Of a stretch of 64,000 nucleotides of DNA, positions 1 through 64,000 are shown one piece after another. The stretch comes from a bacterium (GTDB lineage: Bacteria > Armatimonadota > UBA5829): contig JAJFVF010000002.1 of NCBI GenBank assembly GCA_021371935.1, forward strand, positions 62,001-126,000. The letters are read 5' to 3'. A model generated the notes under the pieces. That model was not told where the DNA came from. It saw only the letters and a list, made by a program, of their open reading frames with translations, and did not search any database. Positions within the stretch are counted from its first letter, which is position 1. Each line of letters starts with the position of its first letter. The translations under genes were made by a program, and so were the position numbers.

Positions 1-306
1 AACCCGGTTTGACTCTTCTATGGCCTGCTCTTTAATCATTTCGGCTTCTTCTTTGGCTGCAAGCACGATCTTGTCGCTGTCATTGGCGACCCGGCTGGCT
101 CTGCGCACTTCATCGGGCAGCGATGCTCTGATCTTGTTGATCAGCATATGAAACTCTTCCAGATCCAACCCCCATGCCTTGCCGAAGAAAGATGTGCTGC
201 TTTCAGCCAGATCTTCCAGGTCATCAAGTAATCTTAATATGTCTCCCTGATTGCCTCCCCCGTTCAGAAAAGGTCTGCGCACAACCATCTGTTCTTGATC
301 TATCAT
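1..306 (-). CDS. Hypothetical protein, start of a coiled-coil protein (partial)
   Basis: The first 102 residues are visible; the C-terminus lies beyond the window start. The ATG at 306 lies 3 nt past the coaD stop, with AGGAGG-like bases inside the coaD end, so the two are probably co-transcribed. The N-terminus has an acidic helix (DILRLLDDLEDLAESS), then a helical stretch ending in a charged, Ala/Glu-rich run (LAAKEEAEMIKEQAIEESNR) that looks like the beginning of a coiled coil. Similar small proteins beside coaD in Gram-positive-type genomes are often labelled DivIVA-like or ATP-synthase-b-like from the coiled coil alone. No function is assigned. Confidence 0.7.
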   Translation of the reverse strand, partial: MIDQEQMVVRRPFLNGGGNQGDILRLLDDLEDLAESSTSFFGKAWGLDLEEFHMLINKIRASLPDEVRRASRVANDSDKIVLAAKEEAEMIKEQAIEESNRV

Positions 307-309
307 CTT

Positions 310-801
310 CTAAGCCTCCTGCCCTCTCTGATGCAGTCTTTCAAGTACTCTCGCTTCAATGACTTTCGGCACCATCCCCTGTATCGGGGCACCGAGTTCC
401 ACAACTTCCTTGACCAAACTGGAACTTAAAAACAGGTGCTCAGGGCTTGTCATCATAAAAAGTGTTTCAACCTGATCATTCAGGCTCTTGTTCATTAGCG
501 CCTGCTGGAACTCGGCCTCGAAGTCCGATATGGCCCTGAGTCCCTTTATGACAGCCCTTGCGCCCTGGCTTACTACATAGTCTACCGTAAGTCCATGGAA
601 ATAGTCTACATTAACATTGGCTAAGTGTCCACATGCTTCGCGTAAAAATTGCATTCTTTCAGGCACATCGAAGAGTGGAATTTTTTTCGGGTTGACGGCA
701 ACAGCCACCACGAGTTCATCAAAAATACTCGCCGCACGCTCTATTATGTCCAGATGACCGCTGGTCACCGGGTCGAAACTTCCAGGATAAACTGCTTTCA
801 T
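310..801 (-). CDS. coaD: Phosphopantetheine adenylyltransferase
   Basis: Fourth step of coenzyme A synthesis: transfers AMP from ATP to 4'-phosphopantetheine to give dephospho-CoA, in the cytoplasm. The 163-residue length is normal for bacterial CoaD. The nucleotidyltransferase signature is at the N-terminus (YPGSFDPVTSGHLDI, with the T/HxGH box at residues 13-16), and the C-terminal SSSLVKEV stretch corresponds to the usual ISST.VR ATP-binding motif. The start is the first ATG after the intergenic gap; no strong SD is visible. It sits downstream of recG in the common recG-coaD neighbourhood, but the rsmD gene usually found between them is absent and two small envelope genes take its place. 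Confidence 0.95.
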   Translation of the reverse strand: MKAVYPGSFDPVTSGHLDIIERAASIFDELVVAVAVNPKKIPLFDVPERMQFLREACGHLANVNVDYFHGLTVDYVVSQGARAVIKGLRAISDFEAEFQQALMNKSLNDQVETLFMMTSPEHLFLSSSLVKEVVELGAPIQGMVPKVIEARVLERLHQRGQEA

Positions 802-845
802 TTTATAGTTATTATTGATTATTTTCTATTTGATTTCGGGCTTTG

Positions 846-1161
846 CTATAAATCTGACAATCTACATTTTTTGCGAAAAAGCATGACTATCATAACAATG
901 CCCAATATACCAGCAACGTGGCCGATTATCTCTGCCGGCCAGGCAACCTTAGTCAACAATTCCAGCGCCTGAGTTAAGCATAGAAGTGCCCATGCAAAAT
1001 ACACCAACTTCATAAACTTGCTCTTCACATACAGCGCACCAATAAGCGCAAATACGGCAATGATGGAATGCATTCCAAAGATCGTTTTTTACGAACGTTC
1101 CGTAAATCACTACTGATGAAACCAGAAGCGCTAGTAAGATCAAGGCTATTCTTCGTATCAT
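846..1161 (-). pseudogene. Small multi-TM membrane protein interrupted by a frameshift
   Basis: The first frame starts at 1161 behind a good SD (GGGAGG, 9 nt away) and encodes one clear TM helix (MIRRIALILLALLVSSVVIYG). At the A6 run (T6 on the plus strand, 1085-1090) the hydrophobic pattern jumps to another frame, which continues MHSIIAVFALIGALYV and two or three more TM helices to a stop at 846. Removing one A from the run joins the two into a single protein of about 105 residues with four TM helices. The upstream frame loses its membrane character and becomes Cys/His-rich right after the run, as expected for out-of-frame sequence. It could be a decayed gene, an assembly error or a slippage site. 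Family not recognised. Confidence 0.6.
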
Positions 1162-1194
1162 AACCCAATCCTCCCATAGTGTCGCAGGTGACGT

Positions 1195-1779
1195 CTAGTA
1201 AGCTGTCTTTTCCGTCTTACCCTTGGCATGCTCAGAGTCTTGAGCTTTCAGTTTTTTTGCCAAGTCATCGGGTTTGAAGTCGGCGTTGTCCAGTTCTCTC
1301 TGGATGGCCCGCGCAAACTTATCAACCAGACTGCTATCGTTTGTGACCCCAAAACTTGTGGAAGCATCGCGCCCGTCTTTGGGTGTCGTGTTCTCAGACG
1401 AAGTAGTAAATCCAGTTTTCTCGTTCGTCTTTATAACGACCCAGGTCAATCCTTTTTGCTTAGCCATGCTGTCTCCCACATAGACATTCAAGTCTTTAGG
1501 GTTAACGCTGATCACAGCGCTCCAACGCATGGTGTTCTTTTCTATATTACTGCCCTGCCATTTTGATTCGACGTGCTCACCCCTAACTACAATTGTCCGG
1601 GACTGTACATCAATAGACTGCGGCTCATGGCCGGTAAAATCTTTTACTGCTCGCAGGGTAGCTCTCCATGTGGACTCCTGGTCCGCGCGAAAACTTCTGA
1701 CGGCTGTCGTTTTAGACGAATTGCACCCAACGACAAAGATAATTGCTAATAGCAGTAATACCAATAAGCTCTTTTTCAT
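1195..1779 (-). CDS. Putative lipoprotein, hypothetical
   Basis: The start at 1779 was chosen over a longer in-frame ORF because GGAGGAG lies 5 nt upstream and the product then begins with a textbook lipoprotein signal: MKK, a Leu-rich core, and a VVGC lipobox with Cys19. The mature part (about 175 residues) begins NSSKTTAVRSFRADQ and is mixed alpha/beta, with a run of short strands (RTIVVRGEHVESKW, MRWSAVISVNP, LNVYVGDSM, GLTWVVIKTNE). It ends in a Lys-rich tail (LAKKLKAQDSEHAKGKTEK). No enzymatic motif is visible. It lies between recG and coaD on the same strand. Probably membrane-anchored at the cell envelope. Confidence 0.75.
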   Translation of the reverse strand: MKKSLLVLLLLAIIFVVGCNSSKTTAVRSFRADQESTWRATLRAVKDFTGHEPQSIDVQSRTIVVRGEHVESKWQGSNIEKNTMRWSAVISVNPKDLNVYVGDSMAKQKGLTWVVIKTNEKTGFTTSSENTTPKDGRDASTSFGVTNDSSLVDKFARAIQRELDNADFKPDDLAKKLKAQDSEHAKGKTEKTAY

Positions 1780-1876
1780 TGAACTCCTCCAATAAAGCAC
1801 CGGCGATTTTCGCATTCTTCGATGGAACTCAGGGCAAACACGTGCACTATCTGAGCTTTCAGCTTTCCACTCTCGG

Positions 1877-4000
1877 CTAACTAACCACTGCCAACTGCAG
1901 TTCGTCATACTTCTTAACCAGGTCTCTTCGCAGAGCCTTGAAAGCAGGATGCCCCAAATCCGGGTCTTTGTCAATAAGGTCGAACGCTTCTTTTCTGGCA
2001 AGCTCTAAAATCGGTATATCGCGAAAGATGTCGGCTATCTTAAGGCCGGCCATGCCGGACTGCCGGGTGCCGTAGAACTCGCCCGGACCACGCAGCTTGA
2101 GGTCTTCCTCGGCTATGGTAAAACCGTCGCTTGTGGATGACATCACCTGCATACGCTTGATCGAGTCAGGTGAATTGCCCTCACAGATCAGTACACAAAA
2201 ACTCTGCTCATCACCGCGTCCGACTCGTCCCCTGAGCTGATGAAGTTGGGCAAGGCCGAATCTGTCGGCGTCTTCAATTACCATGCACGTCGCATTCGGC
2301 ACGTCTACCCCGACCTCAATTACAGTCGTAGAGACAAGTATCTGGATATCACCCGCCCGAAAAGCCTTCATAACCGCGTCTTTCTCATCGGTCTTCATCT
2401 GGCCATGCAGCAGCCCGATCCTGTAGTCTGGGAACATCTCTGTCTGCAAAAATTCGGCAAGCTCACTTGCTGCACGTGCCTGGAGCTTGTCGCTCTCTTC
2501 GATGAGCGGGCAGACCACATATGCCTGCCTGCCTTGGTCGATCAGGGTCCGAAGCGCTTGGTATACCTTTTTGCGCTCACCGACCTGTTTCCAGTGAGTG
2601 CGGATTGCCTTACGGCCGGGCGGCAGTTCGTCTATTATCGAGACGTCCAGGTCGCCGTATATAGTCAATGTCAATGTGCGAGGGATGGGGGTCGCGGTCA
2701 TCACCAGAATGTCCGGGCTTAGGCCCTTCTCCATCAGCGCCGCGCGCTGCAGGACCCCGAACCGGTGCTGTTCGTCCACGATCACCAGTCCCAATTTATG
2801 AAACTCAACGCCCTCTTGAATGAGGGCATGAGTGCCTATCGCAATCTTTGTCTGGCCGGATGCGATCCGCTCAATTACCTGCCGGCGCTGTCTGCTTTTC
2901 AGGCTCCCCTTGAGCAGATCGACTGATATCTCCAGCACACCCAGGTTCTCGAGCATACGGGTGATGCCCAGATAGTGCTGCTCGGCCAGAATCTCAGTCG
3001 GAGCCATAAGCACAGCCTGATAGCCATTTCGCACGGCCATCAGCATTGCCGCCAGAGCAACTGCGGTCTTGCCGGAACCAACATCGCCCTGAAGAAGCCG
3101 GTTCATACAAGCCGGCTTGGCCATATCCGCAGATATCTCTTTTATAACACGCTTTTGAGCTTTTGTAAGCTCGAACGGCAGAATTAATTTCAGTTCCTGC
3201 TTAAAGTTTTCGGGCATCTTGAATCGAATGCCATGCCCGGGCATCTCCATTCCACGCTTCCTGATTGCAAGCGCGAGTTGAAGCAAAAACAGCTCTTCAA
3301 AAACCAGCCTTTTTCTGGCAGCATCCAGAGCCGCCATGCTCTCCGGGAAATGGATATTGCACAGCGCCTCACTTATATCCATCAGGTCCAGACGGTCCCG
3401 CACATCCTCCGGCAGAACCTCCGGCACCAGCGGCGCATATATATCCACAGCACTCTTGATCGCCTTGCGGACCTGGCTCTGAAACAACCCCTCCGTCAGC
3501 GGATATACCGGCACAACCCGTCCGCTCGAAAGAGGGTCAGCACCCTCGCTGTATGGTTCCCACTCGGGGGTTGCTATCTCAAAGCCCCATCGGCCGTCCG
3601 CCACAGTGCCGTAAGCGACGATCTGTCTGCCCTTGAGCTTTAGAAACTGGTCCTTGCGATACTTTTGGTTAAACCATGTGAGCGCGATCACACCCGTGCC
3701 GTCATCGACTGCAACCTTCGTGAGCACCAATGACCCGCGTGTCCTTACATTATCCGCAGCAAGAACAGTGCCGCGTATTGTCGCTGACTCGCCATGGCGC
3801 AAACTTGCAACCCGCGCAAAGTGCGTTCGGTCTTCATGACGCCGCGGGAAGTGATAGATCAGGTCCCGTACAGTAAAAATGTCCAGCTTCCCTAATATGC
3901 CGGCCAAGCGGGGCCCCACGCCTTTAGCGAACTGGACATCCATATCCAGAGACCGTGCCGTGGACAAAGAGCTGGACTGCGTGCGTGCTTGCGTTGCCAT
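1877..4000 (-). CDS. recG: ATP-dependent DNA helicase RecG
   Basis: Branch-migrates Holliday junctions and regresses stalled forks. At 707 residues it has normal RecG length. The N-terminal wedge/OB domain (ATIRGTVLAADNVRTRG, TWFNQ) is followed by a superfamily 2 helicase core: Walker A GDVGSGKT near residue 305, DEQHRFG (motif II) near 410, TATPIPRT (motif III), and a second RecA-like domain with VIEVGVDVPNATCMVIEDADRFGLAQLHQLRGRVGRG cut into motifs V and VI. The C-terminal wedge-lock region (DLKLRGPGEFYGTRQSG) is complete. The ATG at 4000 has no strong SD; an in-frame Met at residue 20 is a possible alternative start. Confidence 0.97.
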   Translation of the reverse strand: MATQARTQSSSLSTARSLDMDVQFAKGVGPRLAGILGKLDIFTVRDLIYHFPRRHEDRTHFARVASLRHGESATIRGTVLAADNVRTRGSLVLTKVAVDDGTGVIALTWFNQKYRKDQFLKLKGRQIVAYGTVADGRWGFEIATPEWEPYSEGADPLSSGRVVPVYPLTEGLFQSQVRKAIKSAVDIYAPLVPEVLPEDVRDRLDLMDISEALCNIHFPESMAALDAARKRLVFEELFLLQLALAIRKRGMEMPGHGIRFKMPENFKQELKLILPFELTKAQKRVIKEISADMAKPACMNRLLQGDVGSGKTAVALAAMLMAVRNGYQAVLMAPTEILAEQHYLGITRMLENLGVLEISVDLLKGSLKSRQRRQVIERIASGQTKIAIGTHALIQEGVEFHKLGLVIVDEQHRFGVLQRAALMEKGLSPDILVMTATPIPRTLTLTIYGDLDVSIIDELPPGRKAIRTHWKQVGERKKVYQALRTLIDQGRQAYVVCPLIEESDKLQARAASELAEFLQTEMFPDYRIGLLHGQMKTDEKDAVMKAFRAGDIQILVSTTVIEVGVDVPNATCMVIEDADRFGLAQLHQLRGRVGRGDEQSFCVLICEGNSPDSIKRMQVMSSTSDGFTIAEEDLKLRGPGEFYGTRQSGMAGLKIADIFRDIPILELARKEAFDLIDKDPDLGHPAFKALRRDLVKKYDELQLAVVS

Positions 4001-4203
4001 CTGGGCTCCAATTCAACTTCATAATTATATCGACGCAAAGCCGTCACTGTCAAGATCACATATCGGCTCAAGGCCGGCTGAACAGCCCTCTATGCAGCGT
4101 CATTTTCAGATAGTTAACCTTTTGTTTACCACAGGCGATGTCTGATTCTAAATTGCAATCAGAGGCGTGATCCAGACTATGCCTCGAGAAGGAGGTGGGT
4201 GAA

Positions 4204-4248
4204 TTGATTAACAGCCTATCACCCGCCCCTGGAGCAGGGCGCCGGTAG
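4204..4248 (+). CDS. Possible 14-codon leader ORF
   Basis: A TTG-started ORF of 14 sense codons (MINSLSPAPGAGRR) follows AAGGAGGTG at 4189-4197, a near-perfect anti-SD match 6 nt before the TTG. The surrounding bases can also pair as a hairpin (GGTGGGTGA with TCACCCGCC). It lies in the 760-bp gap between recG and the sigma-factor gene. Translation is not proven and the peptide resembles nothing known; chance SD-like sequence is possible. Confidence 0.2.
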   Translation: MINSLSPAPGAGRR

Positions 4249-4273
4249 TGGCTACCCGGAAAATTGCTCTTAA

Positions 4274-4342
4274 CCCGGATTATGCGCTTCACGCATAATC
4301 CGGGGGACTGAGAGCATTATTTACGCTCCTCGTGAATAATGC
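4274..4342 (+). repeat. REP-like two-hairpin repeat, copy A
   Basis: Two stem-loops sit 9 nt apart. Hairpin 1 pairs CCCGGATTATGCG (4274-4286) with its perfect complement at 4292-4304 around loop CTTCA. Hairpin 2 pairs GCATTATTTACG (4314-4325) with CGTGAATAATGC (4331-4342), with one T-G wobble. The same architecture recurs at 38767-38837 (inverted) and 57840-57906 (degenerate). Confidence 0.85.
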
Positions 4343-4421
4343 GGATTGAGTCCGCCATAGCCTTACGACCACGGCGGATATAAAAAATTACAAAAAATTT
4401 CCGCTGCATCTTTAGCAAACC

Positions 4422-4430
4422 TGCTATAAT
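4422..4430 (+). promoter_or_regulatory. Extended -10 promoter
   Basis: TGCTATAAT is an extended -10 (TGn plus TATAAT at 4425-4430) about 90 bp upstream of the 34-codon ORF at 4522 and pointing toward it and the sigma gene. No good -35 is seen, as is usual for extended -10 promoters. Confidence 0.45.
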
Positions 4431-4521
4431 GTGCGATAATGATAGTGGTGGTAGGCAATCTACCGCCATTTGAGGATAACTAACTATGAACTATTTAATC
4501 TACCGAAAGGAGGCACAACCA

Positions 4522-4626
4522 ATGATGCGCATGTTTACTCACTATATGTATAACATGTCGCACTGCCCGATTGTCGTCGGCAGTACGAATTTACGGCCTC
4601 GTTTCGGCAGCAAGTGGAAGTTCTAA
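4522..4626 (+). CDS. Small ORF of 34 residues with strong SD
   Basis: AAAGGAGG at 4506-4513 lies 8 nt before ATG-ATG at 4522. The product (MMRMFTHYMYNMSHC, then a basic tail ending FGSKWKF) is rich in Met, Tyr and Arg and not recognised. An in-frame ATG at 4486 would add 12 residues but would place the SD inside the ORF, so 4522 is preferred. It is followed by an 11-bp inverted repeat (4632-4660) and then the sigma-factor gene, so it could be a leader peptide for that gene or an independent small protein. Confidence 0.45.
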   Translation: MMRMFTHYMYNMSHCPIVVGSTNLRPRFGSKWKF

Positions 4627-4631
4627 GAAGG

Positions 4632-4660
4632 TATTTCTTCGGGCATCGTCCGAAGAAATA
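4632..4660 (+). other. Inverted repeat downstream of the small ORF
   Basis: TATTTCTTCGG (4632-4642) pairs perfectly with CCGAAGAAATA (4650-4660) around a 7-nt loop. No U-tract follows, so it is not a standard intrinsic terminator; an attenuator or mRNA-stabilising stem between the small ORF and the sigma gene is possible. Confidence 0.5.
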
Positions 4661-4763
4661 AATCCCCTCCTAGAGTCTCTTCCAAACGCTGCCGGGCGAC
4701 GGCACTAACGTTGTACCTGTAATTTCCCTGTTCTTGTTTTAAGTTTGGAGGAGACACCCCAAG

Positions 4764-5291
4764 ATGAACGCCTGTATATCACGGGCACGCGAGGGTGACC
4801 AGTCAGCAAAAAGAAAGCTGGTTGAAGCCCTGCGCCCTAGAATAGCAAAAATGGCTGCATATTATGGTCGCATCTGTTCAGAAGACCCTGATGATCTGCT
4901 GCAGGAGGCATGGCTGGGTCTGTTGGAAGCCCTTCCTGAGATCGACCTTAGGATTGGAACTCCTGAGCAGTATCTGATCGCCCGCGCAAGATGGAAGCTG
5001 TTGGACGCGGTGAAGCGCGCCAAGGTGCGCAGATGTTCTCAGCTTGATGACGCGCCGCTGGAATCCTTAGCCTCGGAAAGTGATACGGCGATGTCATCTG
5101 CTTGCGTTGCTGAGTTTGTTGGAGATCTGAAGCCGACCCAGCGCGAAGTGCTCGATTGCTTGCTCGCAGGGCTGACATGGCGCGAAGCGGGTGAGAAGCT
5201 GGGATGCGCGTCGGCCAACATTGCCTATCACGTGCGGCAGATCAGGCGGCGCTATGAGGAGTGGTCTGAGAAACCGGTATGCATGATATAG
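4764..5291 (+). CDS. Small sigma-70 family (ECF-like) RNA polymerase sigma factor
   Basis: 175 residues with the two-domain plan of minimal sigma factors. Region 2 is an N-terminal helical bundle with DPDDLLQEAWLGLLEAL, matching the DD.QE.wl..l pattern. Region 4 is a C-terminal HTH (LKPTQREVLDCLLAGLTWREAGEKLGCASANIAYHVRQIRRR). A short acidic linker joins them. TTGGAGGAG sits about 9 nt before the ATG. No anti-sigma gene is adjacent. Family assignment is solid from region 2/4; the target promoters and stimulus are unknown. Confidence 0.85.
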   Translation: MNACISRAREGDQSAKRKLVEALRPRIAKMAAYYGRICSEDPDDLLQEAWLGLLEALPEIDLRIGTPEQYLIARARWKLLDAVKRAKVRRCSQLDDAPLESLASESDTAMSSACVAEFVGDLKPTQREVLDCLLAGLTWREAGEKLGCASANIAYHVRQIRRRYEEWSEKPVCMI

Positions 5292-5320
5292 TGAATGTCT
5301 TCCATATTAGGTTAGTACAA

Positions 5321-5352
5321 AAGCATCCCCGCTGCTTTGAGTGGGGATGCTT
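5321..5352. terminator. Bidirectional hairpin between convergent genes
   Basis: AAGCATCCCC (5321-5330) pairs with GGGGATGCTT (5343-5352). It lies between the convergent sigma-factor and GH99-like genes and has short A/T runs on both sides. Confidence 0.6.
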
Positions 5353-5383
5353 GAAAAGATTGGAATATATGAACTAATGACCA

Positions 5384-6325
5384 TTACTTTCTATACTCTG
5401 CGGTCTCCTGCCACCGTCCCATAGCTCTTGCAGTGAGGTCTACATATAGATAACCATACTCCTCGGCAGGCTCAATCTGATTTGCGAACTGCCAATCGTT
5501 CCAAGTCGAGACCATGACGATATCAGAGTTAGTCTGCTTGGCATGATCGAGCTGTTTCAGATAATACTGGCCATCCTCTCTCTCCTCACGGGCAGAATGC
5601 TGGCGGATATCTTCCAGGGTTCTGCCCGCCTCTTTGCGAACATACTTTGAAAGATAGGCGTCCTCGAGGTAGGAGTCATAGCCCGGTGATGCGCACATAA
5701 AGTCTTTGCGCGCAGTCTGTGGGAAAGGCTGTATATAGCTCCAGTCATCTGTATAGAACGGGCGGATGCGCCTTAACTCGAAGTAATCAGTATACTTTCG
5801 GTTCTTCTCGATCTCTGCCATCCCAGGAGCATCGCCGTTCAAATAACAGACCACTAGCGGCTTGCCGTGATATCGATAGTAATATGAATTCTCGCACATA
5901 TGCTCGCGCATATAGTCCAGAGCAAACTCCAGTTCATCCAGAGTCGGGTCGGAGACATAGTGTTCCAGGTATATGAAAAGCTGCAGTTGGCGCGACTCAT
6001 TTTCCTGATGGGCGAGCATTTCCAGCAGCATCGCAAGCGCACGGTCTTTTGCATAGTCCTTGGGGGTCCACTGCGTCACGGGAAATACGTCGTATACAAT
6101 GGCGTCGATCCCTGCTCTGCGGATATCATGCAGATGTCTTGTGAGCACTTGGGCATCATCGCTTTTATAGTAACCATACAGTGGATGATGCTCGCCATTA
6201 AACTCACGCACATTGTTCCAGTCTCGCGGGTCCAACTGATAATGCCCTGAATACCATAAAGCCAGTGTGCCGTTATAACGCGGTGTGTTTTCAGGGATTG
6301 ACTCTATTAAATCCGTGTTATCCAT
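5384..6325 (-). CDS. GH99/WbsX-like glycan-processing protein
   Basis: 313 residues, no signal peptide. Features fit the glycoside hydrolase family 99 / glycosyltransferase-WbsX-like fold: N-terminal strand LALWYSGHYQ (typically the first strand of the TIM barrel), an inner strand GIDAIVYDVFPV, and the diagnostic C-terminal MVSTWNDWQFANQIEPAEEYG stretch, cut here into STWNDW and QIEPAEEYG. The usual substrate would be mannose-containing glycan, or the role may be O-antigen assembly; the exact activity cannot be read from sequence. Its start overlaps the end of the upstream coiled-coil gene by 8 nt, so they are translationally coupled. Confidence 0.7.
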   Translation of the reverse strand: MDNTDLIESIPENTPRYNGTLALWYSGHYQLDPRDWNNVREFNGEHHPLYGYYKSDDAQVLTRHLHDIRRAGIDAIVYDVFPVTQWTPKDYAKDRALAMLLEMLAHQENESRQLQLFIYLEHYVSDPTLDELEFALDYMREHMCENSYYYRYHGKPLVVCYLNGDAPGMAEIEKNRKYTDYFELRRIRPFYTDDWSYIQPFPQTARKDFMCASPGYDSYLEDAYLSKYVRKEAGRTLEDIRQHSAREEREDGQYYLKQLDHAKQTNSDIVMVSTWNDWQFANQIEPAEEYGYLYVDLTARAMGRWQETAEYRK

Positions 6326-6884
6326 CTAAATTGTCTTTTTCCTTTCCATTCGGCTCTGATTGTTTTGTTCGGCGGCTTTTTGTAATATCACGAAATATCT
6401 CATAACACCTGGCCGCGGTCCCGACGATATTTGCTGCATTCGCAATCTGAGGGCTGACGGCATCCTCCACTTTTTTTGTGACGCCGGTGACGCTGCCGCT
6501 CACCTGATCGACTGTGGACTCCGCTTTGTTCATGATCGAGCCGACCGTGGAGTTGACCTGGCCGGTAACGCTGCCTACAGTATCGTCCACTCTGGCCACT
6601 ATCGAGTCAATCTTTGAAGTGACCTCACCTGTCGTGCTTTGGACACTGGCCATGATGGAATCGACTTTCGCGCTGACCTCATCGACCGTTTCCCTGACCT
6701 GTTCGGAAACAGCCTTTGCCTGGTTGATGATAGGCTGCACCTTGGCCATGGCTTCGTCGACCTTACGGTTAATGGCGTTTCTTATCAAGATAATGCCTAC
6801 AACCAGCGCTGCTGCAGTCAGCAGCACCAATGCAGTAGTGATAATCTGGCAAATTGCTATTGCAACGAGAGTCCATTCGGGCAT
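6318..6884 (-). CDS. Membrane-anchored coiled-coil protein
   Basis: 188 residues. One N-terminal TM helix (IITTALVLLTAAALVVGIILI) is followed by about 110 residues of heptad-like repeats rich in V, D, S and T, with recurrent VDSI, VDDTV and VSGSV units (for example SKIDSIVARVDDTVGSV). This is the DUF948/YtxH-like architecture of envelope proteins. GGAGGG precedes the ATG. It shares an 8-nt overlap with the GH99-like gene downstream. The function is structural by appearance; no catalytic residues are visible. Confidence 0.7.
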   Translation of the reverse strand: MPEWTLVAIAICQIITTALVLLTAAALVVGIILIRNAINRKVDEAMAKVQPIINQAKAVSEQVRETVDEVSAKVDSIMASVQSTTGEVTSKIDSIVARVDDTVGSVTGQVNSTVGSIMNKAESTVDQVSGSVTGVTKKVEDAVSPQIANAANIVGTAARCYEIFRDITKSRRTKQSEPNGKEKDNLDG

Positions 6885-6984
6885 TGTCGTTCCCTCCTTC
6901 AGAATAGCTGAGAGCTTCAGACCATTCAGCGCTCAGTTGTGCATTATATGGCTGCAGGCATTCTTCCTGCATAGGAGTTGCATT

Positions 6985-8244
6985 CTATTGGCTCTGAGCA
7001 CGGATCCATTCATCCCATGAAGTCGATTGAGCCAAGTCCAGCATATTATATCTGACATCATATCTCGGAGCGGCAGGCATATATATTGCAAGGCCGTGCG
7101 CATTTGGAGTGTCCGAATTATGAGCTTCCGCAACCACCGCATCGCTAACTGCCTGTTTCAACTCATCATATGCATCATCAGCAGATGTACCGACAATCAT
7201 GGCACATCTGTTGGCATAATCCAGCAGGTCCAGACTGTCACGGTCGCTGCCGCCGTTGCACAAAGAATAGTTCAGCGCGTTATCACGAGCAGCGGCAAGC
7301 AGGTATGCATATGACGGCTGCTGTGACCTTAATATATCCGCAAAGCTGCTTGCAGCTTCAGCCACAGATGAAATTCGGCTCAGATCCAGCGCCGACTGGA
7401 TTATTCCCTGATTGGGAGAAGGATAAGCCTTGGCATACTCTTCCACAATAATATTGCAGAGGCCAAACGGCGATGTTGAAGCTCCCATCCTGCTCACTAC
7501 TGCCGAGTAATTATATCCCGGAGAAGGCTCGGGCGCGGGTGAGCCGACCATATATGCCGCCGAGCTTCTGAGTTCATACGCTACTTCGAGCTGCTGCATC
7601 AGACATGCATCAAATGCTATTACGTCGATATCCGCATCGGCCAGAGCAAGCGGAATATCGGTCACGTTCATCCCGCTGGAGTTTGTTTCGTCCGAAACAA
7701 CATACTTGTATTGAGAAATCGCACTATTAAGACGGATTGTCCAGCCGGAGCCATGGTCCCATATGATGAGGCAATAGTGATCGGCTGGAAACTTGCTCGT
7801 GCCCCAATCCACAAAATCTTTGAGCGTATGCCAGTCTGCCATATCGAGTTCGCCCAAAGAGTCGTCAAGCCGCACCGATGCCATCTTTGAGGTATTTGTA
7901 TCTCTGGTAATCAGATAACGACGGGTATCGGTCCAGTCATCGTTTGTGGAGTCGTAGCCCGGCGCCCGGTCCATTTGGACTATTACACGCACATTCTTTG
8001 TCGAACCGACCATTTCCATCTGGTTGAAGTTGTTTATCCCGGCACTTTCCAGATCGTTGTCCGCATCGAGATATACCAGAACAGTCCATGTGCCGTGCTG
8101 CTCGGCTTCCTGTTCAGTATAGATGAGGTCTTCAGTTGTGGCTGACGAACTTGCTGAGCCTCCTCCACCACCGCAGCCGCAGAGGATGGCAGCAAGGAAG
8201 GAAAGCGTTAGTATTAATTGGCAGTAGCGACTTATTGTATGCAT
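6985..8244 (-). CDS. Clostripain-family (C11) cysteine peptidase, lipoprotein
   Basis: 419 residues with an N-terminal lipoprotein signal (LAAILCGC, Cys24), then a Gly/Ser-rich linker. The peptidase core begins WTVLVYLDADNDLE. The catalytic His is in IIWDHGSGW (His164) and the catalytic Cys in IAFDACLMQQLEVAYEL (Cys214), both as in clostripain/C11 caspase-like enzymes, which cleave after Arg or Lys and often self-process. Expected to be exposed at the envelope. No SD is evident before the ATG. It is a single gene with its own transcription, as flanking gaps exist on both sides. Confidence 0.85.
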   Translation of the reverse strand: MHTISRYCQLILTLSFLAAILCGCGGGGGSASSSATTEDLIYTEQEAEQHGTWTVLVYLDADNDLESAGINNFNQMEMVGSTKNVRVIVQMDRAPGYDSTNDDWTDTRRYLITRDTNTSKMASVRLDDSLGELDMADWHTLKDFVDWGTSKFPADHYCLIIWDHGSGWTIRLNSAISQYKYVVSDETNSSGMNVTDIPLALADADIDVIAFDACLMQQLEVAYELRSSAAYMVGSPAPEPSPGYNYSAVVSRMGASTSPFGLCNIIVEEYAKAYPSPNQGIIQSALDLSRISSVAEAASSFADILRSQQPSYAYLLAAARDNALNYSLCNGGSDRDSLDLLDYANRCAMIVGTSADDAYDELKQAVSDAVVAEAHNSDTPNAHGLAIYMPAAPRYDVRYNMLDLAQSTSWDEWIRAQSQ

Positions 8245-8537
8245 ACTAACAAAGATTATGGCAGATTATACGGCGATTGCAAACTATTTCTTGCTCCCTA
8301 TTCTCCATATTCTCTTGTTGGGAAGTAATAGTGCTCGCAAGCATGCATATCGGTGGCAATACTATGGGCAGTTGCACCCTCTCTCGGCATTTATCTGATC
8401 TCATATTGCTGGATATCTACAAAGTCATGTGTTATCATTACATCGATGCTATTGCATTTATCAACCAACTGGCGCAATATAGCATTAGCATTCGACTGGA
8501 CAGCACCTCTTTGCCGAGGTAATGGATAAGGGTGAGT
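8245..8537. other. Divergent intergenic region
   Basis: 293 bp between the divergent clostripain-like gene and the sugar ABC operon. An 81-codon plus-strand ORF here has no SD and an unremarkable composition, so I do not call it. No convincing promoter pair or operator was found by eye. Confidence 0.4.
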
Positions 8538-9878
8538 ATGAGAATCAATAAGGCATTACTGACGTTTCTTAAGGGATTGCTGCCGTTTATCGGTTTGGCT
8601 CTCCTCGTTGCTTTTGGTATTTATCTATCAGCCACTGCAAAGCCGTCTTCAAGTAAAGTAAAAAATATACGCTGGGTGGTAGATCCGCATCCGATAAGAC
8701 CGACTACCATTGCATTATTTGAGAAAAATAACCCTGGCATTCATGTCATAAACGACCCGGATGCTGCATCTCAAAGACTGCTTACTCAACTTGCCGGAAA
8801 TGTTCCCCCTGATATAATGACCATCTATTCCCTCGATCAGCTCAATAAATTCGCAAAAACCGGACTTTTGCTTGATCTTACACCATATGTCAAAAAGTAT
8901 AAGATTCCCGTTGATGAACTCTGGCCTCAGTTGAAATCCTATGTCTACTACAAAGGCAAGGTCGTTGGAATACCTGAAAACGGCGGAAACATGTATATGT
9001 TTTATAATAAGAAACTCTTCAGGCAAGCAGGAGTGCCATATCCTAAAGAGGGCTGGACCTGGGACGACTATATTGATGCGGCAAAAAAACTTACCGTGTA
9101 CAAAGTTGTAAACGGCAGAAAAATGCCGGTTCAAAAGGGTTTGTATGTAGACAACATACCATGCATCTTTATCTGGAAATATGGAGGCAGCTTCTTTAGC
9201 CCTGACGGCAAGAAATGCTTGATGGACTCGAAAGAATGTAAGGAAGGCATTCGTTATTGGTATGATCTGAGGATGAAATACCATGTGCTTCCAACCGGCG
9301 AGGAAACGAGTAGTATGGCCTCGATGGGTGGCTATGGCGGCGCATTTCTGCTTTTTGCTCAGAGCAAAGCCGCAATGGTTATCACCGGCAGATATATGGT
9401 GCCTCAATTCCGTGTACAAAAAGGTTTGGAGTGGGACGTGGCGCCTTATCCTCGAGGAAAGTATACAGCTGCGCCATTTCTCAGCAAGTGCTATGCGATT
9501 CCGAAAGCATGCAAAAATAAAGAGACCGCAATCAAGTTTCTCTGCAACATTTTGAGCAGGGAAAATCAGAAGTTGATATCTGATTTTGCCGACGGCCTTC
9601 CGTCCCGCAACTCACCTGAAGTAATAAAAGACTATCTATATAACCCGGAATACCCCAACGAAACCAAGAACCAACTGTTTATTGACGAGCTTAAATTCGG
9701 CCGCGATATCGAGTGGTCACCATATATTTCCGGCGCAGACCAGGCTGCTATTACCAATATTGAACTGGACAAGATGTGGCTTGAGGGACAGTCACCGGAT
9801 GACGCCTGTAACAATATAGCTAGGAAAATAAACGAAGTGATTCGCCGCAACCTGGCAAACCCCAATTTCCTGAAATGA
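8538..9878 (+). CDS. Carbohydrate ABC transporter substrate-binding protein
   Basis: 446 residues from ATG 8538 (AAGG 7 nt upstream; the GTG at 8532 would overlap the SD). The N-terminus has a single hydrophobic anchor (GLLPFIGLALLVAFGIYL) without a lipobox. The mature part is a family-1 (MalE/UgpB-like) binding protein: PPDIMTIYSLDQL, NMYMFYNKKLFRQAGVPYP..GWTWDDY and a C-terminal KEFLCNIL-like helix region. First gene of an operon with two permeases overlapping by 4 and 8 nt. The substrate is probably an oligosaccharide or glycerol-phosphate-like solute; it cannot be specified. Confidence 0.88.
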   Translation: MRINKALLTFLKGLLPFIGLALLVAFGIYLSATAKPSSSKVKNIRWVVDPHPIRPTTIALFEKNNPGIHVINDPDAASQRLLTQLAGNVPPDIMTIYSLDQLNKFAKTGLLLDLTPYVKKYKIPVDELWPQLKSYVYYKGKVVGIPENGGNMYMFYNKKLFRQAGVPYPKEGWTWDDYIDAAKKLTVYKVVNGRKMPVQKGLYVDNIPCIFIWKYGGSFFSPDGKKCLMDSKECKEGIRYWYDLRMKYHVLPTGEETSSMASMGGYGGAFLLFAQSKAAMVITGRYMVPQFRVQKGLEWDVAPYPRGKYTAAPFLSKCYAIPKACKNKETAIKFLCNILSRENQKLISDFADGLPSRNSPEVIKDYLYNPEYPNETKNQLFIDELKFGRDIEWSPYISGADQAAITNIELDKMWLEGQSPDDACNNIARKINEVIRRNLANPNFLK

Positions 9879-11092
9879 GAGGCTCTGCAGTGTCAAAGAC
9901 TAATATACAAAAGAAAAGCTCCAAGAGAGACTTATCAAGTAATGCTTTTCGCGAAACCATGGCAGCATATGGTTTCTTGTTGCCGAACTTTCTGGGCTTT
10001 GCAATCTTCACTGCGATCCCGGTTGTTGTGTCGCTGTTTATGGCATTCACCTATTGGAACATCTTCTCCAAGCCTATATGGATTGGGCTGGACAACTTCA
10101 GGAGTCTCTTGTGGTTCCGACATGACGGCGGTCATCTGGTTCCAAATGATCCGTTTTTCTGGCAATATCTCTATAACACCGTTTTCTTGATGATGGGAAT
10201 CCCGCTTGGTATGGCCGGCAGCCTAATCCTCGCCTTGATGCTGAACCAGAAGATCAAGGGAGTGGTGTTCTTCAGGACTGTATATTTCCTGCCATCCGTA
10301 TCCGCAGGTGTGGCGCTGCTGATCCTGTGGAAGTATATCTTCAACTCAGAAGTGGGACTGTTGAACCAGTGTATAAGATCCGCCGGCGCAGTTATTTATG
10401 CGAGCAAACCGCTCGCCATGCTCTTTACCATATTCTGCGCGGCTGTCTTCGGCTTAATTATAATCGGTATTATTGCTTCAGTGCTTTCTTTTCTGTCGTG
10501 GATATGCGAGAAGCTAAAATTCTACTGGCCTGAGTGGCTTTACCGCATCCTTGTCATACTATCAAGCGCAGCAGTTTATATTATAATTGCCGCATATGGC
10601 AGAAGTTTCTTTGTAACAATGAGTAACTTCATGGGTGATCCTCCCAACTGGCTTGGAATGGTCAGCTGGGCCAAACCCTCACTTATGTTTATGGGCTTTT
10701 GGGGAAGCATCGGCGGCTTTAATGCAATTCTATATTTGGCGGCACTGCAGGGTGTCCCTAGATCTATGTATGAAGCAGCAGAAATTGACGGCGCAAGCGG
10801 CTGGAAGAAATTCTGGTCGGTGACATGGCCTATGATAAGCCCGACCACATTTTATATTATGATAATGGGTGTTATCGCGGGAATGCAGAGTGGATTTATG
10901 CAGGCCAAGATTATGACCGGCGGCGGACCTGTCGGCAGCACGACAACACTTGAGTACTATCTTTACAAAACCGCTTTTGAAAACTTCAATATGGGATATG
11001 CTTCGGCTATATCCTGGTTTATATTTATTGTGGTGTTGATGTTGACTTTGATTACCTGGAAATTAGGTGGACAGTTGGTGAGTTATGAATAA
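9875..11092 (+). CDS. Carbohydrate ABC permease, MalF/UgpA type, with extra TM insertion
   Basis: 405 residues against about 290-320 for UgpA-type permeases. The N-terminal TM1 and P-loop (FLLPNFLGFAIFTAIPVVVSL) and the cytoplasmic EAA loop (YEAAEIDGASGWKKFWSVTWP) are canonical. Between WKYIFNSEVGLLN and NWLGMVSWAKPSLMFM, which normally lie close together, about 100 residues are inserted carrying two further hydrophobic helices (LAMLFTIFCAAVFGLIIIGI and LYRILVILSSAAVYIIIAAYG). The ATG overlaps the preceding stop by 4 nt. It pairs with the next permease; the ATPase must be encoded elsewhere. Confidence 0.88.
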   Translation: MRGSAVSKTNIQKKSSKRDLSSNAFRETMAAYGFLLPNFLGFAIFTAIPVVVSLFMAFTYWNIFSKPIWIGLDNFRSLLWFRHDGGHLVPNDPFFWQYLYNTVFLMMGIPLGMAGSLILALMLNQKIKGVVFFRTVYFLPSVSAGVALLILWKYIFNSEVGLLNQCIRSAGAVIYASKPLAMLFTIFCAAVFGLIIIGIIASVLSFLSWICEKLKFYWPEWLYRILVILSSAAVYIIIAAYGRSFFVTMSNFMGDPPNWLGMVSWAKPSLMFMGFWGSIGGFNAILYLAALQGVPRSMYEAAEIDGASGWKKFWSVTWPMISPTTFYIMIMGVIAGMQSGFMQAKIMTGGGPVGSTTTLEYYLYKTAFENFNMGYASAISWFIFIVVLMLTLITWKLGGQLVSYE

Positions 11093-11963
11093 GCTGGGGT
11101 TGGGAACGAAAATATTTCTCTACGTCATACTGACTTTGGGTGCAATTTCTATGGTCATCCCGTTCTTGTGGATGTTGAGCACTTCGATCAAGCAGCCGGG
11201 TGAAGTTTTCTCCACGACCGGCGGAATCAAGTGGATCCCGGAACATTTCTTCTGGCATGACACTATGGTAGACGGAAAGCTGGTTAGAGCCTGGTGGGGA
11301 AATTATCCGGATGCCTGGAATGCCGTCAATTTGCCCAGACTTTATCTCAACAGTATATATGTCGCAGTTTGTGTGACGCTTGGACAGGTCTCAACCAGTA
11401 TTATGGCTGCTTTCTCATTTGCACGGCTTCGCTTCCCGGGCAGAGACAGACTCTTCCTTGCATATCTGGCGACTATGATGATCCCCGGATCGGTGACTAT
11501 GATCCCGGTCTTTGTTATATTCAAACATCTCGGGCTTATCAATACCTACTCAGCATTGATTATTCCGGGTATGTTCAGCGCAGGCGGAACATTTATGCTC
11601 AGGCAGTTCTTCATGAGCCTGCCCGGTGAACTTGAAGATGCGGCTAAGATAGACGGCTGCGGATATATCGGCATTCTTCGCAATGTTGTTATCCCGCTAT
11701 CAAAGCCCGCTATCGCCACTATTACTACCTTTACATTTATGGGGTCATGGGGCGGTTTCATGTGGCCGTTGGTTGTCACGATATCAGAACAACTCCGTAC
11801 CATCCCAATCGGCTTGAACTATTTCGTCGGCGTAAATTTCACGAACTACACCCAGATGATGGCCGTGTCGATGATGGCGGTCATACCCGTGATCCTGTTG
11901 TTTATATTCAACCAGAGATATTTTGTCGAGGGCATCAAGATGTCCGGCTTTGGCGGCAGGTAG
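11085..11963 (+). CDS. Carbohydrate ABC permease, MalG/UgpE type
   Basis: 292 residues with six TM helices. The family-typical N-terminus (GAISMVIPFLWMLSTSIKQPGEVF) and EAA loop (LEDAAKIDGCGYIGILRNVVIPLSKP cut to DAAKIDGCG and VIPLSKP) are present, and it ends YFVEGIKMSGFGGR as many UgpE-like proteins do. The gene overlaps the MalF-type gene by 8 nt and is followed by a terminator-like inverted repeat, so the operon comprises binding protein and two permeases without an ATPase; a shared MsmK-type ATPase elsewhere is the usual solution. Confidence 0.9.
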   Translation: MNKLGLGTKIFLYVILTLGAISMVIPFLWMLSTSIKQPGEVFSTTGGIKWIPEHFFWHDTMVDGKLVRAWWGNYPDAWNAVNLPRLYLNSIYVAVCVTLGQVSTSIMAAFSFARLRFPGRDRLFLAYLATMMIPGSVTMIPVFVIFKHLGLINTYSALIIPGMFSAGGTFMLRQFFMSLPGELEDAAKIDGCGYIGILRNVVIPLSKPAIATITTFTFMGSWGGFMWPLVVTISEQLRTIPIGLNYFVGVNFTNYTQMMAVSMMAVIPVILLFIFNQRYFVEGIKMSGFGGR

Positions 11964-11986
11964 GTCGACAAAGGCCGTTAATTTTA

Positions 11987-12024
11987 TAATGCCGGGCGTT
12001 TAGCAATTTAAGCGCCCGGCATTA
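11987..12024 (+). terminator. Inverted repeat after the sugar ABC operon
   Basis: TAATGCCGGGCG (11987-11998) pairs with CGCCCGGCATTA (12013-12024) around a 14-nt A/T-rich loop. No long U-tract follows. Its position after the third transporter gene supports a terminator or partial terminator. Confidence 0.55.
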
Positions 12025-12048
12025 AATTGTTATTGGAAGGATTTTGCT

Positions 12049-12672
12049 ATGAATGACATGGTCGTACTCTTTCAAGGTGACAGCGTGACGGACTGCACAA
12101 GGCTGCAGGAACCGAATGGCCTTGGTTTGGGCTACCCGATGATGATCGCAGCGACGTATGCATCCAAATATCCTGAAGATAGGGTCGAGTTTGTAAACCG
12201 AGGAATCAGCGGTAATAGAGTCAGGGACCTTCGCTCCCGCTGGCAGACGGACTGCATAGATATCAAGCCCGATTTGGTTTCAATATTGATCGGCATCAAT
12301 GATACCTGGCGCCGTTATGACAGCAATGACCCGACCTCCGCCGAAGCGTATGAGCAGGACTATCGTGACATTTTGACTCGCACGCGCGAAAACACGGATG
12401 CATTCATTATTATGATGGAGCCGTTCGTGCTTCCTTACCCTGATGACCGGCTTGCATGGCGAGAGGACCTGGACCCGAAGATACATGTGGTTCGCAAGCT
12501 CGCCAGGGAATTTGAAGCGGCCCTGATACCGCTTGATGGACTCTTTGCCCAGGCCGCATGCCGCCGCGAACCTCAGTTTTGGGCAGCAGACGGCGTCCAT
12601 CCAACACTAAACGGGCATGCTTTGATAGCAAGGTTATGGCTGGATGCGGTTGAGGAACTGGGTATATTATAA
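12049..12672 (+). CDS. SGNH/GDSL-family hydrolase
   Basis: 207 residues, no signal peptide. All four SGNH blocks are visible: block I FQGDSVTD (Ser12), block II NRGISGNRV (Gly), block III IGINDTW (Asn), and block V DGVHPTLNGH (Asp181/His184). These enzymes are esterases, often carbohydrate deacetylases. GGAAGG precedes the ATG. It follows the sugar ABC operon on the same strand after an inverted repeat, so a role in deacylating imported sugar is plausible but unproven. Confidence 0.85.
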   Translation: MNDMVVLFQGDSVTDCTRLQEPNGLGLGYPMMIAATYASKYPEDRVEFVNRGISGNRVRDLRSRWQTDCIDIKPDLVSILIGINDTWRRYDSNDPTSAEAYEQDYRDILTRTRENTDAFIIMMEPFVLPYPDDRLAWREDLDPKIHVVRKLAREFEAALIPLDGLFAQAACRREPQFWAADGVHPTLNGHALIARLWLDAVEELGIL

Positions 12673-12699
12673 TGCCTCTACCTATTTTGGAGGGACAAC

Positions 12700-13590
12700 A
12701 TGAAAGCAATGCTTGACAGACTCGCCGCAGGGGAAATATTGGTCTCAGACGGCGCAATGGGCACATTTTTGCAGGCCAAGGGACTGCTGCCAGGTGAATC
12801 ACCTGAACTTTGGTGTATTACGCATCCTGACGTGGTGAAGGACATAGCCGAATCGTATATTGCAGCAGGAAGCGACATCATTGAAACCAACTCCTTCGGC
12901 GGCACAAGCTATAAACAGAAAGAATACGGCTTGGAAGATAGAGTCGCTGAGATTAACACTGCTGCAGCAAAGATAGCAAAAGATGCTATGGGCGAAAGTG
13001 GATATGTCGCGGCGTCCGTCGGTCCCACGGGGCGGATTCCATACGACGAAGGCGGCGATGCTTCCAATGAGGACCTCTACAACGCATTCAAAGAACAGGT
13101 CATTGCACTTGCGAAAGGCGGAGCGGATGCAATTTGCATTGAGACGATGATGTCCGTAATCGAAGCCTCTCAGGCCATCAGAGCCGCAAAGGAAAATACC
13201 GGCTTGCCTGTGATCTGCACATTCACATTTGAGCCTGGCGCTCGCGGTTTCAGGACTATGATGGGCGCAACCCCCGCAGACGCGGCAAAGACGGCAGTCG
13301 AGGCCGGGGCGGATATAGTCGGTGCGAATTGCGGCAACGGCATTGAGAATATGATCGAGATTACCGGGCAGATTCGCGAAGCGCTGCCTCATACCCCAAT
13401 TATGATACAGGCAAATGCCGGAAAACCTGTCTATGAGAATGGCCAGACAATCTTCAAGGCTACACCCGAGGATATGGCCGGGCATGTAGCTGATTTGATA
13501 AAGGCCGGTGCAAACGTGATTGGTGGCTGCTGTGGGACCACACCGGGTCACATAAGTGCAATGAAACAGGTAATCGATAACAGGAAATAG
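12700..13590 (+). CDS. Homocysteine S-methyltransferase-family protein
   Basis: 296 residues forming a stand-alone homocysteine/betaine-methyltransferase-type TIM barrel like the N-terminal module of MetH. The start LVSDGAMGTFLQAKG, the middle ETNSFGGTSYKQKEYGL and FTFEPGARGFRTMMGA, and the Zn ligands (Cys in GANCG, and CC in GGCCGTTPGH at 277-278) are all present. It could use homocysteine or another thiol with methyl-corrinoid or S-methylmethionine. No corrinoid-binding or folate domain is attached. GGAGG lies 7 nt before the ATG. A strong hairpin terminates the transcript. Confidence 0.85.
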   Translation: MKAMLDRLAAGEILVSDGAMGTFLQAKGLLPGESPELWCITHPDVVKDIAESYIAAGSDIIETNSFGGTSYKQKEYGLEDRVAEINTAAAKIAKDAMGESGYVAASVGPTGRIPYDEGGDASNEDLYNAFKEQVIALAKGGADAICIETMMSVIEASQAIRAAKENTGLPVICTFTFEPGARGFRTMMGATPADAAKTAVEAGADIVGANCGNGIENMIEITGQIREALPHTPIMIQANAGKPVYENGQTIFKATPEDMAGHVADLIKAGANVIGGCCGTTPGHISAMKQVIDNRK

Positions 13591-13599
13591 GAAATGATC

Positions 13600-13626
13600 A
13601 GCCTCCAGGCAAACTGCCTGGAGGCT
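13600..13626 (+). terminator. Intrinsic-type hairpin
   Basis: AGCCTCCAGGCA (13600-13611) pairs with TGCCTGGAGGCT (13615-13626), a perfect 12-bp stem with a 3-nt loop, 10 nt after the methyltransferase stop. The tail is only modestly U-rich (TCTCC). Confidence 0.7.
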
Positions 13627-13910
13627 TCTCCAGAAATAAATTCAACTTCACACTTTCTTCGCTATATGCACGCTTGCTACGTCCTTGCCCTCCTGAAAAC
13701 AAAGCGACCCACCTTATAATTCGCATTAAATAAGATGTTATAGCGACAACCAGGGCTATATATAATTATATTGGCGACTGTTTGTTTACAGCCTATCTGC
13801 CATTGGGTATATGCTCCCAAGACAGGATTGATTGGCCGGTTGCCGCATTTACAATATGGCGGCGCACACCGCCAATTCAGCGACACACTCTACGGAAGGG
13901 AGAGATCAAG
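13627..13910. other. Intergenic leader of the large secreted protein gene
   Basis: Non-coding by appearance. TATAAT occurs at about 13716-13721 with only a poor -35, and a long leader runs to the TTG start at 13911. A longer in-frame ORF begins at 13782, but its extra residues are not signal-peptide-like. Confidence 0.4.
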
Positions 13911-16196
13911 TTGCGATACTTAAACAAAATTACACTATGTCTCGTTTTCTTGGTTTTCTGCTCGACTGCGCAGGCACAACAGGGAATATGCCTGTATCGC
14001 ACCCCGGCACCGCCGTCTATGGTACTTAACAATGGCGCGGAGTCCATTACATTCGACTGGACCATAAACTACCTGACAACCTGCAGTTCACCTTACACAT
14101 TTGAAATCCTCGATCCATCTGAAGCGGTGATAGTGACACAAAACTATACGTGCGCCGCATCGCCAATTGCGGATTCGTATGAATGGAACCCTGATGGACA
14201 GCCATGCGGGTGCTATTACGGACGCCTGAGGTTCTATTCCGACTGGTGCTCACCTCTCACCCGTAAGATTGAAGATGAAGCACGGGTTGCATTCCTTGTG
14301 TCTCCATCAGCACGGTTCAGGATATGCAAGTTCCATGACCTCAATGGAAACGGCATAGAGGACCCAGGCGAACCAAGGCTGGCGGGTTGGTCGTATACTA
14401 TCGAGAGACCTTTGGGTAATGTTGTGGAAATGGCAACCACGCTTGTCGATGGATGCACAGACTATATTACCGTTCCAGTAGACTGTGATGGTACAACCCA
14501 GTACTACATTAGGGAGACCATTCAGGATGGATGGGTAAAGACTGCACCTGACGGGGACACAAATCCTATTACGGTGGACCTTTCGCCAGGCACGAATGAT
14601 GATGTGGTATTTGGAAACTGGCAGCCTGTTATTATAACCGGCTATAAACTGCTGGATCAGGCCCCATGGCCCTGGACCGACCCTGAATATATCGGACCAG
14701 AAGGCCAACAGAACCCACCTGAATGGGAACCCACACCGGATTGCGGCACGCAGCCTGTTCCTCCTTCTGCGTGCATCAGCCCGTTCCAGCCAGATCAGGA
14801 AGGAATCGGCGGCGTGAGCGTTGCTCTATACAAAGCCGATGGCATAACGCTTGTTACGAGCCTGGCACCAGGATTTGTGAACCCGACTGTCACGAACCCC
14901 GATGGATCGTACTCATTCGGTCCTTTCCAGTGGGAGAACGACCTTGTTATCAAGATGGACAATCCGGCAGCTGACCCGCCTGAGTGCGATACTTCACCTG
15001 CTGATGGTGACCTTGACCCGTGGCCGGGAGAATATTTCGGAACAGTCGCCACAAGCGTGTGGCCATGCCCGAATATCAATTTCAGCGATCCTCATGAGCT
15101 GGATATAACCATACCGCCGCCTGTTACAGGCAATCAGGTATATGGTTGCAATTACTTCTGGAACAATCAACCCTCGAGATTGTGGGGTCTGTTCTGTCCT
15201 GACACTTCCGAGTACGTTCCAAGCCCGTTTGTTGACCTTGAGAAAGACGGATATGTATACCCGACACCGTCAGTCAATGCTGATCCGCTGCCGAGTGGAT
15301 ATTACCTCTACCAGGTTCCGGAAATCAGTGTTGAGCCGGAAGGGTTAAGGTCAGGTTTATATACAATCACGCCGCCGGTCCTTCCGAACCCGACAACTCA
15401 AGCATGGCAGGTTACTACATATTGCGATGAGGAGTGCAGTGGCGGAAGCTCGTTTATCCTGGCATCGGGTGGATCAGTACAGGTTACACTTCCACCCGGA
15501 TGCGATGTGCGAGTTGATTTTTGTGTTGTAGAGGAGGTCACAAACAGGCGCTGCTATCTGCCTGTGACATTCACTCAGCAGGGTTGGCACGACTTCTGCG
15601 ACCCGAACAATACAATCATCCCGGGTGGAATGATCTACAATAAATTCTCTCAAGCCTTTGCTACGTTCAGCTATTACGGCACAACTCTCAACAACACCAT
15701 GGTTGCCGGCAAAGGTAAGACCATCACTTATACAGGCTTGACCGGCTCGCTGACGCGCCTTTGTCTGTTCCTGCCGCAGACAGGCGCATGCGGTAAGCTG
15801 GATCACAACTACGACAGCCCTTACAGCTCGACTCCGGCCGGCTCACTTGCCGGTGAGACTATTGCGCTGATGATGAACATTGCCTACAACGACCGCAGAC
15901 TGATGCCCAGAACCCCTGGCTATGATTTGGAAAAATTTACTATAGCCAGCGGGATTTATAAGGGCAGAAAGGTAGGAAATGTGCTCAATGATGCTTACTT
16001 GGTTCTGGGAGGAGCGTCACCAGCCAGTGTCGGCCTTACCAGCTGCCAGGATCTGGTGGATGTCATGTCACAGATTAACGCGAACTATGCGTTTGTTGAC
16101 TTCAACGTATTTACAGATAATGGATACCTGATACCGAACAGGACGCTTGGACAGCCCGATCCGGCTACAACGCCGACGGTGCCGTATTCACCGTAA
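13911..16196 (+). CDS. Large secreted SdrD-B-like surface protein
   Basis: 761 residues from TTG 13911, chosen because GGAAGGGAG lies 8 nt upstream and the product then starts with a clean signal peptide (a basic start, LCLVFLVFCSTAQAQ). Repeated beta-sandwich modules follow. One near residue 140 carries FHDLNGNGIEDPGEPRLAGW, the calcium-loop pattern of SdrD B-like/prealbumin-like domains, and another around VSVALYKADGITLVTS is built alike. Cys-rich spacers (GCDVRVDFC, CDEECSGGSS) suggest disulfides. The C-terminal 150 residues (GKTITYTGLTGSLTRLCLFLP) are unlike the modules. No sorting signal or anchor was recognised. Likely adhesive or structural. Confidence 0.75.
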   Translation: MRYLNKITLCLVFLVFCSTAQAQQGICLYRTPAPPSMVLNNGAESITFDWTINYLTTCSSPYTFEILDPSEAVIVTQNYTCAASPIADSYEWNPDGQPCGCYYGRLRFYSDWCSPLTRKIEDEARVAFLVSPSARFRICKFHDLNGNGIEDPGEPRLAGWSYTIERPLGNVVEMATTLVDGCTDYITVPVDCDGTTQYYIRETIQDGWVKTAPDGDTNPITVDLSPGTNDDVVFGNWQPVIITGYKLLDQAPWPWTDPEYIGPEGQQNPPEWEPTPDCGTQPVPPSACISPFQPDQEGIGGVSVALYKADGITLVTSLAPGFVNPTVTNPDGSYSFGPFQWENDLVIKMDNPAADPPECDTSPADGDLDPWPGEYFGTVATSVWPCPNINFSDPHELDITIPPPVTGNQVYGCNYFWNNQPSRLWGLFCPDTSEYVPSPFVDLEKDGYVYPTPSVNADPLPSGYYLYQVPEISVEPEGLRSGLYTITPPVLPNPTTQAWQVTTYCDEECSGGSSFILASGGSVQVTLPPGCDVRVDFCVVEEVTNRRCYLPVTFTQQGWHDFCDPNNTIIPGGMIYNKFSQAFATFSYYGTTLNNTMVAGKGKTITYTGLTGSLTRLCLFLPQTGACGKLDHNYDSPYSSTPAGSLAGETIALMMNIAYNDRRLMPRTPGYDLEKFTIASGIYKGRKVGNVLNDAYLVLGGASPASVGLTSCQDLVDVMSQINANYAFVDFNVFTDNGYLIPNRTLGQPDPATTPTVPYSP

Positions 16197-16230
16197 CGCA
16201 TAAATCACAAGGAGGGCAGAGAAGTAATGC

Positions 16231-16260
16231 AGGGCTCGGAGGGTAACTCCTTCGAGCCCT
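16231..16260 (+). terminator. Hairpin after the surface-protein gene
   Basis: AGGGCTCGGAGG (16231-16242) pairs with CCTTCGAGCCCT (16249-16260), one G-T wobble, 35 nt after the stop. Confidence 0.65.
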
Positions 16261-16272
16261 GTGTAAATTCAA

Positions 16273-16467
16273 CTAAGAAGTCCTTGTTGAACTACTGATA
16301 GATTCCGAGATTTTAAGGGATCGTTTGACATATTGACCCGCATATTCAGCAATGCTGATGTGTCTTTGCCGGCATTGAGCGGCAAGCTCCCGGATCGATG
16401 CTTTCTGTCTTTTTCCCAGCCTATGGGAACGCAGATACTGCACGAGGTCGTCTGAAAGATACTGCAT
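16273..16467 (-). CDS. Small hypothetical protein, 64 residues
   Basis: The ATG at 16467 is preceded by GAGGTG. The product (MQYLSDDLVQYLRSHRLGKR, then ASIRELAAQCRQRHISIAEYAGQYVKRSL) is basic and predicted helical. The internal ELAAQCRQRHISIAEYAG stretch is vaguely HTH-like but too short to assign. It lies directly downstream of the WYL regulator on the same strand, so it may share its transcript. Family unknown. Confidence 0.4.
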   Translation of the reverse strand: MQYLSDDLVQYLRSHRLGKRQKASIRELAAQCRQRHISIAEYAGQYVKRSLKISESISSSTRTS

Positions 16468-16523
16468 TACACACCTCACCGACTATAGTGTATCTCTGCA
16501 TTATATCCCATCAAACTGCCATT

Positions 16524-17519
16524 CTATGTCAGTCCGCCAACAAATTGTTCTACTTTTTTTTCGGCATCTGAATAAAGCGCACACATCGCCTTGGCATGCT
16601 CGTATATGTATTTCCTCAATGAGTGCGGCTCAAGAACTTGTGCATCTCTGCCGTAACCCATTATCCAGATTGCGATCTCTTCTATTCCCGCAACGCATAC
16701 TTCAAAGATCACGGAACCGTCAGGCCGAGGCTTGACGACCTGGGTAGGATGCCGCCTGGACTCCATTATAATCCTCGCAACCCTTGGAGAGAATCTGACC
16801 TTGACGACAGTAGGCTCACCACCCGCCCAGGCTTCCCAACTCAGGCGGAAATAATCGTCCACATCAAATTCTTGTGGCACTTCAAAACACTCATTAGTTT
16901 CTACTACCCTGAGAAAACGTGCAAGTTTGAACTGTCTGACCTTGCCATGCTCCCGGCTCGCCGCGATGACATACCAACTGTGTCTTCTGAAAACAATTGC
17001 GTATGGATCGATCACATATTCTTTGTCGGCATTGCTTTTTTGAGAAGAGTATATTACATGCAGACGATGATGTTTGTTTAATCCGTTCTCGATCTTGTCC
17101 AGGATGTCCGAACTGACGTCACATGGCGGTGCATTCACATGAACACTATGAGCTTCCGCCATATCTCGCGCGGCTACCAATCCATCATATGAAACAGCGT
17201 TACGTATCTTCTTCCAGGCAGACTGCGCATACTTGCCGATAGGTGATGTTTGCCCGAATGGTGAGGACTTGAGACTCAGTTTTAATGCCAAAATTTCTTC
17301 CGCATCAAGATCCAGCGTATCATCACCGCATAAATCGTTCAGATAATAGCCGCCATCACTGCAGTAGACCGGTGTGGCAAGCTCGACGGCAAGCTCGCTA
17401 AGCCATCTATAGATTGTCCTTTCAGACCGCCCCAGTTGACGCGCAAGCCCGTTGATTGTGATGCCGGGCTGTTGCTTTATTAATTCGATAGTCTTTATCA
17501 ACAGAGCGGATTTTGCCAC
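16524..17519 (-). CDS. WYL-domain transcriptional regulator (HTH_11 type)
   Basis: 331 residues from GTG 17519. An upstream ATG at 17552 lies between the -35 and -10 of a near-perfect promoter, whereas GTG 17519 has GAGGTGAGG just ahead, so the GTG is chosen. N-terminal winged HTH (ITINGLARQLGRSERTIYRWLSEL), then a WYL domain with its ligand-binding core (HRLHVIYSSQKSNADKEYVIDPYAIVFRRHSWYVIAASREH, cut to VIDPYAIVFRRHSWYVIA) and a C-terminal WCX segment (VKVRFSPRVARIIMES). WYL regulators sense nucleic acids or small ligands. It diverges from the cobalamin-riboswitch operon. Confidence 0.88.
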   Translation of the reverse strand: MAKSALLIKTIELIKQQPGITINGLARQLGRSERTIYRWLSELAVELATPVYCSDGGYYLNDLCGDDTLDLDAEEILALKLSLKSSPFGQTSPIGKYAQSAWKKIRNAVSYDGLVAARDMAEAHSVHVNAPPCDVSSDILDKIENGLNKHHRLHVIYSSQKSNADKEYVIDPYAIVFRRHSWYVIAASREHGKVRQFKLARFLRVVETNECFEVPQEFDVDDYFRLSWEAWAGGEPTVVKVRFSPRVARIIMESRRHPTQVVKPRPDGSVIFEVCVAGIEEIAIWIMGYGRDAQVLEPHSLRKYIYEHAKAMCALYSDAEKKVEQFVGGLT

Positions 17520-17538
17520 TTTCCTCACCTCACTCTGC

Positions 17539-17567
17539 AGTCTAGCAGGCATAGTTACAACTGTCAA
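17539..17567 (-). promoter_or_regulatory. Sigma-70 promoter of the WYL regulator
   Basis: Reading the minus strand: TTGACA (plus 17562-17567), exact 17-bp spacer, TAGACT (plus 17539-17544). It decides the downstream GTG as the start codon. Confidence 0.7.
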
Positions 17568-17647
17568 CACAAAATTAGGTAGTTTGAAGCAAGGAGAATT
17601 TGGGTTGATCCTATTGCGATTGCCTCGTAAGCCATTTGCAGGTTTTG

Positions 17648-17676
17648 TTGACAAAGCCGACAGGCGATGATATACT
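17648..17676 (+). promoter_or_regulatory. Sigma-70 promoter of the cobalamin-riboswitch operon
   Basis: TTGACA (17648-17653), 17-bp spacer, TATACT (17671-17676). Predicted transcription start is near 17683, just upstream of the riboswitch. It is back-to-back with the WYL promoter about 80 bp away. Confidence 0.8.
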
Positions 17677-17699
17677 CCCATTACACAAATCTATATCAG

Positions 17700-17865
17700 T
17701 CTTAGCGAGCAAGGTTGCCCCATTGGGGCTGAAAAGGGAAGACGGTGAAATGCCGTCACGGGCCCGCCGCTGTGACCGGGAACGATCCGGCTTTATCCAC
17801 TGGCGCTGTTGGCGCTGGGAAGGAGCCGGGGTAGAAAGATCCGGAAGTCAGAAGACCTGCCTGCA
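17700..17865 (+). promoter_or_regulatory. Cobalamin (B12) riboswitch
   Basis: Core landmarks are in the right order: AAAAGGGAA (17732-17740), GGTGAAATGCCGTCACGG (P4/L4 region, 17744-17761), CCCGCCGCTGTGACCGG (17763-17779), CCACTGGCGC (17797-17806), GCTGGGAAGG (17814-17823), and the B12 box AAGTCAGAAGACCTGCC (17845-17861). No intrinsic terminator follows. The SD of the first gene (GGAGG, 17887-17891) lies 26 nt after the B12 box, so translational control by sequestration is more likely than attenuation. The ligand may be adenosyl-, methyl- or hydroxocobalamin; the subtype is not called. Confidence 0.93.
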
Positions 17866-17896
17866 CGCTATTTGGCGAACATCTTCGGAGGCAAAG

Positions 17897-18757
17897 ATGT
17901 CGGCGGCAAGCAGCGCACAAAGCGCATATCAGGCTCCCGGCCAGGAAAACTTCCGAAACAGGCCGAGGGGCCGTTTTGGTATATATGGATTCACTCTAGT
18001 TGAGCTGCTGGTGGTTATTGCAGTTATCGCAATATTGGCGGCTATGTTATTCCCCGTGTTTGCAACGACCAAAGAGTCGGGGCGAAGAACTCGTTGTGCA
18101 CTTCAACTCAAACAGCTTGTCCAGGCTGTCATCTCATATGCTGATGACAACAATGGGCACTATGTGCCAGCCGCAAGTGATATTGCAGGCAGCAATCTTT
18201 GCCGATGGCACGGCACGCGCACAAGCACAAACGCAAATTCCTCATTCGACCCCACAAAGGGACCCCTGTGGAAATATATGGGGCGTTCCGGCGGCCTAAA
18301 GGAATGCCCAACACTTGTGAACACGGCAAACGGTTTTGAATTAGGCGGCGGAGGGTTCGGCTATAATCAGTTCTACGTCGGCGGGACCTATTATCGCAAC
18401 TGGGGACCAGAAGCCGATCAGATCGCATCCGCAACCAGCGACATTGCACATCCTTCCATGACCATTATGTTTGCCGACACTGCAATGGCCGCAAGTCCCA
18501 CAAAATCAGTGATCGAATATTCATTCGCCGAACCACCATACAAAGTCAGCCCGGACGGCCCGGGTATTGCCACAACCAGCCCAAGCATTCATTTTCGACA
18601 CAATGGCATGGCTAATGTGGGCTGGTGCGATGGGCATATCAGTTTGCAGAGAATGAGATGGACCGCACCCGGTAAAAACATCTATCGCTGCAATAACAAA
18701 GCGTTTGCTCTTGGGTGGTTCGGCCCGGAAGATAACAGACTGTTCGACAATAAGTGA
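17897..18757 (+). CDS. Type II secretion/prepilin-type protein under B12 control
   Basis: 286 residues from ATG 17897 (GGAGG 5 nt upstream). A 31-residue hydrophilic leader ends at the prepilin peptidase site G|FTLVELLVVIAVIAILAAML, followed by the pilin helix. The C-terminal half has the DUF1559-like signature of Planctomycetes/Verrucomicrobia/Armatimonadota-type prepilins (SIHFRHNGMANVGWCDGHIS, matching H-x9-DG). Expected to be processed by PilD and displayed or assembled as a pseudopilin. It is the first gene behind the cobalamin riboswitch, which is unusual for a pilin-like protein. The next gene starts 10 nt after its stop. Confidence 0.85.
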   Translation: MSAASSAQSAYQAPGQENFRNRPRGRFGIYGFTLVELLVVIAVIAILAAMLFPVFATTKESGRRTRCALQLKQLVQAVISYADDNNGHYVPAASDIAGSNLCRWHGTRTSTNANSSFDPTKGPLWKYMGRSGGLKECPTLVNTANGFELGGGGFGYNQFYVGGTYYRNWGPEADQIASATSDIAHPSMTIMFADTAMAASPTKSVIEYSFAEPPYKVSPDGPGIATTSPSIHFRHNGMANVGWCDGHISLQRMRWTAPGKNIYRCNNKAFALGWFGPEDNRLFDNK

Positions 18758-18767
18758 GGACATGATT

Positions 18768-20231
18768 ATGGTGAAACTGAAGATATTGGCAATGATGTGT
18801 ATCTGCGCACTCTGTGTACCCAGTGTGGTCTATGCACGCGACACGTGGTTCGCTGATATAGCAGTAAATGACCCGCTGTGGTATAGCCCCGGCCCAGGGC
18901 AGTTTGTGAATAACCCACTTTATAACAACCCTCTAAGATGTATAGGCTCGCCCGATGGCGCTGATGAGCCTTGGTCGCCAAAACACAGCGCAAGTGTGGG
19001 TTATGTGACGACCCTGGGTGACCGAGACACAACCAATGACCTCGGCTGGATAATACTCGGTTTCAGCGAGCCTGTTCAGGACAATCCTAAGAACCCGTAT
19101 GGCCTGGACTTCGTTGTCTTCAGCAACTGCTATTTTATTACCGCAATTGCTCCAGAATATGATCCGGGCTACAGGTGGCAGGAAGTTGCATTCGTCGAGA
19201 TCAGCAATGACCTCGTCAACTGGTATTTGATAAGGCCGAATATCCTGCCGTCGGAACTGGTCGGCGGGATGGATACAGGTGCTTCCGAAACGGTATTGAG
19301 CGGTTATGCCGAGTATACGCCTTCGATTCATCTGCCGACTTCCAGCGCATCTTATGATCCGTTTTGCACCGTTACCCGAACGGCTGAAGAACTCTACAGC
19401 GTGCCGGAACGTCCGAGTGTGCCGGAATGTTATAACACACTGCGTTTTGACTATGTCTCCGGCGGCGGTGATGCATTCGACATTGCAGACGCAGTGGTCG
19501 AGTCGTCTCCGGGTGTGCCCACGCTGGATACCAATGGCAATGAGATTCCGGCAGGGCTGAGTGAGTTCAAATATGTGCGTCTTACCGATGCAGTTGCCGG
19601 TGACAGCGCATCCGGCCTGGGCGAAATATCCGCTGAGATTGACGCGGTCTCGGCAGTGCGTCCGGCTATTACCATTGGTGAGGCAAAGCATATTGACTCA
19701 GGGGACTATGCTCTGATTACTGAAGCGGTCGTGACAGCAGTCTTCTCAGACAAGTTCTATATAGAGTCTCCAGATAGAACGGCTGCGATTAGAGTGGACT
19801 ATGACACCTCCGCTGCAGTCGACGGAAAATATGTGGAAGTGGGAGATAAGCTCACAATTACAGGGCATGTGTCTATAAGCGACGGTCATTACATACTCCC
19901 TGATCCGATGTTTTCGTGCACATCTCTCATAGATATGGATTCACAGCCAAAGCCGCTCGGGATGACACTTAAGTCTCTGGAGTCCGACATGGCCTATGGG
20001 ATGCTCATACGAACTTGGGGAAAGGTGACGGACAGCGATCAGGGATACTGCATAATCTCGGATGGGGCGGCCAATGCGCGCGTTGTGTGGACAGACGAAA
20101 GTTACAGCCTGCCGGAGGATTATGATTATGTGGTTGTCTCCGGTATATGCGACAGGGAGGAGGGTGATACGCTCATACGGGTAGTCGATCCGCAATCTGA
20201 CATCGAATTATATCAGTCACAAACAAATTAA
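18768..20231 (+). CDS. B12-regulated secreted beta-sandwich/OB-like protein
   Basis: 487 residues from ATG 18768 (GAGGA 7 nt upstream). The signal peptide ends ..CALCVPSVVYA. The N-terminal half carries the motif series GPGQFVNNPLYNNPLRCIG, VVTLG-like YVTTLGDRD, and GWIILGFSEPVQDNPKNPYG with DFVVFSN, a beta-sandwich pattern seen in many secreted proteins of diderm bacteria. The C-terminal 170 residues look like a double OB-like fold (ALITEAVVTAVFSDKFYIES, GDKLTITGHVSISDGHYIL). No lipobox or anchor. Located between a prepilin and a PEP-CTERM propeller in one B12-riboswitch operon, so corrinoid capture or a B12-dependent surface role is inferred. Confidence 0.75.
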   Translation: MVKLKILAMMCICALCVPSVVYARDTWFADIAVNDPLWYSPGPGQFVNNPLYNNPLRCIGSPDGADEPWSPKHSASVGYVTTLGDRDTTNDLGWIILGFSEPVQDNPKNPYGLDFVVFSNCYFITAIAPEYDPGYRWQEVAFVEISNDLVNWYLIRPNILPSELVGGMDTGASETVLSGYAEYTPSIHLPTSSASYDPFCTVTRTAEELYSVPERPSVPECYNTLRFDYVSGGGDAFDIADAVVESSPGVPTLDTNGNEIPAGLSEFKYVRLTDAVAGDSASGLGEISAEIDAVSAVRPAITIGEAKHIDSGDYALITEAVVTAVFSDKFYIESPDRTAAIRVDYDTSAAVDGKYVEVGDKLTITGHVSISDGHYILPDPMFSCTSLIDMDSQPKPLGMTLKSLESDMAYGMLIRTWGKVTDSDQGYCIISDGAANARVVWTDESYSLPEDYDYVVVSGICDREEGDTLIRVVDPQSDIELYQSQTN

Positions 20232-20248
20232 GCACAAGGAGAAAAAGA

Positions 20249-21244
20249 ATGAAGAGGGTTGTAAAGACTCTTATTTTGGTCATGCTGGCCATGTTTGTAT
20301 CATCGAGCGTAAATGCAAGCGTGCTGACTGCCGCCGGTTACTCGGTGACGGACATTACAATTGATATGCCTGCTTCAGCGTTTTTGGGTGGATTCGATAT
20401 TCTGCCCAACGGCAATTATGTGATTAATGACGGTTGTTCGATCCGTGAAGTGAAGCGGGACGGCACGGCAGGACAGACATTCTATTCATACGAGACGGCC
20501 GTATACGGATCATTTGTGAGAGTGAACAACGGCACACTCTATTTCAGCGATTCGAGTACAGAGAGCAGCAGGATAATGTCTATGTCGCTTTCAGGTGGGT
20601 CTGCCACCACTCTCACCACACTCTCCGGCAACTATGATATGGACTTTGCCGGCAATGATGCGTTCGTTGTTGCAGGCAACAGTATCTATAAACTGGGGAC
20701 AGACGGCAGTCTGGACACAATCGCGACTGCTGACGGCTACTCCGGCCCGCTGGCATTTGACGGCGAGGGCAATCTATATTATGCGCCCGGTCATGTCGCC
20801 AGTGATTATTCTTCACTGCCTACAGAGGTGCTTAAGTGGACAAGCAGTCAGGTTGCATCTGCAGTCGGCGCTGGTGTGCTTGGTGAGGCCGACGCCGAAG
20901 CGGTTGCTCAAATCGATGGAGCATATGGTTTTGCATTCGATTCGGGCGGCAATTTGCTGATTACCGACAACTCTTCCACTCCCGCAGTAAATATACTCGA
21001 AGACGGCACTGTAAGCACCATCGCTGAATTCAGCGCCGATAATACATATTATCCCTACCTGACATTCGTTCGCAGCCGCTCTGAAGGCCAGATTGCTGTC
21101 GGCTGCAGTTATTATGATTCGACGTGGAACAGCCATACTCTTATCTGTGAACTGCAGGCCGTCCCCGAACCATCTTCTATGATAGCTTTGTTCTCTATGC
21201 TAGGCTTTGCCGCATCTTCAAGGCTCCTCCGCCGCGGCAAGTGA
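20249..21244 (+). CDS. PEP-CTERM beta-propeller protein under B12 control
   Basis: 331 residues. An N-terminal signal peptide (LILVMLAMFVSSSVNA) is followed by NHL/propeller-like repeats, recognisable as FDILPNGNYVINDG, FDGEGNLYYAPG and FDSGGNLLITDNSS. It ends with a classic PEP-CTERM sorting tag: VPEPSSM, a hydrophobic helix, and RLLRRGK. Such proteins need exosortase/PEP-CTERM machinery, which is not in this window. AAGGAG lies 8 nt before the ATG. The operon ends at a hairpin just downstream. Bacteroides BtuG, a known B12-binding surface protein, is also a propeller; homology is not claimed here. Confidence 0.8.
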   Translation: MKRVVKTLILVMLAMFVSSSVNASVLTAAGYSVTDITIDMPASAFLGGFDILPNGNYVINDGCSIREVKRDGTAGQTFYSYETAVYGSFVRVNNGTLYFSDSSTESSRIMSMSLSGGSATTLTTLSGNYDMDFAGNDAFVVAGNSIYKLGTDGSLDTIATADGYSGPLAFDGEGNLYYAPGHVASDYSSLPTEVLKWTSSQVASAVGAGVLGEADAEAVAQIDGAYGFAFDSGGNLLITDNSSTPAVNILEDGTVSTIAEFSADNTYYPYLTFVRSRSEGQIAVGCSYYDSTWNSHTLICELQAVPEPSSMIALFSMLGFAASSRLLRRGK

Positions 21245-21255
21245 CACCACAAACC

Positions 21256-21278
21256 GGGGTCCGTGCGCAACGGACCCC
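21256..21278 (+). terminator. Terminator of the B12-riboswitch operon
   Basis: GGGGTCCGT (21256-21264) pairs with ACGGACCCC (21270-21278) around a 5-nt loop, 12 nt after the PEP-CTERM stop; short pyrimidine tail. Confidence 0.7.
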
Positions 21279-21384
21279 CCTCTATGTCAGGGCAAACGCA
21301 CGAGTAACGAAAGTATGAACAACGATGGTTTGTTTGAACACCATCACAAAACATTTATACATGTGTTCGCCCTGATCTCTATGT

Positions 21385-21412
21385 TTGCACAGCCCTGATA
21401 ACGTTGTATAAT
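21385..21412 (+). promoter_or_regulatory. Promoter of pdxA
   Basis: TTGCAC (21385-21390), 16-bp spacer, TATAAT (21407-21412), 26 nt upstream of the pdxA TTG start. Confidence 0.65.
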
Positions 21413-21438
21413 ATGGCAATCGTTACAGGAGGGCAGGC

Positions 21439-22434
21439 TTGGATAGAAAACCCATCATAGGAATAACTCTCGGTGATCCGGCGGGCATCGGACCGGAGAT
21501 TGTGCTTGGTGCGCTGGAAAATGAGGAGATATACCAACAGTGTGTGCCTGTCGTGATCGGGCATGCCGGCATTTTGAGACGCTGCGCACAGGCAGTAGGC
21601 AAGAGCGCCCCTATCATAACTATAGACTCACCGACTGATGCGACAGGTGAGCTTGGCACCATAGAAGTGGTGCATGTAGAGACACCCGGTATGCAGGACA
21701 TCGAGCCGGGCAGACTCAGTGCCGAAGCGGGACTTGCGGCAAATGCATTCGTCAAGCGGGCATGTGAGCTTGGTCTGGCTGGCGAGATAGATGCAATTGC
21801 AACTACCCCGATAAATAAAGAGTCTCTTAGACTTGCCGGGGTCGAATATATCGGGCATACTGAGATGCTGGCAGCTTATTTGGACTCACCGAATCCGCTC
21901 ACACTTTTCATCACGGAAAACATGCGCATATTCTTTCTCTCACGTCATTTGTCCCTCAGGCAGGCGATAGACTATGTCACAACCGAGAGAGTCCACAAAT
22001 TCATCAGGCGTGTTCATGAGGCCATGACTGGATTCGGGTTCAAAAACCCGACTATCGGGCTTGCCGCTCTGAACCCGCATGCAAGCGACGGAGGACAGTT
22101 TGGCGACGAAGAGGAGAAATACCTGATCCCGGCTGTCCAACTTGCGCTTGAGGAAGGAATTCGGGTCAGCGAACCTATAGGCGCAGATTCGGTCTTTAAT
22201 ATGGCGCTCGAAGGCAAGTTCGACTGCGTTATCTCGCTCTATCACGATCAGGGGCACATCGCGGCTAAGACACGCGACTTCTACGGCACTGTTACCGCTA
22301 CTTTGGGTCTGCCGGTGCTGCGGACTTCAGTCGATCATGGCACGGCTCTGGATATCGCATGGAAAGGTATCGCAAATCCCGTAAGCATGAAAGCAGCGAT
22401 TCTGGCGGCGGCGGATATGTTGGGGCGGCTCTAG
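21439..22434 (+). CDS. pdxA: 4-hydroxythreonine-4-phosphate dehydrogenase
   Basis: Pyridoxal-phosphate synthesis: NAD-dependent oxidation of 4-phosphohydroxy-L-threonine. 331 residues with the family N-terminus (GITLGDPAGIGPE), metal-ligand regions YIGHTEML, LAALNPHASDGG and LRTSVDHGTALDIAWKG, all conserved. The TTG start has AGGAGGG 5-6 nt upstream. A D-erythronate/threonate-4-phosphate dehydrogenase (PdxA2) role cannot be excluded, but no partner kinase is adjacent. Confidence 0.9.
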   Translation: MDRKPIIGITLGDPAGIGPEIVLGALENEEIYQQCVPVVIGHAGILRRCAQAVGKSAPIITIDSPTDATGELGTIEVVHVETPGMQDIEPGRLSAEAGLAANAFVKRACELGLAGEIDAIATTPINKESLRLAGVEYIGHTEMLAAYLDSPNPLTLFITENMRIFFLSRHLSLRQAIDYVTTERVHKFIRRVHEAMTGFGFKNPTIGLAALNPHASDGGQFGDEEEKYLIPAVQLALEEGIRVSEPIGADSVFNMALEGKFDCVISLYHDQGHIAAKTRDFYGTVTATLGLPVLRTSVDHGTALDIAWKGIANPVSMKAAILAAADMLGRL

Positions 22435-22437
22435 CCT

Positions 22438-22854
22438 TCAGGCGGCTATTTTCTGCTTTGTGGCATAGATATAATTACCGAGGGCTTTATCTTCCTGTTT
22501 GATGTGATCGATGAGCGGTTCGATTAGTTTGTCACTTACATGAGCCAGGGTTGAGTCGGGATCACCGCTCTGGAAACTGTGTTTGATGCCGGAAAACTCC
22601 ATCAAATAGAGTGTATGCCGGGCTTTATGGCTGACATATTGAGGATAGCCGTAGCGCATCATATATTTCTCTTCCGTCTGAAAATGGCAGGCCAGATAGT
22701 TTTGCGCAAAGGCAATGGTCCGCTCAGCTTCTTCAATGCTTTTCCCGGCGATTACCGCGTTGAGAATGTCGTTTGATCTTCTTATCAGTTCTTTATGCTG
22801 GTCATCTATCTCAGTGATCCCAACGGACATCTCAACTGTCCATTCAACATGCAT
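22438..22854 (-). CDS. Bacteriohemerythrin
   Basis: 138 residues, single-domain hemerythrin with the di-iron ligand set: DDQHKEL, CHFQTEEKYM (HxxxE), HKARH, and LIDHIKQEDKALG (HxxxxD). It binds O2 for storage, sensing or delivery in the cytoplasm. Its N-terminus VEWTVEMSVGITEIDDQH is typical. Convergent with pdxA, with only 3 nt between stops. Confidence 0.93.
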   Translation of the reverse strand: MHVEWTVEMSVGITEIDDQHKELIRRSNDILNAVIAGKSIEEAERTIAFAQNYLACHFQTEEKYMMRYGYPQYVSHKARHTLYLMEFSGIKHSFQSGDPDSTLAHVSDKLIEPLIDHIKQEDKALGNYIYATKQKIAA

Positions 22855-22928
22855 CTTCCGATCCTCTTGTTACTATAGTATCTGATCTATAGTTATATCG
22901 GGAAGAAATGCGGCCGACTGGAGACAGA

Positions 22929-23885
22929 TCAACGCTGATTGACGAAATCGTATTTATGCATATCGAGGTCTCTCTTTTTGCCTGCTATATGCTCCAGAGG
23001 GACTGAAACAATATCTTTGCCGACGCAGGCTACCATCTTTTCTGTTTCGCCGGAGACGAGCAGATCGAAGGCCGTCTCACCAAACTGGCGGGCAAGGTTG
23101 CGGTCGAAATATGTGGGGTTTCCGCCGCGCAGTGTGTGGCCGAGGACGGTGATCCTTATGCGCCTGCCGGTTCCTTCTTCAAGCTGTCTTGCGATGCTTT
23201 CAAGGCCGAGGTTTTCACACAGGACGACAAGCCCATGAGTGCCTCCGGCGTCCATCTTGGTTTTTATTTTATTGATTGCCGCATCGATGCCGGGCTCCAC
23301 TTCGTGTACAAACACTGCATCGGCTCCGGCAGAGTATGCGGTCTCGAGAGCCATATGACCGGCTCTGCCGCCAAGGGTCTCTATCATAAAAACGCGTTCG
23401 GAAAGGCTCTCGGCAGTGTCCATTATCTCGTCGGCTGCCCTGAGCGCCTTATTGACCGCTGAGTCGAAACCCAGGGCATAGTCGGTGCCGAAAATGTCGT
23501 TGTCAATCGTGCAGGGCACTCCGATTATAGGTGCGCCGCCTATTGCAAGTTTGCCCAGCGCTTCAAGGGTGCCGCCCCCGCCCAGGACGATCAGACCATC
23601 GACACCACAGTGCTTCATAGCCTCCTCGATACCCATATCAATGAGCTTGGATTCGAGTCTGCCGTTTCGTGATGTGCCCAAAAAACTCCCGCCGCGCCTG
23701 GCAAGACCCTCGAGTTCGACGCCTATGGGAATCGTATCGGCATTAACAAGCCCCTGAAGCCCGCGGAATATCCCGCGCACCTCCAGTCCGAGCTTCTCAG
23801 CACGCGCTGCAATGGTGGCGATGCAGGCGTTCATTCCCGGAGCGTCTCCCCCGCTTGTTAGAAGGCCGATTGTTTTTACAGGCAT
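22929..23885 (-). CDS. pfkA: 6-phosphofructokinase with altered GGDG motif
   Basis: Phosphorylates fructose-6-phosphate. 318 residues, normal for the ATP-PFK family. Conserved: TSGGDAPGMN at the nucleotide loop, PCTIDNDIFGTDYALGFDSA (catalytic TIDND, substrate binding), IETLGGRAGHMAL, and RITVLGHTLRGGNPT. Unusual: the Mg/nucleotide motif that is GGDG in ATP enzymes (GGDD in PPi enzymes, GGEG in some actinobacterial ones) reads LGGGGTLEALG here, so the acidic residue is replaced by Gly (codons GGC GGG GGC GGC). Donor specificity and activity are therefore uncertain. Confidence 0.88.
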   Translation of the reverse strand: MPVKTIGLLTSGGDAPGMNACIATIAARAEKLGLEVRGIFRGLQGLVNADTIPIGVELEGLARRGGSFLGTSRNGRLESKLIDMGIEEAMKHCGVDGLIVLGGGGTLEALGKLAIGGAPIIGVPCTIDNDIFGTDYALGFDSAVNKALRAADEIMDTAESLSERVFMIETLGGRAGHMALETAYSAGADAVFVHEVEPGIDAAINKIKTKMDAGGTHGLVVLCENLGLESIARQLEEGTGRRIRITVLGHTLRGGNPTYFDRNLARQFGETAFDLLVSGETEKMVACVGKDIVSVPLEHIAGKKRDLDMHKYDFVNQR

Positions 23886-23939
23886 ATAGAATGATTATAT
23901 GCGTTTCGGAAGAATCCCTCTATGCCCGTACAAAAAGAA

Positions 23940-23997
23940 ATCCCGCCGGCAATATCGCCAACGGGCCGTTTGTAGAGCTTGGAGCTCTCAAAGCGGA
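23940..23997 (+). other. Possible structured leader RNA
   Basis: Two nested stems: CCCG (23942-23945) with CGGG (23961-23964), and a longer arm CCGTTTG (23966-23972) plus AGAGCT pairing with AGCTCT, CAAA and CGG by 23995. Thirty nt later comes a strong SD and a 20-codon ORF. It matches no riboswitch I know. Confidence 0.3.
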
Positions 23998-24030
23998 TAT
24001 AAGCCACAACACTTTAAGGAAGGAGAAAAG

Positions 24031-24093
24031 ATGATTTTCTCATCTTTTATATCGGCAAGAATCGTGCCAAACCTCGCATTTTTAGCAGGCTGA
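24031..24093 (+). CDS. Possible 20-residue peptide
   Basis: AAGGAAGGAGAAAAG immediately precedes ATG 24031; the product is MIFSSFISARIVPNLAFLAG. A T7 run follows the stop by 6 nt. It could be a leader peptide or a tiny hydrophobic protein upstream of the rhomboid gene. Translation is unproven. Confidence 0.25.
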   Translation: MIFSSFISARIVPNLAFLAG

Positions 24094-24119
24094 TATAATT
24101 TTTTTCTGAAGCGATAAAA

Positions 24120-24149
24120 TTGATTGGCCGGTTCTCTTTGTGTTACAAT
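24120..24149 (+). promoter_or_regulatory. Promoter of the rhomboid gene
   Basis: TTGATT (24120-24125), 18-bp spacer, TACAAT (24144-24149), about 67 nt before the ATG at 24217. Confidence 0.5.
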
Positions 24150-24216
24150 CAGCAAGCAGCCGGGCAATATGCGGCAAAAACGCCCCAAAAAGAGGGTGTT
24201 TCCTGGAGGAAGGGAC

Positions 24217-25419
24217 ATGCTGCTGCCTTATCGTGTCAAAAACCCACCCAAAAGATTTCCTGTAGCCACAATCTGCATCATTGCAATAAACATTTTGGTT
24301 TATATTTTTACCACCAACAGCTTGATCGAGATTAGGGAAGAAGTGGTAACAAGTTATGCCTTTGCATTTGGCGCATCTCCGGCAGTAAATTTCATCTGCG
24401 CCTGCTTTCTACATGCCGATCCTTTTCACCTGATCGGCAATATGTTGTTCTTGTGGGTGTTCGGCCCTCCGGTCGAGGATAGACTCGGGATTCCAAAATA
24501 TATCTTGTTATACTTCGCTACAGGACTATTCGGCGATATATTGCAGGCCATGCTGGATACGGCGTTTATAGGCCATACCGGGCTTGGAATTGGCGCGTCG
24601 GGATGCATTATGGGAGTGGTCGGCGCGTATTGGTATTTGTTTTCATGGAGCACAGTCTGCGTCTTCTATTGGTTTGGCTGGATATGGCATGGTGTATGGG
24701 AAGTCCAGGCCATCTGGATCATAGGTCTGTATATTTTGATGGACGTGGGTGAAGGGCTGCTGTTCGGGAGTATGGGAGTCGAAGGTGGAGTAGCGAATTT
24801 TGCTCATGTCGGCGGAGGAGCGGCGGGAGCAATTTTGTGCTTAATTATGCGCATAAAAAGAGACTCATCCGAGTTATCCGATGCAAAAGCCATCCATTCG
24901 GAAATGAAAGACCTCTCTATGCTTCCGCTGCATGCTCTGGAGACGATGTCCAAAGAGGACAACTGTAACCCGGAAATGATTCGCGCGCTGATTAAGGTCG
25001 CTCTACGAAACGGCCAGCAGTCGGCAATCGACGCTGCTATGACCGGTGCAGGAGTGGCTTTGATAGACAAAGACCCTGCGCTTGTCGGATATTATCTTAC
25101 TGATCTTCGTGGCGGTGCGGATATATATAAGCCTGTCCATCTACTGCATCTGGCAGGCACTCTCGACCAATCAGGTGACCATACGCGGGCTATACAAATC
25201 TACAACCACCTGTTCAAGAAATATCCGACCGGTCCCGATGCTGAAGCGGCGCTTTATAGAGCGGCAGTCTGTTACTGGTCATCGTTCAATGACAAAAAGA
25301 ATGCACAGGTCTGTCTGAACGAGATGGCAAAACGCTTTCCAAACGGCTCCATGCTCCAATTCGGACGGAAGCTGTGGAACCAGATCCTCTCGCAAAGCGG
25401 CAAAACCTCACCCGGCTAA
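24217..25419 (+). CDS. Rhomboid-family intramembrane serine protease with C-terminal TPR-like region
   Basis: 400 residues from ATG 24217 (GGAGGAAGGG just upstream; a longer ORF lacks an SD). Six or more TM helices; catalytic Ser128 in GLGIGASGC, catalytic His197 in ANFAHVGGGAAG, oxyanion/His-Asn pair HADPFHLIGNM (His71, Asn75). Residues about 220-400 are soluble and helical, with a TPR-like unit (GDHTRAIQIYNHLFKKYPTGPDAEAALYRAAVCYW, in part TRAIQIYNHLFKKYPTGPDA). Intramembrane cleavage of membrane substrates; the cytosolic TPR region may recruit them. Confidence 0.88.
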   Translation: MLLPYRVKNPPKRFPVATICIIAINILVYIFTTNSLIEIREEVVTSYAFAFGASPAVNFICACFLHADPFHLIGNMLFLWVFGPPVEDRLGIPKYILLYFATGLFGDILQAMLDTAFIGHTGLGIGASGCIMGVVGAYWYLFSWSTVCVFYWFGWIWHGVWEVQAIWIIGLYILMDVGEGLLFGSMGVEGGVANFAHVGGGAAGAILCLIMRIKRDSSELSDAKAIHSEMKDLSMLPLHALETMSKEDNCNPEMIRALIKVALRNGQQSAIDAAMTGAGVALIDKDPALVGYYLTDLRGGADIYKPVHLLHLAGTLDQSGDHTRAIQIYNHLFKKYPTGPDAEAALYRAAVCYWSSFNDKKNAQVCLNEMAKRFPNGSMLQFGRKLWNQILSQSGKTSPG

Positions 25420-25491
25420 CATATTAGCCCGCTTCGCAGATCATGTCTTCTTGTGGGTAAATATCATATGGCTGTCATCGGAGGTGCGGCG

Positions 25492-26274
25492 ATGAGAGCA
25501 GTGATTATTTTATTTTGGATCATTGCATCAGCGGCTCCGGGATTTGGACAAAAGGTGGTATTAACCGGCCCGAACCGCCAAGCAATGATCGAAGGCAGAA
25601 CATACTCGATAAGCTGGCATGCAAACGGACTCGAAAGTATAAGTGTCATTGCCTATGGAACTCGAACTCCACTGGGAGAAACTTATCGAGGAGATTTCGA
25701 TATAGTTATCGCGGACAATGTTCCGGCAAACGAAAGCAGAGTAGACTGGAGATTACCCTGGATCGATTCTATAGGGATGATTATCAGAGTGGAAGGGTAT
25801 GACGGCTCAGGTGAGATTACTGCAGCGGATGAACGCAAATATGCTTTTCGACCGGCTGTCATGGCTTATAGATTTGCCGATGGGATCTACCTCGATCTGC
25901 ATGACCGGACAAATCAGCGATTATATGTGCAGAAAAATCAGAGGATCACTCACGCATATATATCCAGTTCATCTCGGAATTACCTGTGGCTGCCGCCAAG
26001 CAGACACTTGAACATTCCTCATGATCATGCCGGGGTCTTTAGAGTGCTGGCGAAAATACCAAACTACTGGTCAAGGCTCTTCGATGTGCCGATGCCGCAT
26101 GCGATGCGATATCTCGGCGGGCACTTTATACACGCGACCAGCCCGGACATGTACGAGTATCTAGGCGGACCGGCGTCATCGGGCTGTAACCGTTTGACTG
26201 AGTATAACGCTCGTGAGCTGTATGCCATGGCTCCTATCGGGACCAGAGTGGAAGTAATTGGTCCGGGCGGATAG
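25492..26274 (+). CDS. L,D-transpeptidase (YkuD domain)
   Basis: 260 residues from ATG 25492 (GGAGG 9 nt upstream). Signal peptide MRAVIILFWIIASAAPGFGQ. The catalytic YkuD block is C-terminal: HFIHATSPD (His214) and GGPASSGCNRLTEYNA (Cys232, SxGCxR pattern). The N-terminal 100 residues look like a beta-sandwich wall-binding or Ig-like domain (GRTYSISWHANGLESISVIA). It would form 3-3 peptidoglycan crosslinks or attach proteins to the wall in the periplasm. Ends 2 nt before the convergent tcdA stop. Confidence 0.85.
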   Translation: MRAVIILFWIIASAAPGFGQKVVLTGPNRQAMIEGRTYSISWHANGLESISVIAYGTRTPLGETYRGDFDIVIADNVPANESRVDWRLPWIDSIGMIIRVEGYDGSGEITAADERKYAFRPAVMAYRFADGIYLDLHDRTNQRLYVQKNQRITHAYISSSSRNYLWLPPSRHLNIPHDHAGVFRVLAKIPNYWSRLFDVPMPHAMRYLGGHFIHATSPDMYEYLGGPASSGCNRLTEYNARELYAMAPIGTRVEVIGPGG

Positions 26275-26276
26275 TC

Positions 26277-27038
26277 TTATTCCGATTTGGCGACAAGCAT
26301 TTGTATAGCCAGATTGGCAGCGGCCAGGCCGAAAATGCCGGTAATGGTCGGCATGCTGCCGAGTGTGTTTCTGGCTCTGCCGCGTTCTATGATGCGGTCG
26401 TCATTTATCACCCGTATGGGCGGCGCTATAGGCAGAGGTTTGGGCAGTGGCTCATCAGAAAAGACACATGGAAAGTCAATCGGCACTCCCCGCCTCCTTA
26501 AACGCTGCCGGACAGTGCGTCCAAGTGGACAGTGATGCACATTTTCGAGGGTATCCGTGCGTATCATGGTTGGATCTGACCTCAGCGCTGCCCCAAGACA
26601 CGAGATAAGCGGAATTTCACGACTTCGCAATGTCGATATCAGCTCGACTTTCGGGTTCAGCGCGTCTATTGCGTCGATCACGAGGTCTGGTGATTCGCCT
26701 ATCAGGTTAAGCACCGTGTTGCCGTCCAGAAAATCGCAGACAGCTTCAACTTGGCATTCCGGGTTAATATCCAGCACACGTTCACGCGCGACCTCACACT
26801 TGCTGCGTCCCAGCGTGGATGTGAGGGCAAGCAGTTGGCGATTGACATTGCTTATGGCAATTTTGTCGAAATCCACGAGCCTGAGCCTGCCCACTCCGGC
26901 ACGGGCGAGACCCTCTACGGCATAACCACCGACAGCCCCCAGCCCTACCACGGTCACGGACGAGTCTCTAAGCCGGGTGCAGGCATCGGCTCCAAGCATT
27001 AGTTCTATTCTTGTAAAGCGTTCATTCGGCTGTGTCAT
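26277..27038 (-). CDS. tcdA: tRNA threonylcarbamoyladenosine dehydratase (TcdA/ThiF-MoeB family)
   Basis: 253 residues, E1-like fold. Nucleotide motif VVGLGAVGGYAVEGLARAGVG, then LRLVDFDKIAISNVNRQ (catalytic Arg/Asn region), DAIDALNPKVELI and GAALRSDPTMIR as in TcdA (YgdL), which converts t6A37 to cyclic ct6A in tRNAs. The sequence lacks a ubiquitin-like partner gene nearby, favouring TcdA over MoeB or ThiF. Its start overlaps the tatD end by 17 nt. Confidence 0.85.
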   Translation of the reverse strand: MTQPNERFTRIELMLGADACTRLRDSSVTVVGLGAVGGYAVEGLARAGVGRLRLVDFDKIAISNVNRQLLALTSTLGRSKCEVARERVLDINPECQVEAVCDFLDGNTVLNLIGESPDLVIDAIDALNPKVELISTLRSREIPLISCLGAALRSDPTMIRTDTLENVHHCPLGRTVRQRLRRRGVPIDFPCVFSDEPLPKPLPIAPPIRVINDDRIIERGRARNTLGSMPTITGIFGLAAANLAIQMLVAKSE

Positions 27039-27843
27039 TATCTAGTAAGTCACCAAAAAAATCACAGGCATTGTTCCACAACATTTCTCTGAGCGCATCG
27101 GGGCTCTCACCGAGCAGACTGGCTATCCCGTCCGTTATGGCAGCGAGATTCGCCGGGTGGTTCATCTCGCCGCTTGTGCCTGTAATCCTTTCAAGGCGGA
27201 ATGGTTCCGGCGGGATCATATTGGGCGCGTCAGTCTCCACAAGCAGACGGTCCGGCGGCACAGATAGCAGTGCAGCGCGAGCGCGTTTGAAGTTGTCATT
27301 CAACACGGTTGCCGAGAATGAGAAGTAGGCTCCCATATCCGCCAGAGCTTTGATCATATCGACCGATCCGCCAAAGGCATGCACCACCATTTTAGGCAGA
27401 TGATGCGTGCTCCGAAGAACGTCCATCATCCATCCCCAACTCCTGACACAGTGGACCATTGCAGGTCGGCAGTATCTATATGCAAGGTCAAGCTGCGCTC
27501 GAAAAGCCTCTTCCTGAGCATCTTTATCCAGCAGGTCGGCGCACCGGTCAAGCCCCATCTCGCCAACGCCGCACTCGTTATTCTTAATCAGTTCCTCCAG
27601 TTTGATAAGCCACTGGCCGGACCTGCGCATCACAAACCATGGGTGCAGCCCGAAACAGGGGATTACACCCGGGCAATCGCTGGCTGCCTTGAGCACGGCT
27701 GACCAGTCAGACTCCGACGTGGCATTACAGACCATATGGCTGACACCGTGCGCGGCGGCTTTACCCACAAGTGCGGCGATGTCGGTGCCGGGGTCGAAAT
27801 CAGTCAGATGGATGTGAGAATCAACGAGCCCTGAAGTGTTCAT
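27022..27843 (-). CDS. tatD: TatD-family metal-dependent hydrolase
   Basis: 273 residues, amidohydrolase-like barrel. Metal motif DSHIHLTDF at the N-terminus (His10, His12), GEMGLDRC (Glu), MVHCVRSWGWMMD (His), VVHAFGG (His) and LLVETDAPNMIPPE (Asp). TatD proteins are 3'-5' DNA/RNA exonucleases or D-aminoacyl-hydrolase-like enzymes. Translationally coupled to tcdA. Confidence 0.9.
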   Translation of the reverse strand: MNTSGLVDSHIHLTDFDPGTDIAALVGKAAAHGVSHMVCNATSESDWSAVLKAASDCPGVIPCFGLHPWFVMRRSGQWLIKLEELIKNNECGVGEMGLDRCADLLDKDAQEEAFRAQLDLAYRYCRPAMVHCVRSWGWMMDVLRSTHHLPKMVVHAFGGSVDMIKALADMGAYFSFSATVLNDNFKRARAALLSVPPDRLLVETDAPNMIPPEPFRLERITGTSGEMNHPANLAAITDGIASLLGESPDALREMLWNNACDFFGDLLDNDTAE

Positions 27844-27885
27844 GTCAAATCAAGTATAAAACGAGCAGTTGTGAAAGACAAGCCG

Positions 27886-28680
27886 TCAGTCACGCGGAAC
27901 CTGTTTTTCTATATTTTTTGTGAAATAAGATTCGTATGCGCCTTTGTCTACATACCACTCATACATCTCGGAATATGTGGAGTATTTGCGTATGGTCCAG
28001 AGGCCGGGTCTGCGCGCAATCACATGGCCGTCGCAGTATAAATAGTTGTTATAGCGGCCATGCCAGGGGCGGTCGGACTTTGTGGACCAAGGGGTTTTTT
28101 CCGCATAACCGCTCACGTAATACCAGTTGGCGCAGCGATATATGTAGTCCAGATTGATGTTCGCATCGTTGGCTAAGTATCTGCCTTCATAGAGTAGAAC
28201 GGTCCTGGTGGGACGCATGATTTTGCATGTATCCACTCCCTTTACAATTTTGGTGCAGTCATTGACGCCGTCGTTGTATTCCACATCCGCAGGGGTGCGC
28301 AGATATGAGTTCATGGAGTAACTGCGTGGAGAAAAACTGCCGTTCCAGTCGTCCACCATCGGGCAGCACCATACCGATTTGACTCCACGCTGCGGCAGAT
28401 ATCTCTGCAGGCCGCCATTGCCTGTTTGTGCCCAGTAAGAGATGTTGCCGTATTTGCCGCCCGGGCATGGCCAGTAACCGCTCCAGTCCTGAGAATAAGC
28501 CATGAATGCTCCCGCAAACTGCCTCAGATTGCTTGCGCATTGCGTACGGAAGGCAATTTTTTTGGCCTGTGAAAAGAGGGGGAATAGAACCTGTGCAAGA
28601 ATTGCCAACACTGCGCATACAAGCAGTAGTTCAACAATAGAAAATCCTGACCATTTAACGTCATCTTTGAGCCGGGGCAT
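27886..28680 (-). CDS. Prepilin-type N-terminal cleavage/methylation protein, DUF1559-like
   Basis: 264 residues. A short leader (MPRLKDDVKWSG) precedes the cleavage site before FSIVELLLVCAVLAILAQVLFP, a single pilin helix. The C-terminal part carries the H-x9-DG-like signature (RPWHGRYNNYLYCDGHVIARRPG) and several Trp/Tyr-rich turns. It resembles the prepilin at 17897 in architecture but not in regulation. Weak SD. Isolated gene; likely a secreted or surface pseudopilin of unknown role. Confidence 0.85.
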   Translation of the reverse strand: MPRLKDDVKWSGFSIVELLLVCAVLAILAQVLFPLFSQAKKIAFRTQCASNLRQFAGAFMAYSQDWSGYWPCPGGKYGNISYWAQTGNGGLQRYLPQRGVKSVWCCPMVDDWNGSFSPRSYSMNSYLRTPADVEYNDGVNDCTKIVKGVDTCKIMRPTRTVLLYEGRYLANDANINLDYIYRCANWYYVSGYAEKTPWSTKSDRPWHGRYNNYLYCDGHVIARRPGLWTIRKYSTYSEMYEWYVDKGAYESYFTKNIEKQVPRD

Positions 28681-28903
28681 CGTGCACTCTCAAGGCGGAA
28701 TGATGAACTTCGCTGTCATTATATGTCAACTCGGTATTAGTGTCAATAACTGACAGTAAGCCCAGTGTCATATTTTTATGCGGCTTCAAGCTTTTGTCTG
28801 ATGCAACATGCTTCGTCTCACACATTTTATTGGGTGATGCCACTTGAGCTAAACTCAAGAATGCGATATCCTATTAGTGATGACTTTCAGGTGAGGGAGA
28901 CTT

Positions 28904-29665
28904 GTGGTGAATATTGCACAAACCCAGGAAAACCACTATAACATAACTCTCCCGGCGTTCGAGGGACCCCTCGATCTGCTGCTGCACCTGATCCGCGAGA
29001 ACCAGATCGACATCTACGACATTCCAATTGCAAAGGTATGCGAGCAATATCTGGCGTATTTATCCCTAATGGAGTCGCTCGATCTTGAACTGGCGGGCGA
29101 ATGGCTCGTAATGGCGGCCACTCTGCTTGAGATCAAGTCCAGGATGCTGCTGCCGGAGGATCCGAAAGATGCCTCCGAGCTTGAAGAGGAACAGATTGAC
29201 CCGAGGCTTGAACTTGTCGAGCGGCTGATTGAATATGAACGGTTTAAGAGTGCTGCTGAAATTTTTAAGGAGCGCGAAGAGCAGCGTGCAAGGGTGTTTG
29301 TGAGAGGAGCTACCGAGCTTCCGTTTGATCTCAAACCCACATTCGATCTGGAGAACATCACGGCTGTTGATCTGCTTTCGGTCTTGCAGCGCATACTTGC
29401 TGATGTCGGTGAGGAAGAGGTCACAAGCATCCAAAAGCGCAAAATCACTGTACGTATGCGCATGCGCGAGATTCAGCGCAAACTGATCGAGGCCGCAGGT
29501 CAGCTCAAGTTTGAAGAGCTGTTTGACGACTCGATAAACCGTATTGAAGTGGTAATCACATTTCTTGCGCTGCTGGAGCTATTGAAATCACATATTGTAA
29601 AAGTAAAGCAGAAATCTGCTTTTTTGCCTATTGAGATCACTGCGATGGAGTCAAATGGACGATAG
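28904..29665 (+). CDS. scpA: Segregation and condensation protein A
   Basis: 253 residues, kleisin subunit of the SMC-ScpAB condensin. N-terminal block ITLPAFEGPLDLLLHLIREN is cut to FEGPLDLLLHLIRENQIDIY, then AGEWLVMAATLLEIKSRMLLP. The C-terminal winged helix (VVITFLALLELLKSHIVKVKQ) contacts the SMC head. GTG start (28904 or 28907) behind GAGGGAG. Overlaps scpB by 11 nt. Confidence 0.95.
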   Translation: MVNIAQTQENHYNITLPAFEGPLDLLLHLIRENQIDIYDIPIAKVCEQYLAYLSLMESLDLELAGEWLVMAATLLEIKSRMLLPEDPKDASELEEEQIDPRLELVERLIEYERFKSAAEIFKEREEQRARVFVRGATELPFDLKPTFDLENITAVDLLSVLQRILADVGEEEVTSIQKRKITVRMRMREIQRKLIEAAGQLKFEELFDDSINRIEVVITFLALLELLKSHIVKVKQKSAFLPIEITAMESNGR

Positions 29666-30542
29666 AGACACAACACTTGAAGAGCTTGAATCCGAGATCG
29701 GAGAAGTCGTATCGGCTCAGCCGGCAGCAGAGGTGACTGTCGCCGAGCTGTCCGATGCCGTAACTGGTGTCGCGTTGGTCCAAGATAACGAGCAGCCGAA
29801 GAAGGGGCGCGGCCTGGCTGCGCTATTTTCGCGAAGGCCGTCCAAAAAACGTGAAGAGCCTGAGCAGACTCAAGCAGATATCGACTCAGCCGCCGCTCTT
29901 ATCGACGGTGACTCCAGCCAATGCGAATCGACCGAAGCAGAAGACATCCCACTTCACAAAAACGGCAGGCTCAAGGGTGTAATTGAGTGCATGCTCTTTG
30001 TCGCCAATGAGCCTCTGGGCGCAAAGCAGTTGGCCGGCGCGCTCGAATTGGAAGAGTCCAAGGTCGAAGAAGCTGTCAGGTTGCTCGAATCGGACCTTGA
30101 GGATCGCGGGCTCCAACTTATGAGAGTCGCTGGCGGCTATCAGCTCTGCACCAAACCCGAGTATGCCGACTACTGCGCACTGATCCTTCAGCCCGCCAAG
30201 CGAAAGCTCTCCAAAGCTGCGCTTGAGACCCTTGCGGTTGTGGCGTACCGGCAGCCGTGCACTATGCCCGAGATCGAAGCGGTGCGTGGAGTTGCGGTCG
30301 ATGGGGTAATAAAAACATTGACGGAGCGTGGCCTGGTCAAGGAAGCAGGACGCAAACAGACTCCCGGCAGGCCGATATTATATGCGACCACGCCTGAGTT
30401 TTTGGAATATTTCGGGCTAAATGACATATCCGAACTGCCGGATATAGATATGCTTGCAGTCGAAGAAGTGAAGTCCCTGGAGGCTCAGAGAGACCTCTTC
30501 AACCAGGACACTTCTGATGCAGGTGATGACAACAACGCATAA
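29655..30542 (+). CDS. scpB: Segregation and condensation protein B with long N-terminal extension
   Basis: 295 residues from ATG 29655 (GGAG upstream, inside scpA). The conserved double winged-helix ScpB core begins only near residue 108 (LKGVIECMLFVANEPLGAKQ) and runs through ALETLAVVAYRQPCTMPEIE and GRPILYATTPEFLEYFGL. The preceding 107 residues are low-complexity: acidic, then a basic patch (KKGRGLAALFSRRPSKKREE), then acidic. Typical ScpB is about 190 residues. It dimerises and binds ScpA/SMC for chromosome segregation. Confidence 0.93.
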   Translation: MDDRDTTLEELESEIGEVVSAQPAAEVTVAELSDAVTGVALVQDNEQPKKGRGLAALFSRRPSKKREEPEQTQADIDSAAALIDGDSSQCESTEAEDIPLHKNGRLKGVIECMLFVANEPLGAKQLAGALELEESKVEEAVRLLESDLEDRGLQLMRVAGGYQLCTKPEYADYCALILQPAKRKLSKAALETLAVVAYRQPCTMPEIEAVRGVAVDGVIKTLTERGLVKEAGRKQTPGRPILYATTPEFLEYFGLNDISELPDIDMLAVEEVKSLEAQRDLFNQDTSDAGDDNNA

Positions 30543-30559
30543 CCGTCTATTGGTGATTT

Positions 30560-31882
30560 ATGTTGCATACAGTTCCCATCCGCCGTGTGTGGGCGGTTTT
30601 ATTCATAATAGTATTATCTGTCTGCTCCTCTGTCTTGAACGCGGAAAACAGGACAATTACACTGCATCTCGATGACGGCCGGTCTCAGCACAACGCAAAT
30701 GTTCCGCCGATAAAGTCATCTCTGTCGGCAAAGCCGGCAGTGAATGCTGCCTGCGCAGTGCTTATGGACCCGCAGACCGGGGTCGTGCTCTACTCAAAGA
30801 ATGCGCATCTGCGCAGACCGAATGCAAGCACCACAAAGATGATGACGGCGATCCTGCTGATTGAAAACTGCCAGATGGACGATATCGTGACCGCCAGTAA
30901 AAAGGCCAGTGAAACTCAATTCACCTCAATCCATCTGAAGCCCGGCGAGAAGATCACTGTCCGAGATTTGCTTTACGGCATGATGATCCGCTCGGCCAAC
31001 GATGCGGCGGTTGCGGCAGCCGAGCATATTGCAGGCAGCACGTCCAAGTTTGCTGTGATGATGAACAAAAAGGCCCGTGAGATCGGCTGCAGGGACACTC
31101 ACTTCGTGACACCAAACGGGCTGTACGCCAAAGGGCATTACTCGTCTGCCTACGACCTTTGCCTGATGGCAAGATACGCTATGAAATACCCGATTTTCAA
31201 TGAAGTCGTCAATACTCGCAAATATGTTCTGTCATCGCGGACAATCAACAAAAAGGACATGGTGGTTTTCTGTCGAAGCAGGTTTATGAAAGACTACTAT
31301 GGCGCGGACGGAATTAAGTCCGGCTATATCAAGCAGGCAGGGTACTGCTATGTAGGCAGCGCCACCAGAGACGGCTGGCGTATTGTATCGGCAGTTTTGA
31401 AGAGCAACAACGCAGGACACGACACAGCCGCGATGATGGACTACGCATTTGCAAATTATATGCCTGTGAGCGTCACCAGTTCAAACAGTGTTTGTGGACA
31501 TGCACCTGTCAATGGCGGCACGCAGAAGACTGTCGCACTTCACACGAAAAGTGATTTCAGAGTAATCATTCCCAAAACAGGGGCAGCGGTTACGACTAAG
31601 ATGACTCTGAAGCCTATAGAGGCTCCAGTCAGCCAGGGCGACAGACTCGGAAAAATGGTCGCATATGTCAATGGTCATACTGCGGGAAGCATCGATCTTC
31701 AGACAGTTGGCGATATTCAAATCAGCTTGGCGCGCAGGTTCTGGGGCTTTGCCGGAACGAGTGGATTGATCCTGGCGTGTTTGGTGGTGGGTGGAAAATA
31801 TGGAACAGCGATTGCAAAAAATACTCGCCGCCGCAGGCGTAGGGTCACGGCGTCACTGCGAGACTTTGATCGTTACAGGTAG
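30560..31882 (+). CDS. D-alanyl-D-alanine carboxypeptidase (PBP5/DacF type)
   Basis: 440 residues. Signal/anchor near the N-terminus (VWAVLFIIVLSVCSSVLNA). Serine active-site triad motifs: S90-T-T-K93, S145-A-N147 and K253-S-G255 in GADGIKSGY. A C-terminal beta domain precedes a TM helix (FAGTSGLILACLVVGG) and a very basic tail (KNTRRRRRRVTASL). It trims the terminal D-Ala of peptidoglycan stems in the periplasm. The last 83 nt overlap the pseudouridine synthase gene in another frame. Confidence 0.92.
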   Translation: MLHTVPIRRVWAVLFIIVLSVCSSVLNAENRTITLHLDDGRSQHNANVPPIKSSLSAKPAVNAACAVLMDPQTGVVLYSKNAHLRRPNASTTKMMTAILLIENCQMDDIVTASKKASETQFTSIHLKPGEKITVRDLLYGMMIRSANDAAVAAAEHIAGSTSKFAVMMNKKAREIGCRDTHFVTPNGLYAKGHYSSAYDLCLMARYAMKYPIFNEVVNTRKYVLSSRTINKKDMVVFCRSRFMKDYYGADGIKSGYIKQAGYCYVGSATRDGWRIVSAVLKSNNAGHDTAAMMDYAFANYMPVSVTSSNSVCGHAPVNGGTQKTVALHTKSDFRVIIPKTGAAVTTKMTLKPIEAPVSQGDRLGKMVAYVNGHTAGSIDLQTVGDIQISLARRFWGFAGTSGLILACLVVGGKYGTAIAKNTRRRRRRVTASLRDFDRYR

Positions 31883-32531
31883 AGTCTCGGTAAACGGCAG
31901 AGTCATTGACCGACTTGGAGCAAAAGCCGATCCTGATAAAGACAAGATAAGCCTCGACGGCAATCTTATTGATCCCAGTCAAGAAAAGCTCTATATCCTG
32001 CTTAATAAGCCGGTCGGTTACACAAGCACGCGGTTTGATAAGTTCGCAAAAAACACTGTGGTCGAACTTGTCAGCGCAATAGATGCATATCTGTATCCCG
32101 TCGGCAGGCTCGATGTCGATACATCCGGACTGATGATCCTCACAAACGACGGCGATTTCGCTCACCTTATGACGCATCCGTCGCATGAGGTCGATAAAGT
32201 ATATGTTGCCGAGGTCAGGGGCAAAGTGACACCCGATGAACTCAGGCAATTGAGGACTGGCATTGATCTTGAAGACGGCAGGACTGCTCCTGCAAAGGCT
32301 GTGCTCATCTCGCACTCACAAAAAACAAATACCAGCACTGTGGAGATCACTATTCACGAGGGCAGAAAACGGCAGGTCAGACGTATGCTGGCGGCAGTCG
32401 GCCACAAAGTAACCAAGCTGGCACGTGTCCGGCTCGGTTCACTCGACCTGAAGGGCTTGCGCGAAGGCCAATACAGATTTCTGACGAAGAGGGAAGTATC
32501 CGACCTGACTAAACTAGCCACACCAAAGTAA
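31800..32531 (+). CDS. Pseudouridine synthase, RsuA/RluB family
   Basis: 243 residues from ATG 31800 (a GTG at 31791 is an alternative). N-terminal S4 RNA-binding domain (RLQKILAAAGVGSRRHCETLI), then the synthase core with catalytic Asp105 in VGRLDVDTSGLMILTNDG, and EGRKRQVRRMLAAVGH. It modifies 23S (RluB-like) or 16S rRNA; RluB is likelier by neighbourhood, as scpAB-rluB is a widespread order. The start lies 83 nt inside the carboxypeptidase gene, behind GGTGG. Confidence 0.9.
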   Translation: MEQRLQKILAAAGVGSRRHCETLIVTGRVSVNGRVIDRLGAKADPDKDKISLDGNLIDPSQEKLYILLNKPVGYTSTRFDKFAKNTVVELVSAIDAYLYPVGRLDVDTSGLMILTNDGDFAHLMTHPSHEVDKVYVAEVRGKVTPDELRQLRTGIDLEDGRTAPAKAVLISHSQKTNTSTVEITIHEGRKRQVRRMLAAVGHKVTKLARVRLGSLDLKGLREGQYRFLTKREVSDLTKLATPK

Positions 32532-32544
32532 GGGGATATCAGCA

Positions 32545-33411
32545 TTGAAATTACGCTTGGTCATTGTAACCTTAGTCTGCATACTTGCTCTATCGACAGC
32601 CGCAAATGCCAATTACCCGATGAAGGTGAAAGATGCCAGGGGCAAGGTCGTTACCATTAAAGCAAAGCCCATGCGCATTGTATCAATCGCGCCCAGCAAT
32701 ACCGAGATTCTCTATGCATTGGGGCTTGAGAAACGAGTGGTCGGAGTAACTAAGTACTGCAATTATCCTCCCAAAGCCGCAAAAAAGAAAATAGTTGGTG
32801 ATATGAACATCAGCGCCGAGACTGTGCTGGCCCTAAAGCCAGATCTGGTGATAGCGCACTCATATATCAATGCCGGTGTGATCACACGGCTTGAAAAGCT
32901 CGGCCTCAAGGTTTTTGCAGTTGACCCCAAAACACTTAACCAAGTAATGCGAGATATCCGCACGATAGGCAAGATTACCGGTCGTCCGAAAACAGCCGAG
33001 TCGGTTGTTGCAAAAATGAAACGCAAGATTGCGCAAGTCAAATCCAGCCGAGCGAAGCAGAAACCGGAAAATGTGCTGGTAGTAATCCAGGCAAACCCAC
33101 TTTGGGCAGCCGGACCAAAGACCTTCGTAGATGAGATGATAGGACTTGCACATGCAAAGAACATATCGCATGACGGGCGCCCTGGGTTTGTAACGTTTTC
33201 AAAAGAGCTTGCCATCTCACGCAACCCTGATGTAATAATCACGGGCCAAAAGCAGGACGTACATTACTTCCTCACAGACCCTGCGTGGAAGCAGACCTCA
33301 GCGGCAAAGCATGGGCGTGTATTTGTAATCGACAACGATCTATTGGTGCGGCCAGGTCCAAGGCTGGCGGATGGACTTAGTAAGCTGGCTATTGCGTTAA
33401 GCCATAAATAG
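32545..33411 (+). CDS. BtuF/FecB-like periplasmic binding protein
   Basis: 288 residues from TTG 32545 (AAGGGGA about 8 nt upstream). Signal peptide VTLVCILALSTAANA. Class III binding-protein fold with KPMRIVSIAPSNTEILYALG, VVGVTKYCNYPP, LKPDLVIAHSY and GKITGRP, as in BtuF (vitamin B12), FecB or heme/siderophore binding proteins. No permease (BtuC) or ATPase (BtuD) is adjacent, so it is an orphan component. Corrinoid or Fe-chelate as ligand cannot be separated from sequence. A bidirectional terminator follows. Confidence 0.82.
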   Translation: MKLRLVIVTLVCILALSTAANANYPMKVKDARGKVVTIKAKPMRIVSIAPSNTEILYALGLEKRVVGVTKYCNYPPKAAKKKIVGDMNISAETVLALKPDLVIAHSYINAGVITRLEKLGLKVFAVDPKTLNQVMRDIRTIGKITGRPKTAESVVAKMKRKIAQVKSSRAKQKPENVLVVIQANPLWAAGPKTFVDEMIGLAHAKNISHDGRPGFVTFSKELAISRNPDVIITGQKQDVHYFLTDPAWKQTSAAKHGRVFVIDNDLLVRPGPRLADGLSKLAIALSHK

Positions 33412-33415
33412 ATAA

Positions 33416-33536
<121 letters not shown>

Positions 33537-33579
33537 ATATTGAAATCCCAGATCAATGACGCTATTTATGTCGTGGTAA

Positions 33580-33608
33580 ATTATACCGCATTTGTGGGAA
33601 TGTGTCAT
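33580..33608 (-). promoter_or_regulatory. Promoter of tRNA-Ser
   Basis: On the minus strand ATGACA (plus 33603-33608), exact 17-bp spacer, TATAAT (plus 33580-33585), 43 nt before the tRNA 5' end. The -35 shares three bases with the left target duplication of the mobile element. Confidence 0.75.
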
Positions 33609-33631
33609 CTTTAGGTAGTGGGTCAGTTTGA
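33606..33631. repeat. Left target duplication and terminal inverted repeat
   Basis: CATCTTTA (33606-33613) is followed by GGTAGTGGGTCAGTTTGA (33614-33631), an exact inverted match to 37259-37276. The transposase stop codon (33623-33625) lies inside this repeat. Confidence 0.95.
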
Positions 33632-34465
33632 TTTCTCTTTATTTTCGAGCAAGCTAACTATATCCTGAATAGTCCAAGGATATTTAGCAAGTCCCGCCGC
33701 CATTGCGGGAGTTTTCTTCAACGTTTGATGCACTCGACAGAAGTTGTAGTGCATGAAATGCAACGCAACGGCAGCTTCAAGGTTCTCGACTTTCTTAGAG
33801 AATCCATTAGTTAAGCGGGTAAACCTCCGCATAGACATCCGCATTGTAAGATTCTGACGCTCAACAAACGATGTGGAAACATCTTTCTTGTAAGGCATTC
33901 CTTGGATGGTAAGTTTCTTTGTCCCGGTGCATTCTGCAGGGCTATATCGAGCTTCACCAGGCCGCTCATTGCCATACATCTTTACGAGCATAGCATAGTC
34001 AACATCCCCGCCAAAGCTATTCTCTATAGCGTCCAGATAGAGTTTCAAGCCGTCCGTGGTCAATTGAACGCGGTTAGCAAGCCTTCCCGCAAGGTCTTCA
34101 ATGAACGCACTAGCACACTCAGCATCACGAAGACCAACAAGCCAAGTAGGAATGAGTTTGGTATCAGCGTCTATTGCCGTCCAAGTCCATACATCACCAT
34201 AGCCAAACTCGCCTTTGTGTTCGTCAGGAACATTCTTTTGCTTGGAATAACAGAATGCCCATACCTCATCACACTGAAGACGCTTACAAGGGAGATTTCG
34301 CATAACTTCATCTTGATATTGACCACAGACTTCGCCAAGATCAACCAGGAGTTTGACAACTGTATTCTTGGCTACGCCAGTCATGCGGACGGTAGAACGT
34401 ATTGAGTTACCTTCTACCAATGCGGCTACTACTTGGATTCTTTGTTGTGTGTTGAGCTTGTTCAT
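33623..34465 (-). CDS. IS1-like DDE transposase
   Basis: 280 residues. An N-terminal HTH (SIRSTVRMTGVAKNTVVKLL) is followed by a DDE core: Asp66 in RLQCDEVWAF, Asp138 in QLTTDGLKLY, Glu202 in STSFVERQNLTMRMSMRRF. The C-terminal FMHYNFCRVHQTLKKTPAMA is typical of one IS1-related lineage often labelled simply DDE transposase. The gene is intact. Its stop lies in the left TIR. The start sits 6 nt after a TATAAT box, so the mRNA is probably leaderless. Confidence 0.9.
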   Translation of the reverse strand: MNKLNTQQRIQVVAALVEGNSIRSTVRMTGVAKNTVVKLLVDLGEVCGQYQDEVMRNLPCKRLQCDEVWAFCYSKQKNVPDEHKGEFGYGDVWTWTAIDADTKLIPTWLVGLRDAECASAFIEDLAGRLANRVQLTTDGLKLYLDAIENSFGGDVDYAMLVKMYGNERPGEARYSPAECTGTKKLTIQGMPYKKDVSTSFVERQNLTMRMSMRRFTRLTNGFSKKVENLEAAVALHFMHYNFCRVHQTLKKTPAMAAGLAKYPWTIQDIVSLLENKEKSN

Positions 34466-34471
34466 ACTGAC

Positions 34472-34500
34472 ATTATACTTGACCGCTTAAGCTTAGTCAA
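34472..34500 (-). promoter_or_regulatory. Transposase promoter, probably giving a leaderless mRNA
   Basis: On the minus strand TTGACT (plus 34495-34500), 17-bp spacer containing the palindrome GCTTAAGC-like core, TATAAT (plus 34472-34477), then 6 nt to ATG 34465. The transcription start would fall on or next to the A of the ATG. Confidence 0.7.
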
Positions 34501-34552
34501 GCATTCTAGTCAGTTTAATAGAAAATATTTGAGAAAAGAAATGAAGTAGTAA

Positions 34553-34744
34553 TTATTCTGCTGATCTCCAAACAGCTTTTACCTGGGAGTCACGCTCAGG
34601 GTAGGTTCCAAGAGGACTCCTGACGGCACCACGCATTAAATCAGTGATGTCAGTTAAAAGATCATCATACAAGCGGGTATTGTTAGATGTTTTTGCTTCA
34701 TCCTTTATTGTCTGTGTTTGCTTCTTCCGCCGTGTCTGATCCAT
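34553..34744 (-). CDS. Small passenger protein, 63 residues
   Basis: ATG 34744 lies inside the end of the SDH-fold protease gene (47-nt overlap), suggesting translational coupling. The product is basic at the N-terminus (MDQTRRKKQTQTIKDEAK), then has an amphipathic helix (LYDDLLTDITDLMRG) and ends WRSAE. No family recognised. The overlap and conserved strand make it likelier to be real than chance; it may be a partner or regulator of the protease. Confidence 0.5.
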   Translation of the reverse strand: MDQTRRKKQTQTIKDEAKTSNNTRLYDDLLTDITDLMRGAVRSPLGTYPERDSQVKAVWRSAE

Positions 34745-35699
34745 TGTCAGTTTCTTCCTCCGTTATATTCTTATCTAAATCTGTATCGCGACAAACGTCA
34801 ATTATAGTTTGGTTTTTCTGCCGAAACATCATATACAATGCTCTTACTTCTTGCCACCTATCATAGCATTCGGCATTTTGTATCGGTAACCCTAGTTCCA
34901 ATGCTTCATCACGTCCAATTACGAATCCATGTGCTGGATAGTCATGAACTAGATGCCTAAGCAGTGCCCGCGCTCTGTCTTCGTTTATATACTTATCTTC
35001 GGTTATATTACGCGCTCTCAACATGCGAAGTGCATAATGCTCAGCAATTTTTATTTGACTCTCTGCTTGATGAAGCAGATGAGGGTCTAGCTTAGACATT
35101 ACGGGTTGCAAAAACTGCGCCATAAACTGAAGTGTTTCATGAAGCACCTCGTGTCTAGGTAAACCTGTATATGAAATTATTGTCGCTCCGCCCTGCACAA
35201 CCAAGTCGATTGCAGTGCGCCCAAGCGATGCCAGCGAGTCTCGAACATCTAGCCCGGATATGCGAACACCTTCTCTATCAGGGTGGCCAACTTGAACATC
35301 TAGTGGGCCCAATTCAGCAGCAGGAGCCATAAATATTTCATCCGTTCCTAATGCTAGCAGGGTTGCTGCACTCTTGGCATAATCTGAAATAACCGTTCTC
35401 AATTTAACACAACGGTTTCTCAATTCCAGCACTAGTTTATATACAGCATCAGCAATACCACCAGGAGAATCTAACCAAACATCTATAATTGTTTCGTTTG
35501 GAGTAGTATCTATCGTCCTGTCCAAAAGGTTTTGCACTTGGTCGAATAATCCACTGCTGATATCGTCTTTTCCTGCCTGCAATATCATTAAATGATAACG
35601 AGTAAGTGTTTTCTCGGGCTGAGGATTAATCTTATCAGCATTTATTAACGAGCAGGCTTCTTGCTTACAGGATTTTGTAGCGCTGGATTTGCGTGCCAA
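34698..35699 (-). CDS. SDH/ClpP-fold serine protease (passenger)
   Basis: 333 residues from TTG 35699 (TGGAG about 10 nt upstream; no in-frame ATG). ClpP/crotonase fold of the SDH (serine dehydrogenase proteinase)/SppA-like group: oxyanion strand DVWLDSPGGIADAVYKL, nucleophile Ser110 in SDYAKSAATLLALGTDEI, then MAPAAELGPLDVQVG. Lys109 precedes the Ser. A helical C-terminal half ends with a very acidic tail (ITEEETDNGSDTAEEANTD). No TM helix. It would cleave membrane or soluble peptides; membrane anchoring may come from the neighbouring TM protein. Confidence 0.82.
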   Translation of the reverse strand: MARKSSATKSCKQEACSLINADKINPQPEKTLTRYHLMILQAGKDDISSGLFDQVQNLLDRTIDTTPNETIIDVWLDSPGGIADAVYKLVLELRNRCVKLRTVISDYAKSAATLLALGTDEIFMAPAAELGPLDVQVGHPDREGVRISGLDVRDSLASLGRTAIDLVVQGGATIISYTGLPRHEVLHETLQFMAQFLQPVMSKLDPHLLHQAESQIKIAEHYALRMLRARNITEDKYINEDRARALLRHLVHDYPAHGFVIGRDEALELGLPIQNAECYDRWQEVRALYMMFRQKNQTIIDVCRDTDLDKNITEEETDNGSDTAEEANTDNKG

Positions 35700-35722
35700 T
35701 ATACATTTTCTCCACTAAGATA

Positions 35723-35962
35723 TTATTTATTCCACCGTTTGCGAGCAGCATTTCTTGCTATCTCAGATCGCTGTTCAGCACTTAGTTTGGCTGCGCGCAT
35801 TTTCCCACCAACTAAGCCACCAGCACGCCCTAATTCTACGGCAGCGGGATTCTTCTGTCTGGCATTCTGTGGTTCTAGGTCGCCTACAGCTTCGCCAGTT
35901 ATACGGAATGCAATCTCATTAAGATCACTCGGTCCTTGTTTTTTGCTTGAGCGGTTATGCAT
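35723..35962 (-). CDS. GGK-motif small basic protein (passenger)
   Basis: 79 residues. The C-terminal half carries a widespread small-protein motif: KNPAAVELGRAGGLVGGKMR followed by AKLSAEQRSEIARNAARKRW. Such motifs occur in many short, basic, plasmid- or phage-borne proteins and are thought to bind nucleic acid; the function is not established. It has its own promoter 8 nt upstream (TATAAT) and no SD, so is probably translated leaderless. Precedes the protease gene by 23 nt. Confidence 0.7.
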   Translation of the reverse strand: MHNRSSKKQGPSDLNEIAFRITGEAVGDLEPQNARQKNPAAVELGRAGGLVGGKMRAAKLSAEQRSEIARNAARKRWNK

Positions 35963-35970
35963 AGTATTTT

Positions 35971-35999
35971 ATTATACCACAAAAAGTTTTACGTGTACA
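35971..35999 (-). promoter_or_regulatory. Internal promoter before the GGK-motif gene
   Basis: On the minus strand TGTACA (plus 35994-35999), 17-bp spacer, TATAAT (plus 35971-35976), then 8 nt to ATG 35962 with no SD. The -35 matches 4 of 6 consensus bases. Confidence 0.5.
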
Positions 36000-36001
36000 C
36001 T

Positions 36002-36178
36002 CTATGTGCGGAGAGAACCCTCTTCTCTCCGACGCTCAACTAGAGCAAAATTATCAGCCATACGGCGTATGCTCTTAATCTCTTTTATTAACTCTTTGCC
36101 CGTCTTTATTGGATAAGGTTCAGTTGATACAGGCACTATGGATTCATTAGACTGTGCTTTTTTCTTTCTAGCTCCCAT
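36002..36178 (-). CDS. Small passenger protein, 58 residues
   Basis: ATG 36178 follows AGAGGTG by 8 nt and lies 17 nt after the membrane-protein stop. The product begins MGARKKKAQSNESIVPVST and continues with a basic helix (GKELIKEIKSIRRMADNFAL) and a charged end (VERRREEGSLRT). No family recognised. SD and operon spacing support it. Confidence 0.6.
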   Translation of the reverse strand: MGARKKKAQSNESIVPVSTEPYPIKTGKELIKEIKSIRRMADNFALVERRREEGSLRT

Positions 36179-36195
36179 TATTTACACCTCTAATG

Positions 36196-37098
36196 TCATG
36201 CATGTTTTTTGAGCAATAATAAACTATACTCAAGCGCAATACGTTTTTCGACCTCGCGCATTATCCATTGATATGTCGTCTTATGTTCTTCAGTTATACA
36301 ATGTTTTTTATCGGCGCAAACACTAAGAATATATATCCCTTTCCCTAATCGCCGATGGTCAACACGAAACGCCAGCATAGACCCTTCGTCATCAAGGTGA
36401 TCTGCACTGGCGGTATAGTGTCGATCTTTCTTTTTCTTTAATTCTTTTTGAAAATCCGATACGATGACAATTTTTTCACGCAATGCAGTTGATGCGGCTG
36501 AATAACGATCAGATTCAAGCTCTTCAACGGTTATATTAGGGTCTCTGTCTTCCGGTAGGAACTTAACAAAAGGACTTTCCAAATGGTTATTCTCTATCAC
36601 ACGAATAAGAGACACCTCGAAATTAACGCCTGGCCACAGGTTTCTAAATATCTCATATGTTGCTTGAAGTAGTGCATTAATCTGTAGTTCGGGTTCTGTG
36701 ATAGTTTTAAATATATTCCCAGCAGTCCTATGTTGCGCATCTGTGCACAACTCATCTGCAAGCTTAGCAAATCTATTTGCTTTCATTCCCACAACATTGT
36801 CTATTGCGGCTATGAAAGTGGCTAATACATCATTGTGTAGTTTTCCATAGTCTCTAATTGAGGCGGCGATATTTCCCCATGCTACAAATGTTGCTGAAAT
36901 CGAGACTGCTACAATCATAAATCCACTGCTCCAATATGTAGCGAAGTCATAGAGCCATGGCCAATGATTTTTAAGTGAGTCCTGCATAACCTGTGTCTGG
37001 TAGTATGTGCATACCAGACCTGGAGCAAGAACAACAATAAGTGCCTTTAGAATGCTGGCTGTTATAATTCGGGCTTTGCGCGGAATGCGTTTCCGCAT
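36196..37098 (-). CDS. Two-TM protein with GAF-like cytosolic domain (passenger)
   Basis: 300 residues; GGAAGGGA lies 6-8 nt before ATG 37098. TM helices at about residues 12-33 (IITASILKALIVVLAPGLVC) and 57-77 (SSGFMIVAVSISATFVAWGNI), then a linker helix. From residue 135 comes a domain patterned like GAF: a long helix (LQINALLQATYEIFRNLW), strands FEVSLIRVIEN, a variable loop with EKIVIVSDF, SMLAFRVDH and GKGIYILSVCAD, and a closing helix (VEKRIALEYSLLLL). GAF homology is inferred from pattern only. A membrane sensor for the adjacent protease is the simplest idea. Confidence 0.65.
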   Translation of the reverse strand: MRKRIPRKARIITASILKALIVVLAPGLVCTYYQTQVMQDSLKNHWPWLYDFATYWSSGFMIVAVSISATFVAWGNIAASIRDYGKLHNDVLATFIAAIDNVVGMKANRFAKLADELCTDAQHRTAGNIFKTITEPELQINALLQATYEIFRNLWPGVNFEVSLIRVIENNHLESPFVKFLPEDRDPNITVEELESDRYSAASTALREKIVIVSDFQKELKKKKDRHYTASADHLDDEGSMLAFRVDHRRLGKGIYILSVCADKKHCITEEHKTTYQWIMREVEKRIALEYSLLLLKKHA

Positions 37099-37258
37099 TT
37101 GTTATTCCCTTCCCGCCTTTTACTTACCAGACGATATAAAGCACAGTTGGGTTTTATTTCAGACAATATTGCATAATTATAAGACGTTTGCTCAGCTTAT
37201 GTTAACTGTTGAAACCATGATATTTCAGTTAAATATTGTTCACTACTAGTTGTAACGT

Positions 37259-37284
37259 TCAAACTGACCCACTACCCATCTTTA
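37259..37284. repeat. Right terminal inverted repeat and target duplication
   Basis: TCAAACTGACCCACTACC (37259-37276) is the exact inverse of 33614-33631 and is followed by CATCTTTA (37277-37284), identical to the left flank. Confidence 0.95.
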
Positions 37285-37320
37285 GAATTTTACCGCCTAA
37301 TGAGAACACATAGGGCTTTT

Positions 37321-38112
37321 CTATTTCACCCTACTAAAGACAAGCGCGGCACGAACAGACTTGTCCCAATCTGATCTGTAGAGGGCAGTGCCCACGATGT
37401 TGTTTACAGTGTAGGTGAGCCTCATGCTTAATGTTTTTGTGAGTTTGTATGTCATGTTTATTCGAGAATCCATGAGACTTCGACTTGTTAATGGATCGAT
37501 AAAGTGCATATCACTGTCGATAGTGGTTGACGGGTTTAGTGGAGTCTTTGATCTGAGCGCATAGACTATGCCGATATGGCGGTCTACTGTCTGCTTATGC
37601 ACTGTAACCTGTGCAAGAGCCACCTCACATTCTATGCCTGGAGAGAGTGTTTTTCCGCGACCGACCGAAAACATATAGTAGCCCGACACATCATGCGGGA
37701 GGTTTTTGTATGAACTGGGATACTTGATATTCAACAGACCTGAAATGAACTTGTAGCCATTCTTTCCATCGTGCCGGTATTCCGTGTCGAGATTGTAGGT
37801 GAAGACATTGGTCTTGTATATTTTGGTTTGACTGTACGTTCGCGACTGATTGAACCCATAGCCGGCCTTTATCCACCACTTTCTGGGGGCTGCTACGTTG
37901 GTCACGTTTATACGACTGTAAAACTGATCAGAGACATCAGACGAAAACCCACTTAACTCAGCTTCGGTCCGCAGAGAAGATTTGGTGGATTTTGCAGCAG
38001 ACTTTGGCTGGCTTGTGCTCTTTGGAGCAGGAGTGGCACTCGATTGTTTTGCTTGGTCCGCATAGCAAGGCGACAACACAAACAAAACAACAAAAACAGC
38101 TATTGTCTTCAC
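37321..38112 (-). CDS. Putative outer-membrane beta-barrel protein (DUF481-like)
   Basis: 263 residues. The signal peptide (VFVVLFVLSPCYA) is followed by a Ser/Thr/Pro/Lys linker, then alternating strands with aromatic girdles (KWWIKAGYGFNQSRTYS, FTYNLDTEYRHDGKNGYKFI, MRLTYTVNNIVGTALY) ending near ALVFSRVK. The overall pattern resembles DUF481/YdiY-like salt-induced outer-membrane proteins. No partner genes. The mobile element ends 36 bp downstream of its stop. Confidence 0.65.
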   Translation of the reverse strand: MKTIAVFVVLFVLSPCYADQAKQSSATPAPKSTSQPKSAAKSTKSSLRTEAELSGFSSDVSDQFYSRINVTNVAAPRKWWIKAGYGFNQSRTYSQTKIYKTNVFTYNLDTEYRHDGKNGYKFISGLLNIKYPSSYKNLPHDVSGYYMFSVGRGKTLSPGIECEVALAQVTVHKQTVDRHIGIVYALRSKTPLNPSTTIDSDMHFIDPLTSRSLMDSRINMTYKLTKTLSMRLTYTVNNIVGTALYRSDWDKSVRAALVFSRVK

Positions 38113-38202
38113 ATCACACTCCAGCCAAATTGTATCTGAGGCGGTCTATATAAAATATGGCCTTGAACTTATTGTCCTGAATACATGAAGTCCTGACCGA
38201 GA

Positions 38203-38231
38203 TGTGCAATTTACTCTGCGTAAATTGCACA
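38203..38231. repeat. Perfect inverted repeat, GCAATTTAC family
   Basis: TGTGCAATTTAC (38203-38214) pairs with GTAAATTGCACA (38220-38231), loop TCTGC. The GCAATTTAC arm recurs at 45868-45924. Confidence 0.8.
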
Positions 38232-38364
38232 GACATCAACCTGTTATACGCAATCGTGGTATTTTCCTTCGAGGATCGGGCTGGATTCAAGAACTCATAC
38301 TGGATTGTAGAACAGAGAAAAAGCGAGTATAATTGAGCTTGATAGATTTAGAGGTGAAGTATAA

Positions 38365-38634
38365 ATGCCTACTTACGTATATAGGTGCAAAAAGTGCGGG
38401 CACCAGTTTGAGATAGTTCAAAAAATGAAAGATAAGCCTCTTACACAATGCCCCAAGTGCAATGGAGAAATCGCAAGACTCCTTTTCCCGGTTGGAATAG
38501 TGTTCAAAGGTCCTGGCTTCCATGTAAATGATTATCCCAGTTCCACCGCGAAAGCAACAGTTTCTTCCACACAAAAAGAAAATAAGCCACAGGAAAAAAC
38601 TGACAAGCAAACCACGAGTGCTGCCAAGGGTTGA
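38365..38634 (+). CDS. FmdB-family zinc-ribbon protein
   Basis: 89 residues. Zinc ribbon formed by CKKCGHQFE (Cys pair) and QCPKCNGE (Cys pair), start MPTYVYRCKKCG as in FmdB-type putative regulators. The remainder is a low-complexity polar tail (TQKENKPQEKTDKQTTSA). GAGGTGAAG precedes the ATG by about 6 nt. The function of this widespread family is not established; regulatory and redox/sulfur links have been proposed. Confidence 0.9.
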   Translation: MPTYVYRCKKCGHQFEIVQKMKDKPLTQCPKCNGEIARLLFPVGIVFKGPGFHVNDYPSSTAKATVSSTQKENKPQEKTDKQTTSAAKG

Positions 38635-38766
38635 TGATTCAAATCAAATCCTAAAATGAACGGTGGAGTCGGTGAGAAATCCACTCTATTTCAGCCACAG
38701 CTGTATCTCTGCAATCTACTTTGGGCTCGTGGAGGATTGCTGTACAAGAGGCTCTTGTGTAATTAG

Positions 38767-38837
38767 TCCGCATTATTCACGAGGAACGTGAATAATGCTC
38801 TCAGAGACCCGGATTATGCGGTAAGCGCATAATCCGG
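38767..38837 (-). repeat. REP-like two-hairpin repeat, copy B
   Basis: Inverse of copy A. GCATTATTCACG (38770-38781) pairs with CGTGAATAATGC (38787-38798), and CCGGATTATGCG (38809-38820) pairs with CGCATAATCCGG (38826-38837). Both stems are perfect. It sits in the 281-bp gap between the FmdB and GNAT genes, which otherwise holds nothing I recognise. Confidence 0.88.
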
Positions 38838-38915
38838 AATAGTCGATCCTGTGGTCGCTACAATGGCAGAAGTGCCGCTTGTACAGACTCGGGACAATCA
38901 AGTGTGGGTCATATA

Positions 38916-39383
38916 CTATTTCAAAACATCAGCATAAAAACTCGGCCCGTTTTCCGCAATCGGAACAGCGCCACAAGCTTTTGAATAGAATCCGGTCGGT
39001 CCGGCTCCGCCAATTATAGCATACACATAACCCATCTCACGCATGGCATGCATGCAGGCCAAAAGCAGAGCCTTACCCACTCCTTTGCCGCGAGCTTTCT
39101 CGTTTACTCCAGTCGGTCCGAAATAGTCTCGCGTGGTGCACTCATATGCGGCAAATCCAATTATCTGTCCCTCATGCGTAGCAATAAAACATGTGGCAGG
39201 ATCATGCTTTAGAGAGACACTTGCCTCATCTGCCCAACGTTCGCTGAAATTCTCTATTATGAACCGACGTAATATAGATAATTCGAAAGGCTTGACCCGA
39301 CGAATCAAAATGCCATCCTGTTTAAGTTGCGCAACGCCCGTATCTTCGGGCAAATTGAGAAGGTTCACCAGCATATCAGCCAT
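38916..39383 (-). CDS. GNAT-family N-acetyltransferase
   Basis: 155 residues from ATG 39383 (AGGAG 8 nt upstream; a longer ORF has no SD). Acetyl-CoA-binding motif A is GVNEKARGKGVGKALLLACM; preceding strands FIATHEGQIIGFAAYE and the following YVYAIIGGAGPTGFYSKACG fit the GNAT fold. The substrate is unknown. Confidence 0.85.
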   Translation of the reverse strand: MADMLVNLLNLPEDTGVAQLKQDGILIRRVKPFELSILRRFIIENFSERWADEASVSLKHDPATCFIATHEGQIIGFAAYECTTRDYFGPTGVNEKARGKGVGKALLLACMHAMREMGYVYAIIGGAGPTGFYSKACGAVPIAENGPSFYADVLK

Positions 39384-39649
39384 ACAATCACTCCTGTTTT
39401 GTCTGCCTGATCTGTTCAGACAGAACCGCTTTCTTTGCAAACCCACTTAGACGCGCTTGGCATTTATTCCTTTACCGAAAGCATGTCCCTTATTCATCAG
39501 ATTAGGGTACTTTCGACAAGGGTAAAGTGAGATTGTGTATAAGTGGAACATGAAGCAATTTTTTCATATCTACATGTAATTTATTACGGTTTTCGGAGTC
39601 TAATATTATGTAAGGCAGCATATACGAGTTTTTTGGGAGGCAATAAATA

Positions 39650-40330
39650 ATGGTTGCTAGTCGTCAAATTGCGCTTATTGTCGTCGCTCTAACTTTTTCC
39701 GGGGCCGTGTGTTTACAAGCGGCGGAGAGTTTAAGCAATGTAAAATCATCGGAAACTATAAGCCTGGAACTGAGGGATGTCGATGTAAGGTCAGCACTCA
39801 ATGCATTATTCAAAAACGCTGGAAAGGACTTTGCGCTGGACCCAAACGTTACAGGAACAGTACCCGTGATATCATTCCAAGATGTCTCTTTCGATGCTGC
39901 ACTAAAAACGCTTGTCAAGTCCATGGGGCTCGTCTACAGAATAGACCAGAACATCTATATCATCAGCAAAAGGCCGGAGACGGAAAATGTGCCAAACCCT
40001 TATTCTCCGACGCCGATTCCCGAAGTTGAGTCTCCAACATCTTCACCGGATGTTGTCATAGATAAGATCCAGCTCAACTATTCAAGCGCTTCCGAAATAC
40101 TCGCTGCCATGGGCGGCATGGGACGCGAATATGGCGGATTCGGCAATGGATATGGTGGTTACGGAGGCTATGGCAACTTTGGAGGAATGAACAATTTTGG
40201 CGGCATGACATTCGGAGGCATGACAACCACCGGATACGGCAACTATGGATCAAACTACGGTGGATATGGCAGTAATAGCTCCCGTTACGGTAACTATGAT
40301 AGATACAACACCTATAGTCGTGGCTGGTAG
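39650..40330 (+). CDS. Truncated secretin-like protein (STN/N1 domains only) with Gly/Tyr-rich tail
   Basis: 226 residues; GGGAGG lies about 8 nt before the ATG. The signal peptide (IALIVVALTFSGAVCLQA) is followed by an STN-type N0 domain (LELRDVDVRSALNALFKNAG, VTGTVPVISFQDVSFDAALK) and the start of an N1/NolW domain (VIDKIQLNYSSASEILAAMGG). In place of the secretin pore, the last 90 residues are Gly/Tyr/Asn-rich tandem-like repeats (FGNGYGGYGGYGNFGGMNNF). A free-standing periplasmic secretin-domain protein, perhaps an adaptor for type IV pilus or T2SS. Confidence 0.8.
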   Translation: MVASRQIALIVVALTFSGAVCLQAAESLSNVKSSETISLELRDVDVRSALNALFKNAGKDFALDPNVTGTVPVISFQDVSFDAALKTLVKSMGLVYRIDQNIYIISKRPETENVPNPYSPTPIPEVESPTSSPDVVIDKIQLNYSSASEILAAMGGMGREYGGFGNGYGGYGGYGNFGGMNNFGGMTFGGMTTTGYGNYGSNYGGYGSNSSRYGNYDRYNTYSRGW

Positions 40331-40846
40331 TCATATCAGTGCAGTAGGACTGCATAACTAATACAAAAGTATTACTAAAATTAGGCCATACGAGTAATAG
40401 ACCTCTTGCCACAAGGCGGGTATACTGTCACTGTAGTAAACTGATCATGCGGCGCGAGAAGTAAGTCTTTTACTTATTCATTCCTTATTGGGCGCGGCGT
40501 TTTGGTCAGCCCAATTAAAGATTGAAAAAGTGAATATTTGTAATGGCGAGGGGCTCGGGTAAACCGGGTCCTTTTGCTTTGCAGGACTATCATGACCGAT
40601 TTTGTTCATCACACCTCGCATTAGTCCAAAGCCACCGTAAAGCATTATTACACGCTGTTCAGAAAACGAGGAATCGCCTCGCAATCGTCAAGTCTTTCGT
40701 CCTTTTTGGCGCGTACAAAAACAAAAGTGTTGGTCACAGTTGGATCAACCGAATGCTGTGGGCTTCCTTGTCTTTTACGCTAAGCTGCCAACAGAGTTGC
40801 GCCATCAATAATGATATTGATATCCTGTTATAAAGGACGGTAGTAG
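40331..40846. other. Intergenic region, nothing recognised
   Basis: 516 bp. A 96-codon plus-strand ORF (40543-40833) has no SD and atypical composition and is not called. Small stems occur (TGCAGT/ACTGCA near 40342-40356; AAGTAAGT/ACTTATT near 40460), but no conserved RNA motif or promoter was identified. Confidence 0.4.
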
Positions 40847-41872
40847 ATGGAAACAACAATCTTGGGACGCACTAATATGGTGGTAACGCGCACTGGATTC
40901 GGAGTGCTGCCCCTTCAGCGCACGCAAATTTCAGAGGCCGTGCGTATCTTGAAAAGAGCATATGATGCAGGCATCACTTTTTATGACACTGCGAGGGCGT
41001 ATACAGACAGTGAAGAAAAGATCGGCTATGCCCTTTCCGATGTACGCGATTCGATTGTCATAGCTACCAAAACCGCCTCGACGACTCGCACAGGTGTGCT
41101 GGCGGATATTGAGGTAAGCCTCAAAAACTTGCGCACCGACCATGTCGATCTGCTCCAGCTCCACAATCCTACTGAATTACCGGACCCGGAAGACTCTGAG
41201 TCGTCTTATGCGGGGCTTATTGAAGCGCGCGAAAAGGGCATGACCGTCTTTATCGGGTTCACTAACCACCATAGAGAGCGGGCACTGGCAGCTGTCGAGT
41301 CGGGGTTATACGACACACTGCAATACCCGCTGTGCCATATATCGAACGGTAATGACCTTGAGGTAATTGAGCGATGCAAAGCAGCCAATGTAGGGCTGAT
41401 TGCTATGAAGCCTCTTTCAGGAGGATTGCTCACTAATGCCAAAACAGCATTTGCTTTCCTGAGACAATATGAAAACCTTGTCCCTATATGGGGTTTCCAA
41501 CGTATGAACGAGCTTGAAGAGGTTCTGGAATTCGATTCCAACCCGCCGGTGATGGACGATGAAGTGTGGAAGGCAATAGAGACTGATCGTAAAGAGTTGG
41601 CTGGAGACTTCTGTCGGGCATGCGCGTATTGCATGCCGTGTCCGGCGGGCATCCAGATTCCCATGGCTGCACGTATGGGTCTGCTTCTCAGACGGATGCC
41701 GTATCAGCAGTTTATGTCGAAGCAGTGGCATAGCGAAATGCAGAAAATCCGTAACTGCATGCATTGCGGACAATGCAAGTCACGCTGCCCATATGAACTC
41801 GATACGCCTGCGCTTCTGGACAAGATGCTTGCGGACTACGAAGAGTTTTACTGCGAACATTCGCGGTCCTGA
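40847..41872 (+). CDS. Aldo/keto reductase with C-terminal ferredoxin-like domain
   Basis: 341 residues. The (beta/alpha)8 aldo/keto reductase barrel holds FYDTARAYTDSEEKIGYAL (catalytic Asp/Tyr region), VIATKT (Lys) and DLLQLHNP (His). The C-terminus has two Cys clusters, CRACAYCMPCPAGIQIP and CMHCGQCKSRCPYEL, typical of [4Fe-4S] ferredoxin-type AKRs. No signal peptide. Likely an electron-transfer-coupled oxidoreductase; the substrate is unknown. It stands alone between gaps. Confidence 0.88.
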   Translation: METTILGRTNMVVTRTGFGVLPLQRTQISEAVRILKRAYDAGITFYDTARAYTDSEEKIGYALSDVRDSIVIATKTASTTRTGVLADIEVSLKNLRTDHVDLLQLHNPTELPDPEDSESSYAGLIEAREKGMTVFIGFTNHHRERALAAVESGLYDTLQYPLCHISNGNDLEVIERCKAANVGLIAMKPLSGGLLTNAKTAFAFLRQYENLVPIWGFQRMNELEEVLEFDSNPPVMDDEVWKAIETDRKELAGDFCRACAYCMPCPAGIQIPMAARMGLLLRRMPYQQFMSKQWHSEMQKIRNCMHCGQCKSRCPYELDTPALLDKMLADYEEFYCEHSRS

Positions 41873-42012
41873 AATATGTATCTATGCTCATCGGAAAATA
41901 TTTTAGCTAAAAACTGGTAAAAACACCTGCCCGAACCCCTTGACTGAACGCGCTGTCGATGGTATCCTCTTCCGTACAAGCAGATGTATTGAATTGGTGG
42001 TAAGCAGGTTTT

Positions 42013-42792
42013 ATGTCCCAAAGTATTTGCGCAGCTCCTTTGGCTGTTAAAATCGAAGCTGATGGACAGTGGCCATCGGTAAAACTCAGCGGCAGAGCAG
42101 ATCGATCAAATGTATCGCGACTGCTCGCAGTTCTTGAACAGGTGGCTGATCAAAACGACAGGTGCGTTTCACTCGATCTGGAGGACCTTGAAGCAATGGA
42201 TGCTTCGGCGCTTCAGGGTCTGGCAAAGAGCGTCGGCGAATTTAAGGATCGTCACCGCAAACTGCACCTGACGGCGACAAGCTCCGCAGTCCGAGATATA
42301 CTCGATAGACACCACCTCTGGGATATGTTCTGCCTATGCAAAGACTGCGCGCACGATTGTTCACCGGAAAACTGTACTCAAGCGGAGAGTTCATGGGATA
42401 TAGACGTTTTTACGCTGGATTCTGTGATATCCAACTGCCGCGAAGCAAGGCACAGGGTCGGTAGAATGGCGATGGCGGCAGGCTTCAGTGAAGATGGAGT
42501 AAACGATATCCTGCTGGCGGTTGGCGAGGCGATAACAAACGCCATCAAATACGGCTCAAAGAATGTTGAAAATGCTATTTTCACGGTAAGCTGTCTGGTC
42601 AGCGAAGAGCGATTTTGTATCTCCGTAAGTGACAATGGTCCCGGGTTTAATTATCAAGAGATTCCATGTTTTGAGGATGCTCTGTTTATGGAGCATGGCA
42701 GGGGCATCTACTGCATCAAAGCACTCATGGACGAGGTCAGCTTCTACTTCAACCACGGCTGCACAGTCAGGATGGTCAAACACAAGAGCTGA
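42013..42792 (+). CDS. STAS-HATPase fusion (anti-anti-sigma plus anti-sigma-kinase-like) with Cys linker
   Basis: 259 residues. Residues 10-105 form a STAS domain with the phospho-acceptor motif DLEAMDASALQGL (Ser65). Residues 107-121 hold five Cys (C107, C109, C112, C116, C121), a possible metal or redox site. Residues 128-257 form an RsbW/SpoIIAB-type HATPase: N box LAVGEAITNAIKYG (Glu172, Asn176), G1 box SDNGPGF (Asp207), and HGRGIYCIKALMDEVSF. These two domains are normally separate, antagonistic proteins of partner-switching systems. No sigma-factor gene is adjacent. Confidence 0.85.
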   Translation: MSQSICAAPLAVKIEADGQWPSVKLSGRADRSNVSRLLAVLEQVADQNDRCVSLDLEDLEAMDASALQGLAKSVGEFKDRHRKLHLTATSSAVRDILDRHHLWDMFCLCKDCAHDCSPENCTQAESSWDIDVFTLDSVISNCREARHRVGRMAMAAGFSEDGVNDILLAVGEAITNAIKYGSKNVENAIFTVSCLVSEERFCISVSDNGPGFNYQEIPCFEDALFMEHGRGIYCIKALMDEVSFYFNHGCTVRMVKHKS

Positions 42793-42836
42793 TAAGGTCC
42801 ATAACCTCAAGCATTCACATGCGAAGTGTGTGGGTT

Positions 42837-43877
42837 TCACATTTGCTTTATGAGCATGGCACTATGCAGGTCGGGTATGGTTCTCGATCCGGTGCAGAAC
42901 ATTACTGTTGCAAGCTCTTCGGCCAGTCTCTCAATCTCCTCAAAGAGCACATCGCGCGATATGGCTGCGCATTTTAGAAACGGAAGTGCAATCCCCGCTG
43001 CTGATGCGCCAAGAGCAATTGACTTTGCAATGTCTTCACCACTGCGCACGCCGCCGCCGGCTATGACAGGCAGGTTCGGCACCACACTCTTTACGGCAAG
43101 CAGACTGTCGACCGTTGATATTCCCCATTCGCCCATGGTCTCGCCAAGAGCGGATAAAGCAGAGCTTATGTTCCGTTTGCTTTCCACCTTCGCCCATGAC
43201 GTCCCCCCTGCACCGGCAACATCGATGCCCGCAACCCCTACGTCGGCCAGCAGAGATGCAGTCCTTGCCGATATGCCATGACCGACCTCTTTGACGATTA
43301 CGGGCACATCAAGCGAATCGCAGACCTCGCCTATGTGGGCCGAGAGAATGCGAAAGTTGACATTGCCGTTCTCCTGAATGCACTCCTGCAGGGGGTTGAG
43401 ATGGAGCATGAGCGCATCGGCGTCGATCATTTCGACTACCCGGCTGCATGAATCCACATCGCATCCATTGTTGAGCTGGACAGCGCCGAGGTTTGCAAAG
43501 AGCAAAATATCCGGAGCGATATCGCGAACCTGAAATGTCCACTCTATATCCGACCTCTCCAAACCGACACGCTGGCTTCCGACCCCCATGGCCAGGCCGT
43601 ACCTCTGAGCCGCCTCAGCAAATATCCGGTTATACTCGGCTGTCTCGGGAGCCCCGCCGGTCATAGGAGATATCATAAGCGGCATGGCCAAACGCTTGCC
43701 GAAGAGCATAATCGAAGTGTCAACATCGCTGCGGTCTATCTCCGGCAGCGCTTCATGGACGAATGAATATCGCTCGAAGCCCGCTGTTTTGGCGTGAAAT
43801 TCAACGTCCTGGTGCAGCGCAATCTCGATATGATCGGCCTTGCGCTGGATATTCTCATATGCTCTGGCGAATGACAA
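42837..43877 (-). CDS. fni: Type 2 isopentenyl-diphosphate delta-isomerase
   Basis: 346 residues, FMN- and NAD(P)H-dependent TIM barrel interconverting IPP and DMAPP. Motifs: RKADHIEIAL, MPLMISPMTGG, AMGVGSQRVGLE, NLGAVQLNNG, LNPLQECIQENGN, VIVKEVGHGIS, GTSWAKVES and IAGGGVRSGEDIAKSIALGA. It overlaps dxs by 23 nt, giving a two-gene isoprenoid unit; it would supply the neighbouring squalene pathway. Confidence 0.93.
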   Translation of the reverse strand: MSFARAYENIQRKADHIEIALHQDVEFHAKTAGFERYSFVHEALPEIDRSDVDTSIMLFGKRLAMPLMISPMTGGAPETAEYNRIFAEAAQRYGLAMGVGSQRVGLERSDIEWTFQVRDIAPDILLFANLGAVQLNNGCDVDSCSRVVEMIDADALMLHLNPLQECIQENGNVNFRILSAHIGEVCDSLDVPVIVKEVGHGISARTASLLADVGVAGIDVAGAGGTSWAKVESKRNISSALSALGETMGEWGISTVDSLLAVKSVVPNLPVIAGGGVRSGEDIAKSIALGASAAGIALPFLKCAAISRDVLFEEIERLAEELATVMFCTGSRTIPDLHSAMLIKQM

Positions 43878-45786
43878 TATCGTCTCCTATGGTCTCGCGA
43901 AGTCTGCCTGTGCGTGTGAGCACGGCGTCTACAGCATCCAAAATACCCTGCTGGTTCAGGCCGTATTCTGCCCGTATGCATGACGCACTGCCATGACTGA
44001 TAAACGAATCAGGCAGTCCAATTATCTCGACTGGCACGTCAAGAACGCCTCTGCTTGCAAGGCATTCGAGCACGGCTGATCCAAAACCACCGCATGTTGC
44101 ATTCTCCTCAACAATCACCATTCCACCACACTCCGAAGCCGCTGCAATAATCGCTGCCTCATCCAAAGGTTTAACGAACCGTGCATTTATTACCCGCGCG
44201 CCGATCCCTAATAGATCGAGGTGCTCTGCTGCCTCCATCGCCTCGTTTGCAATGGGTCCAACGGCTATGATCGCGACATCATCACCATCCCGCATCAACT
44301 CGGACTTGCCTTTGTCGATGGCGGCAATCCGAAGCCGTTTCGGGCCTTCCGCGCATCCCCTCGGATATCGGATTGCCACGGGTCCATCCATTTTGAACGC
44401 CGCATGCAGCATTCCAACGAGTTCCGGAGCGTCTTTTGGAGCCATCACGGTCAGGTTTGGCACATGGCGCAAATATGACAGGTCGAATGCGCCATGATGG
44501 GTCGGACCGTCCTCTCCCACTATACCCGCTCTGTCCAGCGTAAAAATCACCGGCAGATTCTGCAGGCAGACATCATGAACGATCTGGTCATAACTGCGCT
44601 GGAGGAAAGTCGAATATATCGCCACCACAGGTTTCATCCCGGCCTTGGCAAGACCGGCGGCAAATGTTACTGCATGGCTTTCGGCTATGCCCACATTAAA
44701 AAACCTGTTCGGATATTTTTTTGCAAACCGGTTCAGCCCGGTGCCGTCGGGCATGGCGGCTGTGATCGCGGCAATCTTCGTATCCTTTCTGGCAAGCTGT
44801 GTCAGTGCACGCCCGAAGACATCCGTGAACGTCCTCTTGGACTTTGCCGGAACCTTGCCGTTATCGGAGTTGAAAGGTCCTATGCCATGAAAATGCCTGG
44901 CATTGTGCTCGGCATGAGAATAACCTTTGCCCTTGACTGTGACAACATGCAACAGCACCGGACCTTTCATCTCAAACCCCTGAGAAATGAAGTGCTTGAG
45001 TTCGGATATGTTGTGGCCGTCTATGGGTCCGAGATATTCAAAACCCAGAGCCTCGAAGATCGTGCCGCTGGTTGGTGAGACCCAGCTTGTGAGTCCGCGT
45101 TTGAGCAGTTGGGTCGTCTTTCTCATCAACCCGCCGCCCAAAGGCATCCTGCGAATGATCTCCTGAGCGCCGCTCTCGACTGTCCTGTAGAGCGGCATGG
45201 TCCTCAAATGCGCTATGTGAGCCGCCAGAGCGCCTATACTCGGACATATTGACATCTTGTTGTCGTTCAATATGACAAGCAAATTCGTCCCCGACGCACC
45301 GGCATTGTTGATTGCTTCCCATACCATTCCTCCGCCGAGAGCGCCATCGCCAACCACAGCCGCAACACGGTATTTATCGCCCGCAAGGTCCCTGCCCTGA
45401 GCTATCCCCAGAGCGGCTGATATGGATGTGCTGGCATGACCCGTGCCAAATGAGTCGTAATCGCTCTCCGAGGGCTTTGGAAAACCGCATATGCCTCCGG
45501 CCTGCCTGAGCGTATGGAATGAGTCGCGGCGGTCCGTGAGTATCTTGTACGGATAGCACTGATGCCCCACATCCCAGATCAGCTTGTCATGCGGCACATC
45601 CATTACGCTCAGCAGCCCGATGGTCAACTCTACAACACCAAGCGACGGAGCCAGATGGCCGCCATTTGAACTTACCACTTCCAATATTGATGCCCGGACC
45701 TCTTGCGCAAGTTTCGCCAATTGAGCATTGGACAAGCTCCTGAGGTCTGTGGGCAGATCCAGAGAACCAAGAAGACTGCCTGTCAT
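43855..45786 (-). CDS. dxs: 1-deoxy-D-xylulose-5-phosphate synthase
   Basis: 643 residues, first enzyme of the MEP isoprenoid pathway, TPP-dependent. N-terminal IWDVGHQCYPYKILTDRRD; TPP/Mg motif VVGDGALGGGMVWEAINNAG; LVILNDNKMSICP; pyrimidine-binding VGIAESHAVTFAAGLA; DRAGIVGEDGPTHHGAFD. Length and order are normal. AGGAG lies 7 nt before the ATG. Upstream is a 407-bp gap shared with the divergent hpnC operon. Confidence 0.96.
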   Translation of the reverse strand: MTGSLLGSLDLPTDLRSLSNAQLAKLAQEVRASILEVVSSNGGHLAPSLGVVELTIGLLSVMDVPHDKLIWDVGHQCYPYKILTDRRDSFHTLRQAGGICGFPKPSESDYDSFGTGHASTSISAALGIAQGRDLAGDKYRVAAVVGDGALGGGMVWEAINNAGASGTNLLVILNDNKMSICPSIGALAAHIAHLRTMPLYRTVESGAQEIIRRMPLGGGLMRKTTQLLKRGLTSWVSPTSGTIFEALGFEYLGPIDGHNISELKHFISQGFEMKGPVLLHVVTVKGKGYSHAEHNARHFHGIGPFNSDNGKVPAKSKRTFTDVFGRALTQLARKDTKIAAITAAMPDGTGLNRFAKKYPNRFFNVGIAESHAVTFAAGLAKAGMKPVVAIYSTFLQRSYDQIVHDVCLQNLPVIFTLDRAGIVGEDGPTHHGAFDLSYLRHVPNLTVMAPKDAPELVGMLHAAFKMDGPVAIRYPRGCAEGPKRLRIAAIDKGKSELMRDGDDVAIIAVGPIANEAMEAAEHLDLLGIGARVINARFVKPLDEAAIIAAASECGGMVIVEENATCGGFGSAVLECLASRGVLDVPVEIIGLPDSFISHGSASCIRAEYGLNQQGILDAVDAVLTRTGRLRETIGDDIVIRQSI

Positions 45787-46193
45787 ATCTAACTCCTAAG
45801 TAAATCACGGTTGGTCGCTTGCATAACCACTATAGTTTTTTACACCAGTAAAACCGCATACAATCGTGCAATTTACTAAGTCAGATTTCCGGAGGAAATG
45901 TGACTCTTTCTGACCGTAAATTGCCTAGATATAGCTGAGGGCGGAGAGTGGAAGACAACAATACCTATACATATCAGCCGCCCCGAATGCAGTCGCTATT
46001 AGACTTTGTTCCCAGTCTTGCAGCACCGGCAAACGCACAAAGGAAGAGAGCGTTGTGTGTTGTAAGTTATGAGTTTTGGGTCAAGGTTAGCTAATGGACA
46101 TTCTGGGCAATATCCATACGTGCTCGGAGGCAATTTGAGAATTTCCGCCGCAAGGTCATAAGGTCAGGATTTGGAGAAGTTGAGAGGTGAGAG
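45787..46193. other. Divergent region between dxs and hpnC
   Basis: 407 bp between the MEP and squalene units. Apart from the inverted repeat at 45868-45924 nothing structured is recognised. hpnC has a purine-rich, SD-like lead-in (GAGAGGTGAGAGGTGAG). Confidence 0.4.
45868..45924. repeat. Large imperfect inverted repeat, GCAATTTAC family
   Basis: Outer arms GCAATTTAC (45868-45876) and GTAAATTGC (45916-45924); inner arms GTCAGA (45880-45885) and TCTGAC (45909-45914); TTTCC (45886-45890) with GGAAA (45894-45898). The outer arm matches the 38203-38231 hairpin, so this looks like the same repeat with an insertion between its arms. Confidence 0.6.
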
Positions 46194-47069
46194 GTGAGAA
46201 ACGAGAGTACATATGCCGTAAATGTACCGGAGCATATATGCGAAAGGCTGGCAAAGAGCCATTACGAAAACTTCAGCGTAGGCTCCATCTTTCTGCCGCG
46301 CGAGATAAGGCGTCATGTGTTCAATGTCTACGCATACTGCCGGGTATGCGATGACCTTGCGGATGAAATAGATGACCCGGAACTGTCTGCGCGACTGCTG
46401 GAGTGGTGGAGAGATGAACTCCATGCCTGCTTTGACGGCAGCCCTCGACACCCGGTCTTTACGGCTCTATATGAGACGATCACCCGGTTTAGTCTGCCCA
46501 TGGAACCGTTTGAAGACCTTATCAGCGCGTTTTTGCAGGATCAGACCCTCACTCGGTATGAGACGTTCGAGCAGGTGATGGATTATTGCAAACGCTCGGC
46601 GAACCCGGTTGGCCGGGTGTTTCTCCACCTGCTCGGGTATACGGATGATAAGAAGCGTGAACTTGCCGACTTCACCTGCACCGCACTCCAGCTGGCCAAC
46701 TTTTGGCAGGATATAGCCATCGACTACAAAAAAGGCCGCATATATATCCCAAAAGAAGATATGGAGCGGTTCGGCTACAGTGAGAGCGAACTGAGAAACA
46801 ATATCGTTAACGCGAGTTTCGTGAGGATGATGCGGTTTGAGATAGCCCGGACAAGGGAACTTTTTGAACGCGGAGCACCGCTCGCGCGCCTCATATCCGG
46901 CGCAGGAGCAGCAGATGTGGAGCTATTTACACAGGGAGGATTGGCGGTGCTGCGGTCGATCGAACGGATCAACTATGATGTCTTCAGAAAGCGGGCGAAA
47001 GTCTCAAAGTCGCGAAAGATATTGTTGATGGCAGGCTGGTGCGCAAGGAGGTTTGCTGTTGGGTCTTGA
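46194..47069 (+). CDS. hpnC: Hydroxysqualene/squalene synthase subunit HpnC
   Basis: 291 residues, trans-isoprenyl diphosphate synthase fold of the squalene/phytoene synthase family. Asp-rich motifs CRVCDDLADEIDD and ALQLANFWQDIAIDYKKGRIYIP. In the three-enzyme bacterial route HpnD makes presqualene diphosphate, HpnC converts it to hydroxysqualene, and HpnE reduces this to squalene. GTG start in a purine-rich context. Overlaps hpnD by 11 nt. Confidence 0.9.
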   Translation: MRNESTYAVNVPEHICERLAKSHYENFSVGSIFLPREIRRHVFNVYAYCRVCDDLADEIDDPELSARLLEWWRDELHACFDGSPRHPVFTALYETITRFSLPMEPFEDLISAFLQDQTLTRYETFEQVMDYCKRSANPVGRVFLHLLGYTDDKKRELADFTCTALQLANFWQDIAIDYKKGRIYIPKEDMERFGYSESELRNNIVNASFVRMMRFEIARTRELFERGAPLARLISGAGAADVELFTQGGLAVLRSIERINYDVFRKRAKVSKSRKILLMAGWCARRFAVGS

Positions 47070-47973
47070 TGAAACGGTCTCGCACGAGCAGCTTCGGCAG
47101 TCATATCGCTATTGCAGAAGCGTAGCAAAAAGGCGAGCGAGAAATTTTTATTACTCGTTCATGGTGCTCCCGCGTGAAAAAAGCGACGCCATGTGCGCGG
47201 TGTATGCATTTATGCGCTATTGCGACGACATCGCCGACGACCCGGACTTCGGCAGGGACAAAAAAACACTGCTGGGCAAATGGCGACACTCGCTCGAAAT
47301 GAGCATGCACGGCGACTACGGTGGGAGCATGATCATGCCTGCTTTTGCGGACGCAGTGAAAAAATTCGACATACCCACCAGCTATTTTCACCAACTCATA
47401 GACGGCGCGACCATGGACCTGTCCGTCAATCGATATGGCACATTTGACGAGTTATATGACTATTGCTATAAAGTGGCATCTGTGGTCGGGTTGGTGTGCA
47501 TTCATATATTCGGGTTCGACTCGCCTCAGGCAAGGCGGCATGCCGAATTCTGCGGCATTGCCTTTCAACTCACCAATATACTGCGCGACGTAAAGGAGGA
47601 TGCAGAGCAAGGGCGCATATACATCCCGGAAGAGGACCTGTGGGCATTTAATTACAGCATGCAGGACCTGATAAATGGCGTCCATGATGACAGGTTTCAA
47701 AGGCTCATGAGGTTTGAAGCGCACAGGGCACATGACTTTTACAGCGCTGCGCTGCCCTTGGTCCCGATGGTGCATGGATCGGGTAGGCCGGGGCTTTGCG
47801 CGATGATAGAAATATATTCTAGCATCCTCGATATGATCGATAAAAGACCGGGCGATGTGTTCGCGGGTCAGGTCTGCCTTCCGACATCCCGCAAGCTCTC
47901 AATCGCGGCAAAGGCGCTCATCAAGTCCAGATTGAACGGAGGAAAGCCATCGCTGCCTCAGTTACAGTCATAG
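47059..47973 (+). CDS. hpnD: Presqualene diphosphate synthase HpnD
   Basis: 304 residues from TTG 47059 (AAGGAGG 7 nt upstream, in hpnC). Squalene/phytoene synthase family with MRYCDDIADDPDF and QLTNILRDVKEDAEQGRIYIP, plus ARNFYYSFMVLP, the usual HpnD N-terminal block. It condenses two farnesyl diphosphates. Followed with overlap by hpnE. Confidence 0.9.
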   Translation: MGLDETVSHEQLRQSYRYCRSVAKRRARNFYYSFMVLPREKSDAMCAVYAFMRYCDDIADDPDFGRDKKTLLGKWRHSLEMSMHGDYGGSMIMPAFADAVKKFDIPTSYFHQLIDGATMDLSVNRYGTFDELYDYCYKVASVVGLVCIHIFGFDSPQARRHAEFCGIAFQLTNILRDVKEDAEQGRIYIPEEDLWAFNYSMQDLINGVHDDRFQRLMRFEAHRAHDFYSAALPLVPMVHGSGRPGLCAMIEIYSSILDMIDKRPGDVFAGQVCLPTSRKLSIAAKALIKSRLNGGKPSLPQLQS

Positions 47974-49238
47974 GAGGAGGAGTCGCAGGACTTTCCTGCG
48001 CATGTGAGCTTGCAGACGCCGGATTGAATGTGACGGTGCTTGAAGCAAAAAAGCACTTGGGTGGAAGAGCACATTCGTTTCGCGACAAAGAGACTGGAAT
48101 GAGCATCGACAACTGCCAGCATATATTGCTGGGCTGCTGCGATGCCGCCATCGGTTTTCTGACGAAGATCGGCTCGATCGGGCAGGTTGAGTTTCATGAC
48201 GAAATCAGTTTTATTGGAGCCAAAGGCAGGGTTTTGGAAGTGAGGTCGTCGTTTCTGCCCGCACCCGTCCATTTGGTGCCGTCGATTCTTAAAGCAAGCT
48301 GCCTTTCCGGTCGTAATAAGATCGAGCTTGGCCGGGTTTTTGCGAGGGTTTTGCGGACTGAACCCAGATCCGAACAAGTTGCGCAGGAGTATCTCAAAGC
48401 TCTGGGCTGTTCGGCCGGCCTTATTGCATGCCTGATCGATCCAATACTGATCGCCGCACTCAACGAACCGGCATCTGATGCATCGGCGCAATATTCGCGC
48501 ATGGTCCTTAAGAAGTCGCTTCTGGAAAGCAAATGCGGTTACAGGCTGGGTGTGCCGAACGCTCCGCTCTCGCATATAATCGATGGACCTGCCGTGCGAT
48601 ATTTGTCGAGAAGAGGCTGCAAAGCCAGGACATCCGCTAAAGTGGAAAAGCTGAATATCCATGGCGGCAAAGTCGAATCAGTTATCCTGGCGGGTGGAAC
48701 GCAAATCAGGTCGGATTATTATGTTTGCGCGGTGCCGCCATGGTCGCTTGCGGAGATTGGATACGCCAATGATGCCGGCCAGGAAATGCACTGGCGTTCT
48801 ATTAAGAGTGTGCACCTATTTTATGAGGTTGCTGATTTTGGATTCGAGCGGGCATGCATGGCAGGGGAACCATTTGGGTGGGTGTTCAACAAGACGCATG
48901 ACTTCGGGCTGGAGAGAGGTTATATTCAAGCTGTCGCAAGTGGGGCAGACTCACTGGAGAATATCGGCGGCAGTGAGCTGATAGAACTTGCTCAGAATGC
49001 GGTCGATAAGGCGGCAGGCAGGAAGTGCAGGCAGTCTTTGAGGCGAGCCGTGATATACAATGCGCATAGAGCGACATTTGCGACTTTGCGCTGTGATGCA
49101 CTGCGGCCATCAGCCAAAACGCACATAAGTAACTTGTATTTGGCGGGAGACTGGACCGATACAGGTTGGCCGGCCACGATTGAAGGAGCCGTAAGGTCCG
49201 GCCTGACCGCATCCAATCAAATCCTAAGTCAAATATAA
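47949..49238 (+). CDS. hpnE: Hydroxysqualene dehydroxylase/FAD oxidoreductase HpnE with apparent ATC start
   Basis: About 429 residues. The FAD-binding motif VTVIGGGVAGLSCACELADAG (in part VIGGGVAGLSCACELADAG) is encoded from 47961, but no in-frame ATG, GTG or TTG exists between the upstream stop (47841) and 48024, which is past the motif. The best initiation signal is ATC at 47949, with GGAGG (47938-47942) spaced 6 nt. CTG 47874 and ATT 47931 are alternatives. The rest is normal: VLEAKKHLGGRAHSF and the C-terminal LYLAGDWTDTGWPATIEGAV. It completes squalene synthesis after HpnC. Confidence 0.85.
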   Translation: MAASVTVIGGGVAGLSCACELADAGLNVTVLEAKKHLGGRAHSFRDKETGMSIDNCQHILLGCCDAAIGFLTKIGSIGQVEFHDEISFIGAKGRVLEVRSSFLPAPVHLVPSILKASCLSGRNKIELGRVFARVLRTEPRSEQVAQEYLKALGCSAGLIACLIDPILIAALNEPASDASAQYSRMVLKKSLLESKCGYRLGVPNAPLSHIIDGPAVRYLSRRGCKARTSAKVEKLNIHGGKVESVILAGGTQIRSDYYVCAVPPWSLAEIGYANDAGQEMHWRSIKSVHLFYEVADFGFERACMAGEPFGWVFNKTHDFGLERGYIQAVASGADSLENIGGSELIELAQNAVDKAAGRKCRQSLRRAVIYNAHRATFATLRCDALRPSAKTHISNLYLAGDWTDTGWPATIEGAVRSGLTASNQILSQI

Positions 49239-49280
49239 AATATCAAATCCCAAATACTAAATTAAAGGGGGGTTGGTCTG

Positions 49281-50099
49281 GTGAAGAGAGGGTCATTGTG
49301 CATTGTTGCCACAATTATTCTTGCAGCACCGGCACTGGCAAATCCATACATGCATCAGATAATTACAACCTCATGGCCCGGCCTATCCGGTCTTTATATG
49401 ATACCGACCGCACGCACCCTCAAAGCCGGACAGGTGGCTATGGGCTTCAATGAGGCAAAACATGCGGAAAATGTGGAGGACGGCCGCTATGTGGACAGGC
49501 AGATACGTGGTGTCGTTACATGGGGCGTGTCGGACTGCTGGGAGGTGTATGGATCATATTACAATGACCTGTTTACGGTGCCTCCAGGCGTTGAACCTCA
49601 ATTGAGCAACCAATCATTTGCCACATTCGGTTTCAAATACAGGATTATGCAAGAGGACTCTCATTACTGGTTTCCGACAGTCGCGGTGGGGGTCCGCGAT
49701 ATCGGCAACAGTGAGAACGAGGTCGGTCCTCTGGAAGGCGTGCACAATGGCAGGAAACTTTTTATACTCGCCAGCAAAAAACTGCTCAAAAGCGAAGAGC
49801 TTGGCAGATTTATGGATGTGCATGCCGGTGTGACGCTCGACTCGCAGACCACGGCTGCAATGCTGGGCTTTGAGTTGACTCTGACCCCGAGTGTCAGCTT
49901 GATAGCGGAGGGAATGTGGGACTCGCCCTTCATAAACTATCGAGAATACGGCAGAAACGATGTCGCGGGCAAATATATATTTGACGTCGGTATCCGCATG
50001 TATCCTGAACTTGTGCCTGGTCTTGTGCTGGATACAGGATTTGTCGGCGACGGTGAGTTCGAGTTTTCGTTTGGCGTAAGCTATGTGATGGGTCTTTGA
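49281..50099 (+). CDS. YjbH-like outer-membrane beta-barrel protein
   Basis: 272 residues from GTG 49281 (AAGGGGGG 8 nt upstream). The signal peptide (CIVATIILAAPALA) is followed by GLSGLYMIPTARTLKAGQVA, the opening motif of YjbH-type and related outer-membrane proteins. Alternating amphipathic strands run to a C-terminal FEFSFGVSYVMGL. Possibly linked to exopolysaccharide or envelope permeability; no polysaccharide genes are nearby. A terminator hairpin follows 6 nt after the stop. Confidence 0.7.
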   Translation: MKRGSLCIVATIILAAPALANPYMHQIITTSWPGLSGLYMIPTARTLKAGQVAMGFNEAKHAENVEDGRYVDRQIRGVVTWGVSDCWEVYGSYYNDLFTVPPGVEPQLSNQSFATFGFKYRIMQEDSHYWFPTVAVGVRDIGNSENEVGPLEGVHNGRKLFILASKKLLKSEELGRFMDVHAGVTLDSQTTAAMLGFELTLTPSVSLIAEGMWDSPFINYREYGRNDVAGKYIFDVGIRMYPELVPGLVLDTGFVGDGEFEFSFGVSYVMGL

Positions 50100-50104
50100 T
50101 GGAC

Positions 50105-50129
50105 TGCCCCGGCACACGTTGCCGGGGCA
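50105..50129. terminator. Terminator between convergent genes
   Basis: TGCCCCGGCA (50105-50114) pairs with TGCCGGGGCA (50120-50129), extended by GACTG/CAGTC flanks. It serves both the YjbH-like gene and the YHS gene. Confidence 0.75.
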
Positions 50130-50144
50130 CAGTCTCCAAACCCG

Positions 50145-50324
50145 TCAGAAAGTTTCCTCGTCTTCATAAGCCATTTCAGACTCCGCAGTATACATGTCGG
50201 GGTCTGTGTCGAACTCTTCCTTGCATTCTTCACTGCAAAAACAATAGTGTTTTCCACGATAATCAGAGCAGACTGCAGCATGTTCCTCAGCCACTACCAT
50301 ACCGCATACCGGATCGATCGGCAT
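50145..50324 (-). CDS. YHS-domain small metal-binding protein
   Basis: 59 residues from ATG 50324 (GGAGGTGACC directly upstream; a longer ORF is spurious). A complete YHS domain: MPIDPVCGMVVAEEHAAVCS, YRGKHYCFCSEECKEEFDTDP, with Cys residues in CGM and CSEEC positions. YHS domains bind metal ions, often in copper or heavy-metal handling. An acidic tail (YEDEETF) follows. No metal-transport gene is adjacent. Confidence 0.88.
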   Translation of the reverse strand: MPIDPVCGMVVAEEHAAVCSDYRGKHYCFCSEECKEEFDTDPDMYTAESEMAYEDEETF

Positions 50325-50479
50325 ATGGTCACCTCCAAGATAGTTTTGCGTATGAGCAGGATTCCCATCGCAACTGACGTTAAAACGCTGATGCAAGTAA
50401 CCAATCACGAAAATCTTGGTGCTCAGAATGGGTAAAAAAATTATGATTGGAGTCCATATTGAAAGTGAAGTGATCATCG

Positions 50480-51049
50480 ATGGATACGACTCATGAATCC
50501 AGGACGTCCGGCGCAGATGGATGGTATTTCCTGACACTGGGAATCCTGATGATTGCACTGGGCATCCTGGCAATAGGCGTGCCGTTCGTGAGCACACTGG
50601 CTGTGGCATACACACTGGGGCTCATTTTAATAGTCGGTGGAGTGGCATATGCGATCCACGCATTTAAGACCAGGGGTGAAGGCGGCTTCATACTGAAGCT
50701 GATTACAACGCTGGTATATATCGCAGCTGGAGTGTTTCTGCTGGCATATCCGCTGGCAGGAGCCGTGATATTGACGCTGGTGCTTGCCATCTTCTGGAGC
50801 GTGGCGGGTATTGTCAAAATTATCAATGCTCTGCAGCTCAGACATAGGCCAAACTGGGGATGGATGCTCTTTAACGGCATCGTGACACTGATCTTGGGTA
50901 TTATCGTCTGGAGCATGTGGCCTATGGCAAGTTTGTGGGTGCTTGGACTGTTTGTCGGGATCGACCTGATTGTGGCGGGCTGGACGGTGATAAGCCTTTC
51001 ATTCGCCGCTCATGGAGGGTTCTTTACCCCGATGTATCGACCCACATAA
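50480..51049 (+). CDS. HdeD-like DUF308 membrane protein
   Basis: 189 residues, six TM helices arranged as three hairpins: LGILMIALGILAIGVPFVST, VAYTLGLILIVGGVAYAIHA, VYIAAGVFLLAYPLAGAVIL, LVLAIFWSVAGIVKI, NGIVTLILGIIVWSMWP and LGLFVGIDLIVAGWTVISL. The repeated G-I-L/G-V pattern is typical of HdeD-type acid-resistance membrane proteins. The role here is unknown. A strong terminator follows. Confidence 0.88.
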   Translation: MDTTHESRTSGADGWYFLTLGILMIALGILAIGVPFVSTLAVAYTLGLILIVGGVAYAIHAFKTRGEGGFILKLITTLVYIAAGVFLLAYPLAGAVILTLVLAIFWSVAGIVKIINALQLRHRPNWGWMLFNGIVTLILGIIVWSMWPMASLWVLGLFVGIDLIVAGWTVISLSFAAHGGFFTPMYRPT

Positions 51050-51053
51050 CAAA

Positions 51054-51082
51054 AGTTGGGGCGGCGATATGCCGCCCCAACT
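51054..51082. terminator. Strong bidirectional terminator
   Basis: AGTTGGGGCGGC (51054-51065) pairs with GCCGCCCCAACT (51071-51082), loop GATAT, 4 nt after the HdeD-like stop. Confidence 0.85.
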
Positions 51083-51110
51083 GATTTAGTATTTTAGATT
51101 TAGTATTTTA
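51083..51110. repeat. 14-bp tandem duplication
   Basis: Two exact head-to-tail copies of GATTTAGTATTTTA (51083-51096, 51097-51110) between the terminator and the thioredoxin stop. Probably a slippage duplication. Confidence 0.9.
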
Positions 51111-51123
51111 GATTCGATACTGA

Positions 51124-51690
51124 CTATTTGGATGCTGGAGTGACGCCGAGTTTGTTGAACTGAGCCACTATGTCTTCCTTGGAGATCGTGCCGACATGCC
51201 TGAACACCTGCTTGTCATTCTGGAAGATCAACTGCACAGGAATCGACGTCACGTTGTATTTGTCAGCCGCCTCCTTGTTCTGATCGACATCTATGGCCAC
51301 AAACTCAACCTTGCACTTATACTCCTTTTCCAGAGCCTTGATGATCGGCTTCATACTCTGGCAGGGACCGCACCACTCAGCGCCCAGTTCCATAAACTTT
51401 ACAGTGGGAGCCGGGGCAGTATCGGCTTTTGCGGCTGCAGGCTGTGCACCTGGTTGAGTCGATGGCTCAACAGCCGGAGCCGACTGTTGAATGGGTCCCG
51501 ATCCTGGCTGGGCTGGGCTTGCCGGAGGAGTCTTTGAAGGCGAAGCCGCCGGTGGGCACGGCGCTTTTGCCAAGTGGGTCTCCCCGGAAGTCTTTGAGCC
51601 TTGTATGGCCAATATCCCGCCGGCTACGGCTGCCGCCACAACAATTAGAGATACGACTATCGTCAATATAGTTCGCTGCTGCTTAGTCAT
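51124..51690 (-). CDS. Membrane-tethered thioredoxin-like protein
   Basis: 188 residues from ATG 51690 (GGAGG 8 nt upstream). N-terminal TM anchor (ILTIVVSLIVVAAAVAGGIL), a 60-residue Pro/Ala/Ser-rich linker, then a thioredoxin fold with active site WCGPC in FMELGAEWCGPCQSMKPI, the cis-Pro strand NVTSIPVQLIFQND, and GTISKEDIVAQ. Periplasmic disulfide reductase or redox relay is likely. Confidence 0.9.
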   Translation of the reverse strand: MTKQQRTILTIVVSLIVVAAAVAGGILAIQGSKTSGETHLAKAPCPPAASPSKTPPASPAQPGSGPIQQSAPAVEPSTQPGAQPAAAKADTAPAPTVKFMELGAEWCGPCQSMKPIIKALEKEYKCKVEFVAIDVDQNKEAADKYNVTSIPVQLIFQNDKQVFRHVGTISKEDIVAQFNKLGVTPASK

Positions 51691-51808
51691 TACGGGTACC
51701 TCCTGATTACACTCCATACACCTTTACCCGTAATCAGCTCATCATTAACCAGTCAACAAGATAATGGCGAAATAGTTTGCAGCAGCTCGACAGTTACATA
51801 TCTCGCGA

Positions 51809-52648
51809 CTACCCGAATCTGCCGGTCACATAGTCCTCAGTGCGCTTATCGGTAGGGCGCGTAAATATACCCGAAGACTCGCCGAACTCGATCATCTCAC
51901 CCATCAGGAAGAAACCCGTATAGTCCGATACACGCGCAGCCTGCTGCATGTTGTGAGTCACTATTACGATCGTGTAATCGGACTTGAGCGTCTGCATAAG
52001 CTCCTCTATCCTGAGAGTCGATATCGGGTCGAGCGCCGAGCATGGTTCGTCCATAAGCAATACTTCGGGCTTGACGGCCAGTACCCGCGCAATGCACAAT
52101 CTCTGCTGCTGGCCGCCAGATAAAGCCATGGCCGATTTGTGCAGATCGTCCTTTACTTCGTCCCAAAGCGCCGACCTCACGAGACTCTCCTCCACGATGT
52201 CTGATAGCTGAGACTTGCTCCTGACGCCATGAACCCTCGGACCATATGCAACGTTCTCAAAGATCGACTTCGGAAAGGGGTTGGGCTGTTGAAAAACCAT
52301 TCCCACTCTCTTGCGAAGGCTTACCACATCAACGTCGGCGTCATGTATATTCTTGCCATCGAGCAATATCGTCCCCTCTATTTTGACACCGGCGACCAGA
52401 TCGTTCATTCTGTTGAGGCACCGCAGAAAGGTCGATTTGCCACAGCCTGACGGTCCGATCAGGGCTGTGATTGCAGCGCTCGATATTTCTATACCGATCC
52501 CTTTGAGCGCATGAAAAGCGCCATAGTGCAGGTTGAGTGACGATACGGATATGCTTCCACAAATGTCTTTGCAGACGCGTTCGATCGGCGGGATAGCCGG
52601 ATCGATTGGCTTTTTTTTCAATGCAGCAGTTGCTCCCATCTCTACCAT
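51809..52648 (-). CDS. pstB: Phosphate ABC transporter ATP-binding protein
   Basis: 279 residues from ATG 52648 (GGAGG 6-7 nt upstream; start overlaps the pstA end by 7 nt). ABC ATPase: Walker [11 protein letters not shown]-loop [11 protein letters not shown], signature [16 protein letters not shown], Walker [14 protein letters not shown]-loop VTHN. The FQQPNPFP and NRMND features are PstB-specific. Energises high-affinity phosphate import with PstC/PstA. The N-terminus has about 30 extra residues before the ABC core. Confidence 0.95.
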
Positions 52649-53490
52649 GTTCTGGACCTCCTGAACCGGCCTCTTATGATCGCCGCGATAAGGTTCATGC
52701 CCAGCACCAGTATCAACAGCACCAGCGCAGTGCCCCACTTCATGCCCTCCGAAGCGCCGAATGCCTCAGAGACCAGCACATATAAGTGATACGGCAGCGC
52801 CATACATTTGTCCATCGCAGACTGCGGCAGCTTGGGCAAGTAAAATGCCGCGGCAGTAAACATAATCGGCGCGGTCTCTCCCGCAGCTCTGCCGACACCC
52901 AATATGACGCCGGTTATTATGCCTGCGGCTGAGTTCGGCAGCACGACCCGGTATATCGTCTGCCATTTGGTCGCCCCAAGAGCCAGGCTGCCGTCTCTGA
53001 ATGACTGGGGAACAGTCAGCAGTGCCTCCTCCGCAGAAGTGATGATTACCGGCAGCACCAGCAGCGCCAGTGTTAGCGACCCGGCCAAAATCGATACACC
53101 GAAATGCAAAAACAGCACGAACAAACCGTAACCGAAGAGGCCGTATACGATCGACGGCACACCGGCCAGATTGACAATGGCAAGCCTGATGAGCCTGGTG
53201 AACGCGTTCTTGGGAGCGTACTCAGTGAGGTAAATGGCGGCGAATATGCCTACCGGAACGGCAAAGGCAATAGTGCCGACCAACAAATAGAGCGTGCCTA
53301 TGATGGCTGGAAAGACCCCGCCTTCGGTCATACCGGAGCGCGGCGCCTGGGTCAAAAATGTCCAACTAATTACCTTTGCACCGTTTGCGATCAGAAAATA
53401 GAGTATCGCCGCAACAGGTATTATCACGACTATCGCAGACAGCGCCAGCACAGCAAAAGCAGCCTTTTCAGCCCTATGTTTGCTTGTCAC
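52642..53490 (-). CDS. pstA: Phosphate ABC transporter permease PstA
   Basis: 282 residues, six TM helices. The PstA hallmark ([21 protein letters not shown], cut to YLTEYAP) and [39 protein letters not shown] (in part [16 protein letters not shown]), and AGGIxG-like [20 protein letters not shown] are present. It ends 2 nt from the pstC stop in the shared operon. Confidence 0.95.
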
Positions 53491-53491
53491 C

Positions 53492-54439
53492 CTAGTGCCT
53501 GCCTTTCTTTATCGCCAGGTCGGCGGCGAGGTTGATCGCAAAAGTAATTGCAAACAGGGCAAGACCGATCGCAAACAGCGCATGATAATGAGTCGATCTC
53601 TGCACAGTCTCGCCCATCTCCATCGCGATTGTGGCGGTCATCGTGCGTACGGGCGAAGTGAAAAACTGCCATAGACCCTTAGGCAATAGTGATGCAGGCA
53701 GATTGGACGCATTGCCTGCCACCATAAGCACAGTCATCGTCTCACCTATTGCCCTGCCGATTCCAAGCATACACGCAGCTATGATCCCGCTCTTTGCCGC
53801 AGGGACCGTGACTCCACGTATGGTTTCCCATCTGGATGCTCCCAACGCGAGCGAGCCGAGTCTGTATGACTTCGGCACGGCTGTTATGGCGTCTTCGGAT
53901 ATCGAGATTATGGTCGGCATCGCCATAAAACCCAGCATAATTGAGCCTGTCAGAGCGGTCAGGCCGGTGGGCAGATCGAAAATCTTTTGAATAAACGGAG
54001 CCGCGATAGTCAGGCCGATAAAACCGATCACTACCGAGGGTATCCCCGCCAGAACCTCTATGACCGGTTTTAATATTTCGCGCATCCACTTTGGAGCCAC
54101 CTCGGCAAGGTATATTGCACAGGCTATGCCCACCGGCACAGCAACCACAATCGAGCCGAGTGTGACAAACAGCGAACCCGCCAGCAGAGGCAGTATGCCG
54201 AATACATTGAACTCAGGCTGCCATGCCCTGCCCGAGAAGAATTTCCAGATGGTGACATGCTCGAACATTGGCACGGCATCCTTGGCAAGAAATACGAATA
54301 TCAGCATTATCGCGATTATTGCGACAAAGCCGTTGAACATAATGAAACGCGCAATGAGCCTATCTTTCCACCGGCTGATGCCGCCCACTTTGGTTATACC
54401 AATGCCTGAAACCGAGTCTCTCGTTGGTGATATACTCAT
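53492..54439 (-). CDS. pstC: Phosphate ABC transporter permease PstC
   Basis: 315 residues. TM segments with the PstC-type IAIMLIFVFLAKDAVPMFE, WQPEFNVFGILPLLAGSLF, AIYLAEVAPKWMRE, GIPSVVIGFIGLT, AITAVPKSYRLGSLALGASRWE and GRAIGETMTVLMVAGN. First gene of pstCAB, behind the 11-bp direct-repeat operator and a TATAAT box. Confidence 0.95.
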   Translation of the reverse strand: MSISPTRDSVSGIGITKVGGISRWKDRLIARFIMFNGFVAIIAIMLIFVFLAKDAVPMFEHVTIWKFFSGRAWQPEFNVFGILPLLAGSLFVTLGSIVVAVPVGIACAIYLAEVAPKWMREILKPVIEVLAGIPSVVIGFIGLTIAAPFIQKIFDLPTGLTALTGSIMLGFMAMPTIISISEDAITAVPKSYRLGSLALGASRWETIRGVTVPAAKSGIIAACMLGIGRAIGETMTVLMVAGNASNLPASLLPKGLWQFFTSPVRTMTATIAMEMGETVQRSTHYHALFAIGLALFAITFAINLAADLAIKKGRH

Positions 54440-54458
54440 ATCGGTCCTCTCAGGTTTG

Positions 54459-54513
54459 ATTATAGAATGCTATTCTTACAAGAGGCTGACATGCTTCTTA
54501 CGTTTGGCTGATA
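54459..54513 (-). promoter_or_regulatory. Candidate PhoB-type operator/promoter of pstCAB
   Basis: On the minus strand, four consecutive 11-bp units (plus 54503-54513, 54492-54502, 54481-54491, 54470-54480) carry ATCAG, GTAAG, GTCAG and GTAAG at the same offset, followed by TATAAT (plus 54459-54464). An 11-bp phase in place of a -35 is the PhoB/Pho-box arrangement. Confidence 0.5.
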
Positions 54514-54607
54514 GAAACAAACTAATAGGGCACGATCACAACATCACGCCCTATCATTAACTGGTCAATGGTAAATACCATCAACCCAGACAATTACAGC
54601 CTTTGTC

Positions 54608-54632
54608 CCTCCAGGTAAGATACCTGGAGGGA
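54608..54632. repeat. Hairpin repeat upstream of the DUF2500-like gene
   Basis: CCCTCCAGGTA (54608-54618) pairs with TACCTGGAGGG (54622-54632). The core is identical to the terminator at 55278-55310. It lies between the divergent pstC and DUF2500-like genes, where a terminator is not expected. Confidence 0.6.
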
Positions 54633-54720
54633 TAAAAAAGGTAGGGGCAGGGATTTTACTGACCATCAATGACTATTAGTGATACAATAACGTCGTTAAT
54701 CTATGGTTATGGAGAAAAAT

Positions 54721-55251
54721 ATGCGCTCTGGATCTCCACTGATGCCGCTATTTTGGATATTGCTTGCGCTTACTGCAGCGATATGTCTGATGTTGTATAG
54801 TCCATTCTTGTTTGGATACATCTTGATCGGTGTCGCCATCACGGTCGGAACAGCGGCAGCAGGCGTTATAATTTATGTAATCTATTGGCTGGTCAGCAAC
54901 AAGCTGTCAAGAATCTGCCGTGTTACCTCGAGAGTCATCCGCAGGCGTAAGAAAGACTGGGATGTCTCGCTAGTAGGCGGCACACCAACATCGGCTATAG
55001 CGAGGTTGGGAATGATGGGAGGAGATCACAAAGCCGCAAGTAAAGCATATTCAAGAGAAATGGCTCGCGGTAATATTCCTGAATTAACATTGATGGATGG
55101 GACCAACTACTTTGTAACTTTTGATGTCAATGGACACGAAGTCGAGTTTTCTGTGACTGAAGCAGACTACATCAAGTGTTCCGAAGGGGCTAAAGGTCTG
55201 TTGGTTTTTCAGGGCGAGGAGTTCAAGCATTTCATACCAAATGTGGGCTAA
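54721..55251 (+). CDS. DUF2500-like membrane protein
   Basis: 176 residues from ATG 54721 (GGAG 6 nt upstream; ATG 54703 lacks an SD). Two TM helices (LFWILLALTAAICLMLYSPF; GYILIGVAITVGTAAAGVII with IYVIYWLV), a basic cytosolic segment (RVIRRRKKDW), and a C-terminal beta domain YFVTFDVNGHEVEFSVTEADY..KGLLVFQGEEFKHF resembling DUF2500. It is encoded within the phosphate region on the opposite strand; no functional link is shown. Confidence 0.65.
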   Translation: MRSGSPLMPLFWILLALTAAICLMLYSPFLFGYILIGVAITVGTAAAGVIIYVIYWLVSNKLSRICRVTSRVIRRRKKDWDVSLVGGTPTSAIARLGMMGGDHKAASKAYSREMARGNIPELTLMDGTNYFVTFDVNGHEVEFSVTEADYIKCSEGAKGLLVFQGEEFKHFIPNVG

Positions 55252-55277
55252 ATCAATCGCTACCAAACGGAAATATC

Positions 55278-55310
55278 TTATCCCTCCAGGTAAGATACCT
55301 GGAGGGATAA
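55278..55310. terminator. Bidirectional terminator
   Basis: TTATCCCTCCAGGTA (55278-55292) pairs perfectly with TACCTGGAGGGATAA (55296-55310), between convergent DUF2500-like and pstS genes. Confidence 0.85.
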
Positions 55311-55322
55311 GAAAGAAACATA

Positions 55323-56171
55323 TTACTTAACCGGAACGTAACCAGCCTTCTTCACCAGAGCCTGGCCTTCATCGCTGAGGCCGAACTTGAGAAATTCGCT
55401 TGCAAGTCCTCTGGGTGAACCCATCGTGTAGGCATACAGGTATCGGAAAAGCGGGTATGTGCCGTTTTTGACATCCGCATCGGTCGGGACCATGCCGCGC
55501 TCGCCGGTCTTGCGCGATATGGAGATGATCTTGACCTTGCCCGACTTTGCGAACTCATCGGCATAAGCCATACCGACATAACCTATGGCGTCCTTGGACT
55601 GAGAGACCGCCTGCGCAACCGCAGCATTGGAAGGCATAGAGAGCATGTCCTTGCGATATGCTCTGCCGCCCAAAACAGCTTCCTGGAAGAAACCGTAGGT
55701 GCCGGAACTGGAGTCGCGTCCGACAGCCACTATACTGCCGCTGTCTCCACCGACCGACTTCCATGACTCGGCCTTGCCGCTATATATGGCTGCGAGCTGA
55801 GCAATCGTCAGGTTCTTTACGTTATTGGACGGGTGCGCAATGATCGCAAGACCGTCTTTTGCCAGCTTTGTGGCGACGAGTTTCGAGTTTCGCGATCGAG
55901 CAGTTTCGATCTCCTTGGACTTGGCTTCACGAGAAGCGTTTGCTATATCACAAGTGCCGTTGAGCAGCATTGAGATTCCGGTGCCGCTGCCGCCGCCGCT
56001 TACTGATATGGATTTGCCCGGGTGCTTGGCCATATATTCCTCGGCCCATATCTGGGCAAGTGGAAGAACGGTGGTCGAACCTGCTATTTTCAGGTTGTTC
56101 TTCGATGCAGCCATCGCTGCAGAGCTTACAATAGTTGTGAGCGCAACCAATGCGCATATAAGCCTTTTCAT
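55323..56171 (-). CDS. pstS: Phosphate-binding periplasmic protein PstS
   Basis: 282 residues from ATG 56171 (AGGAG upstream). Signal peptide ICALVALTTIVSSAAMA. PBP fold with KIAGSTTVLPLAQIWAEEY, phosphate loop SGGGSGTGISMLLNGTCDIA, GRDSSSGTYGFFQEAVLGG and DAIGYVGMAY. The gene starts 15 nt after the porin stop and so is probably in the porin operon, separate from pstCAB. Confidence 0.94.
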   Translation of the reverse strand: MKRLICALVALTTIVSSAAMAASKNNLKIAGSTTVLPLAQIWAEEYMAKHPGKSISVSGGGSGTGISMLLNGTCDIANASREAKSKEIETARSRNSKLVATKLAKDGLAIIAHPSNNVKNLTIAQLAAIYSGKAESWKSVGGDSGSIVAVGRDSSSGTYGFFQEAVLGGRAYRKDMLSMPSNAAVAQAVSQSKDAIGYVGMAYADEFAKSGKVKIISISRKTGERGMVPTDADVKNGTYPLFRYLYAYTMGSPRGLASEFLKFGLSDEGQALVKKAGYVPVK

Positions 56172-56185
56172 TTGCAATTTCTCCT

Positions 56186-57658
56186 TTAGAACGTTACAAT
56201 CCATTCAGCCAAAAGACCGTTGTTGTCTATGCTGTTGTGCTCCTCGTCGGTGAACTTGTAGAAGAGCTTCAATCTGCTGTTTTCATCCAGCCAGCGAATT
56301 GCACCGACCTCCCATGAACTTACCCTGCCATATGTGGGAGCTTTGGGGTCTTCGGACATCGTTGAATAGCGGGCGACAAGCGTATCTGCAGTATCGAGAT
56401 TGTAGCCGAGCTGAGCATAATAGCCGCTCTGCCACAGATCCTGATCGTAGTTATTGGGATTGACGTCATCGAAGCCCTTGCCTCGAATATACTCGCCCTT
56501 GAACGTAAGATTGCTCATGTAATATTGCAGATCAGCGCCGTATCTGATCTTCTTGGATGGGTCGTAGAGCACCGTGCCTGCGGAGTTCTTATACCATATT
56601 CCATAGCCATGGTAGCCCGAAAGACCCAGATCGAGATCGCCGAGCCTGAACTTCACGTTTGCAAGAACATCTTTGGCGTCGTTGTTGTCGACTGCCGATG
56701 TGGAGCCGTTTTCGATACCTGTCCCGTTGTATGCGCCGATTGTCCATAGGATTTTCGAACTGGCCGGGCTTGTCAGGATTGCACCGGTGTCTCTCTCACC
56801 AGGGAAGAACCTGCGCACAAAAAGCGCTCGCTCGGGCGTCTCGCGCTTTGAAGATGAATACGGCACTTCGTAGCCAAACCACCAGTTCTGCTGGCCGACC
56901 TGGAAACTCGGGGCTATTATGCAGCCGTCACCAAAAGCATAGTTGAAATAGGCGTCCTTGACGGAGGTCGAGTTTTTACCCATATCAAGCTGCAAAACCG
57001 CAGTGCTGCGGATGGTCGGAGTTGCGGTGACCTTTACTCTTGCACGGCGCACAAGAAATGTGTCGTAGTAACTCTTTTCTGCGGTAGTGTCCTTGGTGTA
57101 ATCAAGTGTCTGATAGCGGCTCTGAACATAGCCGCTAACCTTTATCTTGCTGAGTTTGGCAACGTTGGACGCTGTGGTCTGAACAATGCCCTCTTCATCG
57201 TTTAGCATGGCGTCATGAGTCGCGATCGTCGCTTTCAACTCAGCCACGGTGGCCTCAACAGTATCGAGCCTGGTTCCAATAACTGTAAGCTCCACCTTGA
57301 ACTCGTCTACCAGTTTGGTGATGGTGGCCAGGTCTTGAGCGCTTACCTCGCCGGCAGGAGCCTGTGGCAGTGTGGTTGATGTGGGAACAGCGGCGGATTT
57401 GCCCGATTGAGACTTGACGGCTGCCAGTTTCTCATTCATACCTTCGATGATGCGGGCTATGACAGTCGCAAATTCATAGCGGGTCATGGTCCGCTCTCCC
57501 AAAAAGTCACCATTGGGGTATGCGACTATGTAGCCCTTTTCAACAAGATCGTTGACCGCCTCGTAGGCCCAGTGGCCGTTCGGCACATCATTCACAGTTT
57601 GGGCAGTCACAGAGATAGCACAGCCCAGAAGCAACACTATTGCCAGAAACTTTTTCAC
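56186..57658 (-). CDS. SLH-domain outer-membrane porin (phosphate-selective OprO/P-like)
   Basis: 490 residues. Signal peptide FLAIVLLLGCAISVTA; SLH domain at about 22-72 (VPNGHWAYEAVNDLVEKGYI, MTRYEFATVIARII), which in diderm relatives tethers the barrel to secondary wall polymer; a coiled-coil stretch (LDTVEATVAELKATI) then a 16-to-18-strand porin region starting KVSGYVQSRYQTLDYTK with RRARVKVTATPTIRST and the final Phe in LLAEWIVTF. The porin O/P group fits phosphate uptake. It precedes pstS in the same operon. Confidence 0.88.
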   Translation of the reverse strand: MKKFLAIVLLLGCAISVTAQTVNDVPNGHWAYEAVNDLVEKGYIVAYPNGDFLGERTMTRYEFATVIARIIEGMNEKLAAVKSQSGKSAAVPTSTTLPQAPAGEVSAQDLATITKLVDEFKVELTVIGTRLDTVEATVAELKATIATHDAMLNDEEGIVQTTASNVAKLSKIKVSGYVQSRYQTLDYTKDTTAEKSYYDTFLVRRARVKVTATPTIRSTAVLQLDMGKNSTSVKDAYFNYAFGDGCIIAPSFQVGQQNWWFGYEVPYSSSKRETPERALFVRRFFPGERDTGAILTSPASSKILWTIGAYNGTGIENGSTSAVDNNDAKDVLANVKFRLGDLDLGLSGYHGYGIWYKNSAGTVLYDPSKKIRYGADLQYYMSNLTFKGEYIRGKGFDDVNPNNYDQDLWQSGYYAQLGYNLDTADTLVARYSTMSEDPKAPTYGRVSSWEVGAIRWLDENSRLKLFYKFTDEEHNSIDNNGLLAEWIVTF

Positions 57659-57767
57659 TTCATTCCCCTTTCTCCTATGTATCAGGTTAACGAGACAAGA
57701 TTACAGCCCCATGCTTACAGCAGTCTGACATCTCAATTTCCCGGTCCTTAACTTTGTAAATTCGCAT

Positions 57768-57800
57768 GCATCTAACTCAGGCACAACACAAACCTAACAA
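57768..57800 (-). promoter_or_regulatory. Candidate PhoB-type operator upstream of the porin-pstS operon
   Basis: On the minus strand, three 11-bp units (TTGTTAGGTTT, GTGTTGTGCCT, GAGTTAGATGC) have GTTAG/GTTGT/GTTAG at a constant phase. It lies between the porin and the divergent PhoB-like regulator, about 110 bp from the porin ATG. Compare the pstCAB operator. Confidence 0.4.
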
Positions 57801-57839
57801 TTGCGACTTAATATACATTTGGATCAATATGCTAACCTA

Positions 57840-57906
57840 TATTATGCTGGAAGCGCATAATACGGGTCTCCGAGAGCATTATTCACGTTCATCATTAATA
57901 ATGCGG
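57840..57906 (+). repeat. REP-like two-hairpin repeat, copy C (degenerate)
   Basis: Hairpin 1 retains ATTATGC/GCATAAT (57841-57847 with 57855-57861); hairpin 2 pairs GCATTATTCACG (57876-57887) with CATTAATAATGC (57893-57904), two mismatches. The spacer TCTCCGAGA matches the other copies. It ends 20 nt before the regulator ATG and so would be in its mRNA leader. Confidence 0.75.
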
Positions 57907-57926
57907 GCTAAGCTGAGGTAATTGTT

Positions 57927-58613
57927 ATGTCTGCGCGAGTGATTGTGGTTGAAGATGAAGAGGATATTGCCCTGCTGCTGAAGCACAATCTTGAAGCAGA
58001 AGGCTACAGTGTCGAAATATGCGAGGATGGAGTGCAGGCACTCGATGCAGTGCGGCGTGAGCCACCCAATCTGATGCTGCTGGATGTTATGCTGCCCATT
58101 GTTGACGGCAAGGAGGTCTGCCGAGCAGTACGGCGCGACTACGATTTCCCGATTATAATGGTCAGCGCCAGGTCCGGAGAAGTGGACAAGGTGATCGGGC
58201 TGGAGGTCGGCGCTGACGATTATATCGCAAAACCGTTCAGCATCATCGAACTTGTGGCGCGTGTTCGCTCGGCCTTGAGGAGATCGTCAGGCGAGACCAG
58301 GCGAAAAGACGAAATCCTGCGCGGAGGTGGTGTCATCCTCGATCGCGCAAGACACGAGGTTAGAGTGGCCGATAATATCGTCGAGTTGCGTCCCAAAGAG
58401 TTCGCTCTGCTTGAAATCCTGCTCGCCGGCAAAGGACGGGTCTTTGACAGGGATTCCCTACTGGAAAAGGTTTGGGGTGAGGACGAATATATCGACCATG
58501 GTACTATCGATGTTCATGTGCGCAGGCTGCGCGAGAAGATCGAGACGGACCCAGCAAATCCACGCTATGTGGTCACGGTGCGCGGAGTTGGCTATAAATT
58601 TGGCATAGAGTGA
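57927..58613 (+). CDS. OmpR/PhoB-family response regulator
   Basis: 228 residues. Receiver domain with acidic pair EDEED, phospho-acceptor Asp in LMLLDVMLPIVDG, switch Thr/Ser region MVSARSG and Lys in DDYIAKPFS; DNA-binding winged helix VELRPKEFALLEILLAGKGR, DRDSLLEKVWG, GTIDVHVRRLREKI and YVVTVRGVGYKF. Adjacent to the phosphate genes, so a PhoB/PhoP role is inferred. The usual partner kinase (PhoR) and PhoU are not in the window. Confidence 0.9.
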   Translation: MSARVIVVEDEEDIALLLKHNLEAEGYSVEICEDGVQALDAVRREPPNLMLLDVMLPIVDGKEVCRAVRRDYDFPIIMVSARSGEVDKVIGLEVGADDYIAKPFSIIELVARVRSALRRSSGETRRKDEILRGGGVILDRARHEVRVADNIVELRPKEFALLEILLAGKGRVFDRDSLLEKVWGEDEYIDHGTIDVHVRRLREKIETDPANPRYVVTVRGVGYKFGIE

Positions 58614-58688
58614 GAATACCGGTTTGTTCTTCACTAAACGTGGGTAAGCTCTGCTATAGATACATAGTATTTATCTAAGGAGTAAGAA

Positions 58689-59141
58689 ATGGAAGACAAA
58701 CCAAAAATAATGACCACTAGAGCTGTCGGCGAATGGACAGCACCTATGCTCATAACCGCGAAGATGGGAGAATTTGACGCCATTTTGGATGAGCCTGCAT
58801 ACTTGGGAGGCACAAACAAAGGTGCATCTCCTATGGAATATGTCACTGCAGCACTGATAGGATGTGCGGGGATCACCCTTTCACTGGTTGCAAAACAAAT
58901 GGACTTCAGTTTCTCGACCGCAAGGTTCGAAGCTGAAGGCGATATAGACCTAAGAGGATTTGCGGGGATGCCCGGAGTCTGCAGGCACTTCTGCAGTTTT
59001 AGAGGCAAGTTCTACATAAAGACCAACGAAAGCCAAGAGAGACTGGATATGGTCAAAGAACAGGTCGAAAACCGCTGTCCAGTATTTAACCTGCTCCATG
59101 ACGCAGGGGTCCAGACCGAAATAGAGTGGATAAGAGAATAG
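58689..59141 (+). CDS. OsmC/Ohr-family protein
   Basis: 150 residues; AGGAG lies 6 nt before the ATG. OsmC fold with the redox Cys pair in ALIGCAGITLSLVAKQM and ENRCPVFNLLHDAG, and GGTNKGASPMEYVTAAL. These proteins reduce organic hydroperoxides or bind reactive sulfur. Followed by a strong terminator. Confidence 0.9.
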   Translation: MEDKPKIMTTRAVGEWTAPMLITAKMGEFDAILDEPAYLGGTNKGASPMEYVTAALIGCAGITLSLVAKQMDFSFSTARFEAEGDIDLRGFAGMPGVCRHFCSFRGKFYIKTNESQERLDMVKEQVENRCPVFNLLHDAGVQTEIEWIRE

Positions 59142-59176
59142 CCTGGTCCATTATGGCTTAATAAATATTGTTTACA

Positions 59177-59216
59177 AAGCACGAAAATGCAAAATCTGTT
59201 TTCGTGCTTCTTTTTT
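59177..59216 (+). terminator. Strong intrinsic terminator
   Basis: AAGCACGAAAA (59177-59187) pairs with TTTTCGTGCTT (59199-59209), followed by CTTTTTT. It ends the OsmC gene. Confidence 0.92.
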
Positions 59217-59293
59217 AAATTTGTGCAGGATTCCCGAATTGTAATCTATAAACAAATGCCGGTATATATATACAATCTGCAAGAGGTATCGAC

Positions 59294-60034
59294 ATGAATG
59301 ATGTTACACGCGTTACTGTCTGGAATGAATTTCGACATGAACAGATCGATGGTGGAGAGCCTAATAAGGTATATCCCAAAGGCATGCACAATGCCATAGC
59401 CGACTATCTGAAGAAGCAGCCCGGGTTTGAGGTCCGCACAGCTACGCAGGATGAACCTGAGCACGGCCTAACCGATGAAGTGCTTGCAAACACCGATGTG
59501 CTTATATGGTGGGGGCATGCAGCGCACAACGAAGTAAAAGATGAGATCGTCGATAGAGTCCAGCAACATGTCCTGGATGGAATGGGATTGATCGCGCTGC
59601 ACTCAAGTCATTTCTCAAAGATATTCAAGAAACTGATGGGTACAACGTGCAACCTGAAGTGGCGCGAGATTGGTGAGAAAGAAAGGATCTGGATTATTGA
59701 CCCGTCTCACCCGATTGCAGCAGGCCTGCCCGAGTATTTCGAGATACCGCATGAAGAAATGTACGGCGAGAGATTCGATATCCCTGCGCCGGACGAGCTG
59801 GTATTGGTGAGCTGGTTTGAAGGCGGCGAGATCTTCCGCAGCGGGTGCTGCTGGCACAGAGGCCGAGGCAAAGTCTTCTATTTCAGACCCGGCCATGAGA
59901 CTTTCCCTGTCTACTACCAGGAAGAGGTGCTTAAGGTCATCGAAAATGCAGTTAGGTGGGCAAAACGCTCGGGTGGACCCGCACACTACTACGGTCATGT
60001 TCCTCAGCCTCTGGAGAATATCACATCGAAGTAG
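59294..60034 (+). CDS. ThuA-domain protein
   Basis: 246 residues; GAGGT precedes the ATG. ThuA-like glutamine-amidotransferase fold: [74 protein letters not shown] (in part [20 protein letters not shown]) and [16 protein letters not shown]. ThuA relatives act in trehalose or other sugar metabolism. Its partner genes (dehydrogenases) are not nearby. Confidence 0.85.
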
Positions 60035-60117
60035 CACATCTCATATATTGACTTGAAGCCGGCGGAGCCCTATTATTAAGTCAGCCTATCCATTTTCACG
60101 AGGAGGAGTAGAGAGAA

Positions 60118-61143
60118 TTGAGTAGACTGACTAGGTACGGGGCTCTGGCGGCTGCATTTGTGTTTGCTTCAACAATTACGGTAACAGCAGCAACAAAAAA
60201 AACTACGGCCAAGACCCCACATTATGTTCAAGGAACAACTCAACTCAAAGGTGAATATGCCGAGTTCGGCAAGACATATACCCTGGGTAAGAGTAACCCT
60301 TTTAACATCACTTTAAAAAGCGCGGAGTATACTATCGATCCGGTAAAGGTAGGCGATCAAACATATGTGCCGACCGCGGAAGAGAAACTGATCGTATACC
60401 ATATGACCTATCACAACCCGCAGCCGAACGAATACTTTGTCAGATGGGACAATTTCTCATTTACAGTGGTCGACCCGCAGAGCCAGAATCACGACGGGCT
60501 TACAGCCCTTGGAATGGAAAAGGACAAGCAGTCTTGTTCTATGAGCCTCAAGCCCGCACAAAAAATAGACGTATATGGTGTGATGCCTGTGCCTGCAAAA
60601 GGCGAAATGCCAAAGTTGATTATCAAGTCTGACGATGATCTTGTGCTTCGTTATGACCTCAGGGGCAATGTGAAAGGACTGCCTGCAGAATATGCCGATC
60701 CGGCAGATAAGACCAACGCTACTGTCCTCGACAAGATTCCTGCGAAGATGGGTGTCTACTACCCATTGAGTGGGCTTGAAGTGAAACTCGACAAGATCGA
60801 GGTCAATGACGACCCTAAAATGGGCGAACAAGAGACCGAGGAAGGCAACGTTTTCCTGATTGTGTATCTGAGCGTCAAAAATGTGGGGACTTCTCCTCTG
60901 TTTATGCGATGGGATACATTTGATCCCATAATAACCGACACTGATGGTGTAGAAGTGGGGAGTTGCGTAGACATGCTCCAAAAGAGCAAGGACAGGTCTT
61001 TTTCATCCGATGTTAAGCCTGGGCAGGAGATATCAGTTCGCTCCATATTCACAATCCCTGAAGATACTGATGTAAAGACTCTATCCATGCACGTTGATGA
61101 GAATAGGACGTTTATCTTTGATATCAGTTCCGTAAAAAGCTAA
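60118..61143 (+). CDS. Secreted protein with duplicated DUF4352-like domain
   Basis: 341 residues from TTG 60118 (AGGAGGAG about 9 nt upstream). The signal peptide (LAAAFVFASTITVTAA) is followed by two related beta-sandwich repeats: LIVYHMTYHNPQPNEYFVRW..SCSMSLKPAQKIDVYGVMPVP and FLIVYLSVKNVGTSPLFMRW..SFSSDVKPGQEISVRSIFTIP. The pattern resembles DUF4352/telokin-like extracellular domains. No catalytic motif. Probably a periplasmic or surface-binding protein; ligand unknown. Confidence 0.7.
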   Translation: MSRLTRYGALAAAFVFASTITVTAATKKTTAKTPHYVQGTTQLKGEYAEFGKTYTLGKSNPFNITLKSAEYTIDPVKVGDQTYVPTAEEKLIVYHMTYHNPQPNEYFVRWDNFSFTVVDPQSQNHDGLTALGMEKDKQSCSMSLKPAQKIDVYGVMPVPAKGEMPKLIIKSDDDLVLRYDLRGNVKGLPAEYADPADKTNATVLDKIPAKMGVYYPLSGLEVKLDKIEVNDDPKMGEQETEEGNVFLIVYLSVKNVGTSPLFMRWDTFDPIITDTDGVEVGSCVDMLQKSKDRSFSSDVKPGQEISVRSIFTIPEDTDVKTLSMHVDENRTFIFDISSVKS

Positions 61144-61155
61144 CCGTCTGATAAT

Positions 61156-61182
61156 GATAGGCCGAGCACTCCTCGGCCTATC
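61156..61182. terminator. Bidirectional terminator
   Basis: GATAGGCCGAG (61156-61166) pairs with CTCGGCCTATC (61172-61182) between convergent genes (duplicated-domain protein and argH). Confidence 0.8.
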
Positions 61183-61190
61183 AAGCACAC

Positions 61191-62567
61191 TTATTCAAGA
61201 ACGGACCGGGCTTTCTCAATCTGCCGCTTTACTTCTGAGGCCGCTGTCCCGCCGGTCGCGCTCCTGGCAGCCACACTAGCCTTCACCGTTAGAGCTGACG
61301 CCACATCCTCAGCCGCATCCGGCGCAAACTGCCTGATCTCATCTATTGTAAGATCAAAAAGCTCCTTGTTGTTTTCCACACAGTATGCAACCAGAGAGCC
61401 GACCTGGGCATGTGCGCTCCTGAACGGCACTCCCTGCCGCACAAGGTGGTCGGCAAGGTCGGTAGCCGTAGAATAAGCCTCGCCAGCAGCCGCATGCATC
61501 CTCTCAGTATCAAATTTCGCAGTTTTGAGCATCAGCGCAAAGCATATGAGCGAGCCCTGCACGGTATCAACTGCGTCAAAAAGAGGTTCCTTGTCTTCCT
61601 GCAAATCACGGTTATATGCCAGAGGCAAACCTTTCTGAAGTGTGAGCAGGCTCATCAGGTCTCCGATAACCCGTGCGCTCTTGCCGCGCACCAACTCGGC
61701 CACATCCGGGTTCTTCTTTTGAGGCATAATGGACGAGCCGGTGGTGACTGAGTCGTCCAGCTCGATAAATCCGAACTCAGACGTGTTCCAGATTATAATC
61801 TCTTCTGAAAATCGCGATAGGTGCATCATCAGTATGGACGCATCGGCCAGAAACTCGGATATGAAGTCTCTGTCCGCAACTGAGTCCATGCTGTTATCCG
61901 AAACTGCTGCAAAACCGAGCGCATCGGCCACTATCTGCCTGTCTATCGGGAAAGTGGTCCCTGCAAGTGCACCCGAACCCAATGGCAGCACATCTACCCG
62001 CTTCAGGCAGTCAAGCATCCGCTCTTTATCCCGCTGGATCATCCAAAACCATGCCATGAGGCAATGGCCGAGGATAACCGGCTGCGCATGCTGCATATGA
62101 GTGTAACCGGGCATTATCACTTCCGAGTTCTTTTCAGCCTGGTCTACAACCACTTTCTGCAAATCGACGATCAACCCGGTTATATGCTTGATCTCGTCCT
62201 TCAAGAATAGCCGAATGTCTGCGCAGACCTGGTCGTTGCGGCTGCGCGCAGTGTGTAGCTTACCCGCAACATCGCCGATCTTCTCAAAGAGGAGCCTCTC
62301 GACATTCATGTGCACGTCTTCGGCGCTTGGGTCGAACTCGATCCTTCCCGATATGGCATCGTCGAGTATAAACTGCAGGCCGCTCACTATCCTTTTGGCG
62401 TCATCATCGGGAATGATCCCGCACTTGCCCAGCATTTTGGCGTGCGCAATGCTGCCGCGGATGTCGTGCTCGATGAGCCGCGAGTCGAAGCTGATAGACT
62501 CCGTGAATGTCTCCACGGCCTTGTCAGTTGATTTTGAAAACCTTCCACCCCAGAGTTTTTTTGTCAA
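61191..62567 (-). CDS. argH: Argininosuccinate lyase
   Basis: 458 residues, last step of arginine synthesis (argininosuccinate to arginine and fumarate), tetrameric fumarase/aspartase fold. Motifs [63 protein letters not shown] and signature [12 protein letters not shown]. Full normal length. The gene stands alone here, without argG. Confidence 0.96.
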
Positions 62568-62652
62568 GGTTGCTGCTCCTTAGGAACCCATGTTTTTGTT
62601 GGCATTTGAGGAATGAAGCAATATTCGCTACTGGATCAATCTCTTTATTGCC

Positions 62653-63150
62653 TCATTCTGCGCGGTAGCCACGTGCACCTATAATTTTAGGTTTGTCCTT
62701 GAAGCTACCCCACCATTGCTCGGAAAAGTCTTGGTCAACAACCGCGGACATATGTCCAGAGCATAATGAATCAATACCTGTTTGAGGCTTGAGCTTAAAT
62801 ATTCTGTCCGTTTTAGCTAGATGGATTGTGATCTCAGAAACTACTATGTCAGTACCGTTGAAGAGGATGCAGGAACAGGTGTTAGTTACAGGGCTGATCT
62901 CTCCGCAAGACAACTTGAGCTTACGCAAGTTATTTGCGCTCAGCACCTCTGTTTTATTAACGGCGATCTGCTTCCATCCTAATTTGCCGAGTACATATAC
63001 ACGATTGGATATCCTGTCAATCTTGATTGGTTGGCTCCTTAGTACGTATATGTAGCGAAACGGCCCAGGCCACACAAATAGGAATAGTAAAACGATAATA
63101 ACGATGCTTGCACCTAAACTGCCGTATTTCGTTTTCTCTTTGCCAACCAT
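62653..63150 (-). CDS. Hypothetical single-TM protein
   Basis: 165 residues from ATG 63150; a longer TTG frame would start inside the upstream terminator. One TM (ASIVIIVLLFLFVWPGPFRYIY), then an extracytoplasmic beta-rich domain (PIKIDRISNRVYVLGKLGWKQI, VVSEITIHLAKTDRIFKLKP) with three Cys. It ends QWWGSFKDKPKIIGARGYRAE. Weak SD. No family recognised. Confidence 0.6.
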   Translation of the reverse strand: MVGKEKTKYGSLGASIVIIVLLFLFVWPGPFRYIYVLRSQPIKIDRISNRVYVLGKLGWKQIAVNKTEVLSANNLRKLKLSCGEISPVTNTCSCILFNGTDIVVSEITIHLAKTDRIFKLKPQTGIDSLCSGHMSAVVDQDFSEQWWGSFKDKPKIIGARGYRAE

Positions 63151-63169
63151 ACAAGAGTCTCCATATTTT

Positions 63170-63195
63170 GGATGGCGGTTTACCAACCGCCATCC
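63170..63195 (-). terminator. Terminator after the aldolase gene
   Basis: GGATGGCGGTT (63170-63180) pairs with AACCGCCATCC (63185-63195), 12 nt after the aldolase stop on the minus strand. Confidence 0.75.
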
Positions 63196-63206
63196 CGTAT
63201 TATCTA

Positions 63207-64000
63207 TCAGAACACCTTCTGCTCAATACCCAGAGACTTGCACACGCTCAGTATCTCCTCATCGGAGAGACCGTCGGCAAGACCGTGGTTTGTCAGGTTC
63301 ATATACTCATAGTGCGCTCCCGTTTCGACATACTCGACCAGGTCGCATGCACGCTTGACTGAAGTATCCGATCGGGACATAACGCCATGCTTAGCCCACA
63401 TGACGATGCTGTGTGTGCGAAGCATCTCGACATTCGCCTTCTTCAGTTCATCCGAACCGGGAACCTTGAACGGAATATAGCCTATTCCATCGGGAAGCTG
63501 CACTATTCCTTCAGGCTCCCAGCGCAGTATGTGTCGGTTGAGATATCTCTCGTCCTGATAGCGTGAGATATGGCTCAGATATGTTAAGTGCAACGGCTGA
63601 GCATGGATTAACGCATGGAAGTTCGTCTTCTTAACCCTGATCTGGTCTGTGTGAACCGCCAGATGCGAGTTGAACTCACTCGTCAGGCGGGCAAACAGGC
63701 AGTCAGTGGACGTGTAGAGCTTTGCACTCTTGCCATCCTTTGCCACCTTAACCAATCCCAGGTTTGCTGTAGGGTCATTAGCCACTTCACGCAGCCGTCG
63801 GCCTGAGCCGGTGGCGATTAGTGACCCTCCTGCAAGTTCCGGCAAAGTTCCGGGCAGCTCATAGTCCTTAACGTTTGTGAAAAACTTGCCGGGATCGACA
63901 TCCCAGCCCACAAACACTGATATATTTCCCGCAGCTCCTTCGCTTGCCTGGATGTCGGCCAACCGACGCCCCGCCTCACCAATGAGGCCCATCAGCTCTT
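63207..64000 (-). CDS. Class II aldolase, rhamnulose-1-phosphate aldolase-like (possibly partial)
   Basis: At least 261 residues from ATG 63992. The reading frame stays open to the window end, so the true start may lie outside. Class II (Zn) aldolase motifs: ASEGAAGNISVF, TGSGRRLREV, FHALIHAQPLHLTYLSHI (metal His pair) and MWAKHGVMSRSDTSVKRACDLVEYVE. The AGNIS and WAKHG context resembles RhaD rather than FucA; it would cleave L-rhamnulose-1-phosphate to DHAP and lactaldehyde. Confidence 0.8.
   Translation of the reverse strand, partial: ELMGLIGEAGRRLADIQASEGAAGNISVFVGWDVDPGKFFTNVKDYELPGTLPELAGGSLIATGSGRRLREVANDPTANLGLVKVAKDGKSAKLYTSTDCLFARLTSEFNSHLAVHTDQIRVKKTNFHALIHAQPLHLTYLSHISRYQDERYLNRHILRWEPEGIVQLPDGIGYIPFKVPGSDELKKANVEMLRTHSIVMWAKHGVMSRSDTSVKRACDLVEYVETGAHYEYMNLTNHGLADGLSDEEILSVCKSLGIEQKVF

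Follow-up and report, generated by a model that had tools for sequence, protein, structure and literature searches.

The window, a stretch of 64,000 nucleotides (contig C2:62001-126000) from an Armatimonadota genome of 3.54 Mb (98% complete), contains an ATG-initiated open reading frame (42013..42792, + strand) that encodes a STAS-HATPase fusion protein of 259 residues. We propose, at roughly even confidence, that this protein is a single-chain partner-switching kinase which acts mainly in trans and has a pseudo-phosphotransferase as its likely input partner. The fusion itself is of a known kind; the unexpected part is the partner. The clade to which the protein belongs amounts to a natural experiment: phospho-site, antagonist domain and Cys cluster disappeared in successive steps, and the kinase stayed, as did a partner devoid of its catalytic His. 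This pattern points to control of a partner-switch kinase by a route other than a phosphatase.

The N-terminal part of the protein is a STAS_2 domain (residues 23-98, 42079..42306, +; Pfam E 2e-11, 44 bits versus a cut-off of 29) and the C-terminal part is an RsbW/SpoIIAB-like HATPase_c_2 domain (residues 141-256, 42433..42780, +; E 1e-24, above the cut-off). No SpoIIE/PP2C domain was detected in the fusion by Pfam scan. In an AlphaFold2 model built from eight orthologues (mean pLDDT 69, with poor ATP lid and N-terminus and a linker of low confidence), residues 129-259 match Bacillus subtilis RsbW (6m36; Z 19.5, 1.2 A over 105) as well as SpoIIAB (Z 17), and residues ~7-120 match STAS proteins (Z ~11; 11.5 for 1vc1). 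Open reading frame, Pfam domains and fold matches therefore agree with the original prediction that STAS and RsbW-like kinase domains are joined in one chain. The fusion also matches the anti-sigma antagonist superfamily of NCBIfam under the curated cut-off and stays below the cut-offs of the RsbW (67 bits versus 145) and SpoIIAB (45 bits versus 135) equivalogs; its kinase domain thus appears related to RsbW and SpoIIAB without being classed as either of them.

All motifs of the ATP site are present: the N box GEAITNAIKYG (residues 171-181, 42523..42555, +), with E172 and N176 invariant in the orthologue alignment, the G1 box DNGPGF (residues 207-212, 42631..42648, +), whose D, both G and F do not vary, and the invariant G2 box GRG (residues 229-231, 42697..42705, +). 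Residues E172, N176, D207, G209, G211, G229-R230-G231 and T251 are identical in all eight full-length orthologues. Inactivity of the kinase had been named as a finding that would speak against the original prediction; judged by these motifs, the domain does not look inactive.

A survey across genomes, suggested along with the original prediction, revealed that STAS-HATPase fusions are widespread in Armatimonadota, where they represent a common, little-studied output stage. The full-length orthologues number eight (the window protein and seven that are 84 to 42% identical to it) and belong to three genera of a single family; two further orthologues, both from genus g3, have retained the kinase and have no STAS domain. 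A scan of the GTDB collection for close relatives produced one locus, identical in contig to that of one of these relatives. In a phylogenetic tree of kinase domains all ten form one clade (support 100/98). Since the STAS-less pair is nested within this clade beside the G005 protein (87/78), the STAS domain was lost there. The remaining STAS-HATPase fusions constitute the sister group of the clade (86/78) and most stand-alone kinases fall outside, so that the fusion is probably older than the ten-member clade. Comparison with the 84% identical orthologue gave an overall dN/dS of ~0.06-0.08, showing that the fusion gene is under purifying selection; dN amounted to 0.12 (STAS domain), 0.08 (kinase) and 0.014 (linker), the linker figure being derived from few sites.

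Gene organization sets the clade apart from its sister group. Among 18 related fusions with flanking sequence, a PP2C domain ends 9-167 bp upstream on the same strand in ten, as opposed to none of the ten clade members having PP2C directly upstream. In the phylum, STAS-kinase fusions therefore commonly stand behind a sensor phosphatase gene, in whose place the clade has a pseudo-phosphotransferase. A gene with PPDK_N and PEP-utilizers domains lies directly upstream of the fusion, on the same strand, in six of the ten genomes (G002, G005, G007, G011, G006 and G010). Its product of ~740-850 residues is composed of an ATP-grasp domain and a swivel domain. The best sequence match among solved structures is Listeria rifampin phosphotransferase (profile search, E 8.5e-58), and the fold matches this enzyme too; whole-chain TM-scores are low, probably due to differing domain placement.

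The Listeria enzyme needs Lys22, Arg117 and Thr136 of its ATP-grasp domain, and the phosphate is carried by His825 of the swivel domain (PMC4844700). Alignment of nine partner proteins shows that equivalents of Lys22 and Arg117 are present in all of them and that the equivalent of His825 is present in none: the swivel motifs read PGVES, SAEAIAAR, RAEAVAAR and the like, compared with THGAVIAR in the Listeria enzyme. The partner proteins thus share with rifampin phosphotransferase and PEP synthase both domains, the overall fold and the two ATP-site residues, the catalytic histidine being replaced. A distant copy encoded in the window genome (contig C4) retains His at the swivel position. No defence match was returned by PADLOC for either the fusion or the pseudo-phosphotransferase.

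The remaining four genomes, among them that of the window, lack this adjacency of partner gene and fusion. The window genome carries it at C2:192014-194284 on the minus strand (L118:4997-7273), without the swivel His, in convergent orientation to a PP2C gene (L118:3306-4505) and with a small ORF (L118:4414-5028) between the two. The same holds for G004, where the partner gene is also located away from the fusion, convergent with a PP2C gene, and the single small ORF between them is kept. G003 has a 3' fragment of the partner gene on the contig of the fusion, convergent with a member of the same PP2C family, and in G001 partner and fusion are found on different contigs. This PP2C was considered as a dedicated phosphatase linked to the partner gene and rejected, as it is full length in only six of the ten genomes and never adjacent to the fusion. 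In G015, from another family of the order, the partner gene (L123:1798-4236) faces, in convergent orientation, a STAS gene and a HATPase gene that are separate (L123:5312-6213).

Strong matches to the partner were obtained in 13 of 291 genomes of the phylum, including all ten that carry the fusion clade. Four genomes of the same family (G008, G009, G012 and G014) have neither gene. This co-loss is weak evidence of pairing, since partner-switching genes of any kind are scarce in these genomes; the adjacency seen in three genera plus G002 carries more weight. Co-occurrence of fusion and partner rests on related genomes. No paper in the literature searched connects a rifampin-phosphotransferase/PEP-synthase-like protein with partner switching, and the search yielded nothing direct on RsbV-RsbW fusions or on anti-sigma systems of Armatimonadetes.

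Since the kinase is invariant and the antagonist is eroding, the simplest reading is that the main substrate or target is provided in trans. The conserved working part of the fusion would be its ATP-binding kinase/partner-binding domain, which most likely phosphorylates a separate STAS protein, sequesters a sigma-type partner, or both; we infer this activity, and the existence of a trans substrate, from the pattern of conservation. The STAS domain of the fusion would have mainly a regulatory or docking role and could still be a substrate in cis or within a dimer in the genus of the window, where Ser or Thr is kept at position 65. The pseudo-phosphotransferase, with Lys and Arg of the ATP site preserved and the catalytic His gone, would be the likely input or partner in place of PP2C, and the kinase would be available or not depending on the state of this protein with respect to ATP or a metabolite; gene neighbourhood and residue conservation suggest such an ATP- or metabolite-dependent role. 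A more specific idea has it take over from the input phosphatase: bound to ATP or a metabolite, it would dock on the fusion and report energy or carbon state with no transfer of phosphate. This is tentative and in our estimate rather improbable. Two points speak against a kinase acting in trans: neither a STAS substrate nor a sigma gene is adjacent to the fusion, and Ser/Thr65 is kept in five species of the genus, where a cis switch is conceivable. CapK and VapK (see below) provide a precedent for action in trans.

The original prediction favoured an intramolecular switch. In such a switch the kinase would phosphorylate Ser65 of its own chain or of its dimer mate and free the STAS domain, a sigma-type target would be bound, and a PP2C phosphatase would reset the system. 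Ser65 (codon 42205..42207, +) is indeed a plausible phospho-site, aligned with Ser58 of SpoIIAA, and Ser or Thr is kept in five species of the window genus. The genome encodes PP2C-type phosphatases, nine in all, and a single clear SigB-type sigma factor; one PP2C gene lies convergent to the partner gene here and in the sister genome, and Mycobacterium tuberculosis Rv1364c phosphorylates and dephosphorylates its own antagonist domain (PMC7693655). On the other hand, the eight orthologues have S, S, S, S, T, A, A, A at position 65, with Ala in three proteins from two other genera, and the G005 protein combines Ala65 with Asn at position 64, so that neither residue can be phosphorylated there. 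Together with loss of the STAS domain in two more orthologues, in which the kinase was kept, this means that an intramolecular Ser65 switch is not the common function of the clade, and the notion of it as a conserved property has to be abandoned. Lack of PP2C upstream of clade members, and the incomplete occurrence of the linked PP2C family, argue in the same direction. As an account of the window protein we regard such a switch as possible, though less probable than action in trans. Still more doubtful is a scaffold or ATP-sensing pseudokinase that would hold its partner upon ATP binding and phosphorylate nothing. Loss of Ser65 and of the STAS domain in relatives, and lack of a conserved STAS substrate adjoining the gene, would fit this, but the N-box Glu and other ATP-site residues are invariant. 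In SpoIIAB this Glu is regarded as the base, and the RsbW of the SigB operon in the same genome (described below) illustrates how loss of ATP-site residues looks.

A metal or redox gate was the other part of the original prediction: the Cys cluster of the linker would bind Zn or Fe-S, and its loss or oxidation would alter the coupling between STAS and kinase domains. The linker (FCLCKDCAHDCSPENC; residues 107-121, 42331..42375, +) has the predicted spacing CxCxxCxxxCxxxxC, formed by C107, C109, C112, C116 and C121, with C107-x4-C112-x3-C116-x4-C121 as a core to which C109 is added. The protein contains 13 Cys, and shuffling its residues places five of them within 15 positions in 2.2% of cases, so clustering alone is only mildly unlikely and the real evidence is conservation. 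C107 is found in seven, C112 in six, C116 in seven and C121 in all of the eight aligned orthologues. The four core Cys occur together in six of the eight, from two genera and down to ~51% identity, surrounded by C[ST/C]PE[NST]C-like sequence, and compared with G004 all five Cys codons are kept, two of them with synonymous change. Conservation, in question from the outset, thus holds for the core and breaks down for C109 (four of eight sequences) and outside part of the clade: the cluster is kept in the window genus and G005, is lost in genus g4, partly in G007 and then fully in G011, and is absent from both STAS-less proteins of g3. It was not seen in paralogous fusions, and no metal-binding profile of Pfam or NCBIfam matched the linker. 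Its conservation is decoupled from that of Ser65. Such a distribution suggests a lineage-specific element, not a universal gate. The four Cys probably bind a structural metal ion; a structural Zn site would leave the same pattern as a gate. We consider the gate unlikely.

The window genome has other partner-switching genes: besides three additional complete fusions it encodes several stand-alone proteins with a STAS or a HATPase domain. Sigma factor and PP2C genes, whose co-occurrence had been suggested as a check, are present in the genome and not at the fusion locus: the SigB-type gene lies elsewhere, together with its own RsbV and RsbW. The RsbW of this operon (C22:225332-225766; loci L008, L190) has Thr in place of the N-box Asn (GEACTTSVEWA) and altered G1 and G2 boxes. 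Its orthologues (L191-L193, L197, L198; five aligned, from two families) exhibit the same loss of Asn and altered G boxes; in all likelihood this RsbW works as an anti-sigma factor and has no kinase activity. The RsbV of the operon keeps a DST phospho-site-like motif. If it is phosphorylated, another HATPase must be responsible, as the cognate RsbW has lost its N-box Asn; STAS-kinase fusions are candidate kinases.

The supposition that STAS antagonist and kinase are separate, opposing proteins fails as a general rule, given the widespread Armatimonadota fusions and two further cases, Rv1364c and CapK/VapK. Rv1364c combines anti-sigma kinase and antagonist functions in one protein, together with sensor and PP2C domains, the kinase preceding the antagonist, and no Cys linker is mentioned in the text consulted (PMC7693655); the window fusion has no PP2C domain, the reverse domain order and the Cys-rich linker. 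In M. smegmatis different RsbW proteins serve as anti-sigma factor and as kinase of the antagonist (PMC7693655). CapK (HTH-STAS-GHKL) and VapK (STAS-GHKL) are kinases in which a STAS domain likewise precedes a GHKL domain in a single chain. For CapK, phosphorylation of a separate STAS protein was demonstrated, and its activating ligand was modelled between the STAS and kinase domains (PMC13373217). We liken the window fusion to them by domain architecture. It differs in having neither HTH nor PADLOC match, and inspection of the ten clade loci detected no adjacent CapS-type STAS-wHTH or VapS/VapC gene, other genes being found there. Between their STAS and GHKL domains, CapK/VapK kinases further have a conserved aromatic residue for ssDNA.

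With RsbV-RsbW of B. subtilis and SpoIIAA-SpoIIAB the fusion shares both folds and the ATP-site motifs, and the order STAS-kinase is that of rsbV-rsbW clusters. In the window species the fusion also has the phospho-serine position of SpoIIAA, a feature that is not retained throughout the clade. Unlike these systems, the fusion is a single chain with a Cys-rich linker and no sigma gene beside it. The paralogous fusions of the same genome, members of the sister group, have the same architecture and, in contrast to the clade, often follow a sensor PP2C gene. A Clostridioides difficile rsbV-rsbW-sigB cluster, matched across both genes in a plasmid search, shows the usual gene order and was discarded, since it is not a fusion.

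The fusion gene is solitary: inspection of its locus identified neither a sigma gene nor a gene for a dedicated STAS substrate adjoining it. It starts 140 bases past an aldo/keto reductase gene with a C-terminal 4Fe-4S domain (40847..41872, +). Between the two is a promoter-like site (41940..41968, +; TTGACT-17-TATCCT with TG ahead of the second hexamer, 44 bases 5' of the ATG), recognized by consensus match. The reductase was considered as a redox partner on account of its Fe-S domain and dropped, since it is retained only in the closest relative, G004; we treat it as context. The same applies to the convergent FMN-dependent dehydrogenase-type gene (42837..43877, -), by inference a type 2 IPP isomerase, which is followed by dxs. 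Seven genomes from three genera, that of the window included, share this isoprenoid side of the locus. In most of the clade (window 42780-42850; also L088-L093) the 3' end of the fusion gene faces that of the IPP isomerase-type gene tens of bases away, and the two transcripts may therefore overlap. Squalene/hopanoid-type synthase and oxidase genes, presumably HpnC/D/E-like, are situated 3' of dxs (window 46194-49238), in an order conserved in four relatives. At window 39650-40330 a short protein with a secretin/TonB N-terminal (STN) domain and a Gly/Tyr-rich tail is encoded, which is retained in G004.
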